A stretch of DNA of 45,457 bases, taken from assembly GCA_009693115.1 (NCBI GenBank), contig SHXW01000020.1, forward strand, positions 1 to 45,457, given 5' to 3'. Source of the DNA: Dehalococcoidia bacterium (GTDB taxonomy: Bacteria > Chloroflexota > Dehalococcoidia > Lucifugimonadales > Lucifugimonadaceae). Shown one piece after another: positions 1-45,457 of this stretch (within the stretch, counting starts at the first letter, position 1; each line of letters opens with the position of its first letter). Below the pieces are notes generated by a model. It saw only the letters and a program-made list of their open reading frames with translations, was not told the DNA's origin and made no database searches. The position numbers were made by a program, and so were the translations under genes.

Positions 1-336
1 ATTGAGGCCATGGGTGAGATCAATGTGACCCGCTTTGCCATGGAGATCGCGGCGCCGCAATCGCATGGCGCCGGCGTCCTTGCCAAGTTCCCGAAGGACA
101 AGATCCTGGGGCTGGGAGTGATAGACCATTGCGATGCAAGGGTGGAGGACACCGAGACAGTGGTCAGCAGGGTCGAGGCGGCCCTCCGGTTTGTGCCACC
201 CGACCGTGTGACTCTGAACCCAGATTGCGGGTTCTCGCCAAGCGCGCAGAATCCGATGGACTTCGACGAGGCGTACCTGAAGCTCGCCGCCATGTGCCGT
301 GCTGCCGGGGTGTTGCGGGCGAGGCACGGCAGTTGA
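1..336 (+). CDS. MetE-like methyltransferase, C-terminal part (5' truncated)
   Basis: The reading frame is open from the first base, so the gene begins outside the window and only its last 111 codons are seen. The segment LGLGVIDHCDARVEDTE followed by VTLNPDCGFSP is the C-terminal end of the cobalamin-independent methionine synthase (MetE) TIM barrel; the Cys of NPDCGFSP corresponds to a zinc ligand that activates the thiol substrate in this family. Short MetE-C-only proteins are common in Chloroflexota and archaea and may use other methyl donors or thiol acceptors, so the exact substrate cannot be told from this fragment. The stop is followed by about 130 bp holding one copy of a 34-bp repeat before the convergent dehydratase gene. 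Confidence 0.75.
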   Translation: MEAMGEINVTRFAMEIAAPQSHGAGVLAKFPKDKILGLGVIDHCDARVEDTETVVSRVEAALRFVPPDRVTLNPDCGFSPSAQNPMDFDEAYLKLAAMCRAAGVLRARHGS

Positions 337-397
337 GCCTGTGAGCAGACCCGGAGCTTCCATCCCGACTGGTCTGTCAGATGGGAATGGCTCAGGG

Positions 398-495
398 AGT
401 GCTCAGCGGCGGGTCGTGCGCCGTGCCCGAGTCTCGCCATGCGATCACCCGTTGCATCAGTAGTGCTCAACGGCGGGTTGTGCGCCGTGCCCGAG
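398..495. repeat. 34-bp direct repeat pair, 64-bp period
   Basis: Positions 398-431 and 462-495 are the same 34-base sequence with two transitions; both start AGTGCTCA and end GTGCCCGAG. The right copy encodes the Arg-rich last residues of the minus-strand dehydratase and overlaps its stop. The left copy lies just downstream in the intergenic space. It looks like a local duplication of the gene's 3' end. Confidence 0.85.
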
Positions 496-1693
496 CTTGT
501 GGCAGTGTCCCGCCCTGTGACTTCCAGGTCGCGCTTATATTCGCGGCAAGCGCGTCCCGGTCGAGGTCGTAGCCCAACCCCGGCTTGCCGTTAAGGGTGA
601 CGCAGCCGTCATGGAAGTTGAGCTTCTCGGTCAGGAATTTCTGGTAAGACGGGATTGCGCCCATCGAGTGCTCAAGCCGGTAGAAGTTCGGGATGTTCAT
701 GCACACGTGCGCGCCTGCGACCACCTGCAGCGGTCCCATGGCGTTGTGCGGCGATACGGGCACGTAGTAGGCCTCCGCCATTGTCGCAATCTTCTTGAGT
801 TCGCTTATGCCGCCGGTCCACACGACGTCCGGCATGATGTAGTCGGCCAGGCGGTTTTGCAGCACTGGCACGAAGTCGTAGCGCGTGAACAGCCGTTCAC
901 CCACGCAAATGGCGGCCCGCACGTGCTCCCGCACCTGACGTAGAGCTTCATAACTCTCGGGCGGAACGGGCTCTTCAAACCAACCGATCTTCGACTGGTC
1001 GAAGAGGTTGTTCGCCAGCCGGATCGCGGTGCCTACGTTGTAATGCCCGTGCGCGTCGATCAGGATTTCGTGTTGCGGGCCGACAGCCTCACGGACTGCG
1101 GCAACAATGTCATATCCAAGCTGCTCGCCCTGGGCCGAAATCTGACCGTCCACATACCGCGTATGGAAGGGCCGCATCTCCAAGAAAGGGTCCAGTTTGC
1201 AGGCAGTATGCCCGGCCTTGAGCATGACGGACTTGGCCGCCCTGGCGTATTCCTGCGGGGTGCTGCAGCCGGTGAACCACCCATTGGCGTACAGGCGGAC
1301 ATCAGTTCGGAATTTACCACCGAGCAGATCGTACACGGGTCTGCCCAGTGCTTTGCCCTTGATGTCCCAGAGTGCGATGTCTATCCCAGATATGGCGGAT
1401 GTCGGCAGGCCACGCGCTCCCAGATAGGTATAGCGCCGGTACAGCTTGTGCCATAGGCGTTCGATATCGGCCGGGTCCTCACCTTCAAGCGCTTCTTTGC
1501 AGGCGAGTACAGCGCTGGCAGTCAGGAACGAACCGCCCCCCGGATAGTTCGTGCACTCGCCCCACCCAGAGATCCCCTCGTCAGTGTCAATCTCGACGAA
1601 GGTCCACTCGCGGTGTTCGGGGTTGGCGGTGGCGCTGCCTATTAGCGGCAAGCCCGGGTTTACGACGTAGGCACGGACGTCTGTAATCTTCAC
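467..1693 (-). CDS. Enolase-superfamily sugar-acid dehydratase (mandelate racemase/galactonate dehydratase-like)
   Basis: Enolase-superfamily enzymes abstract the proton alpha to a carboxylate using three metal-binding acidic residues. From the chosen start, an N-terminal capping domain (about residues 1-110) precedes the barrel. IDAHGHYN supplies D213 and H215, WFEEP the second acidic ligand near 240, VGERL the third near 266, and SPHNAMGP a general base His near 315 paired with the Asp of MPDVVW. The D-x-H plus PHNAMGP pattern resembles galactonate and related acid-sugar dehydratases; the real substrate is unknown. The open frame extends to 1747, but a GTG at 1691-1693 preceded by AAAGGG gives the usual family N-terminus (KITDVRAYVVN). 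The C-terminus ends in an Arg-rich tail made by a duplicated 34-bp sequence. Length 408 aa is normal. A second paralogue lies at 25922-27214. Confidence 0.9.
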   Translation of the reverse strand: MKITDVRAYVVNPGLPLIGSATANPEHREWTFVEIDTDEGISGWGECTNYPGGGSFLTASAVLACKEALEGEDPADIERLWHKLYRRYTYLGARGLPTSAISGIDIALWDIKGKALGRPVYDLLGGKFRTDVRLYANGWFTGCSTPQEYARAAKSVMLKAGHTACKLDPFLEMRPFHTRYVDGQISAQGEQLGYDIVAAVREAVGPQHEILIDAHGHYNVGTAIRLANNLFDQSKIGWFEEPVPPESYEALRQVREHVRAAICVGERLFTRYDFVPVLQNRLADYIMPDVVWTGGISELKKIATMAEAYYVPVSPHNAMGPLQVVAGAHVCMNIPNFYRLEHSMGAIPSYQKFLTEKLNFHDGCVTLNGKPGLGYDLDRDALAANISATWKSQGGTLPQARARRTTRR

Positions 1694-1804
1694 GTGACGG
1701 CCCTTTCGCGCATCGAGCGCACCATTACGCACTCGCGGCAACCGCACAGGGAACAGTTCTGCCGGGAAGTCCGGCGTGCGGCACCGCGGCGTGCGATTCT
1801 ACGC

Positions 1805-1966
1805 TCATGGCTTGCACTGAGGCGCCGCGGCAGTCAAGACGTGATGTCTGGCCGGTGCGCATTTCCCCCGGGCAGGCTGGTTTACGCCGTCCTGTATTCG
1901 GTCACAAATCCAACAGGCGGGCTCCCGCCTGAAACCGCACATTGGGCATGTAGTGGGGATCCGCAT
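1805..1966 (-). CDS. Possible small zinc-ribbon protein
   Basis: A short minus-strand frame starting at ATG 1966, preceded by GAGG at a suitable distance, encodes 53 residues that begin RIPTTCPMCGFRREPACWIC. The two C-x2-C pairs would make a minimal zinc ribbon. The remainder is basic and low in recognisable motifs. Against it: the coding part overlaps a perfect palindrome (1914-1931), there is no family match I can recall, and a frame this short can arise by chance. The open frame extends further upstream to 2017 (TTG) without a ribosome site. Treat it as a hypothesis; conservation in relatives would settle it. Confidence 0.25.
   Translation of the reverse strand: MRIPTTCPMCGFRREPACWICDRIQDGVNQPARGKCAPARHHVLTAAAPQCKP
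1914..1931. repeat. 18-bp perfect palindrome
   Basis: CAGGCGGG, two bases, CCCGCCTG: an 8-bp inverted repeat with a 2-nt centre. It lies between divergent genes, about 220 bp from each start. The tight centre suits a dimeric repressor site better than an RNA hairpin, and no T-run follows on either strand. Confidence 0.5.
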
Positions 1967-2100
1967 GCAACGCCTCATAACCTCGATATGATCATGAAAT
2001 CCTGTCGAGATGAGCAAGATAGGTTCAAGACCTCTCCCTCAACCTGACCACCTTCCGGCGGGAGTGGGATTTTCTGGATAGCCTCTGGTTCCGTAAACTG

Positions 2101-2115
2101 ACTGGCTAGACCAGT
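2101..2115. promoter_or_regulatory. 15-bp inverted repeat upstream of the PAC2 gene
   Basis: ACTGG-CTAGA-CCAGT is a perfect 5-bp inverted repeat with a 5-nt centre, 30 bp before the TTG start of the PAC2 gene. It is placed where an operator would sit. No regulator gene is nearby, so the assignment rests on symmetry and position only. Confidence 0.3.
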
Positions 2116-2145
2116 GAAGGGGACCGCGCTGGCAAAGGGTTTCAC

Positions 2146-3069
2146 TTGACGTACGTTGAATACATAGAACGTCCTTCGCTCAACCGCACCATCCTGATCT
2201 TGGCCATGTCAGGGTGGCCCGATGCAGCGGAGGCAGCAACGCGCTCCGTCATCGAACTCGTCCGGCTCCTGCCCGCCACGAAGTTCGCCTCGCTCGATCC
2301 CGAGGACTTCTATGACTTCTCGCAGCGCCGGCCCTGGGTAAGCACGACCCCGGACGGCAACCGTAAAATGGCGTGGGTTGCGAACGATTTTTACTATTGG
2401 CAAAGCGCTGAACATGGGCACCCAGGCGGCAGGGACATACTCGTGTTTCTGGGGTCCGAGCCGCACACGAAATGGCGTACCTACCGTGATGCCGTGGTGG
2501 CAGTTGCTCTTGAGTGCAAGGTGGAGCTACTCCTGGTCGCGGGCTCACTGCTCGCCCAGACACCACATACGCGTCCGCCTCGGGTCATGGGTTCCGCCAG
2601 CAAATTGAACCTGGGGCCGGGGTTGGAACACATAAAGTTCACACCGCCGGGGTATGAAGGACCGTCCAGCATGACATCCGTGTTGATGGAGGCGATGGGC
2701 AGCCGCGGCATCCCGCAAGCGAGCCTGTGGGGCCACTGCCCTCACTATGTGCAGATGGCGCAGAACCCGGCGATCAGCCTCGCCTTATTGAAGGAGGTAC
2801 AGTCGTTCCTTCCTGTGAAATTGAACCTGTCCCGCCTTTCACGCGAGGCCGAGCAGTTCCAAAGCGGGTTGGAACGGGCGCTCCTGGGCAAGGGTGACAT
2901 ATCGGCATATGTGAAGCGGCTTGAGGAAATGTACGACGCCGACGCGCGTAAGCCTCTCGAACAGCAGTCATCACAGCCAGAGCCAGCGGAACTATTGAAT
3001 GACCTTGAAGAGTTCCTCCGCCAGCAGCGGCGCGAGTCGACCGAAGATTCTGGAGAGCAAAAGAGTTGA
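2146..3069 (+). CDS. PAC2-family protein
   Basis: PAC2 proteins are named for the eukaryotic proteasome assembly chaperone 2. Bacterial and archaeal members, often called the ATP-grasp-superfamily or COG2047/COG1938 group, have no settled role. Family features seen here are the N-terminal TILILAMSGWPDAAEAA, a central ILVFLGSEPHTKW block, and the late segment LWGHCPHYVQMAQNPAISLA, equivalent to the conserved P-HY of the family. The C-terminal 70 residues are charged and probably helical, possibly coiled coil (REAEQFQSGLERALLG). The start is TTG 2146 with AAAGGG seven bases upstream; 307 aa is typical. Its stop overlaps the start of the next gene (TTGA), indicating translational coupling and probably a shared function. 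The fold assignment is firm; the role is unknown. Confidence 0.85.
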   Translation: MTYVEYIERPSLNRTILILAMSGWPDAAEAATRSVIELVRLLPATKFASLDPEDFYDFSQRRPWVSTTPDGNRKMAWVANDFYYWQSAEHGHPGGRDILVFLGSEPHTKWRTYRDAVVAVALECKVELLLVAGSLLAQTPHTRPPRVMGSASKLNLGPGLEHIKFTPPGYEGPSSMTSVLMEAMGSRGIPQASLWGHCPHYVQMAQNPAISLALLKEVQSFLPVKLNLSRLSREAEQFQSGLERALLGKGDISAYVKRLEEMYDADARKPLEQQSSQPEPAELLNDLEEFLRQQRRESTEDSGEQKS

Positions 3070-3842
3070 GCAAACTAAGTGACCGGCTTACAAACCTGGG
3101 CCAGGCCGTGCCGCAGAAGATGGGTTTCGGCCAGGTGCGCGAGAAGAAGCGCAACCCTGTCGTCCTGATCGTGGGCGTCGTCGAGAGTAATGGTAAGACA
3201 GGCCCGGCGGGTGAGTTCGCCGACATATTCCTGTTGCGCTCAAAAAAGGGAGGCAAGCCAGCAACCGTGAAGCCTGACCGCGAGGGGCTCTGGGGTGTCG
3301 CGATCTCGGACTGCACTGTCGGCGATCTGGCTTCCCTCAAAGAAGCGGGCTGCGACTTTATCCTGATCGAATCGGAGTCTGCCTCAGGCGCCGCCCTGCG
3401 TGATGACGGGTTGGGACGCGGTTTCGTTGTACCGGATGGTGTGACTGAGAACCGCGCTCATGCGATAGACGACCTGCCGCTGGACTACCTGCTCCTCCGC
3501 GGCCTTTCTAGCAAATGGCCAGTGACGGTGGGCGGGGCGTTGGACCTGCAGGAAAAGGTCTCGATGTTCACGAAGCACATCTTTCTGGAGATCAACGCGG
3601 CGCCGTCGAAAGAAGACCTTGAGCTGCTCAGAGACATGCCTGTGTCAGCGTTGGTTGTGGACCTTGGAGTTCAGGACGCGCAAGAGTTGCAAGCTCTCAA
3701 GAAGGCAATCTCTGAACTCGAGCCCCGCAAGCAACGCAGCGAGCTCGTGGCGGTGCTCCCTGCCAATATGCAGAGCAGTTCCACCGCGCATTCGCACGAT
3801 CCTGAACCGGACCACCAGGACGATGACGACGACGAGTCCTGA
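3066..3842 (+). CDS. Protein of unknown function coupled to PAC2
   Basis: I do not recognise this 258-residue protein. It begins at a TTG that overlaps the PAC2 stop in the sequence TTGA, so it is almost certainly translated by reinitiation. The N-terminus is basic (residues 10-30) and is followed by alternating hydrophobic strands (VVLIVGVVE, FILIES, PLDYLLLRG, VSALVVDLG), which suggest an alpha/beta or TIM-barrel-like cytosolic fold. The last 25 residues are His- and Asp-rich and end in a run of acidic residues. No signal peptide or membrane segment is visible. The tight coupling suggests it acts with the PAC2 protein. Confidence 0.75.
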   Translation: MSKLSDRLTNLGQAVPQKMGFGQVREKKRNPVVLIVGVVESNGKTGPAGEFADIFLLRSKKGGKPATVKPDREGLWGVAISDCTVGDLASLKEAGCDFILIESESASGAALRDDGLGRGFVVPDGVTENRAHAIDDLPLDYLLLRGLSSKWPVTVGGALDLQEKVSMFTKHIFLEINAAPSKEDLELLRDMPVSALVVDLGVQDAQELQALKKAISELEPRKQRSELVAVLPANMQSSSTAHSHDPEPDHQDDDDDES

Positions 3843-3944
3843 AGGTTGTCCGGAGATTGCATGTCCAAGTTGACGTCCATGCCCTCATCAGCGCCCAGCC
3901 CACTTGGCACACAACTCCCGCTGGGAGATGGGTCCGGATGAGCC

Positions 3945-4649
3945 ATGCTCCTTAATTATCTGGCTCTGCTCCGGCAAGATCCCCTGGCATGGCTCTGGCT
4001 CATGTTCATGGGCGTTTCTGGGGTTGTGCTTGCGATTACGGTCCATGAGGCAGCGCACGCGTGGGCAGCTTCCAGGCTGGGAGACCGAACGGCCCGGGAC
4101 CTCGGGCGTGTGAGTCTGGACCCACGCCGGCACGTCGAACCGTTGGGACTGCTGTTGTTCGTAATCGCCTCGTTCGGGTGGGGCCGCCCGACACCCGTCG
4201 ATCCGGCGCAATTCAGCGGCGACCGCCGGGCCGGAATGGGCCTGGTATCCGCGGCGGGCCCGGCCTCAAACCTGATCACCGCCGCCCTGCTCGCTCTGCC
4301 AATCAGGGCCGGCCTTGCTGAATGGGGGTCCCCGTTCAGGGTTGTGGGGTTGCCGCAATCTCCGTCTGAACTCGCAGGAGACTTCCTCTCGTATGCTATT
4401 CTCTTCAACGTCATCCTCGCCCTTTTCAATCTCATTCCTTTAGCCCCACTGGACGGGTTTAAGGCGGCGGCCGCGTTATTGCCGAAGCGCCTTGCGAACG
4501 AATTCGAGAAACTGGAACGATTCGGACCATTCCCGCTCCTGTTTCTCCTGATCATTAGCATCGTCCTCCCGTTCTCTATCATCGGAGTCTGGCTGGTTCC
4601 TCTTTCCAACGCGGTCAGCCGGGCCCTGGTTGGGCATCCGCTGTACTGA
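3945..4649 (+). CDS. Site-2 protease-like M50 metalloprotease
   Basis: A polytopic membrane zinc protease of the S2P/M50 class, here the short SREBP-like type without PDZ domains. H34, E35 and H38 in VHEAAHAW form the HExxH zinc motif inside the first membrane segment. The second signature, NLIPLAPLDGF (162-172), carries the third zinc ligand Asp. Hydrophobic segments lie at about 15-37, 65-80, 100-122, 145-165 and 195-222. Its 234-aa length is standard for minimal bacterial family members. These enzymes usually cut membrane-anchored regulators or remnant signal peptides; the substrate here is unknown. The start is ATG 3945, about 100 bp after the preceding gene, so it may be co-transcribed with the PAC2 pair. 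Confidence 0.92.
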   Translation: MLLNYLALLRQDPLAWLWLMFMGVSGVVLAITVHEAAHAWAASRLGDRTARDLGRVSLDPRRHVEPLGLLLFVIASFGWGRPTPVDPAQFSGDRRAGMGLVSAAGPASNLITAALLALPIRAGLAEWGSPFRVVGLPQSPSELAGDFLSYAILFNVILALFNLIPLAPLDGFKAAAALLPKRLANEFEKLERFGPFPLLFLLIISIVLPFSIIGVWLVPLSNAVSRALVGHPLY

Positions 4650-4679
4650 CAGGCCAGTATTCGTTGATGACAGGAGACG

Positions 4680-4707
4680 CCCTCTCCCCCGAGGGAAGGG
4701 GTGAGGT
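4680..4707. repeat. Intergenic CCCTCTCCC/GGGAAGGGG palindromic repeat
   Basis: A C-rich arm beginning at 4679 is followed by a short loop and a G-rich arm ending in GGTGAGG. With one mismatch and one wobble it folds into a hairpin. Related degenerate copies occur at 5981-6000 and 16356-16377. It looks like a dispersed intergenic repeat of the genome rather than a gene-specific terminator, since no T-run follows. Confidence 0.55.
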
Positions 4708-4818
4708 GGAAGTCCTTGAACTCACCCAATACACTCTGTAACTCAACCATGTTTGTATTCGGATAATCACCACGAGGGCACAGCGGCCCGTACACACGCA
4801 GCCAGCAAGGGACCACAC

Positions 4819-5832
4819 ATGCAGATCACGATCATAGGATTGGGACACGTCGGCAGTTCCCTCGGCATGGCCCTACGCGCCGCCTACCACGGCAAGGGCG
4901 AAGTCGTCGGATACGATGCCGATCCCAAGACGCACAACGAGGCGAAGAAGAGCGGCGCAGTGGACCGCACCGAGTGGAATATGGACGACGCGGTTCGCGG
5001 TTCGGACATGGTCGTGGTGGCGGTGCCGGCATCAGCTGTGCGAGACATTTTCGAGGCGGTGGGCCCGCACCTCAAAGAAGGCGCCGTCGTTACAGACACA
5101 ACGGCCACGAAGAGGCAGGTGCTGGCCTGGGCAGACGAACTGCTGCCCGCGACGGTAGGTTTCGTCGGCGGCAACCCGCTGGTCGGCGGTGGCAAGACTG
5201 GTGCGAAGGACGCCTCTCCGGCAATCTTTCAGGGCGCGAAGTACGCAGTCGTGGCATCACCGAAATCTCCGCAGGCCGCCGTAGCGTCCGTCGTGAAGAT
5301 GATCGAGGACATCGGCGCGCAGGCCTTCTTCCTGGACAGGGACGAACACGACAGCTTTATCGCTGCCATGACCGGTCTGCCTGTTGTCGTCGAGGCGGCC
5401 TTGATGCTGGCGGCAGCCAAGAGCCCTTCATGGCGTGAGATCAGCCGCTTTCTGGGCGATGAATTTAAGAATTCAACAACACTTGCGGGCGCAGACCCGG
5501 CAGTGACGCACGGGATGATCCGCACCAACACTGACATGATGACCCACTGGATCGAGGAGATGATCGCCCAGCTCCAGCAAATCAAAGGCATGGTGGAAGA
5601 CGAATCACGGGATGACTCGGACGGCCCGCTTATGAATGCTCTGATAGCCGCCTGGGAGGCGAGGGCCCGCATGGAGGCGGGTATCGGCCAGAGCGATACC
5701 CTGCGCGAAGCAATGCCGACAGCGAGTGACGGCATGATGCAGATGTTCCTTGGCTCCGGCGTCTCGAAGATGATGAAGAGAACCGAAAAGGTGAGGGACC
5801 CGCACGAGTACGACCGCCGTCGCCTGACCTGA
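4819..5832 (+). CDS. tyrA: Prephenate dehydrogenase-like protein
   Basis: TyrA converts prephenate to 4-hydroxyphenylpyruvate with NAD(P), on the tyrosine branch of aromatic amino acid synthesis. The protein opens with a Rossmann motif, IIGLGHVGSSLG (GxGxxG at 7-12). It continues with the family's VVVVAVPASAV, the VVTDTTATKRQVL block and the VGGNPLVGGGKTGAKDAS region, and a helical dimerisation domain containing DEHDSFIAAMTGLP. The frame is open from 4753, but ATG 4819 after AAGGG gives the correct N-terminus. Length is 337 aa, without an ACT domain. It lies immediately upstream of aroA, which supports an aromatic amino acid role; a related 6-phosphogluconate or arogenate dehydrogenase-type activity cannot be excluded. 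A strong hairpin follows the stop. Confidence 0.85.
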   Translation: MQITIIGLGHVGSSLGMALRAAYHGKGEVVGYDADPKTHNEAKKSGAVDRTEWNMDDAVRGSDMVVVAVPASAVRDIFEAVGPHLKEGAVVTDTTATKRQVLAWADELLPATVGFVGGNPLVGGGKTGAKDASPAIFQGAKYAVVASPKSPQAAVASVVKMIEDIGAQAFFLDRDEHDSFIAAMTGLPVVVEAALMLAAAKSPSWREISRFLGDEFKNSTTLAGADPAVTHGMIRTNTDMMTHWIEEMIAQLQQIKGMVEDESRDDSDGPLMNALIAAWEARARMEAGIGQSDTLREAMPTASDGMMQMFLGSGVSKMMKRTEKVRDPHEYDRRRLT

Positions 5833-5859
5833 CGGTCTAACATGGTGAAGGTGACTCTG

Positions 5860-5885
5860 CCACCCCCTCGGTGATGAGGGGGTGG
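5860..5885 (+). terminator. Strong hairpin after tyrA (possible terminator)
   Basis: CCACCCCCTC and GAGGGGGTGG form a perfect 10-bp stem around the 6-nt loop GGTGAT, starting 27 bases after the tyrA stop. No T-run follows, so factor-independent termination is uncertain; it could equally be an mRNA-stabilising stem or a member of the genome's palindromic repeats. Confidence 0.45.
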
Positions 5886-5980
5886 TTCGCGATGAGAGAG
5901 CGTCGAACGCGAACATGCCCCGCCCGGGAACAGCACCAAACGTTGTGTGGTTCCCCACCGCGCCCGCCTCCGGCGCGCAT

Positions 5981-6000
5981 CCCTCTCCCGCAATGGGAGT
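5981..6000. repeat. Short CTCCC-GCAAT-GGGAG palindrome
   Basis: CTCCC (5985-5989) and GGGAG (5995-5999) pair around GCAAT, inside a larger CCCTCTCCCGCAATGGGAGT context. It is a reduced copy of the repeat seen at 16356-16377 and sits 23 bases before aroA. Confidence 0.5.
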
Positions 6001-6022
6001 AAGAATCTTGGGATAACCGCTC

Positions 6023-7333
6023 ATGTCCACTCACACTGTCGTCCGCCCGAAGAAGCTGCGCGGGGAGATTATCGCTCCCGGGGACAAGTCAGTGTCCCAC
6101 CGGGCCGCCATGCTCAACGCTATTGCACACGGCACGGCAACAGTCACGAACTATGCCCCCGGCAACGACTGCGCCGCCACGGTCAACATCCTGCGTATGC
6201 TCGGTATCGACATAGAGCGCACGCCAGCGAAGGGTCAGGGCGGTGACACCGTCATTGTCCACGGAAGAGGCTCCGAAGCGCTGCATGAACCAGATGACAT
6301 CCTCTATGCGGGGGGCAGCGGCACGACCATGCGCCTCATGTCCGGCATCCTGGCGGGCAGGCCATTCATGTCTGTGCTGACCGGCGACGAGACGATCCGC
6401 GTCCGCCCAATGGACCGCATCCTGAAGCCCCTCGGCCAGATGGGAGCGCTCGTCCATGGACGCGCCGGAGGCAGGCTGCCTCCGATCGTGTTTTCCGGAG
6501 GGCAAATCAAGGGCATTGAATACTCGATGCCGGTGGCCTCGGCGCAATTGAAGTCGTGTCTGGTCCTGGCCGGTTTACGCGCCACAGAACCGACAGTGCT
6601 GCACCAGCCTGCCGAGTCTCGCGACCACACGGAACGCATGATGCGGGCTATGGGCGGCAATATCAGGACGGACGGCCTCACGGTCACGGTAGTACCCGGC
6701 GACCTTCACGCAGTTGATGTGCCAGTGCCCGGAGATATTTCGTCCGCGGCTTTCTGGATTGTGGCCGGCCTCATCCACCCTGATGCCGAACTCCTGGTAC
6801 GCAACGTGGGCATCAACCCGACCCGCGCCGGAGTCATCGACGCTCTGAGGCTCATGGGCGCTGACCTGCGGTATGACAACGAGCGCGACGTGGCAGGCGA
6901 GCCTGTCGCAGACATCATCGTGAAGTCCAGCCATCTGCATGGCGCACACATCGGCGGCGACCTTGTCCCCCTCCTGATCGACGAGATCCCTGTGCTCGCT
7001 ATCGCCGCTGCCATGGCAGAAGGCCGCACCGAGTTCACGGACGTCGTCGAGTTGCGCGTGAAGGAGACCGACCGCATAGCCGCGACGGTTGACTGGATGA
7101 CGTCGGCAGGTGTGATAGTGGAGTCCACAAAGGACACCATGGTCGTTCATGGCGCCGGGCACATCCGTGGCGGCGAGTACAAAAGCTACTCGGATCACCG
7201 GATGGCGATGAGTCTGGCCGTGGCCGGGCTGGTGAGTGATACGCCTGTAACGGTTATGAACTCCGAGGCGGCAGCGAAGTCGTATCCCGGCTTCTGGGAC
7301 GACATGGAGCGCTTCGGCCTACTCGCAGGCTAA
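6023..7333 (+). CDS. aroA: 3-phosphoshikimate 1-carboxyvinyltransferase (EPSP synthase)
   Basis: AroA joins phosphoenolpyruvate to shikimate-3-phosphate in the sixth shikimate-pathway step. Recognisable elements in order: PGDKSVSHRAAMLNAIA with the substrate-binding Lys and Ser-His-Arg near residue 22; AGGSGTTMRLMSGILAG near 95; RVRPMDRILKPLGQMGA near 125; SAQLKSCLVLAGLRA; the DEIPVLAIAAAMAEG active-site segment near 315; and the C-terminal SYSDHRMAMSLAVAGL. The RPM-x-R motif and overall pattern resemble the class II (CP4-like) enzymes, which tend to tolerate glyphosate; this is inferred from the motif alone. The length of 436 aa is normal. ATG 6023 is the first in-frame start consistent with the family. 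It follows tyrA and precedes gmk on the same strand. Confidence 0.96.
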   Translation: MSTHTVVRPKKLRGEIIAPGDKSVSHRAAMLNAIAHGTATVTNYAPGNDCAATVNILRMLGIDIERTPAKGQGGDTVIVHGRGSEALHEPDDILYAGGSGTTMRLMSGILAGRPFMSVLTGDETIRVRPMDRILKPLGQMGALVHGRAGGRLPPIVFSGGQIKGIEYSMPVASAQLKSCLVLAGLRATEPTVLHQPAESRDHTERMMRAMGGNIRTDGLTVTVVPGDLHAVDVPVPGDISSAAFWIVAGLIHPDAELLVRNVGINPTRAGVIDALRLMGADLRYDNERDVAGEPVADIIVKSSHLHGAHIGGDLVPLLIDEIPVLAIAAAMAEGRTEFTDVVELRVKETDRIAATVDWMTSAGVIVESTKDTMVVHGAGHIRGGEYKSYSDHRMAMSLAVAGLVSDTPVTVMNSEAAAKSYPGFWDDMERFGLLAG

Positions 7334-7385
7334 ACCGGGCGCTCCGGTCAAAACCTGCCTGCGGTAGGTGTAACCTTTCCTGCTG

Positions 7386-8030
7386 ATGTCAATCCGGGGC
7401 GCGCCAAGCGTCCCCGCGCCCGCAGGCAGGACCATCATAGGCACGCCCATCATAGTGGTCGTATCCGGCCCGTCCGGTGTAGGCAAGGACACGCTCATCG
7501 AGCGCATGGCCCAGATGGGGCATGCGCACCACTTCACGATCACGGCGACTACACGCCCTTCACGTCCGGGTGAGCGTGAAGGTGTGAACCACTTCTTCGT
7601 TACTCAAGACAAATTCTTCAACATGGTCGCCGCGAATGAACTCCTCGAATGGGCGCACGTATACGGGAACTACTACGGCGTCCCGAAACAACAGGTGCGG
7701 GACGCCATCGCCAGAGGACAGCACGTCATCGTCCGTGTTGATGTGCAGGGGGCGCGCCGCATCCGGGAGGTCCTGCCGGAAGCACTGTTCATCTTCGTGA
7801 CCCCACCTTCTCTGGCAACGTTGCGGGCGCACCTGATCAAGCGCGGTGTGAACTCGCCGGAGGATATAGAGAGACGTCTCGCGGCGGCAAAGCAGGAGAT
7901 GATGGAGGCGGACAGTTTCGATTACAGGGTACTGAACGAAGAGGGCAGGCTTGACGAGACGGTGGCTGAAATGGCGAGGATCATCGACTGGGAGGCCAAC
8001 CGCGAACCCCGGCGGAACATCGTCCTGTGA
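7386..8030 (+). CDS. gmk: Guanylate kinase
   Basis: Gmk phosphorylates GMP to GDP with ATP. The P-loop GPSGVGKD is at residues 28-35. The GMP-binding block includes TTRPSRPGEREGVNHFF and, further on, EWAHVYGNYYGVPKQQV, and the lid region contains a typical RLAAAKQEMMEADSFDY. The 214-aa protein carries about 20 extra residues before the first strand (PIIVVVSGP), so the true start could lie slightly downstream; ATG 7386 is the only ATG before the P-loop. It begins 53 bp after aroA and may share its transcript. Confidence 0.96.
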   Translation: MSIRGAPSVPAPAGRTIIGTPIIVVVSGPSGVGKDTLIERMAQMGHAHHFTITATTRPSRPGEREGVNHFFVTQDKFFNMVAANELLEWAHVYGNYYGVPKQQVRDAIARGQHVIVRVDVQGARRIREVLPEALFIFVTPPSLATLRAHLIKRGVNSPEDIERRLAAAKQEMMEADSFDYRVLNEEGRLDETVAEMARIIDWEANREPRRNIVL

Positions 8031-8130
8031 GTGTTTGATTACCTATGGTCGCCTGTCCGAATACCTCGGCAACCATCGCGTTGAATAGAGGGGGATATGT
8101 TGGGAGGCGCCGCATGAGGCCAGTGCATGC

Positions 8131-8192
8131 CACAACCAAGACCCCCCTTCGCTCCGCTCTGGATCGGCCAGACGAATCAAGCCCTGGTTGTG
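8131..8192. repeat. 8-bp inverted repeat with 46-nt spacer
   Basis: CACAACCA (8131-8138) and TGGTTGTG (8185-8192) are exact reverse complements in the spacer between gmk and the cupin gene. The loop holds a C-rich tract and TTCGCTCCGCTC, which is also part of the repeat at 14991-15015. The arrangement suggests a small repeat element; no gene was seen in this 184-bp interval. Confidence 0.35.
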
Positions 8193-8214
8193 CCAACGGG
8201 ACTGGTGAATTTCA

Positions 8215-8913
8215 TTGAACCTCCTCAATCTGAGCAGAGACGGTGTGTTCGCTGATGATGCCGCCATTCATATGGTGGCAAGAGACGTCGCCCCGGGCCA
8301 GAGCAGCCCCATCGAGCGGCATCCAGACTCGGACGTGGCGTTGCTCTTCTTTGAGGGCCAGGGCGAAGTCCATGTTTCCGACCGCGTCCACACGTTCAAG
8401 GCCGTGCAGTTCGCGCATGCCCGTTCAGGCACGGCGTTTCGAATACAGAACACGGGCGAAATAAACCTGCGGTATTTGATCGCCGTCTGCCCGCCTGGGC
8501 GGGTTGAACACCCGCGCAGCCTCGACGCTAAGGGAGGCCCTGGTGGAGTCACCGTCCTAAAGGTTGACCAGTACGACCGCATCCCGGATTCGGGCTACGT
8601 CCGGGGAGGCATGTTTTTTCTGGAACCGGGTGGTGTCATTCCGCAACTGAGCCAGGACGAGTCAACGAAGATATTTGTCGTGCTCAAAGGGGAATGCGAA
8701 CTTACAGTGAAAGACGTGACGAAGCGCGTGGTACTTGGAGATGTGATCGTCATCCCACCGGACGCGACGCACAGGCTCCGGAACCCCGGCGCAGAGAAGC
8801 TGGCGATGTGGGTCACGGTAGCGCCTAACACATCGCCTTCGCACACGCGCTATGAGCAGCGGGTGGACGGATCGTGGAAGCGCGTAACGCCTCGGGCTGG
8901 CGAACGTCTCTAA
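8215..8913 (+). CDS. Double-cupin domain protein
   Basis: Two consecutive cupin half-barrels are visible, about residues 18-100 and 118-215. The second has FFLEPGGVIPQL, FVVLKGECELTV and GDVIVIPPDATHRLRNPG, the usual G(x)5H-type positions with a late His, so metal binding is plausible. The first half is degenerate: HPDSDVALLFFEGQGEVHV with the later ARSGTAF. Bicupins include oxalate-, quercetin- and small-acid-modifying enzymes and sugar-binding proteins; no substrate can be assigned here. The start used is TTG 8215, following a weak GGTGA, which gives a sensible N-terminus; no better ATG is present. A probable terminator hairpin follows at 8964. It precedes glycerate kinase on the same strand but appears to be separately terminated. 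Confidence 0.8.
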   Translation: MNLLNLSRDGVFADDAAIHMVARDVAPGQSSPIERHPDSDVALLFFEGQGEVHVSDRVHTFKAVQFAHARSGTAFRIQNTGEINLRYLIAVCPPGRVEHPRSLDAKGGPGGVTVLKVDQYDRIPDSGYVRGGMFFLEPGGVIPQLSQDESTKIFVVLKGECELTVKDVTKRVVLGDVIVIPPDATHRLRNPGAEKLAMWVTVAPNTSPSHTRYEQRVDGSWKRVTPRAGERL

Positions 8914-8963
8914 TGTCTGCCCGGATCACAGACTCCGGTACTAGCCAACGCCATTTCGCTCGA

Positions 8964-8984
8964 CCCCTGCCGGTGTAACAGGGG
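8964..8984 (+). terminator. Hairpin downstream of the cupin gene
   Basis: CCCCTG (8964-8969) pairs with CAGGGG (8979-8984) around a 9-nt loop, followed by ATTTCC. It sits 50 bases past the cupin stop and before the glycerate kinase promoter region. The short T stretch makes it a weak intrinsic terminator candidate. Confidence 0.4.
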
Positions 8985-9002
8985 ATTTCCGTATAGCGTG
9001 CA

Positions 9003-9017
9003 GTGGGAACTTCCCAC
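9003..9017. promoter_or_regulatory. Operator-like palindrome upstream of glycerate kinase
   Basis: GTGGGAA-C-TTCCCAC is a perfect 7-bp inverted repeat with a single central base, ending 34 bp before the glycerate kinase ATG. The compact symmetry is typical of a dimeric transcription factor site. No regulator is encoded beside it. Confidence 0.45.
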
Positions 9018-9051
9018 ACCGGCCCGTGCTACTCCTGAGATAATCCCGTCC

Positions 9052-10206
9052 ATGAAAATCGTCATCGCCCCGCAGGGGTTCAAAGGCAGCCTCACCGCTC
9101 TTGAAATCGCCCGCGCCATCGAAACCGGCATCAAGCGCGCCATGCCCGACGCCGAAACCGTCCTCGTACCCGTCGCCGACGGCGGCGATGGCACGCTGCA
9201 GGCCCTTGTTGATTCATCGGGCGGACGCATCGTTACATCAACCGTCACCGGTCCGCTTGGGAAACCTGTGCAGGCCCAGTGGGGCGCAATGGGCGACGGT
9301 GTGACCGCGGTGATCGAAATGGCACGCGCCTCGGGCCTGGCGCTCATCAAGCGAGAGGAGCGGGACCCACTCCACGCGACCACGCGTGGCACCGGCGAAC
9401 TCGTCAAGACGGCCCTCGACGCCGGATTGCGCAGGTTCATCGTCGGAATCGGTGGCTCTGCGACGAACGACGGAGGCGCCGGTCTGGCGCAGTCGCTCGG
9501 GGCGCGATTACTCGATAAGTCGGGCATGGACCTGGAGCCTGGTGGCGCGGCTTTGGCGCACCTCGACCGGATCGATGTGTCGAAAATGGATCCGAGGCTC
9601 AAGGAATCAAAGTTCACAGTCGCGTGCGACGTGAACAACCCGCTTTGCGGCGCCACGGGAGCGTCGGCAATTTTCGGCCCTCAGAAAGGCGCGACACCAG
9701 AGATGGTGAAGCAGTTGGACGCCGCTCTGGGGCACCTGGCGGATGTGATCAGACGAGACATTGGAGCGAACGTGAAGGACAGGCCCGGCGCTGGCGCGGC
9801 GGGAGGCCTCGGCGCAGGGCTGATGGCGTTCGTGGACGCTGAATTGCGTGCTGGCGTGGACATCATGCTAGAAGCCGTGGGCCTTGAAAAGCTGCTGCCG
9901 GGCACCGACCTTGTGATTACGGGCGAGGGACAGATTGACAGGTCAACCGTGTTCAATAAGGCTCCTGTCGGCGTGGCTATGCTGGCGAAGAAGCGTGGCA
10001 TCCCGGTGTTCGCGCTCGCCGGATCGCTCGGCGATGGCTATCAACAAGTGCACCAGCACGGCATAGACGCCGTCTTCAGCCTCGTGAATGGCCCCATGTC
10101 GCTGGACGATGCGATGGCCCGGACAAGTGATCTGATCTCAGCGCAGGCAGAAGAGATCGCGCGGGCCGTGCTGACCGCAACGTTGATCAAACGCCCATCG
10201 CAATAA
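9052..10206 (+). CDS. Glycerate kinase (GarK/GlxK family)
   Basis: A two-domain glycerate kinase that phosphorylates D-glycerate to 2- or 3-phosphoglycerate. Family marks are the N-terminal MKIVIAPQGFKGSLTALE, PVADGGDGTLQAL near residue 40, GIGGSATNDGGAGLAQSLG near 135, and a C-terminal DLVITGEGQID-ST block. The usual PDSFKGS is PQGFKGS here, a small departure at the start of the motif. The frame is open from 8998, but ATG 9052 gives the family N-terminus (384 aa). The operator-like palindrome at 9003-9017 lies in its upstream region. It converges on the lutABC genes; a weak 5-bp hairpin (10208-10226) follows the stop. Together with nearby hydroxyacid genes it suggests growth on glycerate, glyoxylate-derived or sugar-acid carbon. 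Confidence 0.93.
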   Translation: MKIVIAPQGFKGSLTALEIARAIETGIKRAMPDAETVLVPVADGGDGTLQALVDSSGGRIVTSTVTGPLGKPVQAQWGAMGDGVTAVIEMARASGLALIKREERDPLHATTRGTGELVKTALDAGLRRFIVGIGGSATNDGGAGLAQSLGARLLDKSGMDLEPGGAALAHLDRIDVSKMDPRLKESKFTVACDVNNPLCGATGASAIFGPQKGATPEMVKQLDAALGHLADVIRRDIGANVKDRPGAGAAGGLGAGLMAFVDAELRAGVDIMLEAVGLEKLLPGTDLVITGEGQIDRSTVFNKAPVGVAMLAKKRGIPVFALAGSLGDGYQQVHQHGIDAVFSLVNGPMSLDDAMARTSDLISAQAEEIARAVLTATLIKRPSQ

Positions 10207-10285
10207 TTGTCGTACCTCTTTCGACAGCAACTATCTAAGAGTTCCCACCCCCTTCCCCATCAGCCGCAACTGGCGTAGTGGCCTG

Positions 10286-11041
10286 TTACCCCACCAGTAC
10301 CAGATACGCCTCAAGCGGTCCGTGGATGCCCTGGACGATAGTGGCCTCGATATCGCCCGTACGACTCGGACCTGAGATCAGGTTCATCGAACTCGGTAGT
10401 TCTCCCCTGAGTAATGTTTCCCGTTCAAGGATGAATAGTTCGTCCAGCGAAGGGAGCACGCGTCCGCGCTCGATGATGGCGATGTGGCGGGGCGGAGCCA
10501 GCGAGATGAGTCGTGATAGACCGCGGCGCGGGTGGACGACGAGGGTGCCAGTCTCAGCGATGGCGTAATCACCCCCGGTAATTCCAGCCTCAACTGTGAA
10601 CGCAGCCTGTCGAAGTGCTGCACGAGCGGAACCCGTGGCATCCTCCGCGCCACCCTGGAGACGAGCCATCACCTTCAGGCTGACGCCCGCGCTGGCAAGC
10701 GTCCGGTCAACAGGCACGCGCTCGAAAATGTCCTCCGTCGAGCGCAGGGCCGTGGAGATCCCTGTGCGGCGGCATATGTCAGCTACGGCATCGGCGGCGT
10801 CTTCGTGCGTGCCAGCGCGTGTGACAACCCAGCTACCCTTGCGAGCCGTTTCAGCAAGGGCGTCCAGCAGCGGTCCTGCATCTCTGGCCATCGCATCCCG
10901 GACAAGCGCTGCCTCCCTGATGAGGTTTGCGGGAGCGACGGACAGGCCGCTTTCAGGCGAAGGAGCAACGGGTACTGGTCGCCCTTCTAGTTTGCCAAGT
11001 GCGCGCTGGATGGTTGATAGGAACGTAGCACGGTCACTCAT
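10286..11041 (-). CDS. lutC: LUD-domain protein, LutC-like
   Basis: LutC is the third component of the LutABC iron-sulphur lactate-oxidising complex. The LUD (lactate utilisation) fold is shown by GGDYAIAETGTLVV, the SLAPPRHIAII strand and the C-terminal signature SGPSRTGDIEATIVQGIHGP. The frame is open from 11260, but ATG 11041 after AGGGGAG gives the natural start MSDRATFLSTIQRALG. The start overlaps the lutB stop as ATGA (11038-11041), so the two are translationally coupled. Length is 251 aa. It is the last gene of the lutA-lutB-lutC operon. LutC-type proteins lack cofactor motifs of their own and presumably serve complex function. Confidence 0.9.
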   Translation of the reverse strand: MSDRATFLSTIQRALGKLEGRPVPVAPSPESGLSVAPANLIREAALVRDAMARDAGPLLDALAETARKGSWVVTRAGTHEDAADAVADICRRTGISTALRSTEDIFERVPVDRTLASAGVSLKVMARLQGGAEDATGSARAALRQAAFTVEAGITGGDYAIAETGTLVVHPRRGLSRLISLAPPRHIAIIERGRVLPSLDELFILERETLLRGELPSSMNLISGPSRTGDIEATIVQGIHGPLEAYLVLVG

Positions 11042-12600
11042 TGCGGAACTCCCCTGCCCATCATTCTCTTTTGCCATCTTGACTTGAATGACCGCTCCGC
11101 GGGCAATGGGAAGTCCCGGCTGACCGTCCACCCGCCGAGAAAAGGTGATCCTCGCCTTACCCACCCACGACGCGAGAACGGTTTGAGAACGATACGCCCG
11201 AGACGGGCCCCGGCGTCGAACCGACCGCGCCCTGTCATCCCGAAGCGCCAGGCCTTCCACATGAGCCGATCGGCAAGGCTCGCACTCTTTTTGCCGGGAC
11301 GCGAAACCTCCCGCTGTTTACCCGCCAGTGTGCTTACATCCTGCACGCTCTTCCTGTCATCCCGACCCTGTTTCAGCCCTCCCCCGTCGTCTCGCAATTT
11401 CGCTACGTCCCCAGGCTGTTCAGCGCCACCCTCCATCGCCTGGCGGCGTAGCTCCAGGAGCATCCGTGGCAGGTCGATCTTCACAGGACAGGCCTCGCGG
11501 CACGCTCCGCAGAGCGACGATGCGAACGGCAGTGTGTTGGCTGACTTTTTGCCTGTCATGCCGGGAGTTACTACAGCACCAATCGGCCCGGAATAAACCG
11601 ACCCATAGCTGTGCCCGCCGGCCTTGCGGTAGACCGGGCAGGCGTTCATGCACGCGCCGCACCTGATGCAATAGAGCGACTCGCGCAACGCAGCGTCCGC
11701 TAGGAGCCGGCGACGGCCGTTGTCTATGATCACCAGGTGAAATTCATCCGGCCCGTCCTCGTCTTGTGGCTTGCGCGGGCCGTTGATCATGCTTACGTAG
11801 GTCGAGATCCGCTGGCCCGTGGCGGACCTGATCAAGATGCGCAGGAAAAGGCCGAGGTCACGTACTGACGGGATGACCTTCTCCATGCCCATGCACGCTA
11901 CGTGTATGCGTGGCGCGGACGTGGCCATGCGCCCGTTGCCCTCATTCGTAACGATGACTATGCTGCCCGACTCGGCGACGGCGAAGTTAACGCCAGTCAC
12001 GCCCATGTCGGCCCGCTGGAACGCCGGGCGGAGTTGCTCGCGCGCCTGTCGCGTTAGGTCTTCAGCCCGCTCAAAACGCGTGCCGCCCGACTGCTCCGCA
12101 AGCAGGTCCGCCACCTGCTCCTTTGACTTGTGGATAGCCGGCGCAATGATGTGGTACGGCGGTTCTTTCGCCAGTTGGATGATGTATTCGCCCAAGTCTG
12201 TCTCAACAGGCTCGATGCCGACAGATTCGAGGGCGTGGTTCAGTTCCATCTCCTCGGACACCATGGATTTGCTCTTGATGACCGTGCGGACGCCGCGGGC
12301 CTTCGCCAGATCCAGCACGTAGGCGTTGGCATCTGCGACGTCTGCGGCGAAGAAGACGCGCCCGCCATTCTTTTCCACGTTGGTCGCCAGCATGTCCAGG
12401 TAGAAATCCAGATTCCCTATGACGTGCGCTTTTATCGCCCTGCCCTGCTCGCGCTGTTCCTCCCACCGGTCAGTCGCTGCGGCGGCAGTCAGGCGGTTCT
12501 TGTAGAAGCCGTTATAGACGGCTTCGAGCGCCTTCTGGAGGCGCGGGTCGGCAATCGCGCGGACAGCGGACTTTTTGAAATCGGCCGGACTGGTTTCCAT
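11038..12600 (-). CDS. lutB: Iron-sulphur LUD protein, LutB-like, with an internal insertion
   Basis: LutB passes electrons from hydroxyacid oxidation through two [4Fe-4S] clusters. The LUD domain spans about residues 70-300 (VGVNFAVAESGSIVI-type segment at 201-216). Cluster motifs are C311-C314-C317-CP(321-322) and C364-C367-CP(371-372). Between LLELRRQ (387) and the conserved SLADRLMWKAWRFG (441-454) lie about 50 residues rich in Gly, Asp, Lys and Arg that family members usually lack, which accounts for the 520-aa length against roughly 470-480. The DNA of this part contains CCTGTCATCCCGA twice, at 11231-11243 and 11353-11365, in different reading frames, so the insertion seems to derive from an intergenic repeat. 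ATG 12600 lies 4 bp after the lutA stop. Confidence 0.92.
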   Translation of the reverse strand: METSPADFKKSAVRAIADPRLQKALEAVYNGFYKNRLTAAAATDRWEEQREQGRAIKAHVIGNLDFYLDMLATNVEKNGGRVFFAADVADANAYVLDLAKARGVRTVIKSKSMVSEEMELNHALESVGIEPVETDLGEYIIQLAKEPPYHIIAPAIHKSKEQVADLLAEQSGGTRFERAEDLTRQAREQLRPAFQRADMGVTGVNFAVAESGSIVIVTNEGNGRMATSAPRIHVACMGMEKVIPSVRDLGLFLRILIRSATGQRISTYVSMINGPRKPQDEDGPDEFHLVIIDNGRRRLLADAALRESLYCIRCGACMNACPVYRKAGGHSYGSVYSGPIGAVVTPGMTGKKSANTLPFASSLCGACREACPVKIDLPRMLLELRRQAMEGGAEQPGDVAKLRDDGGGLKQGRDDRKSVQDVSTLAGKQREVSRPGKKSASLADRLMWKAWRFGMTGRGRFDAGARLGRIVLKPFSRRGWVRRGSPFLGGWTVSRDFPLPAERSFKSRWQKRMMGRGVPQ

Positions 12601-12604
12601 GTCG

Positions 12605-13465
12605 CTACGGCCTCGTTGGACCCTTTCCCTCGGGTGCCCCCTGGGCGCGACGGGGTACCAGCGAGAGTGGGTCGCTGTGTGTGGGTGTAGGTATTCGTGC
12701 TAGTGCGCGGTCAAGGAGCTGGGCCATGTGAACCACCTGCACATCAGATCGCCTCCTCCTCAGCCCCCCGGCCATGTGCATGATGCAGCCCGCATCGCCT
12801 GCGATGAGTGTCTTCGCGCCCGTGGCGGTGACATTGTCCAGTTTCTCGTTCAGCATCGCCGTCGAGACGGGTGACATCTTGACCGAAAATGTGCCCCCAA
12901 AGCCACAGCACACCTCTGCACGTTCGAGAGGCGCCAGCGCGAGTCCTTTCACCCCTGCGAGCAATGCCGCCGGCTGTCTGTCCACATTCAGTTCGCGCAG
13001 GAGATGGCAGCACTTGTGGTAGGTGGCCTTCTCATCAAGTGCACCGCCAAGATCCGCACGACCCAGCACATCCACGATGAACTCCGAAAACTCCCAGACA
13101 CGGTCTGCCGTCTGGCGGACCCGTGCAAGAGTCTCCGGCTCATCGTGAAAAAGCTCCGGGTAGAAGTTGCGCACCATCGCAGCGCATGAACCGGAAGGAG
13201 TGACGATCAAATTCTCTCCCTCGAATACATCGAGGAACCGCCGGGCGACGGGCTTCGCGTCGGACCAGAATCCTGAATTAAACGCAGGCTGGCCACAGCA
13301 CGTCTGACCTTCCGGGAAGTCCACCTCTACGCCGAGCCGCTCCAGCACCCTCACCACGCTTTCGCCGGTTTCAGGCATGAACTGGTCAACGAGGCACGTC
13401 ACAAACAGGGAGACGCGCTTGGGGAGAGCGGTTGGTTTGGGTCTCTGGGTGGCGTGCTGGCTCAT
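12605..13465 (-). CDS. lutA: CCG-domain Fe-S oxidoreductase, LutA-like
   Basis: LutA belongs to the GlcF/HdrB-like proteins with two cysteine-rich CCG domains that hold a non-cubane iron-sulphur cluster. The first, EGQTCCGQPAFNSG, is at about 52-65 and the second, AEVCCGFGGTFSVKMSPVS, at 184-201; KCCHLLREL near 152 adds further ligands. The frame is open to 13579; ATG 13465 leaves 286 aa and the family start KRVSLFVTCLVDQFMPE. The last 25 residues are Pro/Arg/Gly-rich and coded by a C-rich tract similar to the intergenic palindromes. It is first in lutABC and diverges from lhgO across a 188-bp shared upstream region. The complex may oxidise L-lactate or another 2-hydroxyacid. Confidence 0.9.
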   Translation of the reverse strand: MSQHATQRPKPTALPKRVSLFVTCLVDQFMPETGESVVRVLERLGVEVDFPEGQTCCGQPAFNSGFWSDAKPVARRFLDVFEGENLIVTPSGSCAAMVRNFYPELFHDEPETLARVRQTADRVWEFSEFIVDVLGRADLGGALDEKATYHKCCHLLRELNVDRQPAALLAGVKGLALAPLERAEVCCGFGGTFSVKMSPVSTAMLNEKLDNVTATGAKTLIAGDAGCIMHMAGGLRRRRSDVQVVHMAQLLDRALARIPTPTHSDPLSLVPRRAQGAPEGKGPTRP

Positions 13466-13653
13466 GAAGGGCAAAGTTACCAGATGCCCCGGTGAGACCT
13501 GCTCACCCGGCGGCCTGTTGCGATATCTTTGTGGCCTGTTGTGTGATGGCTGGCAGCGTCCAGAGGCTCCGGGTCTCACACTTCACTGCAATCACAGCAG
13601 TTTTCTACATGTTTGTGGGTCCATCGATCAGCCCAAATTGACGGAGACGACAA

Positions 13654-14868
13654 GTGCCTGACCAGAAATACGATGTGGCGGTTGTCGGCGCGGGCCTCCT
13701 CGGCCTTTCGACGGCGATGAGCCTCCTGAAGCGCTACCCGAAACTGAAGGTGGGCGTCATCGAGAAGGGGTCCGAACCTGCGACCGGGCAGTCTGGCCAC
13801 AACTCCGGCGTCATACATTCCGGCATCTACTACAAGCCCGGCTCATTCAAGGCCAAGTTCTGCGTCGAAGGGCGGGCCGAAATGGTCCGCTTCTGCGAGG
13901 AGAACGATGTCCCCTACGACCGCTGCGGGAAGGTCATCGTGGCGCTGCGGGAAGAGGAGCTGCCCCGCCTCCAGAGCCTGTACGAACGCGGCACGGCGAA
14001 CAAGGTACCGGGCCTCGAAATTGTGTCAGCCGAGCGTGTAAAGGAGATCGAACCGCACGTCGCCGCGATCAAGGCGTTGTGGGCGCCGAACACGGGCATC
14101 GTGAACTTCGTGAAGGTTGCCGGCGTTTACCAGCAAAAGGTCCAGTCAGCCGGCGGGACCATCCACTTCAACTCTAAGTTGAACAAGGTTGTGCGCAACG
14201 GCCAGGAGACGACACTTGAGACATCGGGCGGCGCGTTCGGTGCCCGACATGTAATCAACTGCGGCGGCCTGCATTCGGACACGGTGGCGCGGATGATGGG
14301 CGTCAAGACGGACGTGCGCATAATCCCCTTCCGCGGCGAGTACTTCTCGTTGAAAAAGGATGCGGAGCGTCTGGTCAAGGGATTGATCTATCCCGTCCCT
14401 GACCCACAGTTCCCGTTCCTGGGCGTCCACTTCACCCGCACCATGAAGGGTTTCACCGAGGCTGGCCCGAACGCCGTGATGGCGACGGCGCGTGAGGGTT
14501 ACCGCAAGCAGGACGTCAACGTTGCTGACTTCTGGGGCACACTGGCATGGCCGGGGTTCTGGCGGATGGCGCGCCAGCATTGGAAGACGGGCGTGATGGA
14601 GATGAACCGCTCGTACAGGAAGAGCGTCTTCGTGCGCGACCTGCAACGCCTGATCCCCGAGGTTACGAACGACGACCTGACGCCTGGAGGCTCAGGCGTG
14701 CGCGCTCAGGCCGTCGACCGCAAAGGGAAACTTCTGGATGACTTCAAGATTGAAGAGACTCCGAACGCGGTTCACGTCCTGAACGCACCGTCGCCGGGAG
14801 CGACAAGCTCGCTTGTCATAGGGCGTTATATCGTGGATCTGGCCGCCAGAAACTTTTCGCTGGGGTAG
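13654..14868 (+). CDS. lhgO: L-2-hydroxyglutarate oxidase
   Basis: LhgO is an FAD enzyme that oxidises L-2-hydroxyglutarate to 2-oxoglutarate and feeds electrons to a quinone pool. Evidence: a Rossmann motif VAVVGAGLLGLSTA (GxGxxG at 12-17), the family block GQSGHNSGVIHSGIYYKPGS at about 49-68, APNTGIVNF, a HVINCGGLHSD segment, and a C-terminal GATSSLVIGRYIVDLA. The start is GTG 13654 with GGAG nine bases upstream. Length is 404 aa, as in E. coli LhgO (formerly YgaF). It diverges from lutABC and converges on the 2-oxoglutarate dehydrogenase genes, whose substrate is its product. Related malate/glycerol-3-phosphate-type oxidoreductases share the fold, but the HNSGVIHSGIYY block favours LhgO. 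Confidence 0.92.
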   Translation: MPDQKYDVAVVGAGLLGLSTAMSLLKRYPKLKVGVIEKGSEPATGQSGHNSGVIHSGIYYKPGSFKAKFCVEGRAEMVRFCEENDVPYDRCGKVIVALREEELPRLQSLYERGTANKVPGLEIVSAERVKEIEPHVAAIKALWAPNTGIVNFVKVAGVYQQKVQSAGGTIHFNSKLNKVVRNGQETTLETSGGAFGARHVINCGGLHSDTVARMMGVKTDVRIIPFRGEYFSLKKDAERLVKGLIYPVPDPQFPFLGVHFTRTMKGFTEAGPNAVMATAREGYRKQDVNVADFWGTLAWPGFWRMARQHWKTGVMEMNRSYRKSVFVRDLQRLIPEVTNDDLTPGGSGVRAQAVDRKGKLLDDFKIEETPNAVHVLNAPSPGATSSLVIGRYIVDLAARNFSLG

Positions 14869-14990
14869 AGCAGCCAACGCGAAGTAGTGATGGCGAAATC
14901 AGCAGGTGCTGCACTGTCACACTGAACGGGATGCGCAGCACAAGACGAAGAAAACCGTCTCATACAACCCGGCGTTACCTCCGAGTCATA

Positions 14991-15015
14991 TCGTTCGCTC
15001 CGCTCAGGATGACAG
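14991..15015. repeat. Intergenic 'TCGCTCCGCTCAGGATGACA' repeat
   Basis: This stretch between convergent lhgO and sucB reads TTCGCTCCGCTCAGGATGAC; its complement is the GTCATCCTGAGCGGAGCGAA element widely dispersed in Chloroflexota and other bacteria. A related copy is at 44556-44598 and part of the motif occurs at 8149-8160. Confidence 0.55.
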
Positions 15016-15030
15016 CTCCATCAGGTGGCA

Positions 15031-16320
15031 CTACGCGTGCACAAGCAGGCGGCCAGGGTCCTCGAGAAGCTGTTTGACGCGGACGAGAAACCGCACCGCA
15101 TCTGCGCCTTCGACGACACGGTGGTCGTATGTGACGGCCAGGTACATGATCGGCCGTATGACTACCTGACCTCCGACGGCCACCGGTCTTTCGACGATCC
15201 GGTGCATGCCAAGGATGCCGACTTGTGGCGGGTTGAGGATCGGTGTGGACATCATCGAGCCAAAAATGCCGCCATTCGTGATCGTGAACGTGCCACCCCG
15301 CAGCTCTTCAAGTGTCAGCTTCCTCTCACGCGCCTTCCCGGCTAGTGCGAGGATGTCCTTCTCGATCTGCGCGAAGCTTTTGCGGTCTGCATCTCGCACA
15401 ATTGGCACGAGCAGGCCCTCATCCGCGGCAACGGCGATACCCATGTCGTAGTAGTGCTTGTATACAAGCTCATCGCCCTGGATTTCAGCATTCAGAACCG
15501 GGTGCGCCTCCAACCCGGCGACGGCGGCCTTGACGAAGAACGACATCAACCCCAGGTCAACGCCATGGCGTACCTTGAACTCTTCCCGGTGGCGGCGGCG
15601 CAGGTCCGCTATACCCGTCATATCCACCTCGTTGAAGGTGGTCGTCATCACGGCCTGTTGGTTTACCTCTGTGAGCCGACGGGCGATCGTCAGGCGGCGG
15701 CGGGAGAGTTTCACTCTCTCTTCACGCGCTCCGTGCGGGGCGGGGCCGCCAGAGGCTGAAGCGACAGACTGAGACCCGTCATGGGCCGCTGACACAGGCT
15801 TCCCAGCGATCGGAGAAAGAGGAACCGACGACGCGTCAGGCAGAGCTTGCGACGCCTGATGTGCATCGACATCCTCTCTGGTCACTCGTCCTCCGGGGCC
15901 GGTGCCGTGAACCTTCGAGATGTCAAGGCCTGCGCTCTCGGCGATTCGCCTGGCAACGGGGGTGGCGTCAACTGTTGCCGCGGGTGGTAGATGTGCAGGC
16001 CGGACATCAGGGGCTGGCTTTGGGGCGGCGGGAACGGGCTGTGAGGCGTGCGCCGACTGTGCAGGCACTAGCAAGGCGCCTGTGCCCTCACCGATCACAG
16101 CGAGTACATCGCCGGGGCGCACGATCTCGCCGGTCTTGCGGACAAGTTTGTCGATCTTCCCTGATTGACCGGCTGTTACCTCAACATTGACTTTGTCGGT
16201 CTCCAGTTCAAGTACAGCATCGCCTGCGGCGACAACGTCGCCCTCTTTTTTGAACCACTGGCCTACGGTCGCTTCAAAGACCGATTCGGCCATATGGGGA
16301 ACTTTGATCTCAAACACCAT
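15031..16320 (-). CDS. sucB: 2-oxoglutarate dehydrogenase E2 (dihydrolipoamide succinyltransferase)
   Basis: The E2 core transfers the succinyl group from lipoamide to CoA. Domains in order: one lipoyl domain (1-78) with the lipoylated Lys K43 in ETDKVNVEV; a Pro/Ala-rich linker; an E3/E1-binding domain (about 115-150, [19 protein letters not shown]); and a catalytic domain (about 195-429) starting [19 protein letters not shown] and ending with [12 protein letters not shown], where H400 is catalytic. The usual HR-x2-DG Asp is Glu404 here, a conservative change found in some E2 proteins. 429 aa is normal. ATG 16320 is the first codon of the family N-terminus. It follows sucA in the same orientation, with 171 bp between; no dihydrolipoamide dehydrogenase (E3) gene is in the window. 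Confidence 0.94.
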
Positions 16321-16355
16321 TGATGACCCCGGAGAGCGTGACCTCTCACCTTAGA

Positions 16356-16377
16356 CCCTATCCTGCAACGGGAGAGG
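16356..16377. repeat. CCTGCAACGGGAGAGG repeat copy
   Basis: A degenerate CCCTATCCTGCAACGGGAG palindrome in the sucA-sucB spacer. It resembles 5981-6000 and the 4680 element, supporting a dispersed family. Confidence 0.45.
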
Positions 16378-16445
16378 CGATCGTACGGCGCCTCATTTCC
16401 TTCAGAACCATCTCTACATTAGCGGACGTTTCTGCTCCCCCATTA

Positions 16446-16461
16446 TCCCGGTTGGCCGGGA
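16446..16461 (-). terminator. Hairpin between sucA and sucB
   Basis: TCCCGG-TTGG-CCGGGA forms a perfect 6-bp stem with a 4-nt loop, about 31 bases after the sucA stop on the minus strand. It is followed there by TAATGGGG, so it is not a classic terminator. It could attenuate or process the sucA-sucB transcript. Confidence 0.35.
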
Positions 16462-16491
16462 ATGGAAGAAATATAAAAGTAACAGCAAGGG

Positions 16492-19359
16492 CTATTCCGC
16501 CGCTCCCAGCGCCCGTCTGACAAGCCTGTCTTGAACGACCTTATGCCGCCAGTGTGCCCCCTCGGATGGGCTGGGCATCGCGGGCCTGCCCACATAGGTG
16601 AACGGCTGGTCATGCCCTAGCAGTTCGCGCAGTAGAGGACTGACAAATGCCCATGCCCCCCTGTTCTGCGGTTCCTCCTGCAGCCAGACTGTGTGTTTGA
16701 CATTGGTAAAGCGGGCGATCTCACTACCCAACTGCCCCTTCGGGAAAGGGTAAAGCTGCTCGATCCGGACAATCGCAACGCCTTTCGCTCTCGTGTACTC
16801 CTCCGACGATGCGAGGTCGGCAAAAACCTTTCCGGTGCAGAGGATGAGCCTGTCCACGCCGGTGGCGTTAGCGCTATTGACGGTCTCAGTGATAACGGGC
16901 CTGAAAGCGCCTCCTGTCAGTTCAGGAACCGTGGACGCTGCGAGGGGGTGCCTGAGCAGGCTCTTGGGCGCCATTACGACGAGAGGGCGAGGACAGGTCT
17001 TGAGTTCTGAGGCCTGCTGGCGCAGGAGATGGAAATACTGTGAAGCGGTGGTCGGGTATACGACCCGGATATCATCGCCAGCGGCGAGCGCCAGAAAACG
17101 GTCAAGGTGCGCATTTGAGTGGTTGGCGCCCTGCCCTTCGTAGCCGTGAGGCAGGAGCAGGACAAGGCCGGACCTCTGGCCCCATTTGGCATGACCGGAG
17201 ACGATGAGTTCGTCCACGATCGCCTGCGCGCTGTTCACGAAGTCTCCGAACTGGGCCTCCCATATGGTCAGCGTGTTGTCAGCGAAGACCGAATAGCCAT
17301 GTTCGAAAGCGAGGGCCGCCTGCTCCGACAACGGTGTGTTGTAGATGTGGAACGGCGCCCCGCCAAGGGCGGCCAGCGGCGTGTAGGGCTCGCCAGTCAC
17401 GCTGTCCCGGAGAACCGCGTGCCGGTGGCTGAACGTGCCCCGTTCGGTGTCCTGGCCTACGAGGCGAACCGGAACTCCCTCTAGCAGGACCGTGCCGATG
17501 GCAAGTGATTCAGCCAGCGCCCAGTCGATGCCTTGACCGGAGTCGAATATCTCCTGCTTGCGTTCTATGATTTTGCTCAGACGGGGGTGCGGAATGAACC
17601 CCCGGGGGAAGGCGGTGAGTTTTGAGTTGACATCACTCAGGATATTCACCGGCACAGCCGTTTTCACGGCAGCGGGCATCTTCTCAGGCGCGTGGCCGTT
17701 GCCGTTGGAATGCTGGCCGTTGGCCATCAAGGACGTTACTGAGTCCTTCAACGCCCGGAGTTTAGTGGCGTACTCTTCGGCTAATTTTGCCGGCAGCCCG
17801 GGGTCAACCGTTTTCTCGCGTACGAGCGTCGCCTGATAGATACTCCGGGCCGTCGGGTGCGTCTCTATAGCGCGATACATCACCGGCTGCGTATACGAGG
17901 GGTCGTCATTCTCGTTGTGGCCGAACCGGCGGTAGCCAACCAGATCGATCAGGAAATCCTTCCCGAATCTCTGTCTGTACGCGAGGGCCAACTTGGCGAC
18001 TGAGACACACGCCCCAATATCATCTGCGTTCATGTGAACGACCGGGATGCCATACCCTCGGGCGACGTCAGATGCGTGTTCCGTTGAATGTGAGTCTCGG
18101 GGATCAGTCGTGAAACCCAACTGGTTGTTGAGGATGATGTGCAGCGACCCGCCGGTCCGGTAGCCGTCAAGCCCGGCCATGTTGAGGGATTCAGGGACGA
18201 TGCCCTGACCGGCGAAGGCGGCGTCGCCGTGGATGAGGAGTCCCATTGCGACATCCTCGGTGCGGGACCTGCCATCTGGCCTGAGCGTGGACCGCCCCTG
18301 AGGCGTGATGCCAGCCGCATCCTGCAGGGCGCGCACACCGCCCGCGACGACGGGGTTGACCATTTCGAGGTGGCTGGGGTTGGGCAGGAGTATGAGCGCG
18401 GTATCGGCCACGCCATCGCCATCGAGGTCAAGCGCCGTCCGGGCGCCCATGTGGTACTTCACGTCGGTCATATAGCCGCTGTCGCCGTGGAGGTCGCCTT
18501 CTTGAACATATTGGCCGTGCATGAACTCCGCGAAGACCTGTTCGCACGGCTTGCCGAAGATATGCGTAAGCAGGTTCAGCCTGCCGCGGTGGGCCATGCC
18601 TACAACTATGTTCCGGATGCCTGAATAGGCGGCATGGAGGATCACCTGGTCGGTCAAGATGACCAGGGCTTCGCACCCTTCCAGGCTGAACCACCGTTGG
18701 GCGGGGAACGCTTTATGCAGGAATTGCTCGAAGACTTCGGCACGTGTGAGCAGATCTAGGATCTTGGTCTTCTGCTCCGGGGTCACAAATGGGCTGTAGC
18801 GCCCAGACTCAACAGCGTTGCGGAGCCATGCACGCTCTTCGGGACTGCGAATGTGCGAGAACTCATAGCCGACTGTGCCGCAGTAAACGTCACGCAGGTT
18901 GGCAACAAGTTCTCCCGCTGTGGCGCCGAACTTGAGAGCACCGGAACCGCCGGCCACCATGACGGCCTGCGCCGCGGGTGACGCCAGGTCAGCTTCGGTC
19001 ACGCCGTGGGCGACGGATTCGACCAGTGGTTCGCGCCGGGAGCGCAGGCCCAGCGGATCAAGGTTGGCGGCGCGATAACCGTAGGCGCGAATGGCTTCGA
19101 TGTATGACAAAAGCCGACTTAGCCGTCGGATGTCCACGCCTGACGCCCCGGCTACAGCCGGGGCAATAGTTGTCTCCCCAACAGTGATCGCCTCGACAGA
19201 TTGCAGGCCGATCAGACCGCGATCCTCCGCAGGAACCGAAGAGGGGTCCTGACGATAACGCTCTATGAGATCGGCGACGTAGCCTGAGTTCATGCCGCCG
19301 AACTCGTTGGAATGGGCAGCGCCCTTGTGGCCATTTTCCCGGGCGCGTTCAGATGTCAT
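16492..19359 (-). CDS. sucA: 2-oxoglutarate dehydrogenase E1
   Basis: The thiamine-diphosphate E1 decarboxylates 2-oxoglutarate in the TCA cycle. Evidence: an N-terminal E2-binding tail with MNSGYVADLIERY; the EAIRAYGYRAANLDPLG block near residue 90; GMAHRGRLNLLTHIFGKP near 255; ILLPNPSHLEMVNPVVAG near 325; the Mg/ThDP segment around IHGDAAFAGQGIV; FGHNENDDPSYTQP near 490; and the transketolase-like C-terminal half with GYEGQGANHSNAHLDRFLA. The length, about 955 aa, matches bacterial SucA. The frame opens at TTG 19368, and ATG 19359 three codons later is preferred; neither has a strong ribosome site. Two hairpins (19385-19406 and 19431-19463) lie in the leader. Confidence 0.96.
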   Translation of the reverse strand: MTSERARENGHKGAAHSNEFGGMNSGYVADLIERYRQDPSSVPAEDRGLIGLQSVEAITVGETTIAPAVAGASGVDIRRLSRLLSYIEAIRAYGYRAANLDPLGLRSRREPLVESVAHGVTEADLASPAAQAVMVAGGSGALKFGATAGELVANLRDVYCGTVGYEFSHIRSPEERAWLRNAVESGRYSPFVTPEQKTKILDLLTRAEVFEQFLHKAFPAQRWFSLEGCEALVILTDQVILHAAYSGIRNIVVGMAHRGRLNLLTHIFGKPCEQVFAEFMHGQYVQEGDLHGDSGYMTDVKYHMGARTALDLDGDGVADTALILLPNPSHLEMVNPVVAGGVRALQDAAGITPQGRSTLRPDGRSRTEDVAMGLLIHGDAAFAGQGIVPESLNMAGLDGYRTGGSLHIILNNQLGFTTDPRDSHSTEHASDVARGYGIPVVHMNADDIGACVSVAKLALAYRQRFGKDFLIDLVGYRRFGHNENDDPSYTQPVMYRAIETHPTARSIYQATLVREKTVDPGLPAKLAEEYATKLRALKDSVTSLMANGQHSNGNGHAPEKMPAAVKTAVPVNILSDVNSKLTAFPRGFIPHPRLSKIIERKQEIFDSGQGIDWALAESLAIGTVLLEGVPVRLVGQDTERGTFSHRHAVLRDSVTGEPYTPLAALGGAPFHIYNTPLSEQAALAFEHGYSVFADNTLTIWEAQFGDFVNSAQAIVDELIVSGHAKWGQRSGLVLLLPHGYEGQGANHSNAHLDRFLALAAGDDIRVVYPTTASQYFHLLRQQASELKTCPRPLVVMAPKSLLRHPLAASTVPELTGGAFRPVITETVNSANATGVDRLILCTGKVFADLASSEEYTRAKGVAIVRIEQLYPFPKGQLGSEIARFTNVKHTVWLQEEPQNRGAWAFVSPLLRELLGHDQPFTYVGRPAMPSPSEGAHWRHKVVQDRLVRRALGAAE

Positions 19360-19384
19360 CCGCTGCAAAGTCCATCAAGAGTTG

Positions 19385-19406
19385 CAGCCCACGCAATAGA
19401 GGGCTG
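19385..19406 (-). promoter_or_regulatory. sucA leader hairpin 1
   Basis: CAGCCC (19385-19390) and GGGCTG (19401-19406) form a 6-bp stem around a 10-nt loop, about 26 bases upstream of the sucA ATG. Close placement to the start could influence translation. Confidence 0.35.
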
Positions 19407-19430
19407 TAGTGACCCAGTAGCCTTGATTAT

Positions 19431-19463
19431 CCTGCCTTGATATTTCCGGCGTGTGAAGGCAGG
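19431..19463 (-). promoter_or_regulatory. sucA leader hairpin 2
   Basis: CCTGCCTT (19431-19438) and AAGGCAGG (19456-19463) are perfect 8-bp complements with a 17-nt loop. They lie about 72 bases upstream of sucA and could be a DNA operator or an RNA leader stem. Confidence 0.4.
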
Positions 19464-19712
19464 CGCTCAGTCCGCCGCGACAATTCCCCACTGACTGTCA
19501 CCAGACATGGGTGGGTTCCGCCGGCAAGGCCCCCTCCAAAAGTCCGTTTGGCTGTATGAACCGGAACGGAATCGCTGAAGCTCACTTACGAGGCCCCGCA
19601 TACTCAGAGTTTACAGGATGGGACCCCTCTGGATGAGTGATGATCCATGGTGTATCGCATAACGCCGGGATCACGACGGTTGGACACGGGTGCGCCGTGA
19701 CACCGGGATATG

Positions 19713-19810
19713 TGGCGGGAGTGCATGGGAGTCGAACCCACCGTCCAAACCGCAGGGCCTGGACCATCGGTTTTGAAGACCGTGAAGCGCACCGGCGCCC
19801 ACCCACTCCC
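19713..19810 (-). tRNA. selC: tRNA-Sec (anticodon UCA)
   Basis: Read on the minus strand, this 98-nt gene has the selenocysteine tRNA architecture. Acceptor GGGAGTG pairs with CACTCCC, followed by G73 and encoded CCA. The D-arm is unusually long: GGGCGC, loop CGGT, GCGCTT, six pairs including two G-U. The anticodon loop is CTTCAAA, with anticodon UCA reading UGA. The variable arm is long: GTCCAGGCC, loop CTGC, GGTTTGGAC, nine pairs. The T-arm is GTGGG-TTCGACT-CCCAT. Departures from a perfect fit are an A-A at the top of the anticodon stem and a G-G where the eighth acceptor pair would be. A serine tRNA is excluded by the anticodon and the 6-bp D stem. A functional Sec pathway would also need selA, selB and selD, none of which are in the window. 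Confidence 0.9.
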
Positions 19811-19818
19811 AATGTGCG

Positions 19819-19847
19819 TTTATCGCATTGTTGCGCTGTTTGTACAA
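19819..19847 (-). promoter_or_regulatory. Possible selC promoter
   Basis: On the minus strand TTGTAC (19842-19847) and GATAAA (19819-19824) are separated by 17 bases, with the -10 ending eight bases before the tRNA 5' end. Matches to the sigma-70 consensus are partial (3/6 and 4/6), but spacing and position are right. Confidence 0.35.
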
Positions 19848-20017
19848 GGGTTGCCTCTTCGCTGAACCTGAGACAACCCCACGCAATTGACCTGTCACGC
19901 AGCCCTCCCTGGGAAGGAGGGGGATGCAACGCGCTCGGAAATCAAACAGGGCCACTATTTGCCCGAGGCCCTGTGTTTCTATCTAAAAACGATCTGTGCG
20001 CCTGTGCATCGCTCTGC

Positions 20018-20344
20018 CTATTTGAGCGCAGCGTCAAGGCGTTGTTTGAGCGTGGACTTCGGCACTGCGCCTACGACCTGCCCGACCGGGTTTCCGCCCT
20101 TGAAGATCAGCAAGGTCGGGATAGATCGCACACCGTATTTGGCGGACGTGCGTGGGTTAAAGTCCACGTTAACCTTGGCGAATTTGACCTTCCCGTCGTA
20201 TTCATCGGAAAGTTCTTCCACTGACGGGGCGATCATCTTGCAAGGCCCGCACCATTCGGCCCAGAAGTCCACCATTACCGGCAGGTCTGACTTCAGGACC
20301 AGCGCCTCAAAATCGTCATCGCCGACCTCGAAAGACTTTCCCAT
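20018..20344 (-). CDS. trxA: Thioredoxin
   Basis: A 108-aa classical thioredoxin. The redox active site is WCGPCK at about residues 31-36, inside VDFWAEWCGPCKMIAPSVEEL. The cis-Pro loop is GVRSIPTLLIFKGG near 72-85, and the C-terminal helix GAVPKSTLKQRLDAAL completes the fold. ATG 20344 follows AAGGA. It reduces protein disulphides in the cytosol, normally using thioredoxin reductase, which is not in the window. It lies 143 bp downstream of nuoG in the same orientation and probably has its own promoter; selC follows further downstream. Confidence 0.97.
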   Translation of the reverse strand: MGKSFEVGDDDFEALVLKSDLPVMVDFWAEWCGPCKMIAPSVEELSDEYDGKVKFAKVNVDFNPRTSAKYGVRSIPTLLIFKGGNPVGQVVGAVPKSTLKQRLDAALK

Positions 20345-20487
20345 ATACCCAATCCTTCTTACGGTTTACCAGGACTCGCCTGGACTTGCTGTTCGGGCGG
20401 CCAACCCGGCCTACCCAGTGGTCGCCCTTGCAATTATCTAGTATCTAGGTTCGGTTCCCACACGACAGATTTCAACGGCACCAAATA

Positions 20488-23274
20488 TCAGCGGGCGCCT
20501 GCCAACTCATTAGCGCGAGCTGGTATTTTCGCCAGCTTAACACGGCGCAGGGGCAATTCTGGCACGTATGGCGAGGCATCGGCCTGGATACTGTCCTGCA
20601 TGGCGCTGACGACACCACCGAAGAGGGCCGTGACGCTGACTATGCCCTGAAGCGTGGAGTCGAGCCTCGCTCTGCCAGAAACGATGGGGCCCGACTCTGA
20701 TGCGACCTCGATCATATCTCCGTCGTGTATGCCCGCAGCGGCGGCATCCCGGACGTGGATGGAGATGACTTCTTCGCGGCCGATGTAGTTCATGTCGCCG
20801 CGTTTCGCCACCTTCGGATCCCGCTCTGGTTGAATTAGCACACGGCCCGTAACAAGGGTCAACGGGTAGCCGGAGTCAGCCATCGCTGTCCGGGTCAGGC
20901 TGGGCGCGTGGTCTACGAACGCCCATTTCTGCCCCTCCTGGGTAGTTGCCAGCAGAACCGCCGTGCCGGGGGAATTCTCATCAGCGCACGGCCACTGGAT
21001 GCCGCCGTTCTGGAGCCTCTCATGCGACAACCCCGCGTACTGCGGGACCACCCGCCTGATTTCGGCAAAGACATCTGCTGCTGTCTTATAACCAAAACCA
21101 GTTACGCCCATCGTGCGGGCGAGGGCAGCAACCGTTTCCCAGCCTGTCCTCTCCTCGTTCTTGGGTAAAGCCACTCTACGTACCATCTGGACCCGCCGCT
21201 CAAGGTTCGTCACAGTGCCCTGCTGCTCCGGGTATGGCGCGGCTGGCAGGACGACATCGGCCGTGGCTGTGATCTCGGTATCAAAGACGGCGGACACGAC
21301 GAGATAGTCGAGGTGGGCGAGTTCTTTCTGCAAACCGTTCAGACCCTCTGCCTCTGCATTCAGGCCGTCGGCCATGATGATTGCGGCGCGAATGCGGCTG
21401 TCCGCAATGGCGGCGGCGAGGTCGGCCACGCCCGTGCCACGCTGTGCTGGGTCAGGCGTGCAGGCCATGTCATAAGCGCCCTGGGTGTTAGCACCTGGAT
21501 AGAGCGGGAAGATCCCGCCGCCGTCCTTCACCGCATTGCCTGTAAGAAATGCGAGATTCACCACGGCGTCCGTGAGTGCCGCCCTGCCCTCCCGCGGCAT
21601 CGTCCCCACACCGAACACAAGGCCCGCAGGCGCGCTCTTCGCGTAAATTCGTGCTGCCTTGCGTAGCAGGTCTTCACCTATCCCGCACTCATTCGCCACG
21701 ACTGCAGGGTCGAATTCGGCCAGCAGTGTCCTCTTCAGGCCATCAATACCGGACGTGCGGTTGGAGGTGAACTCCTTGTCTTCCAGAGCTTCGTCCACTA
21801 TGACGCGGGCAATGCCCCACAGGGCTAGCGTTTCCGTCCCCGGCTTCACCCGCAGCCATGTCGAGGTATATCGGGTCAGTTCAGTTTCACGCGGATCAAT
21901 GACGATTATGTCTGCGCCTGCACGAGCCGCCTTCTTCATGTAGACGGCAAGGACGTTCTGCTCCTCAGTCGGGTTGCCAGAAACGACCATGATGCATTTC
22001 GACCGTTCAAGGTGGGCCGCAGGGTGTGTGCCGGCCGCATTGCCCAGCCGCCCCCGCAATCTCTCGAATATTTCGGGGACAGTGTTCAGGCCGGAGTCAA
22101 CGTTCTGGGTCTTCAGAACGGTCCGTGCGAATTGCTGCGCAGCAAAGTGGTCCTCGTTAGTGCCGCGGGGGGAAGAAATGACGGCCACCTGATTCGGGGC
22201 AAAGACCTTCAGCTTGTCAGCGACTCGCCTGAGGGCGTCTTCCCACGTCACGCGTTTCAACACACCATTCTCACGGACATACGGGTACTTCAAGCGCTTC
22301 TTCGAGTTCGGATAGGCGTAGGCGAACTTGCCCTTGAAGCAGGCCTGACCGTTGTTGGCCTCGCCCTGGAGATCGGCAACGAAGCGTATGACCTTGTCAT
22401 AACGGTTGACCTCGGCGATCATCTGGCACCCGACCGGGCAGTTTGTGCAAACGGTCTTGACTCTTCGCGCAGCCTTCTCCCATTTGTAGTCGCGTTCGAC
22501 GAGCGCGCCGACCGGGCAAACATCAATGCACGCGCCGCAGAATTCGCATCCGGACTCAAGAAGCGATGAGCCGTGCGTCGTACCAACCAGAGAAACGCCG
22601 GAACGGTTGGTCAGCGTGAGGGCGGTGTCGAACCGCACCTCCTCGCAGACGCGGACACAACGGGCACAGACGATGCAGAGGTTGTAGTCCCGGTCATAGA
22701 ACGGGTCATCCGTGTGGACTGGGAGGTTGCGCCGGTGGTAGTTAAGCGGCGTGCGAAGGTCAAGCTCCAGGGAGCGCATGGTGTCTTTTAGTTCGCACCG
22801 TTCGTTCTTCGGGCAGATGGTGCAGCGGTCTGTAACGGATACGTGCCGCTGGCATATGTCCTGCGGGCCGCACAGCTCGATGCGGTGACACGTCAGACAA
22901 CCGTGCGGGTGCTCAGCCATCAGGAGGTCGAGGACACCCTTTCGCAGATCGATAATCGGCTCTGTATTGGTGCGGACGACCACATCCTTCTGGACAGGGG
23001 CTGTGCAGGAGGCGACGGTCGCTTTCTGAACCGTCACCTGCTCTTCTTCCACTTCAAGGTCGCCCTTCTTGACCTTGACCTTGCGGACGATCTTGACTTC
23101 AGTTTCGACAAGGCACATCCGGCACGCGCCGTAGGGCTTCATTTTGGGGTAGTAACAGAGATATGGGATATAAACCCCGGCATCCATCGCAGCCTGGATG
23201 ATGGTCTGGCCGGGTTTTGCAGTAATTGGCTTGCCGTCAATCGTGAACGGCGTCAGGGGCGCAGGGTCGGGCAT
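20488..23274 (-). CDS. nuoG: NuoG-like molybdopterin-fold Fe-S subunit (no catalytic Cys/Sec)
   Basis: Large electron-carrying subunit of an NADH-oxidising module. In order: a [2Fe-2S] domain (C40, C51, C54, C90); a His-Cys cluster (H122, C126, C129, C135); an additional C151-C154-C160 set resembling a second copy (CTICPKNERCELKD); two ferredoxin clusters (C200/203/206/210 and C243/246/249/253); the molybdopterin-domain [4Fe-4S] (C276, C279, C283, C312); then the large molybdopterin domain and C-terminal beta-barrel (VLIQPERDPKV-type region). The C-terminal part resembles formate dehydrogenase (TGNAVKDGGGIFPLYPG), but the segment where FDH has Cys or Sec reads NVDSGLNTVPE, so formate chemistry is unlikely. 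This fits NuoG. Length is 928 aa; ATG 23274 follows GGAG, 19 bp after nuoF. Confidence 0.9.
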   Translation of the reverse strand: MPDPAPLTPFTIDGKPITAKPGQTIIQAAMDAGVYIPYLCYYPKMKPYGACRMCLVETEVKIVRKVKVKKGDLEVEEEQVTVQKATVASCTAPVQKDVVVRTNTEPIIDLRKGVLDLLMAEHPHGCLTCHRIELCGPQDICQRHVSVTDRCTICPKNERCELKDTMRSLELDLRTPLNYHRRNLPVHTDDPFYDRDYNLCIVCARCVRVCEEVRFDTALTLTNRSGVSLVGTTHGSSLLESGCEFCGACIDVCPVGALVERDYKWEKAARRVKTVCTNCPVGCQMIAEVNRYDKVIRFVADLQGEANNGQACFKGKFAYAYPNSKKRLKYPYVRENGVLKRVTWEDALRRVADKLKVFAPNQVAVISSPRGTNEDHFAAQQFARTVLKTQNVDSGLNTVPEIFERLRGRLGNAAGTHPAAHLERSKCIMVVSGNPTEEQNVLAVYMKKAARAGADIIVIDPRETELTRYTSTWLRVKPGTETLALWGIARVIVDEALEDKEFTSNRTSGIDGLKRTLLAEFDPAVVANECGIGEDLLRKAARIYAKSAPAGLVFGVGTMPREGRAALTDAVVNLAFLTGNAVKDGGGIFPLYPGANTQGAYDMACTPDPAQRGTGVADLAAAIADSRIRAAIIMADGLNAEAEGLNGLQKELAHLDYLVVSAVFDTEITATADVVLPAAPYPEQQGTVTNLERRVQMVRRVALPKNEERTGWETVAALARTMGVTGFGYKTAADVFAEIRRVVPQYAGLSHERLQNGGIQWPCADENSPGTAVLLATTQEGQKWAFVDHAPSLTRTAMADSGYPLTLVTGRVLIQPERDPKVAKRGDMNYIGREEVISIHVRDAAAAGIHDGDMIEVASESGPIVSGRARLDSTLQGIVSVTALFGGVVSAMQDSIQADASPYVPELPLRRVKLAKIPARANELAGAR

Positions 23275-23293
23275 GGGATCTCCGAACTCTGGG

Positions 23294-25012
23294 TTACGGC
23301 CTCGTCCTAGTGGGCAGAATCATCGAACCATCGTGGAACGAACCGAGGGGCTTTTGCCCTGTCTGGCCACGGGATTTGAACTCTTCTCCAAAAAACTTCA
23401 ATGCGGACGAGATCGGGTTGTACCCGAGCTGACCGTGCCCACACAAAGAGCCAACTTTCATCGCGCTGCCTATGCGCGCCATGAGGTCCAGGTCGCCCGT
23501 CCGTCCCGTGCCACGGCACATGCGGTCCAACACTTCAACCATGTGCGTGTTGCCGAGCCGGCACGGGAAGCACTTGCCGCACGATTCAAATTGACAGAAG
23601 GCCACAAGGTTGCGGATGAGGTCGACGACTTCGACAGTCTCGTTGCCCACGATGATTCCGCCCGACCCGAGTATTGCCCCTGCCTTGGACATGGCGTCGA
23701 AGTCGATCGGGGTGTCAAAGGCTTCGGGGCCAAGCACGCCGCCGAGGGGGCCGCCCGTCTGGAGCAGCTTGATCTTCTGTCCCACCACACCTCCGCCAAT
23801 GTCCTCAAGGACCTGCCGGATCGTGAGTCCCATCGGGATTTCATACATGCCGGGCCGTTTAATGTGGCCTGTCAGGCAAACGATCGCTGTGCCGGAGCTT
23901 GACTGAGTTCCAATGCTCTTGAACCACGCGCCACCGTTCTGCACGATCTGCGGCACATAGGCGATCGTCTTTACGTTGTTGATATTGGACGGCCTGCCCC
24001 ACAGACCGAAGGCGGCAGGGAACGGAGGCTTGAACCTGGGCGCGGATCGCTTGCCTTCAATAGCCTCCATCAGGGCCGTCTCTTCACCAGCCACATAAGA
24101 GTCACCTGTGAAGGCAACCTCGATGTCAAAACTGAAGTTCGTGCCCAGGATATTTTTCCCGGCGAGGCCGAGTTCATAGCACTGCTGGATGGCTCGCCTG
24201 GTGGCGTTTACAGGCAGGTCATGGCCGTGGCGGATGAAGACATAACCGTAGTTGGAGTTTGTGGCGTACCCAGCGAGCAGCAAGCCCTCGATCAAAGTGT
24301 GCGGGTCGCTCTCCAAGATGCCCTTGTCGTTAAACGCTCCTGGATCACCCTCCTCGCAGTTCACAAGGACATATTTCAGTGGCGCCTTGCTGGGCGCGAG
24401 GAAGCTCCACTTCACGCCCGTGGGAAAGGCGGCTCCACCCCGGCCACGCAGAGCGGAGCCCTTCACCTCGTTCAACACCTGGTCAGAGGTCATGGATGTC
24501 AGGGCTTTGTTCAGGGCCGAGTAGCCGCCGCTGGCGACGTACTGGTAAATGTCATGCGGGTCTATGTTCCCGCAGTTGCGCATGGCAAGGCGGACCTGCA
24601 TCTTCCACTCCGGCAGGTCGGCCAGCTTGGGGATGCCGTCGAAGGCTGTTGCCCCGGCAGGCTGTTGCGCGAACGCCCGCGCTGTGACTGGCTTGCCCCC
24701 CCTGACATGCTGCGTGAGAATCCCGGCTACCTCGTCTGGATTCACATTGGCATAGAAGACACGTGGGCCGTTGGGCAGTGTGACATCCAGGATGGGTTCC
24801 AGATAGTTGAGTCCCAGAGAGCCGACTTTCGTGACCTCGGCCTCGATGCCTTGTTGGTTGCACGCGGCGATAGCGGCGTCGAAGACTCCATCAGCACCTG
24901 CAGCCTGCCCGGAAATGGCATAGCCAACGCGTATCCACGGACGTTTCCCCGCGGTGAGAGCCTGCCAGCGGGCTTTTGCCTGTTCAGCTATCTGCTCGAA
25001 TGTCGCTGGCAT
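23294..25012 (-). CDS. nuoF: NADH-binding flavoprotein, NuoF-like
   Basis: NuoF takes hydride from NADH through FMN and passes electrons to an Fe-S chain. An N-terminal thioredoxin-like domain (about 25-115), as in HndC and HoxF, lacks cluster cysteines. The NADH/FMN domain has RGRGGAAFPTGVKWSF at 189-204, VNCEEGDPGAFNDKG near 217-231, and GAGAYV-like GDSYVAGEETALMEAIEG. The C-terminal [4Fe-4S] cluster is C478, C481, C484 and C524 (ESCGKCFPCRLG and SLCGHGQ). The frame opens at 25129, but ATG 25012 after GGAG matches the family N-terminus; 572 aa. It lies 17 bp after nuoE and 19 bp before nuoG: a single operon. Confidence 0.93.
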   Translation of the reverse strand: MPATFEQIAEQAKARWQALTAGKRPWIRVGYAISGQAAGADGVFDAAIAACNQQGIEAEVTKVGSLGLNYLEPILDVTLPNGPRVFYANVNPDEVAGILTQHVRGGKPVTARAFAQQPAGATAFDGIPKLADLPEWKMQVRLAMRNCGNIDPHDIYQYVASGGYSALNKALTSMTSDQVLNEVKGSALRGRGGAAFPTGVKWSFLAPSKAPLKYVLVNCEEGDPGAFNDKGILESDPHTLIEGLLLAGYATNSNYGYVFIRHGHDLPVNATRRAIQQCYELGLAGKNILGTNFSFDIEVAFTGDSYVAGEETALMEAIEGKRSAPRFKPPFPAAFGLWGRPSNINNVKTIAYVPQIVQNGGAWFKSIGTQSSSGTAIVCLTGHIKRPGMYEIPMGLTIRQVLEDIGGGVVGQKIKLLQTGGPLGGVLGPEAFDTPIDFDAMSKAGAILGSGGIIVGNETVEVVDLIRNLVAFCQFESCGKCFPCRLGNTHMVEVLDRMCRGTGRTGDLDLMARIGSAMKVGSLCGHGQLGYNPISSALKFFGEEFKSRGQTGQKPLGSFHDGSMILPTRTRP

Positions 25013-25029
25013 GGGTGGAGACTCCGGGG

Positions 25030-25542
25030 CTATTGCCCGAGCAGTTTGCTTGCGAGTTGCGCGGCGGACTCTGCGGTCACACGGCCGGTGACATGGTGGT
25101 TGACGGCGATGCAGGGAGCCAGTCCACACGACCCGAGGCAGGTGTTGTAGCGGAGCGTGATCTTCTTGTCGGGCGTCTCGCCCTCTTTATCAAGGCCGAT
25201 CTTGTCCTGAACGGCCTTCAGAATCTTCTGCGCGCCCATCAGGTGACAGCTTGGGCCCCAGCAGACATCAAGTGTGTATTCGCCGGGTGGGGTGAAGCGG
25301 AAGTTGGTGTAGAAAGAGGCGACGCTCCACACCTCGTTGGCCGTGGAGTTGCAGAACTGGGCCGTCTCTTCGATGGCCTCGTTCGGGATGTAGTGGAACT
25401 CGTCCTGGATGGCGAGAAGGGACGACAGGACGGTTTTCGTGGGCTGCTTCTGCCCTGTGAGTGCAACCTTGATCCGGTCCCTGTTGGCGCCGTGGCCCCC
25501 ACCATGTCCAGTATGCGAAGTTCCGTGGTGAGCAGTCGTCAA
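25030..25542 (-). CDS. nuoE: [2Fe-2S] subunit, NuoE-like
   Basis: A thioredoxin-like ferredoxin subunit of about 170 aa. Cluster ligands lie in LDVCWGPSCHLMGAQKIL and YNTCLGSCGLAPCIAVN, giving the family C-x4-C and C-x3-C spacing. IQDEFHYIPNEAIEETAQFC is the conserved N-terminal helical part. The start used is TTG 25542 because no ATG lies upstream of the domain; the first 20 residues are His/Gly-rich and poorly supported by a ribosome site. It is first in nuoEFG. The three genes stand without the membrane arm, as in NAD-linked hydrogenase, formate dehydrogenase or orphan modules. Confidence 0.9.
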   Translation of the reverse strand: MTTAHHGTSHTGHGGGHGANRDRIKVALTGQKQPTKTVLSSLLAIQDEFHYIPNEAIEETAQFCNSTANEVWSVASFYTNFRFTPPGEYTLDVCWGPSCHLMGAQKILKAVQDKIGLDKEGETPDKKITLRYNTCLGSCGLAPCIAVNHHVTGRVTAESAAQLASKLLGQ

Positions 25543-25788
25543 ACTATATGTCCGCCGCGTGGGAAAGCCCCGGCAGATCGCGCGCCGAGTCTCCCATTGA
25601 GTTCATGACTGAGAACGATGGAGAATGCGGCCACCATGCTAGCAAAGCGGAGATGATGCGACAATTCGATCCAAGTTCAACCGGTCGTGCCACCACTCTC
25701 GTGTTTCCCCCGGCTAGAATCCCACCTGTTCACAATCAGAAGTCAACCAGCAAATCCCCTCCCGCTGTCATGGGGAACATCAGGGAGG

Positions 25789-25817
25789 TTGCGGCAGTGA
25801 CCCGATCTGCCTATTGT
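25789..25817 (+). promoter_or_regulatory. Possible promoter of the second dehydratase
   Basis: TTGCGG (25789-25794), 17-bp spacer, TATTGT (25812-25817). The match is partial, but spacing is ideal and it would give a leader of about 95 nt containing the pseudoknot. Confidence 0.3.
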
Positions 25818-25876
25818 CTTGCTGGCCATTTCAGCAACCATCACGTTTCCAGCTAACACCTCTCACTCATCCCAGT

Positions 25877-25917
25877 TCCCGCAAGTCGGCAATGCGGGAC
25901 GGCAACCGACGGAGGAG
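25877..25917 (+). promoter_or_regulatory. Possible H-type pseudoknot abutting the Shine-Dalgarno
   Basis: Stem 1 is TCCCGCA (25877-25883) with TGCGGGA (25893-25899). Its 9-nt loop contains GTCGG (25885-25889), which is complementary to CCGAC (25906-25910), the five bases immediately before the SD GGAGGAG (25911-25917). The fold would be an H-type pseudoknot touching the ribosome site, the layout of several small translational riboswitches. The same GTCGG/CCGAC pair could instead form an alternative hairpin that excludes stem 1. No known riboswitch class was recognised. Confidence 0.4.
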
Positions 25918-25921
25918 CCCC

Positions 25922-27214
25922 TTGAAAATCACCAAGATCGAAACCATCCACCTGAAAGAGTTCCCGGCGGCGACGTGGGTCCAGATTTACACGGACAACG
26001 GGCACATGGGGTTGGGGGAGACATGGTTCGGGCCACGGGCAGTCGCCGGGGCAATCCACGAGATCTTCGCCCCCATGCTCATAGGCAAGAGCCCGCTTGA
26101 AATCGAAAAACACTGGCGTGACATGTTCGACATGGCGAACGCTTTCGGTTACGCCGGGGCCGAAATGCGCGCCGTCTCCGCCCTGGATACCGCCCTGTGG
26201 GACATCGCCGGACAGGAGGCGAAGCAGCCCATTTACAACATGCTCGGCGGCGCTTGCCGGGACCGCATACGCACTTACAACACCTGTGCCCAGTACGGCG
26301 ACAATAAAGATATGGACATGGCCATGCTGGACGCCGGGACTCTCGCTAAGAGTCTTTTGGACGACGGCATAAACGCCTTGAAATGGGCGTTCACTGACTG
26401 CTTCGCCGACCCCACTCGCGGCACATCACTGAAACCCGGCGACCTAGACCTGATGTGCGAGCCCATACGCCAGATACGCAATGCCGTCGGCAACCAGATG
26501 GACATTGCCAATGACGGCCACGGCCGATGGAACCTGAACAACGCCATTCGCATTGGCAAGGCCATGGACCCCTTCGACATGTTCTGGCAGGAGGAACTGA
26601 TCCAACCGACAAACGTTGAGAGCCACTTGATCCTGGCACACGAGCTTGTCGCCCCGGTCTGTGTTTCAGAACGGCTTGTCACGAAGTACCAGTTCAGGGA
26701 TTACATCCAGCGCGGCGCGGCGGAGGTCGTCATGCCTGACCTCATCTGGACAGGCGGCATAACAGAGACGCGCAAGATCGCCAACATGGCCGAGGCCGAA
26801 CTCCGCCCTGTCGCCCCGCACGACTGCACCGGCCCGGTGAACGTCTTCGCCTGCGCCCACATCTGCATGAACGCGCCCAATGCATTCATCATGGAGACCG
26901 TCCGGGCGTTCTACAGCAAGGGTGGGTTTTACGACAAGCTCGTCGAACCTAACATCAAAGTTGTGGATGGCCACCTCCTCGCCCCCGAAGGCCCCGGCCT
27001 GGGGACACGCCTCAAGAAATCCGTGCGCGGGCGATCGGACGCGACGATCGAAGTTACTGATGAACCTGCCACGCACGACCACTGGGGCGGTTTTACCGCG
27101 CCATATGAAGTGGTTGAGGAGCGCGGTCGGCGGTTTGTGCGCCGCAGAGATGCCGTTCCAACGACACGCCGCAGATCTGCGCGCTCAGATAAAGCGGGTT
27201 CCACAAAACTCTGA
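25922..27214 (+). CDS. Second enolase-superfamily sugar-acid dehydratase
   Basis: A paralogue of the gene at 467-1693. After the capping domain (ETWFGPRAVAGAIHEIFAP), the barrel has ANDGHGRWN (metal Asp with a His two residues on), FWQEELIQPTN (second acidic ligand), CVSERLVTKYQFRD (third), the Asp of MPDLIWTGG, and APHDCTGPVNVF with the base His. These positions match acid-sugar dehydratases; WQEEL replaces the usual WFEEP, suggesting a different substrate from the first copy. The frame is open from 25814, but TTG 25922 six bases after GGAGG is the evident start, giving MKITKIETIHLKEF (430 aa). The C-terminal 30 residues are basic and extra. Its leader may fold as a pseudoknot. Confidence 0.9.
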   Translation: MKITKIETIHLKEFPAATWVQIYTDNGHMGLGETWFGPRAVAGAIHEIFAPMLIGKSPLEIEKHWRDMFDMANAFGYAGAEMRAVSALDTALWDIAGQEAKQPIYNMLGGACRDRIRTYNTCAQYGDNKDMDMAMLDAGTLAKSLLDDGINALKWAFTDCFADPTRGTSLKPGDLDLMCEPIRQIRNAVGNQMDIANDGHGRWNLNNAIRIGKAMDPFDMFWQEELIQPTNVESHLILAHELVAPVCVSERLVTKYQFRDYIQRGAAEVVMPDLIWTGGITETRKIANMAEAELRPVAPHDCTGPVNVFACAHICMNAPNAFIMETVRAFYSKGGFYDKLVEPNIKVVDGHLLAPEGPGLGTRLKKSVRGRSDATIEVTDEPATHDHWGGFTAPYEVVEERGRRFVRRRDAVPTTRRRSARSDKAGSTKL

Positions 27215-27397
27215 CGGCTTGCTGCCATCACTATTTCCCTTCGGACATGCCCGGAGGGAGATAGATTGGTGAACATGGGCTGGGATACCCCGGGCAGGAC
27301 TCTGGACGGACCAGCGGCTGAGCGTGCCGTAACCCAGAATTACCCCGCCGAGCCCTCATCCGCTAATGTGCCCGTACACATGATCCGCCAGATGCAG

Positions 27398-27808
27398 TCA
27401 TTCGACCAAACCCCAGAATTCAACGGCGTGCCCGTCGGGGTCAGAAAGATAAAGGTGCGGCGACCCATCCCCGTGCGGCATTGGGCCATCCACCTCGCAG
27501 CCAGCCTGACTCAGTCTCCCAGCCAGAGCTGGCACGTCATCCCGGTGCACGCCGAACACGAGGTGGTACTGCCCGGGCCTCTGCCCGAAGTATCGGTTAT
27601 TCCGCTCGGGCGAAAGGTAATTGCTGCGCCACACGCCCGGCTCCCACAACCCCATGTAATGGCGCGGCCCAGTCTTGACGATCGCAGCCCGCGGCCCCAC
27701 GTCATACGCCGTCTTCTCAAAGCCGACCACGTCGACATAGAAACCCAGGGCCACCTTGACGTCATGCACGATGATGGCGGCTTCGATCACACCAAAGAAC
27801 CGGGGCAT
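27398..27808 (-). CDS. Glyoxalase/VOC-fold protein
   Basis: A 136-aa vicinal-oxygen-chelate protein with two beta-alpha-beta-beta-beta modules: AAIIVHDVKVALGFYVDVVGFEKT (start of the first) and QYHLVFGVHRDDVPALAGRL (second). Metal-ligand candidates are the His of IIVHDV, the His of YHLVF and the Glu of HAVEFWG. Such proteins include glyoxalase I, extradiol dioxygenases and resistance proteins, and the substrate cannot be assigned. ATG 27808 follows AAGGA. It lies 111 bp downstream of the SDR gene on the same strand and may be co-transcribed, which would fit a small catabolic unit with the adjacent dehydratase. Confidence 0.85.
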   Translation of the reverse strand: MPRFFGVIEAAIIVHDVKVALGFYVDVVGFEKTAYDVGPRAAIVKTGPRHYMGLWEPGVWRSNYLSPERNNRYFGQRPGQYHLVFGVHRDDVPALAGRLSQAGCEVDGPMPHGDGSPHLYLSDPDGHAVEFWGLVE

Positions 27809-27919
27809 GAAGGTTGTCCTTTGTTTTCCGGATTACGCCGTAGCGGCCAGGAAGGGCATGCAACGGCAGGCGCCGCCTTGCCCTCACATCTGGTGAACCA
27901 TGGCGTTTGTGCTGCGACT

Positions 27920-28708
27920 TTACACGGCTCCTGGCGGTGCGCCGGCCTTCCGGGCGGCCTCAATGTCCTTCGACGTGTCCCGCTGGTGTGTCGGCATCAT
28001 CACAATCTCGGATACGAGCGTGCGCGACGGCATGGTGGCGCAGAGCATGATCGCCTCGGCCACGTCCTCAGGGCGCATCATCGTCGAGCGGGCCTTTTCG
28101 TCCGGCGGCAACGGTCGCTTGTTCAAGATGGGCGTGTCAACCTCGGCGGGGATGATCGTGCAGGCCCGGATACCTCGGTTACGCAGTTCTGTGCTGATCT
28201 CACGCATCAGCACCAGCGAGGCCGCCTTGGCTGCGCTGTAATGTGCGCCCCCCAGCAGCCCCGGTGCGAGCGCGGCCATTGATGACACTGTGATGATCGT
28301 ACCGTCACCGCGTTTTACCATGTCCTCGATGACGGACTGAGTGAGCCGGTAAACACCCTCGACATTGACCTTGAAGACGCTCTGCCAATCTTCTGCGCCG
28401 ACCCACCTGATGGAGCGTATGTTGCTCGAGTGCCCGGCATTGTTCACGACTATGTCCACACGGCCGAACTGCTTGAGTGTCCAGGCGCCAAGGGCTGCGG
28501 CGGCGTCCCCATTTTCGAGGTCGACGGCACGCGCCACAACCTTTCCGTGCGAGGCATTGATCCCCGCCACTACTTCATCCAGGGGCTGCTGGCGGCGACC
28601 AGCTATGACCACCGTCGCTCCCTCTGCAGCCATCATCCTGACCGTCTCTTTGCCGATGCCGGTCCCGCCGCCGGTCACTATCGCCACTTTGCCTTCGAGC
28701 TTGCCCAA
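27920..28708 (-). CDS. Short-chain dehydrogenase/reductase
   Basis: A classical SDR with NAD(P)-binding TGGGTGIG at residues 12-19, NNAG at 89-92, and the catalytic Ser (about 142) with Y157 and K161 in HYSAAK. The frame opens at ATG 28750, but a TTG at 28708 preceded by AAGGAGAGG places the start at the family N-terminus (KLEGKVAIVTGG); 262 aa. The basic Arg-Arg after the second strand (AGRRQQ) suggests NADPH preference. The substrate is a secondary alcohol or carbonyl of unknown identity; neighbours suggest a sugar acid. An upstream 374-bp spacer precedes it. Confidence 0.92.
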   Translation of the reverse strand: MGKLEGKVAIVTGGGTGIGKETVRMMAAEGATVVIAGRRQQPLDEVVAGINASHGKVVARAVDLENGDAAAALGAWTLKQFGRVDIVVNNAGHSSNIRSIRWVGAEDWQSVFKVNVEGVYRLTQSVIEDMVKRGDGTIITVSSMAALAPGLLGGAHYSAAKAASLVLMREISTELRNRGIRACTIIPAEVDTPILNKRPLPPDEKARSTMMRPEDVAEAIMLCATMPSRTLVSEIVMMPTHQRDTSKDIEAARKAGAPPGAV

Positions 28709-29082
28709 TTCAGCCTCTCCTTGAAACACACGTCCGTTGGTCAATTGCACCCTATGCCATGGTTTTCTGCCTCAGCGGCGAAGGGTAATGAACAGCCCTT
28801 TCGCCGGGATGTGGCGGCAGTTTTCCGCTGCTGGTGAGCCCACATCTTAGCCTGTCTGGAGCCTATGGACGGAATGCGGCCGCTGGTCCACCTACCAGCG
28901 TGCATGTACGGATCGGGAGTTGACGGAGACTCGCGTTCATCAGGCCGGATAGCGGCAGCCCACACATTCCGTGAGGCGGCTATCTCATGGCCGCTTCGCA
29001 GGATTCACAACAGTGGGGCGCACCGCACCATGGCAGGCTGCGGGTGAAGCGCCATTGCCGTACGGTGCGATCGGACCATACG
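28709..29082. other. 374-bp spacer between the tRNA nucleotidyltransferase-like gene and SDR
   Basis: No gene was recognised. It should contain the minus-strand SDR promoter. The most evident structure is a hairpin at 28777-28805. Short frames here on both strands are Pro/Arg/His-rich with no motif. Confidence 0.5.
28777..28805. repeat. 9-bp hairpin with one bulge
   Basis: GGCGAAGGG (28777-28785) pairs with CCC-T-TTCGCC (28796-28805), leaving a single bulged base and a 10-nt loop. It sits 70 bp upstream of the SDR start and could be a leader stem or a distal terminator of the preceding gene. Confidence 0.4.
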
Positions 29083-30348
29083 CTACGGCAGATGTCTCAA
29101 GAACGCCGGGAGCGTCTGCCGGACGAGCGCGAGTTCCTCATCTTTCGAACGCACCCGGCCGTCCAACCGGGCGACGCGTACAACACCCAGCAGCAGGCCC
29201 ACAGCGGGCCCTTGAGGCACTCCTGCGTTGATCAGGTCATTGCCGTCGCAGGCGGGCTGTATGTGCCGCCACTTCGTCAGGTAATCGTCCAGCCGCTCAA
29301 GCAACCGGCCGGGCGGCGCGATATCCCTCTGGGCGTAGATAACAGGCAGGGGCAGCGGTGCCAACAATCCAACGGCTTCACTCGGCGAAAGCGAGCCGCT
29401 CTCGAGCATGGGAGCCAATGCGAGTATCTTTGGCCCCGCGGTGATCACATCCCGCCACTCTGTTGGCGGGTCAAGCCGGGCGATGAGCGATTTCGCATCA
29501 CCTTCAGTGAGAGACGCCGTCAGAAGCGCCAGATCGTGAAGCAGACGGTCGCGATCGCCCTCCACCTGCCTCTTCTCGATCGCCTCGGAGACGCGTCTGT
29601 CACATTTCAGCCCTGGGTGTATGGCATCAAGCACGCCGAGTTCCGCCGCACGGCGCAGCGCAAGAGCGCGGGCAGGCTCGGCGAGCAGTTTCTGCAGTTC
29701 AGCTCTTATGCGGGCCGGGCTGATTAGTCCGATGAATTCCAAGTCTCTGGCAATGAGGCCCAGTGCGTGAGGATCAAACTTCAGGCCAAGGCGCGCCTCA
29801 TAACGAAGGCCGCGCAGGATGCGGGTGGCGTCATCCTGAAAACTCCGGTCGTGCAGCACGCGCAACTGCCTGCGGATGATGTCTGCGGAGCCCCGTTGCG
29901 GGTCAAGCACATCGCCCCATTGAGCCGGCCAGAGGGCCACGGCCATGGCATTCACCGTGAAGTCCCTACGGGCCAGGTCCTCCCGGATACCCGCCGGGGT
30001 CACCCTTGGCAATGCGCCGGGCGCTGGATAGGTCTCGAAGCGAGCCGTGACCACGTCGGCCTCGCCAAAGCCCATGGTCACACGCGCCGTGCCGAACTCT
30101 GATGTGGCTTCAAGCTTTCCTCCAAGCCGGTTTGTGATGTGGCGCGCGAACGCCTCGCCATCACCGACAACACTCAGGTCAAGGTTCAGGGGGCGGACGC
30201 CCATGTATACATCGCGGACCGCTCCGCCGACCAGGTAGACCTCGGTCGCGGGGGCGCCTGGCTCAATCGCCATCTGCCCGGCGGCGCGCAAGGCAGCGAG
30301 CATTTCTCGGGAGAGCATCTTCTCCAGGAGTTGGTGGGCGTTGGGCAT
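29083..30348 (-). CDS. tRNA nucleotidyltransferase / poly(A) polymerase family protein
   Basis: Class II family members add CCA to tRNA 3' ends or poly(A) to RNA. Seen are YLVGGAVRDVYMG (38-50), the catalytic strand PLNLDLSVVGDG (53-64), REDLARRDFTVNAMAVALW near 120-138, and ILRGLRYEARLG near 173-184, then helical body and tail. The catalytic DxD is N55-L-D57: the first metal-binding Asp is Asn (codon at 30184-30186 reads AAC on the minus strand). The rest of the motif set is intact. ATG 30348 follows AAGGA; 421 aa. It diverges from rnc. Chromosomal tRNAs encoding CCA, like selC here, would lower the need for it. Could be active with an altered metal site or specialised. Confidence 0.85.
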   Translation of the reverse strand: MPNAHQLLEKMLSREMLAALRAAGQMAIEPGAPATEVYLVGGAVRDVYMGVRPLNLDLSVVGDGEAFARHITNRLGGKLEATSEFGTARVTMGFGEADVVTARFETYPAPGALPRVTPAGIREDLARRDFTVNAMAVALWPAQWGDVLDPQRGSADIIRRQLRVLHDRSFQDDATRILRGLRYEARLGLKFDPHALGLIARDLEFIGLISPARIRAELQKLLAEPARALALRRAAELGVLDAIHPGLKCDRRVSEAIEKRQVEGDRDRLLHDLALLTASLTEGDAKSLIARLDPPTEWRDVITAGPKILALAPMLESGSLSPSEAVGLLAPLPLPVIYAQRDIAPPGRLLERLDDYLTKWRHIQPACDGNDLINAGVPQGPAVGLLLGVVRVARLDGRVRSKDEELALVRQTLPAFLRHLP

Positions 30349-30601
30349 GGTTTCCTTCGGTCAGGCGCCAGTTGAAATTGCCCGGGTCCGGCTTGGCGAT
30401 TCTAACAATGGGGTGAACAGTGTTCAGATGAAACCGCCCGGTTGCTAAACTGGCCAAAGCACTTCATCTCAGTTCCTGCACGTGTCAGGGTTCGCGCCAT
30501 GAGGTATTTGTCGCGGCCCACACCATTTCCCCTTCCCTCGCAGCAACAGTGAACGATGCGGCGGCCCGGCCGCCGTGGCCCAGGGGGGCTTGCGTAACTT
30601 C

Positions 30602-31345
30602 ATGCCGACCGAACCCCTTGACCAGGAACAGATCAGCGCCGCCCAGCAGATTTTGGGCTTGCACTTTTCCGAACCGGCGCTGCTTGCCTTAGCCCTCACT
30701 CATAAATCGTTTGTGAATGAGAACCCTGTGGCAGGCGTCGAATCAAACGAACGCATGGAGTTCCTAGGAGACAGCGTCATAAACTTCATCGTAGGGCACC
30801 GTCTGTACGATGAAATCCCAAATGCGCCCGAAGGGGAACTGACTGCGCGCCGGGCACAGGTGGTACGACGGGAGACTCTCGCCATCGCCGCTCAAAAACT
30901 CGGACTGGGTTCGTGGCTGGTCATGGGCAAGGGGGAGGCCTCGAGCGGCGGGGCGGACAGGACATCAAACCTGGCAAACGCCTTTGAAGCGGTGGCAGGG
31001 GCAGTGTTTCTGGACCGGGGATTCAAGGCGGCCTGTGAATTCACAGCCCACGCGCTCGAGACCGAAATAGCAGCCGCACTGGCAAGCACGTCTAAGGACC
31101 CCAAGTCCATCCTTCAGGAACTGCTCCAGGGACGCGGGCTGAATTCGCCAGAATACGCGCTCCTGTCAGCAGAAGGGCCAGACCATGACCGTACGTTCAT
31201 CATAGAAGCGCGTGTGGACGGCGAAGCTGCGGGCCGCGGTGAGGGCAGGCGCAAGATAGACGCCGAACGCGCCGCCGCTCTGGACGCCGTCAGCAGGTAC
31301 GCGGCATTGCAACACGCCGACGGCGGTTCGGAGACCGCTAAATAG
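30602..31345 (+). CDS. rnc: Ribonuclease III
   Basis: RNase III cleaves double-stranded RNA in rRNA and mRNA processing. The signature NERMEFLGDSVINFIV lies at 49-64, with acidic ligands E50, E53 and D57. The second half of the site, SNLANAFEAVAGAVFLD, carries E129, while the usual Asp three residues earlier is Asn126. A C-terminal double-stranded-RNA-binding domain starts at DPKSILQELLQGRG. The length from ATG 30602 is 247 aa; a GTG at 30575 could add nine residues. It diverges from the tRNA nucleotidyltransferase gene and lies 19 bp before ftsY; rnc-ftsY linkage is common in bacteria. Confidence 0.94.
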   Translation: MPTEPLDQEQISAAQQILGLHFSEPALLALALTHKSFVNENPVAGVESNERMEFLGDSVINFIVGHRLYDEIPNAPEGELTARRAQVVRRETLAIAAQKLGLGSWLVMGKGEASSGGADRTSNLANAFEAVAGAVFLDRGFKAACEFTAHALETEIAAALASTSKDPKSILQELLQGRGLNSPEYALLSAEGPDHDRTFIIEARVDGEAAGRGEGRRKIDAERAAALDAVSRYAALQHADGGSETAK

Positions 31346-31364
31346 ACGGTCTGGAGGCAGCACC

Positions 31365-32300
31365 CTGTTCGGGATCATTCGCAAAAAGGAGAAGACAGCC
31401 GAGTCATCCATGAAGACCGGCGCGGCCTGGTCTCGGCTGCTTGGCGGCGTATTCATCCGCAAGACGCTGGATGCTGCATTCTGGGACGATCTGGAAGAAG
31501 CGCTTATCGTCTCCGATGTAGGCGTCCGGACGTCCGCCGCGCTCGTACAGACTGTCAGAACGGAGGCAGCGATGGCAAAGTTGAATGAACCCGACAAGGT
31601 GCGGTCGCTGCTCCGTGGGGCCGTCGCGGCCCAGCTCGCGAAGCCTGACGGAGGAGATTTCCTGCCGGACCGCCAACCGACTGCTCTCCTCATCGTCGGC
31701 GTCAACGGCGCGGGCAAGACGACCAGCATCGCAAAGCTCGCACGCGCCGCTCAGAAGGACGGCCGCAAGGTAATTCTCGCCGCCGCAGACACCTTCCGGG
31801 CAGGTGCTATCGAGCAGCTCAAGGTCTGGGGCGACCGCCTCGGCCTGACGGTAATCGCCCACCAGGCCGGTAGCGACCCCGGAGCGGTTGCGTTCGACGC
31901 CCTTAGCGCTGCCCGTGCGCGTGGTGCAGACCTGGTGATAGTGGACACCGCCGGACGGTTGCACACCAGACACAACCTCATGGAGGAGTTGCGAAAGGTG
32001 CGGACCATCATTGACAGGCAGGGTGAGGGGTTCGTTGTCCGCGTGCTTCTGGTCATAGACGGCACCACCGGGCAGAACGGTCTGGCGCAGGCCCGCGCCT
32101 TTCGGGATGCAGTGAAGTGCGATGCCGTCATGCTGACGAAGCTGGATGGCACAGCGAAGGGTGGGATAGCGATTGCCATCGCCGGTGAACTCGGCCTGCC
32201 CGTGGCGTTCATCGGCACAGGCGAAGGCGTGGATGACATTTCAGCCTTCGACCCTGCAGGTTTTGCAGAAGCGGTCCTGCCCGAGCCGGCCGCGGCATAA
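31365..32300 (+). CDS. ftsY: Signal recognition particle receptor FtsY (CTG start)
   Basis: FtsY docks SRP-bound ribosomes at the membrane and is a GTPase. G1 is GVNGAGKTTS at about 112-121, DTFRAGA at 142-148, DTAGR at 194-198, and TKLDGTAKGG at 258-267. The first ATG is 31410, but that would remove the usual opening. In frame upstream, CTG 31365 is preceded by GGAGG (31353-31357) at seven bases and gives MFGIIRKKEKTAES, the classical FtsY N-terminus, with no ATG, GTG or TTG before it. I therefore call CTG as the start (311 aa). It lacks the long acidic domain of E. coli FtsY, as in many other phyla. It is the second gene of an rnc-ftsY unit. Confidence 0.93.
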   Translation: MFGIIRKKEKTAESSMKTGAAWSRLLGGVFIRKTLDAAFWDDLEEALIVSDVGVRTSAALVQTVRTEAAMAKLNEPDKVRSLLRGAVAAQLAKPDGGDFLPDRQPTALLIVGVNGAGKTTSIAKLARAAQKDGRKVILAAADTFRAGAIEQLKVWGDRLGLTVIAHQAGSDPGAVAFDALSAARARGADLVIVDTAGRLHTRHNLMEELRKVRTIIDRQGEGFVVRVLLVIDGTTGQNGLAQARAFRDAVKCDAVMLTKLDGTAKGGIAIAIAGELGLPVAFIGTGEGVDDISAFDPAGFAEAVLPEPAAA

Positions 32301-32445
32301 TCGTCTGTCCCACTCCATCAAGAGCCCGTCTCTGTGAGAATGTCCCGAATGCATGCCTGTCCACAAATATTCACCCACGCCCGCGCTGGCTTCGCCGTCG
32401 ATTGCCATTGCGCGACCGCGGCACGAGTAATGGACACCCTGAAAG

Positions 32446-34842
32446 ATGCTTGACGTTCTCAAGTGGCTGCTGACCGCCGAGGGCGTCGGACTCGCGGCTT
32501 TCCCCTTTGCCTACGCAGCCTTCCCCACCCTGTCAGACCGCGGCTGGGGTGTGGCCAAGCCGCTCGGTCTGCTCGCGGCCGGGCTTGGCGTCTGGGCGCT
32601 CAGCTATTCAGGAGTGCTAACAAACACCGTATGGGCGTGGTGGCTCATCGTGGGTGTGATGGGCATCATCGGTTGGTCGAGGCTCATGCGCCGCCGTCCT
32701 GAACTGAGAGCGTTCCTTCGAGACAACTGGCGGTCGGTCATTGTGGGCGAAGCCCTGTTCATCTTCTTCTTCGCAGCGTGGACGGCGTACAGGTCGTTCG
32801 ACCCATCGGCTTCCGGCACTGAAAAGCCAATGGACTATATGATCCTGAACTCCTCCTATCAGACGGCGGCGGCACCCCCGGAGGACGCGTGGCTATCAGG
32901 GCACCCCGTCTCCTACTACTACTACGGCTACTGGATGTTTGCGGGAATGGCGAAGTTGAGCGCCGTCCCTGTGTCAGTCGCATTCAATCTGTCCATCGCT
33001 CTGGTGGCAGCCATGTCTGGCGGCGCAATCTTCTCACTGGTTCACTCGCTCGTCCGCAACACTGGGGGTAGCGTCAAGTCCGGGTTCCTGGCAGGCATCG
33101 CGGGTGCAGGGCTGCTTCTCGCTACGGCCAGCCTTGCCGGATGGTGGGAAATGCTCGCCAATTTCAGGGCGGGAGGTGAAGGCCTCTACAACTGGCTCGC
33201 AATTCAGGACCTCCACCGGGCGGACGAAATAGGTAGCTGGAGGCCCGACTCGTTCTGGTGGTGGTGGCGATCATCAAGAGTCATCAATTCGTTTGATGCG
33301 AGTGGCGCCGGAGTTGACTTCACCATCCAGGAGTTCCCTTTCTTCAGCCTCCTGCTCGGTGACCTGCACCCTCACTTGATGTCCATCCCGTTCGTACTGA
33401 CCGGCATGGTTGCTGTTTACACGCTGCTGGTATCGAAGGCGAAATGGGGCTTCGGCTGGATAGCAGCAATGCCGTGGACCACTGCCGCTCTCGTGCTATT
33501 GGTAGGCGCGGCAGGGTTCATAAACGCCTGGGACATCGCCTTTCTGGGCGCGCTCCTCTTCGGGGCGGTGACGTTGAAAGTCCACAGAGAGCGGAACGGC
33601 AGCATCATCTTTTCTGCCATCAAGGGCATGCCGGCGCTCTTTCTCATTACCGCCGCTGGGATCGCCACCTTCTCCGCGTTCTATTTCGGGACGTTCGAAA
33701 GTCAGGTCAGGTCTCCGATCGTGGGCCCGGCTGAATTCGGCACCCGTCCCATCCACTTCTTCACAGTATGGGGACTGCTTCTACTGGTCTCTGTCCCTGC
33801 ACTTGCTGGCATGGCGCTGCCCGCCGTGCGGCCCTACTGGGGCGTGGCCCGGAAATTCTGGTCGGAAGGACGCCTGCTGAAGGACAGGCCCGCGCTGCAA
33901 CCCGTCTTACTTGTGTTCGCAGGCATCGCCCTTCCGTACCTGACGTGGTCAGTCACGCATCTGCGTTACAACGACCTGGCGCGGTCTGGCGATGAGATAT
34001 CACGCCTTTTCTCGACGCTGCCGTTGATGATCGCGGTCATCATTCTGTTCGTGGCCCTCACAGCAAGGGCGCGTGCTGGAGCGCCGGACGCCGAGCAGTT
34101 CGTCCTGCTCGCCGGACTGCTAGCCGTCTATTTGCTTTTCGGCGCAGAACTGTTTTACGTGTATGACCTCTTTGGCAACAGGATGAACACTGTCTTCAAG
34201 TTCTATTACCAGGCATGGATCATCCTTTCCATGGTGGGTGGATACGGCACCTACTGGTGGTGGCGGGCGCACAGCAGGTTCTCAGGGAGGGTCATGGCTG
34301 CGAGCCGCACAGCAGCTGTCCTTGCATTCGTATTGCTGTTAGGCGCGTTGTATTACCCGGTCGCAGCGATCTTCAGCAAGCCTGATTTCAAGGCGTCGCC
34401 TACCCTTGACGCCCTCGCCTATATCAAGCGAGCCGACCCAGAGGAAGCCGCGGGAATCGCCAAGCTGATCAGTGAATCAAAGGCTGGCGAGCGAATAGTC
34501 GAAGCCGTCGGGGGTTCGTATACTGACTTTGGCAGGATCTCGGGTTCGACCGGGCTTGCGACGGTACTTGGCTGGCCGGGCCATGAGAACCAGTGGCACG
34601 GTTCTGACCAGAGTTTCCGTGGCCGGGAGGCGGACGTGGCACAACTGTATTCAACGCCGGATGCGGAAACGGCCCGCGTAATCATCAGAAAGTACGGTAT
34701 TGACTACGTGATCGCTGGGAAACGCGAGCTTCAAAAGTACCCGGAGTTTAATATGGAGAAGTTCGAATTGGTTGGCGAGGTATTTTTCCGCCAGGGAGAC
34801 TTCGTGATTTATCGCGTCAGCGAGGCTGGCATTGGCAACTGA
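32446..34842 (+). CDS. DUF2298 (Chlor_Arch_YYY) membrane protein
   Basis: A 798-aa polytopic protein of the DUF2298 family, known mainly from Chloroflexota and archaea and named for its run of tyrosines. The marker is GHPVSYYYYGYWMFAG (Y157-Y160), preceded by GTEKPMDYMILNSS at 124-137; DLHPHLMSIPFVLTGM follows near 305. At least 14 hydrophobic segments alternate through residue 640, and the C-terminal about 150 residues form a soluble domain (VIIRKYGIDYVIAGKRELQ). The layout resembles GT-C-type membrane glycosyltransferases, but activity is unproven. Its stop overlaps the TTG start of the next gene by 11 bases. It begins the four-gene membrane cluster. Confidence 0.88.
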   Translation: MLDVLKWLLTAEGVGLAAFPFAYAAFPTLSDRGWGVAKPLGLLAAGLGVWALSYSGVLTNTVWAWWLIVGVMGIIGWSRLMRRRPELRAFLRDNWRSVIVGEALFIFFFAAWTAYRSFDPSASGTEKPMDYMILNSSYQTAAAPPEDAWLSGHPVSYYYYGYWMFAGMAKLSAVPVSVAFNLSIALVAAMSGGAIFSLVHSLVRNTGGSVKSGFLAGIAGAGLLLATASLAGWWEMLANFRAGGEGLYNWLAIQDLHRADEIGSWRPDSFWWWWRSSRVINSFDASGAGVDFTIQEFPFFSLLLGDLHPHLMSIPFVLTGMVAVYTLLVSKAKWGFGWIAAMPWTTAALVLLVGAAGFINAWDIAFLGALLFGAVTLKVHRERNGSIIFSAIKGMPALFLITAAGIATFSAFYFGTFESQVRSPIVGPAEFGTRPIHFFTVWGLLLLVSVPALAGMALPAVRPYWGVARKFWSEGRLLKDRPALQPVLLVFAGIALPYLTWSVTHLRYNDLARSGDEISRLFSTLPLMIAVIILFVALTARARAGAPDAEQFVLLAGLLAVYLLFGAELFYVYDLFGNRMNTVFKFYYQAWIILSMVGGYGTYWWWRAHSRFSGRVMAASRTAAVLAFVLLLGALYYPVAAIFSKPDFKASPTLDALAYIKRADPEEAAGIAKLISESKAGERIVEAVGGSYTDFGRISGSTGLATVLGWPGHENQWHGSDQSFRGREADVAQLYSTPDAETARVIIRKYGIDYVIAGKRELQKYPEFNMEKFELVGEVFFRQGDFVIYRVSEAGIGN

Positions 34843-37357
34843 GCAGACACCGCCCACTGGCCCCGGACCTGACCATGCGCAGGGCCAGCCCACACTCCCT
34901 ACGTACGAGTCAACTACGGAGCCCGGCGAACCTCGCAAGCCGCAACCGCTTGAACTGGGCGATACACCGGCTGTCTCTCTCAGCCCTCTGGAAACGTCAC
35001 GTTCATTTGAGTTCTTGAAGGAACAAGCGGAGGCGGTTGAGCGACCCGCGCCAGTCCCGGGCAAATGGGTGGGCAACAGGTGGGTTGAAGGCGAAGATGC
35101 CATCGCCCTCGCATCATCGACGGCCCTTGGCTTATCCGGTGCCCTGCAGACACCACCCGAAGAACGTGAGACCAACCTCCACAGAACGGGAATCGCCATC
35201 CCTTTCAGATGGGAGGTGGGCGCTTACGTCGGCTTTTTCCTGGTCGCACTGTTCATGCGCCTGTGGGAGCTGGGTGCGCGCGCCGTTCACCACGACGAAA
35301 GCCTGCACGGCTACTTCTCATGGCAGGTGTTCACCGGCAACGGCTACGAGCACAACCCCTTAACACACGGGATGTTCCTGTTCCACTCAACTGCGGCCAG
35401 TTTCTTTCTGTTTGGCGACAGCGACTTCACCCTGAGGCTCCCGCAGGCGTTGTTCGGCGCCGCCCTTGTCCTGCTGCCGTGGCTATTGCGGTCCCGGCTG
35501 GGGACCGTCGGGGCGCTTGCAGCGTCGTTCATGCTCACATTCTCGCCGTCGTTGCTTTACTTCAGCCGTTTCGCACGCAATGACATTTTCATGGCCTTCT
35601 GGTTCCTCGGCATTGCCGCCATGATCTGGCGGTACATAGACGAGGGCAAGAGCCTCTACCTCTACTGCGCCGCAGGCCTCCTCGCATTTGCGTTCGCCAC
35701 CAAGGAGACGGCATACATCTACGTCGCGATCTTTATCGTGGCGTTGCTTGCCATCGGGATCAAGGACGTTGGGCGGTGGGTGTGGGGCCGTGGCTCAGTC
35801 AGAGAGTGGAGCAGGCCCGCACAGGCGCTTGTCGTCATAGGCGGTTTGACGCTGCCGTTGTTCGCCGCCGGGGCCGCCGTCTTTCAGGATGTGTTCAACG
35901 TTACGCTCGCCGCTCCAGACAACTATCCGGGCCTCGCCCCCGGCGAACCGGAAATCAGTCTCCGACCGGTGGCATGGGCAGTCGTCGTATTCCTGGCTGC
36001 CGTGTCGACAGTCATGGGGTTCTTGTGGCACAGGAAGGCGTGGCTGATCGCGGGGACTGTATTTGCCGTCATATTTGTCGCGCTCTATTCGAACTTCCTC
36101 ACGCACCCGGCAGGCGTCGCGACGGGCATATGGCAGTCTCTGGGCTATTGGCTGGCACAACACGGCGTCAAGCGTGGCGACCAGCCCTGGTACTACTTCT
36201 TCGTCATAACCGCGGTTTATGAGTTCCTGCCGTGGGTAATTTCCGCTGGAGCGGTTTTCTATTACGCCATCGCGAAAGGCGGCGTGTTCCGGTGGCTGCT
36301 CGTCATCTGGGCGGGAATCGCGCTGATCATCGCCTCTCAGATCGGCAGCGGCTCGTCATACCCATGGATGGCTGCTGGGATCCTCCTACTCGCCACCATC
36401 CCGTTCATCCGGGCGGACAGTTTCGTTAAGTTCCTGTGTTTCTGGGCTGGCGCAACGTTCATGGCCTACTCGCTCGCAGGAGAGAAGATGCCATGGCTTG
36501 AAGTCAACATCGCTCTCCCGCTGATCATCCTGGCGGCCCGCATCATCAATGACGTGGCGAATGCCGTCCCCTGGCGGAAGGCAATCGAAGCGAAGGCGTG
36601 GCTCATATTCCTCGGGGCGCCGGCGTTCGTCGTGCTGGTTTACCGGCTCACGCATGTTGACGCATGGCGTGAATCGTTCTGGGTGCTGTGGATTATCTTG
36701 GCCGGGATGGGCCTTCTCCTACTCGGACTGTGGGCGGTCGCAGGAAAGATAGGTTGGAAGGGCGCACTGGGCGTCGTCGCCCTCGGGCTTGCTGGCTTCA
36801 TGTCTTTGATCACCGTCCGTACGGGCGTGATCGCCGCGTACTACAACGGAGACATACCGAAGGAAATGCTGGTGTATACGCAGACATCGCCGGCGTTGCA
36901 TGACCTAGTGGGAGAGATCGAGGCGGCCGGCAACCTGACGGGCGAGCGGGAGAAGATCAAGATCGTAATAGACTCGCGGAGTGGGTTTACCTGGCCGTGG
37001 GCGTGGTACTTGCGGAACTATACGAACGTCAGCTATCCGGACTACACAAAATCTAATGGCGCCTCGCCAGACGGGGCGATGATCGTCGTCGTCCACAGGG
37101 ACGACAATGCCGCGATGGAACCCATCTTGAGAGATAACTACTACCCTGGCCGCCTATTGCCGCACAGATGGTGGTTCCCTGAACACGATACCTACAAGGG
37201 CCTGACCGTCGCCGAATTCACTAGCGCATTCAGGCACCCCGACACATGGGACAAGTACATAGACTATTTCCTGTACCGGAAGATGACGCCCAAGATTGGA
37301 TCAGAAGACGCATACGTGTACTTCAGCAAAGAGCTACCGGTGCACGGGTTTGATTAA
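34832..37357 (+). CDS. TIGR03663-family (Agl23-like) membrane protein
   Basis: A large (841-aa) polytopic protein of the TIGR03663 family, whose archaeal member Agl23 was tied to flippase activity in glycosylation. The N-terminal 125 residues are Pro/Glu-rich, disordered and cytosolic. The first membrane segment is followed by RAVHHDESLHGYFSWQVF near 150, with a GT-C-like acidic loop (HDE), then FHSTAASFFLFGDSDFTLRLPQ and YFSRFARNDIFMAF near 246. About 12 membrane segments follow, with a large extracytoplasmic C-terminal domain. The TTG start (34832) overlaps the DUF2298 stop, so the two are translationally coupled. The HDES loop suggests lipid-linked sugar transfer. Confidence 0.88.
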   Translation: MATEQTPPTGPGPDHAQGQPTLPTYESTTEPGEPRKPQPLELGDTPAVSLSPLETSRSFEFLKEQAEAVERPAPVPGKWVGNRWVEGEDAIALASSTALGLSGALQTPPEERETNLHRTGIAIPFRWEVGAYVGFFLVALFMRLWELGARAVHHDESLHGYFSWQVFTGNGYEHNPLTHGMFLFHSTAASFFLFGDSDFTLRLPQALFGAALVLLPWLLRSRLGTVGALAASFMLTFSPSLLYFSRFARNDIFMAFWFLGIAAMIWRYIDEGKSLYLYCAAGLLAFAFATKETAYIYVAIFIVALLAIGIKDVGRWVWGRGSVREWSRPAQALVVIGGLTLPLFAAGAAVFQDVFNVTLAAPDNYPGLAPGEPEISLRPVAWAVVVFLAAVSTVMGFLWHRKAWLIAGTVFAVIFVALYSNFLTHPAGVATGIWQSLGYWLAQHGVKRGDQPWYYFFVITAVYEFLPWVISAGAVFYYAIAKGGVFRWLLVIWAGIALIIASQIGSGSSYPWMAAGILLLATIPFIRADSFVKFLCFWAGATFMAYSLAGEKMPWLEVNIALPLIILAARIINDVANAVPWRKAIEAKAWLIFLGAPAFVVLVYRLTHVDAWRESFWVLWIILAGMGLLLLGLWAVAGKIGWKGALGVVALGLAGFMSLITVRTGVIAAYYNGDIPKEMLVYTQTSPALHDLVGEIEAAGNLTGEREKIKIVIDSRSGFTWPWAWYLRNYTNVSYPDYTKSNGASPDGAMIVVVHRDDNAAMEPILRDNYYPGRLLPHRWWFPEHDTYKGLTVAEFTSAFRHPDTWDKYIDYFLYRKMTPKIGSEDAYVYFSKELPVHGFD

Positions 37358-37512
37358 AGCTGTTTCAGAGAGTCCCCTCCCATTCGATTGGACGCCTGCA
37401 GGGCGCGGGTTGGGGGAGATGGTGATGGGGCGCCGACCCGCTCCACCAATAACCGTATGACCACCAGGCGTCCTATCCGTACGGGCTCTGGATCCGTCAA
37501 GGCAGTGGCAGT

Positions 37513-38613
37513 TTGATCTCCAGGCGCGGGCTGTTGCTCGGGGCCGTTGGCAGCGCGGCCATGCTTGCGCTGTTCATCGTATTCTTCGTTGATTTCGACA
37601 AAATTGGCGGAGTGCTGAGTGACGCGAACTACGCATTTGTCGCGCCCGCGGTAGCCCTTTACTTTGTCGCCGTCTATTTCCGCACGGTGCGCTGGAGGTT
37701 CCTCCTACGCCCCCTGATGGGCCGCCCGAAGCGCGGGGTCTTCCCAGTTGTGGTGGTGGGATACGCTGCCAACAACCTGATCCCGGTCCGTATCGGGGAG
37801 GTTCTCAGGTCGTACTACCTGAGCATGCGTGAAGGTGTCAGCGCAGCCGGAGCGTTTGGCACCATCGCGGTTGAAAGAGCGTCCGATGTGCTGGCCCTGC
37901 TATTTTTCCTGGCGCTTGCATGGATCGTGCTACCTGTGGGCGGGACCTTCGAAAAGATCGCTGAGCAGACACCCGGAGGAGCGCCGGTTCTAGCGATAGC
38001 CGCGCTGTTGCCGTTCGTGATCGTCGCCGCTACCGTAGCATCAATCTCCCTGCTTTCCAGCGACACAGTGACCCGGGTAATCGAGCGTGCTCTTTCGCCT
38101 CTGCCCGCGCGGCTCCGGCTGCGCGCCATTTCAATGGCTGCCCGCTTGCTGATGGGCCTGACGGTCATAAAGACTCCATCAGGACTGGCGAAGGTGTTCC
38201 TGCTGTCTCTACCGGTGTGGGCAGCCGAGGCCGCCATGTACTATCTGATCGCTCTCGGATTCGACGTGCGTCTGGCGGGCACGAGCCATGTCGAGTTCGT
38301 GGCGCTGCTGCTTTTGTTCACTTCAGCGGCCAACCTGGCAGGCATCATCCCTTCAAGTGCAGGCAGTTGGGGGCCGTTCGACTTGTTCGGTGCGGCGGCA
38401 CTGGTCGCGGCGGGCGTACCGAATGGCGTGGCCTCTGCGTACGCGCTTACCGTTCACGTTGCGTTGTGGGTGCCGCCGACCATCCTCGGCCTGGCCCTAC
38501 TCATCGCTGACGGCTCATCCCTAGGCAGGCTCATGCGCAGCGCCAGGAGCGCCGACACGAAGAAACCTAGACCGGGTCAGGCTGCGATAGTCCGGCCGGA
38601 ATCAACGCCATGA
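37513..38613 (+). CDS. Lysylphosphatidylglycerol synthase TM/UPF0104-type flippase-like protein
   Basis: A 366-aa membrane protein of the UPF0104/LPG_synthase_TM family with about eight hydrophobic segments. Marks are YFRTVRWRFLLRPL near 56-69, VGYAANNLIPVRIGEVLRSYYL at about 82-103, and GTIAVERASDVLALL near 116, together with NLAGIIPSSAGSWGPFDLFG near 283. These proteins may translocate or modify glycolipids, and here a catalytic lysyl-transferase domain is absent. The start is TTG 37513; an ATG at 37457 is out of frame. The stop overlaps the next start as ATGA (38610-38613). Confidence 0.88.
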   Translation: MISRRGLLLGAVGSAAMLALFIVFFVDFDKIGGVLSDANYAFVAPAVALYFVAVYFRTVRWRFLLRPLMGRPKRGVFPVVVVGYAANNLIPVRIGEVLRSYYLSMREGVSAAGAFGTIAVERASDVLALLFFLALAWIVLPVGGTFEKIAEQTPGGAPVLAIAALLPFVIVAATVASISLLSSDTVTRVIERALSPLPARLRLRAISMAARLLMGLTVIKTPSGLAKVFLLSLPVWAAEAAMYYLIALGFDVRLAGTSHVEFVALLLLFTSAANLAGIIPSSAGSWGPFDLFGAAALVAAGVPNGVASAYALTVHVALWVPPTILGLALLIADGSSLGRLMRSARSADTKKPRPGQAAIVRPESTP

Positions 38614-39965
38614 AAGTCGGTATCGTCGGAGCCGGCGCGGCCGGTCTTTCTGCCGCGTACGAACTCGCCAACGCCGGACACACGGTCACGGTGTACGAGT
38701 CTGCCCCCTTCATTGGGGGGCAGGCCTCCACAATCGAGGTCGGCGGCGGCAGGCTTGAGCGTGGCTACCACCACCTGTTCACCAACGATACGGCGATCAT
38801 CGACCTAATGAACGAGATGGGCATCGGCGCCAGCCTCCAGTGGTTCCCATCGAAGGTGGGAACGTACGCCGGAGGCCGCGTCTGGCCCACGACAACCCCT
38901 CTAGATATCCTTCGTTTCGGCGCAGTGCCCTTCATAGACCGAATCAAACTCGGCCTGATGGCTGTGCGCCTGCAACGGCAGAAGGATTGGCGGCCCCTCG
39001 AACCATTTACCGCCGACGAATGGCTTCGGACAAGGTTGGGAGGGAAGGCCTATGAGGCTGTGTGGAACCCGCTGCTGCGCGGAAAATTCGGCGCGCAGTA
39101 CGACAAGGTCGGCATGGCGTGGCTGTGGTCGAAAATTCAGACACGCGTGGCATCGCGCAAGGGTGTCGGCGGCGAGAAGCTCGGATATCCCATCAAGAGC
39201 TTCGATGAAGTCTTTGATGTACTACGGGCGAAGATTGAGTCCAACGGCTCAAAGGTCCTGACAGAAACGACTGTGGAACACGTGCTCGCCGAAGGAGGGG
39301 TAGCAGTCGGCCTGCGCGTCAGGCATCGCAACGGACAGACGACTGAGGAACATTTCGACGCCGTCCTGATCACTGCGCCATCTTATGCAGTGCCGGACCT
39401 CGCCGATCTGCCTCCCGGCTACCGGGGACAGTTGGAAAGCGTCCACTACCTTGCGGCGGTCGTGATCGTACTGGAACTGGCCCACCCGCTTACGACCTTC
39501 TACTGGATGAACATCGCCGACCGCAGTGTGCCCTTCCTGGGCGTCATCGAGCATACGAACCTGATCCAGCGCGAACTGTACGGGGGAAACCACGTCCTTT
39601 ATCTGACGAACTACCTCGACAGGAAGGATCCGCTGTACCTGATGAAGCCGGAAGACCTGCTTGATGTCTATCTTCCCCATTTGAAGAAGCTAAACCCGGC
39701 GTTTGACAGGTCATGGGTGAAGCGGATGCATTACAACAGCCTGTCCGCCGCGCAGCCAGTCATCGGCGCAAAGTATTCGGAGCGCATTCCCTCACACCGC
39801 ACGCCAGTACAGCGCCTGTATCTGGCAAACACGACCCAGATCTACCCTGAGGACCGCGGTACGAACTATTCCATCCGCATGGGCCGGGAAGTCGGCAGGA
39901 TGATCCTCGATGACGGGCAGGCAGCGTTCAGGGACTGGCCGGCGCAGGCGAAAGGAAACCGGTAG
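38610..39965 (+). CDS. FAD-dependent oxidoreductase (UDP-galactopyranose mutase/amine oxidase-like)
   Basis: A Rossmann FAD protein opening VGIVGAGAAGLSAAYELANAG (GxGxxG at 7-12), followed by the acidic end of strand two (VYESAPFIGGQA) and a Rossmann-fold Y-H-H-L loop (GYHHLFTNDTAII) near 50. The C-terminal DRGTNYSIRMGREVGRM contacts FAD. It resembles the amine oxidase/UGM-like family, often found with polysaccharide and isoprenoid genes, and could remodel a lipid-linked sugar or an isoprenoid carrier. Its start overlaps the flippase stop (ATGA), so it is the last gene of a coupled set. 451 aa. The substrate cannot be stated. Confidence 0.85.
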   Translation: MKVGIVGAGAAGLSAAYELANAGHTVTVYESAPFIGGQASTIEVGGGRLERGYHHLFTNDTAIIDLMNEMGIGASLQWFPSKVGTYAGGRVWPTTTPLDILRFGAVPFIDRIKLGLMAVRLQRQKDWRPLEPFTADEWLRTRLGGKAYEAVWNPLLRGKFGAQYDKVGMAWLWSKIQTRVASRKGVGGEKLGYPIKSFDEVFDVLRAKIESNGSKVLTETTVEHVLAEGGVAVGLRVRHRNGQTTEEHFDAVLITAPSYAVPDLADLPPGYRGQLESVHYLAAVVIVLELAHPLTTFYWMNIADRSVPFLGVIEHTNLIQRELYGGNHVLYLTNYLDRKDPLYLMKPEDLLDVYLPHLKKLNPAFDRSWVKRMHYNSLSAAQPVIGAKYSERIPSHRTPVQRLYLANTTQIYPEDRGTNYSIRMGREVGRMILDDGQAAFRDWPAQAKGNR

Positions 39966-40265
39966 ACAAGTCCCAGACTGTTTCCATATCTCTCCCCGGA
40001 CGGGTCTCAATGCGGGTAGATGGGAGACATGAGCGAGAAACGCTGCCGTTGTTGACATCGTCGGCTTACCGGGCTGGCCTGGTCGTGCATCGTCCCACCA
40101 TCACGACCTTCCACTCCGACCAGGTCCGGAAACCTGGATTGGGAGTGCTGATGTCAGGTCACACATCCCAAGATTTCTGACACCTTCTCAAACGCCCGCA
40201 GCAGTCAGGTACAACAACGCAGGCCAGTGTGGTTCCACTGTCGTTTCGCGAAGCGGCAATGCCAC
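39966..40265. other. 300-bp spacer between convergent genes
   Basis: The region between the FAD gene and ogg has no ORF with recognisable content. It contains two consecutive hairpins (40081-40108 and 40120-40137), a likely place for bidirectional termination, plus a weak GTCTC/GAGAC stem near 40005-40029. Confidence 0.5.
40081..40137. terminator. Tandem hairpins between convergent genes
   Basis: GGTCGTG (40081-40087) pairs with CACGACC (40102-40108), 7 bp with a 14-nt loop. CCAGGT (40120-40125) pairs with ACCTGG (40132-40137), 6 bp with the loop CCGGAA. No T-run follows either. Their position between convergent genes suggests termination or transcript stabilisation. Confidence 0.4.
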
Positions 40266-41234
40266 TCACTGTGATTTGCCTGACACCCGCGCCGCGTCCT
40301 CGGGCAGGGCGCGTGTGACATGCCTCCCGCCCCAGGCTTTTGCCCTGCCTGCAAGACGCTCGCGGTGGAAGATGTACTGCTGCGCGATGGCCCCGTATTC
40401 TCCGAACCTCGTTCGAGCCCAGTCTGCGGCCTTCGTGTTATTCAGCTCCGGCGGCAGGCCATACCACTCTTCAAGAGCACGCCTGATCCAACGGTCTATC
40501 GGGAATGCTTCTGGTTTGTCTAGTGAGAAGGCAAGCACGCAGTCGGCCACCTTTTCACCCACGCCGTTCAGAGACGTCAACGCGATCCTCGCGTCGATGT
40601 AACTTGCCGTCCGGAGCGACTCGATATCCACTGTTCCGGCCGCAACAGCGGCCGCCGCCTGCGCGAGGAATTTGCCGCGGAAGCCCAGGCCTAGTTGCCT
40701 CAACCGTTTCTCGCCTGCTCTGGCCACCGCTGCCGCAGATGGAAAGGCAAAGTCCCTGTCACCTGGGCCAACGCGTTCACCCAGTTCACACGCCACCGAA
40801 CCGATATTGAGTTTGATGCGGGGAATGTTGGAGATTGACGAGCAAATAAATGAGCTCAGGCACTCCCACGGGTCCTGCCTGAGAAGGCGCAAGCCCGTGT
40901 ATCCCCGGAAGGCTGGTCCGAGGCACGGGTCTTCTGCAAAACGGGACTGGATGCGGGCGAGGTCAACATCTAGCGACAAGTAACGGCTTACGATGTCCGG
41001 CAGGCCCCCAGTTGGCCGTCCGTCCACAACCTCGAGTAGGATGCCGCCCGCGGCTTCGGTGAGCCTGACCACTCGCTTGCCGATCACGCCACGCCAACCC
41101 GCCCCATCTTGCCACCACCGGAACGCCTGACCGCCATCGAGCGTCGCCTCCAGATCAACGGGTGGAGCGGCGACGATGATCCCTTGAGCCCTTTGATGCG
41201 GTTTTGCCGGAAACACCTTGTCGATCGATCTCAT
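40266..41234 (-). CDS. ogg: 8-oxoguanine DNA glycosylase (OGG1-type)
   Basis: A helix-hairpin-helix glycosylase that excises 8-oxoguanine opposite cytosine. The HhH and active site are LNGVGEKVADCVLAFSLDKP (222-241), with catalytic K228 and Asp247 in FPIDRW. The N-terminal domain DLEATLDGGQAFRWWQD (27-43) matches the OGG family. It has the eukaryote-like OGG1 form found in some bacteria rather than Fpg. The frame runs upstream to 41714, antiparallel to dinG, but the true start is ATG 41234 preceded by AGGGAAGG (322 aa). It lies 56 bp after dinG on the same strand. Confidence 0.93.
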   Translation of the reverse strand: MRSIDKVFPAKPHQRAQGIIVAAPPVDLEATLDGGQAFRWWQDGAGWRGVIGKRVVRLTEAAGGILLEVVDGRPTGGLPDIVSRYLSLDVDLARIQSRFAEDPCLGPAFRGYTGLRLLRQDPWECLSSFICSSISNIPRIKLNIGSVACELGERVGPGDRDFAFPSAAAVARAGEKRLRQLGLGFRGKFLAQAAAAVAAGTVDIESLRTASYIDARIALTSLNGVGEKVADCVLAFSLDKPEAFPIDRWIRRALEEWYGLPPELNNTKAADWARTRFGEYGAIAQQYIFHRERLAGRAKAWGGRHVTRALPEDAARVSGKSQ

Positions 41235-41290
41235 CCTTCCCTGTTTCGTATCAGCCCCCGCTGTGTTTGGGACGGGAGCCGGAGAACGTG

Positions 41291-44200
41291 TCAATGCGAG
41301 AGGTCCACGCCTTTGTTCCAGTCGCGTACAGCGCCCGCAAGATCTGTCATGGAAACTCTTCGCACCGTGCATTTCGGCAGGGCGCGCTGGAATGCAAGCC
41401 CATACGGCTTCGTCAGGATGCGCCGGTCGAGTATCACGAATGCGCCGCGGTCGGAGCGGGAGCGAATCAACCTCCCAAAGCCCTGCCTGAAGCGCAGGAC
41501 CGCCTCGGGCACCATGTACCCGTTGAACCCGTCTTCCCCGTAGAGTTCCGACCGCGCTGCGACGATCGGATCCGTGGGCACAGGGAATGGCAAACGGGCC
41601 ATGATAAGTGCCTTGATAGATACGGAATCCGGCCTCGACCGTCCTGCCGCTCCCACCGGGCCGTTTTCGACGGATCGCGCCGGTCCGGCTGCGCCCAGAT
41701 CCACCCCTTCCCACAGGCTCTGCGCGCCCATAGCCACTGCAGCGGGGGTCTCAGCGAGGGCGCGCATCACCCGGTGCGGGTTGCCGTCCGTCCCCTGCGC
41801 TATGACCCGTATGCCCTCCGCCTGTAACGCCGGCGCGATGCTTCTTCGCGCCGTCTCCAGCGCCGCGTTTGACGTGAAAAGCGCAAGTACACGGTCCCGA
41901 AGGGCCAGGGAGATACCCTGTATCGCCGCTGCCACGGCATTCGCATACCCGGGCGAACCGGGCTCGGGCATATCCTCTGGTACGACGACGAGGGCCGAGC
42001 TACGGTAATCAAACGGAGATCCCAGGACAAGCTCCCGCCCGCCTTCAAGTCCGACAGCTCCGCGCAGCCTGAGAAACCGGCCCACTCCCTGCGCCGGCTC
42101 TGGCACAGGATCGCTCAGAGTCGCGCCGATGAGCACCACACAGGGTTCTCTCTCGAACAGCTTTTCCTGGAGGATCGGCCCCACGCGCAGGGGAGCGCCG
42201 TTTACGGTCGTCCACTCTCTCCGGTCCGCGCTCGAAACCCAGTAGACCGTGTCTTCGTCTGGCTCGGTCACCGCCCGTTTGAGGCCATCACGCGCCTTTG
42301 TCAGGGTCTCAAACGCTGTATTGGCGTTCAGGAGCACCGCCGCCGCATCTTCACTCTCTGGAGCGGCCGACTCGACTTGAGAAATGAGCTGTCTCAGCGA
42401 CCTGATGAGTTCCGAAAGCGGGCCGTCCATGTTCTCCCACGCAAGTTCAAGTTCCTCCCATGAACGTTGCTTCCTGACGCCAGGAGTTATCCGCAGATCC
42501 GCACCTTCCTCGCCCGGCGCGGTCAGCTCTTTCGCCACGCGCCGTAGAGTGTTGAAGAGGAACCCAGTGCGATCGACTGCCTGCGTTGCGCAGGCCGTGG
42601 CTTGCGCAGCCGCGGCGGGGACGGCGCTGAGGGCTTCCGTCTTGGCCAGGGCCTGGTTGGTGCGGGCCAGGCCCGCGATCAGGCCGCGTTCACCTTGGAG
42701 GCTAGTCAGTTCGGCTGTGAGCAGAGACTCAGTTACCTGAAAGCCAAGATGTCTGGTTGCCACGGCTTCAAGGTGGTGCGCCTCGTCAATGATCAGGGTG
42801 TCGTGGGGCGGCAGCAGCCCGCCGCCCACCGCCATGTCTGACAGCAGAAGAGAATGGTTGATCACGATGATGTCTGCGCCGCGGGCTTCGTCACGCGCCT
42901 TCCTCAGAAAACACGGCGTGTCCTGTGGCGGGCAGCTTGCCGCGCCCTGCGCCGAGAGGCGTGTGAAGGCAGCGGTATCTCTGCCGAGGCCCAACTCCGA
43001 ACGGTCGCCCGTCTCCGTGTGCTGAAGCCAAAGCAGGCATTTGGATAGGACACGGGCATCCGATTCGGTGGGAGCGTCCGCCTGTACGGCATGCGCCCAT
43101 TTTCTGAAGCACAGGTAGTTCGCCCGGCCCTTGAGTTGGACCGCCCGCAGGCCGGCCACAGGCTTCTCCAGTCTTTCGAGCACAGACTTCGCTACCGGCA
43201 GGTCCTTGCCCAGCAACTGTTCCTGAAGGTTGATCGTGTTGGTAGATACGATCACCACGCCGCCGCCGGAAGCAGAGTGCAGCGCCGCCGGGACCAGATA
43301 GGCGAGGGTCTTGCCAACTCCTGTGCCGGCCTCGATGACAGCATGTTCCCTGCCCGCTATGGCAGAGGCTATCTCGGCGGCCATCTGCTCCTGCTGCGGC
43401 CTGCGTTCGTATCCCGGCATGTACTGTTCTATCTGCCCGCCTGCGCCGAACGCACTGGCTATGGCAGCTTTGAACCTGTCCACATCCGCGGAGCCGGGCC
43501 TCTGCACGCGGCTTGACCACGCGGCCCGCGCTCGCGGCCCAACACTTGCCATGTCCAGCCCGAGCGGCCCCACACTGGAAGGGCGTCGCCGCTGAGAGGA
43601 CCCGGCGAGGACTCGCTTCGCCAGCAACCCCATGGGCCATGAAGCTGAAGGGCTGATCTCCAGGAGGCGGTTGAGTACCGCCGGGTCGAGGTTGGCTAAA
43701 CGCTCGTTGAGGAGCACAAAGAGATCCCGGGTCGCCAGCGTGTCCGAAAGCGCGCGATGCGCCCTGCCCTGCCTCAGATTAAACCGGTTGGCCAGGGATT
43801 CGAGCCGATATTCAGTTTCGTCCGTCAGCAGAATGAACGCCATGTCATAGGTGTCATAGGCCGGGCCGTTGACCTGCACGCCGTGGCTACGAAGGAAGCC
43901 TGTATCGAAGCTGACGTTATGGCCTGCGACGGCGTGCCCGCCGATCAGTTCCCTCAGGCGGGCCGCGATCTGGTCAAACGCGGGAGCGGCGTCCACTTCT
44001 TTTTGCGTGATGCCCGTCAGCCCGATAATGAACGGCAGCATCTCACGCTGCGGGTTGACTAGCGTATTGAACTGGTCAATGGTCTGGACGCCATGCGGAG
44101 CGTCCGACGTGCTCCTGGCTGATCCGGCAATACCGGGCTGCAACCGCGGGATCCTGAACTTGACCGCGGCCACCTCGATGATCCTGTCCCTTGCCGGGTC

Positions 44201-44305
44201 GGTACCCGTCGTCTCGACATCGATGGCGACAATTACTTCATCATCGCCATTGGCGTTGGTTGCGGCGGATGACCGGTGGTTTTTCGTGCGGGAGTAGATG
44301 GTCAA
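41291..44305 (-). CDS. dinG: DinG-type helicase with N-terminal DnaQ-like exonuclease
   Basis: A fusion protein of 1004 aa. Residues about 24-190 form a DEDDh exonuclease: D29 and E31 in AIDVETTG, then NVSFDTGFLR, and HRALSDTLATRD. The C-terminal superfamily 2 helicase has EAGTGVGKTLAYLVPA (Walker A, K332), DEAHHLE near 506, and late RSDRGAFVILDRR with arginine-finger residues. Cysteines NYLC, ASC and PCFLRKAR suggest the XPD-like Fe-S cluster. This layout is Bacillus-type DinG (YpvA-like), acting on single-stranded ends and displaced DNA. TTG 44305 is the start with a weak upstream GGATGG. Two upstream inverted repeats lie at 44481-44495 and 44525-44556. Confidence 0.93.
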   Translation of the reverse strand: MTIYSRTKNHRSSAATNANGDDEVIVAIDVETTGTDPARDRIIEVAAVKFRIPRLQPGIAGSARSTSDAPHGVQTIDQFNTLVNPQREMLPFIIGLTGITQKEVDAAPAFDQIAARLRELIGGHAVAGHNVSFDTGFLRSHGVQVNGPAYDTYDMAFILLTDETEYRLESLANRFNLRQGRAHRALSDTLATRDLFVLLNERLANLDPAVLNRLLEISPSASWPMGLLAKRVLAGSSQRRRPSSVGPLGLDMASVGPRARAAWSSRVQRPGSADVDRFKAAIASAFGAGGQIEQYMPGYERRPQQEQMAAEIASAIAGREHAVIEAGTGVGKTLAYLVPAALHSASGGGVVIVSTNTINLQEQLLGKDLPVAKSVLERLEKPVAGLRAVQLKGRANYLCFRKWAHAVQADAPTESDARVLSKCLLWLQHTETGDRSELGLGRDTAAFTRLSAQGAASCPPQDTPCFLRKARDEARGADIIVINHSLLLSDMAVGGGLLPPHDTLIIDEAHHLEAVATRHLGFQVTESLLTAELTSLQGERGLIAGLARTNQALAKTEALSAVPAAAAQATACATQAVDRTGFLFNTLRRVAKELTAPGEEGADLRITPGVRKQRSWEELELAWENMDGPLSELIRSLRQLISQVESAAPESEDAAAVLLNANTAFETLTKARDGLKRAVTEPDEDTVYWVSSADRREWTTVNGAPLRVGPILQEKLFEREPCVVLIGATLSDPVPEPAQGVGRFLRLRGAVGLEGGRELVLGSPFDYRSSALVVVPEDMPEPGSPGYANAVAAAIQGISLALRDRVLALFTSNAALETARRSIAPALQAEGIRVIAQGTDGNPHRVMRALAETPAAVAMGAQSLWEGVDLGAAGPARSVENGPVGAAGRSRPDSVSIKALIMARLPFPVPTDPIVAARSELYGEDGFNGYMVPEAVLRFRQGFGRLIRSRSDRGAFVILDRRILTKPYGLAFQRALPKCTVRRVSMTDLAGAVRDWNKGVDLSH

Positions 44306-44480
44306 GATGTGGAGCCATCCAGAAAATATCTTGCTGAATTTGCTTGCGCTGAGCCAGTTGAAGGAGTTGCAACTTCTCCAGGTCAGCTACCGACAACGTT
44401 CTCCGGGTGGCCGTCAAGAAGAAGACACGATCGCTCTACCCTACCCTATGACTGGCTGAATGTGGGGGACATTGGCAGGG

Positions 44481-44495
44481 GGAACGCGATGTTCC
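44481..44495. promoter_or_regulatory. GGAAC-N5-GTTCC inverted repeat
   Basis: GGAAC (44481-44485) and GTTCC (44491-44495), perfect 5-bp arms. Half-sites resemble the LexA GAAC/GTTC core, but the spacer is 5 nt instead of the Bacillus type's 4, and it lies 176 bp upstream of dinG. The assignment as an SOS site is tentative. Confidence 0.3.
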
Positions 44496-44524
44496 ACCGG
44501 TGATTTTGTACATAACTCCGCTCG

Positions 44525-44556
44525 CTGTGAACGCTGCGCACCTGCATCGTTCACAG
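44525..44556. repeat. Strong 9-bp hairpin
   Basis: CTGTGAACG (44525-44533) and CGTTCACAG (44548-44556) are perfect complements around a 14-nt loop. It lies 144 nt past the ketopantoate reductase-like stop and may serve as a terminator or regulator site. Confidence 0.5.
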
Positions 44557-44598
44557 TCATTCCGAAACCTGACGAAGCGGCGGTGAGGAATCTGGGAA
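44556..44598. repeat. 'GTCATTCCGA...GAGGAATCTGGGA' dispersed repeat
   Basis: The stretch begins GTCATTCCGAAACC and ends GAGGAATCTGGGAAG. Degenerate copies with this layout are frequent between genes in Chloroflexota, and a complementary relative occurs at 14991-15015. Recognised by pattern memory, not by search. Confidence 0.45.
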
Positions 44599-44699
44599 GG
44601 CGGCATATGTTTCACTCCCTACCCAAATCCCTCGGCGATCAACCTCGGTATGACGGACAGCGGCAGACGCCAATAAAGCCAGACTGTTTGTGGACGCCC

Positions 44700-45457
44700 T
44701 CAGAACCCCGCAGAAACCAGGACATGCTCGATATTCGAGGGGTTGGGCTTCAGCCGCCCAGCGTCTATTGAACGCACACACTCGACGATGGCCTTCGTCG
44801 CAGGCACGGGTACTCCAACCTCATCAGCACGCCGGGCAACCATCCCGTTCATTTCATTGATCTCCGTGGGCCGGCCCTTGAGCGCGTCCTGACCCATCGA
44901 AGGCTTCCAGCTATCGCCGCGAGACCCGCGAGCCAGAGCGCCGTCAAGATCCTCGTAAACATCGCCCCTATCGGCAGCGGCCCATTTCGCGGCGTCCACG
45001 CCCCCGAAGGGCGGGATCCTATACCCCAGAGCAAGGCCCACACTGGCAGCTTCGGAGGCAAGGCGGATGGTGAGCTCGCGCCCGCGGGCATCCGCGGCGA
45101 TTTCAGACGAGCCGAGGCCCGACGCAGCGCTAACGGGGTTGCCCATTGAATTTGCGCAAAGCTTGGACCATCGTTCGCCCCACAGGTTGTCAGTAGTGCG
45201 AGCGCCGTCTATGGGATCAAGCATCTCGACAAGGTCCTTCAGCCGGGGTGAGACGCGGCCATCGTGTTCGCCAGCCCGGAACACATCGTGTCCCGCATCC
45301 CGGCGTTTCTTCTTGCCGCCGCGCTCCGCCCTGCCCGGCTCCCAGAGCGCAATCCGGATGCTGGACATGATGAGTCCGACTGCGCTCTGCGCGCCCACCG
45401 TGGCCGCCATCATAGGGTCGTTCCAGCAGTTCTGCGCGGAAACCATGTATCCGCCCG
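44700..45457 (-). CDS. Ketopantoate reductase-like protein (5' truncated)
   Basis: The C-terminal domain of the PanE/ApbA family, which reduces 2-dehydropantoate to pantoate in CoA synthesis; many paralogues act on other 2-ketoacids. Family elements are YMVSAQNCWNDP (the segment after the NADPH domain), RWSKLCANSMGNPVSAASG, with the conserved Lys and Asn, and SMGQDALKGRPTEINEMNG near the C-terminus, with Ser and Asp-Glu in the active-site region. ATG 45446 is internal: the frame continues as GY before it to the window edge, so the Rossmann half is missing. The gene belongs to the minus strand and ends 394 bp before dinG. Confidence 0.88.
   Translation of the reverse strand, partial: GGYMVSAQNCWNDPMMAATVGAQSAVGLIMSSIRIALWEPGRAERGGKKKRRDAGHDVFRAGEHDGRVSPRLKDLVEMLDPIDGARTTDNLWGERWSKLCANSMGNPVSAASGLGSSEIAADARGRELTIRLASEAASVGLALGYRIPPFGGVDAAKWAAADRGDVYEDLDGALARGSRGDSWKPSMGQDALKGRPTEINEMNGMVARRADEVGVPVPATKAIVECVRSIDAGRLKPNPSNIEHVLVSAGF

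Follow-up and report, generated by a model that had tools for sequence, protein, structure and literature searches.

A stretch of DNA from a Dehalococcoidia bacterium (contig SHXW01000020.1, all 45,457 nucleotides of which are here called the window) carries at 19713-19810 on the minus strand what is almost certainly, as judged from its sequence, a functional selC gene, the gene for the selenocysteine tRNA (tRNA-Sec). The gene is ordinary and intact and lies in a genome that decodes selenocysteine (Sec). A first-pass annotation had recognised selC by its UCA anticodon, 6-bp D stem and 9-bp variable arm, and had named the covariance-model score and the presence of selA, selB and selD as the checks on that identity, both of which came out in its favour. 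ARAGORN calls a tRNA-SeC with anticodon tca at 19713-19810 on the minus strand, the sole tRNA in the window, and the Rfam model RF01852 aligns from end to end (model positions 1-91) with 19717-19810 at 69.5 bits (E 2.8e-12), above the family cut-off of 47 bits. All other RF01852-type matches in the genome score 53 bits or less, and the second best, on contig C34, is a tRNA-Ser(gct).

The gene is 98 nt long and its 3' end reads GCCA, thus the discriminator G73 and the CCA are both encoded. The UCA anticodon, which reads UGA, is placed at 19774-19776 on the minus strand (tRNA positions 35-37) by both ARAGORN and RF01852. The D stem (19785-19800, minus strand) has 6 bp and a loop of 4 nt in the covariance-model alignment, where it is formed by GGGCGC/GCGCUU with two G-U pairs included. 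The variable arm (19743-19764, minus strand) is formed by GUCCAGGCC/GGUUUGGAC, 9 bp with a loop of 4 nt, and is found in the MFE and the centroid structures of RNAfold alike, neither of which recovers the full cloverleaf. The acceptor/T branch consists of eight acceptor layers, the eighth being a G-G mismatch, and five T-stem pairs, giving 13 layers (8/5) below G73. It is this combination of covariance-model score, UCA anticodon, 13-layer 8/5 branch with G73, 6-bp D stem and long variable arm, in a genome with selA, selB and selD, that places the gene among the bacterial tRNA-Sec. Scans for promoters and terminators around selC gave nothing of note.

The genome itself is 2.0 Mb in 40 contigs and 95.6% complete, and the machinery for the use of Sec is all present. 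There is a selA at C22:774-2105 (553.5 bits), a selB at C6:9254-11098 (350 bits against a cut-off of 242) and a selD at C4:10096-11028 (357 bits, with one in-frame TGA), all of them above their curated cut-offs and on contigs other than that of the window. By the known bacterial pathway, the ordinary seryl-tRNA synthetase would put serine on the selC transcript and SelA would then convert Ser-tRNA-Sec to Sec-tRNA-Sec with selenophosphate, which would be made by SelD, apparently itself a selenoprotein here. SelB would bring the Sec-tRNA-Sec to those UGA codons that have a SECIS hairpin behind them. The predicted carriage of Sec by this tRNA, and its delivery to UGA, are supported indirectly by a conserved in-frame UGA followed by a SECIS-like hairpin.

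It had been proposed from selC alone that Sec can be encoded by UGA here and that genes elsewhere in the genome may be mis-annotated as ending at UGA. Both proposals are borne out by family searches that found at least five genes with an in-frame UGA at the catalytic position, a lower bound on the selenoproteome as few families were searched. These are selD (CAGUAGK), the alpha subunit of formate dehydrogenase (SRTUHAP, a UHxP motif; 786.6 bits as joined pieces), a peroxiredoxin (TGGUKN), a Prx/TlpA-like thiol-disulfide oxidoreductase (YWUSHC) and a thioredoxin with NHL repeats (TYCUINC). With Sec decoding established for the genome, standard annotation will cut several of its oxidoreductase genes short. 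The search for the UGSC selenoprotein family found no member in this genome; proteins of that family do occur in 22 of 40 relatives (G033, G027, G034 and others; L051-L058), with a UGA within nearly all of the strong matches.

The NHL-repeat thioredoxin (G000:C34:49174-50796, locus L266; also L064:1396-3018) provides the closest view of how UGA is used. It is present in 22 of the 40 relatives and has an in-frame TGA in every one. In the 20 loci that were read the UGA is at the same place, within W-T-[YF]-C-U-[IV]-N-C (a W-x-x-x-U-x-x-C pattern), and 18 nt past it lies a hairpin with a 7-bp stem and an AGUU loop, typically CUUCCGC-AGUU-GCGGAAG. Across 16 distinct sequences of this hairpin 98.2% of cells are paired, with compensatory changes on both sides at two pairs; when the alignment was slid by 1-3 columns as a control, 31-71% were paired. 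In a sample of 201 genomes from the phylum the TGA is found in 31 of 38 homologues and is absent from 7. The site is CCINC in one Cys homologue, L295, from which both the UGA and the hairpin are missing. The protein combines what is expected of a selenoprotein, a conserved in-frame UGA at the position of a redox Cys with Cys homologues known, and a SECIS-type hairpin downstream. The fusion of thioredoxin to NHL repeats resembles that of animal NHLRC2.

Searches of the literature did not find such a selenoprotein, and it is not named among the 119 prokaryotic selenoprotein families of a 2026 list (PMC13188914), although a wider category of that list, for example 'thiol-disulfide isomerase-like', may include it. 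We give roughly even chances to the idea that this thioredoxin domain fused to NHL repeats, with its CUINC active site and conserved SECIS hairpin, is an undescribed selenoprotein family that is widespread in the phylum. If so, the conserved pair of UGA and SECIS could extend the selenoprotein catalogue.

None of the genes in the window itself appears to need Sec, as had been noted at first pass, since a UGA-readthrough scan of the window genes and gap ORFs gave no credible selenoprotein. The sole readthrough extension with coding character, upstream of a short-chain dehydrogenase (27920-28750), was judged to be due to chance. The thioredoxin gene upstream of selC, trxA (20018-20344, minus strand), has a standard WCGPC site, and beyond it lies a gene for a NuoG-like subunit (20488-23274, minus strand), a paralogue of the Sec-containing formate dehydrogenase of the genome. 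The NuoG-like protein had been described as having no Cys or Sec, which is true of its catalytic position but not of the rest of the protein, where Cys residues serve Fe-S clusters. That selC has no selenoprotein next to it had been singled out as a point of interest; the observation is correct but carries no significance, because selA, selB, selD and the selenoproteins sit on other contigs. The window also contains two genes of the mandelate racemase/muconate lactonizing group of the enolase superfamily (MR/MLE), at 467-1747 and 25814-27214, which would suit a SAR202-type bacterium.

What is conserved beside selC is trxA. It adjoins selC on the same strand in 17 of 20 tRNA-Sec loci of the order (L001-L020, the window's own counted) and in at least two more genomes of the class (L100, L122), and the NuoG-like gene is also kept in several of these loci. 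Co-transcription of trxA and selC is plausible from this arrangement, and the adjacency may give co-expression of the tRNA with a thioredoxin that could reduce Sec enzymes.

Two stem mismatches had been reported in the tRNA and both are present, a G-G at the eighth acceptor pair, between the 5' G at 19803 and the 3' G at 19724 (minus strand; 7-66 in E. coli numbering), and an A-A as the outermost pair of the anticodon stem. It might be assumed from them that selC here is a decayed remnant that has lost its function, and the G-G pair had been thought unusual for this tRNA. The eighth pair was compared between the window (19803/19724) and other tRNA-Sec genes (L001-L020, L077-L082, L097-L166, L247-L265). 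Among 93 tRNA-Sec genes of the phylum, a sample skewed to high scorers, base pair 8 is G-G in 30, G-C in 24, C-G in 21, U-C in 6 and G-A in 5, more rarely A-U, U-A or A-G (2 each) and once G-U. It is thus non-canonical in 43 of the 93, about half of the genes sampled, compared with at most 3 for any other acceptor pair, and the idea that the G-G is unusual has to be dropped. The same pair is mismatched in 8 of 19 tRNA-Sec genes from 50 named genomes of mixed phyla, in records titled Gemmatimonadetes, Pyrinomonadaceae, Vicinamibacteria and Latescibacteria among others. As the mismatch at the eighth pair is frequent in the phylum and in the mixed sample alike it is not a sign of decay, and the position of the A-A pair is likewise mismatched in 20 of the 93 genes. 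The machinery and the selenoproteins are also intact and no rival match in the genome exceeds 53 bits, so decay is a most improbable explanation of the two mismatches.

In E. coli the pair C7-G66 and the next two pairs form a determinant for SelB and an antideterminant for EF-Tu (PMC9976931). It is possible that a mismatch at base pair 8 helps to reject EF-Tu, but more simply G-G would be an intermediate between G-C and C-G that is tolerated. Natural tRNA-Sec genes often lack a Watson-Crick pair at the position that discriminates between SelB and EF-Tu in E. coli, and the role of this pair can therefore be tested by comparison.

The Sec trait is widespread in the phylum, and 231 of 301 genomes sampled have a match to tRNA-Sec with an E value of 1e-9 or lower. 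Some few of these matches may be tRNA-Ser, as one match at 52.9 bits turned out to be a tRNA-Ser(gct). Six of the 40 relatives, all small genomes (G004, G005, G006, G014, G015, G024), have strong matches to none of the four machinery genes, the joint absence that is expected of coordinated loss. Five others (G021, G026, G010, G013, G017) have no tRNA-Sec match above 60 bits despite matches to selA, selB and selD; absences of this type are probably assembly gaps, a diverged tRNA being the other option. In one family of the same class two genera, mostly with single-contig genomes, differ in size and in selC, with genomes of about 1.4-1.5 Mb lacking the gene and those of 1.7-2.1 Mb carrying it, and the tRNA-Sec of the latter genus has seven acceptor residues (L128, L134), like that of Dehalogenimonas, which points to the class Dehalococcoidia of the Chloroflexota. 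A study of a bin set that includes SAR202 reported selA and selB as enriched in the bins of sponge symbionts, which belong to various phyla (PMC5649159), and the presence of Sec genes in such bacteria is not new.

Compared with the known bacterial tRNA-Sec (RF01852, 8/5), the tRNA of the window has the same anticodon (UCA), a D stem of 6 bp, a long variable arm and an encoded G73 and CCA, and likewise combines eight acceptor layers with a 5-bp T stem. It differs in its eighth pair, which is G-G and not the Watson-Crick C7-G66 of E. coli, as in many relatives, and in the A-A at the outer anticodon-stem pair. A long variable arm and an extended acceptor are also found in the selC-star tRNA-Cys and allo-tRNA, some of which have a UCA anticodon (PMC7609411), and a look-alike of that kind would read UGA as Cys or Ser rather than as Sec. 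Those tRNAs have 12-bp branches of 8/4 or 9/3, however, unlike the 8+5 layers found here with G73 and a high RF01852 score, and the presence of selA, selB and selD together with UGA at catalytic positions further makes it very unlikely that the window encodes one of them. A true tRNA-Sec with a 12-bp (7/5) branch is known from Dehalogenimonas and others (PMC5330540). The tRNA-Sec of the window resembles it in having a shortened or weakened acceptor/T branch, and the two probably come from the same class of bacteria. It differs in that eight residues lie between the T stem and G73, giving 13 layers with one mismatched, whereas the 7-residue form of Dehalogenimonas is seen in other loci of the same class (L128, L130, L134).
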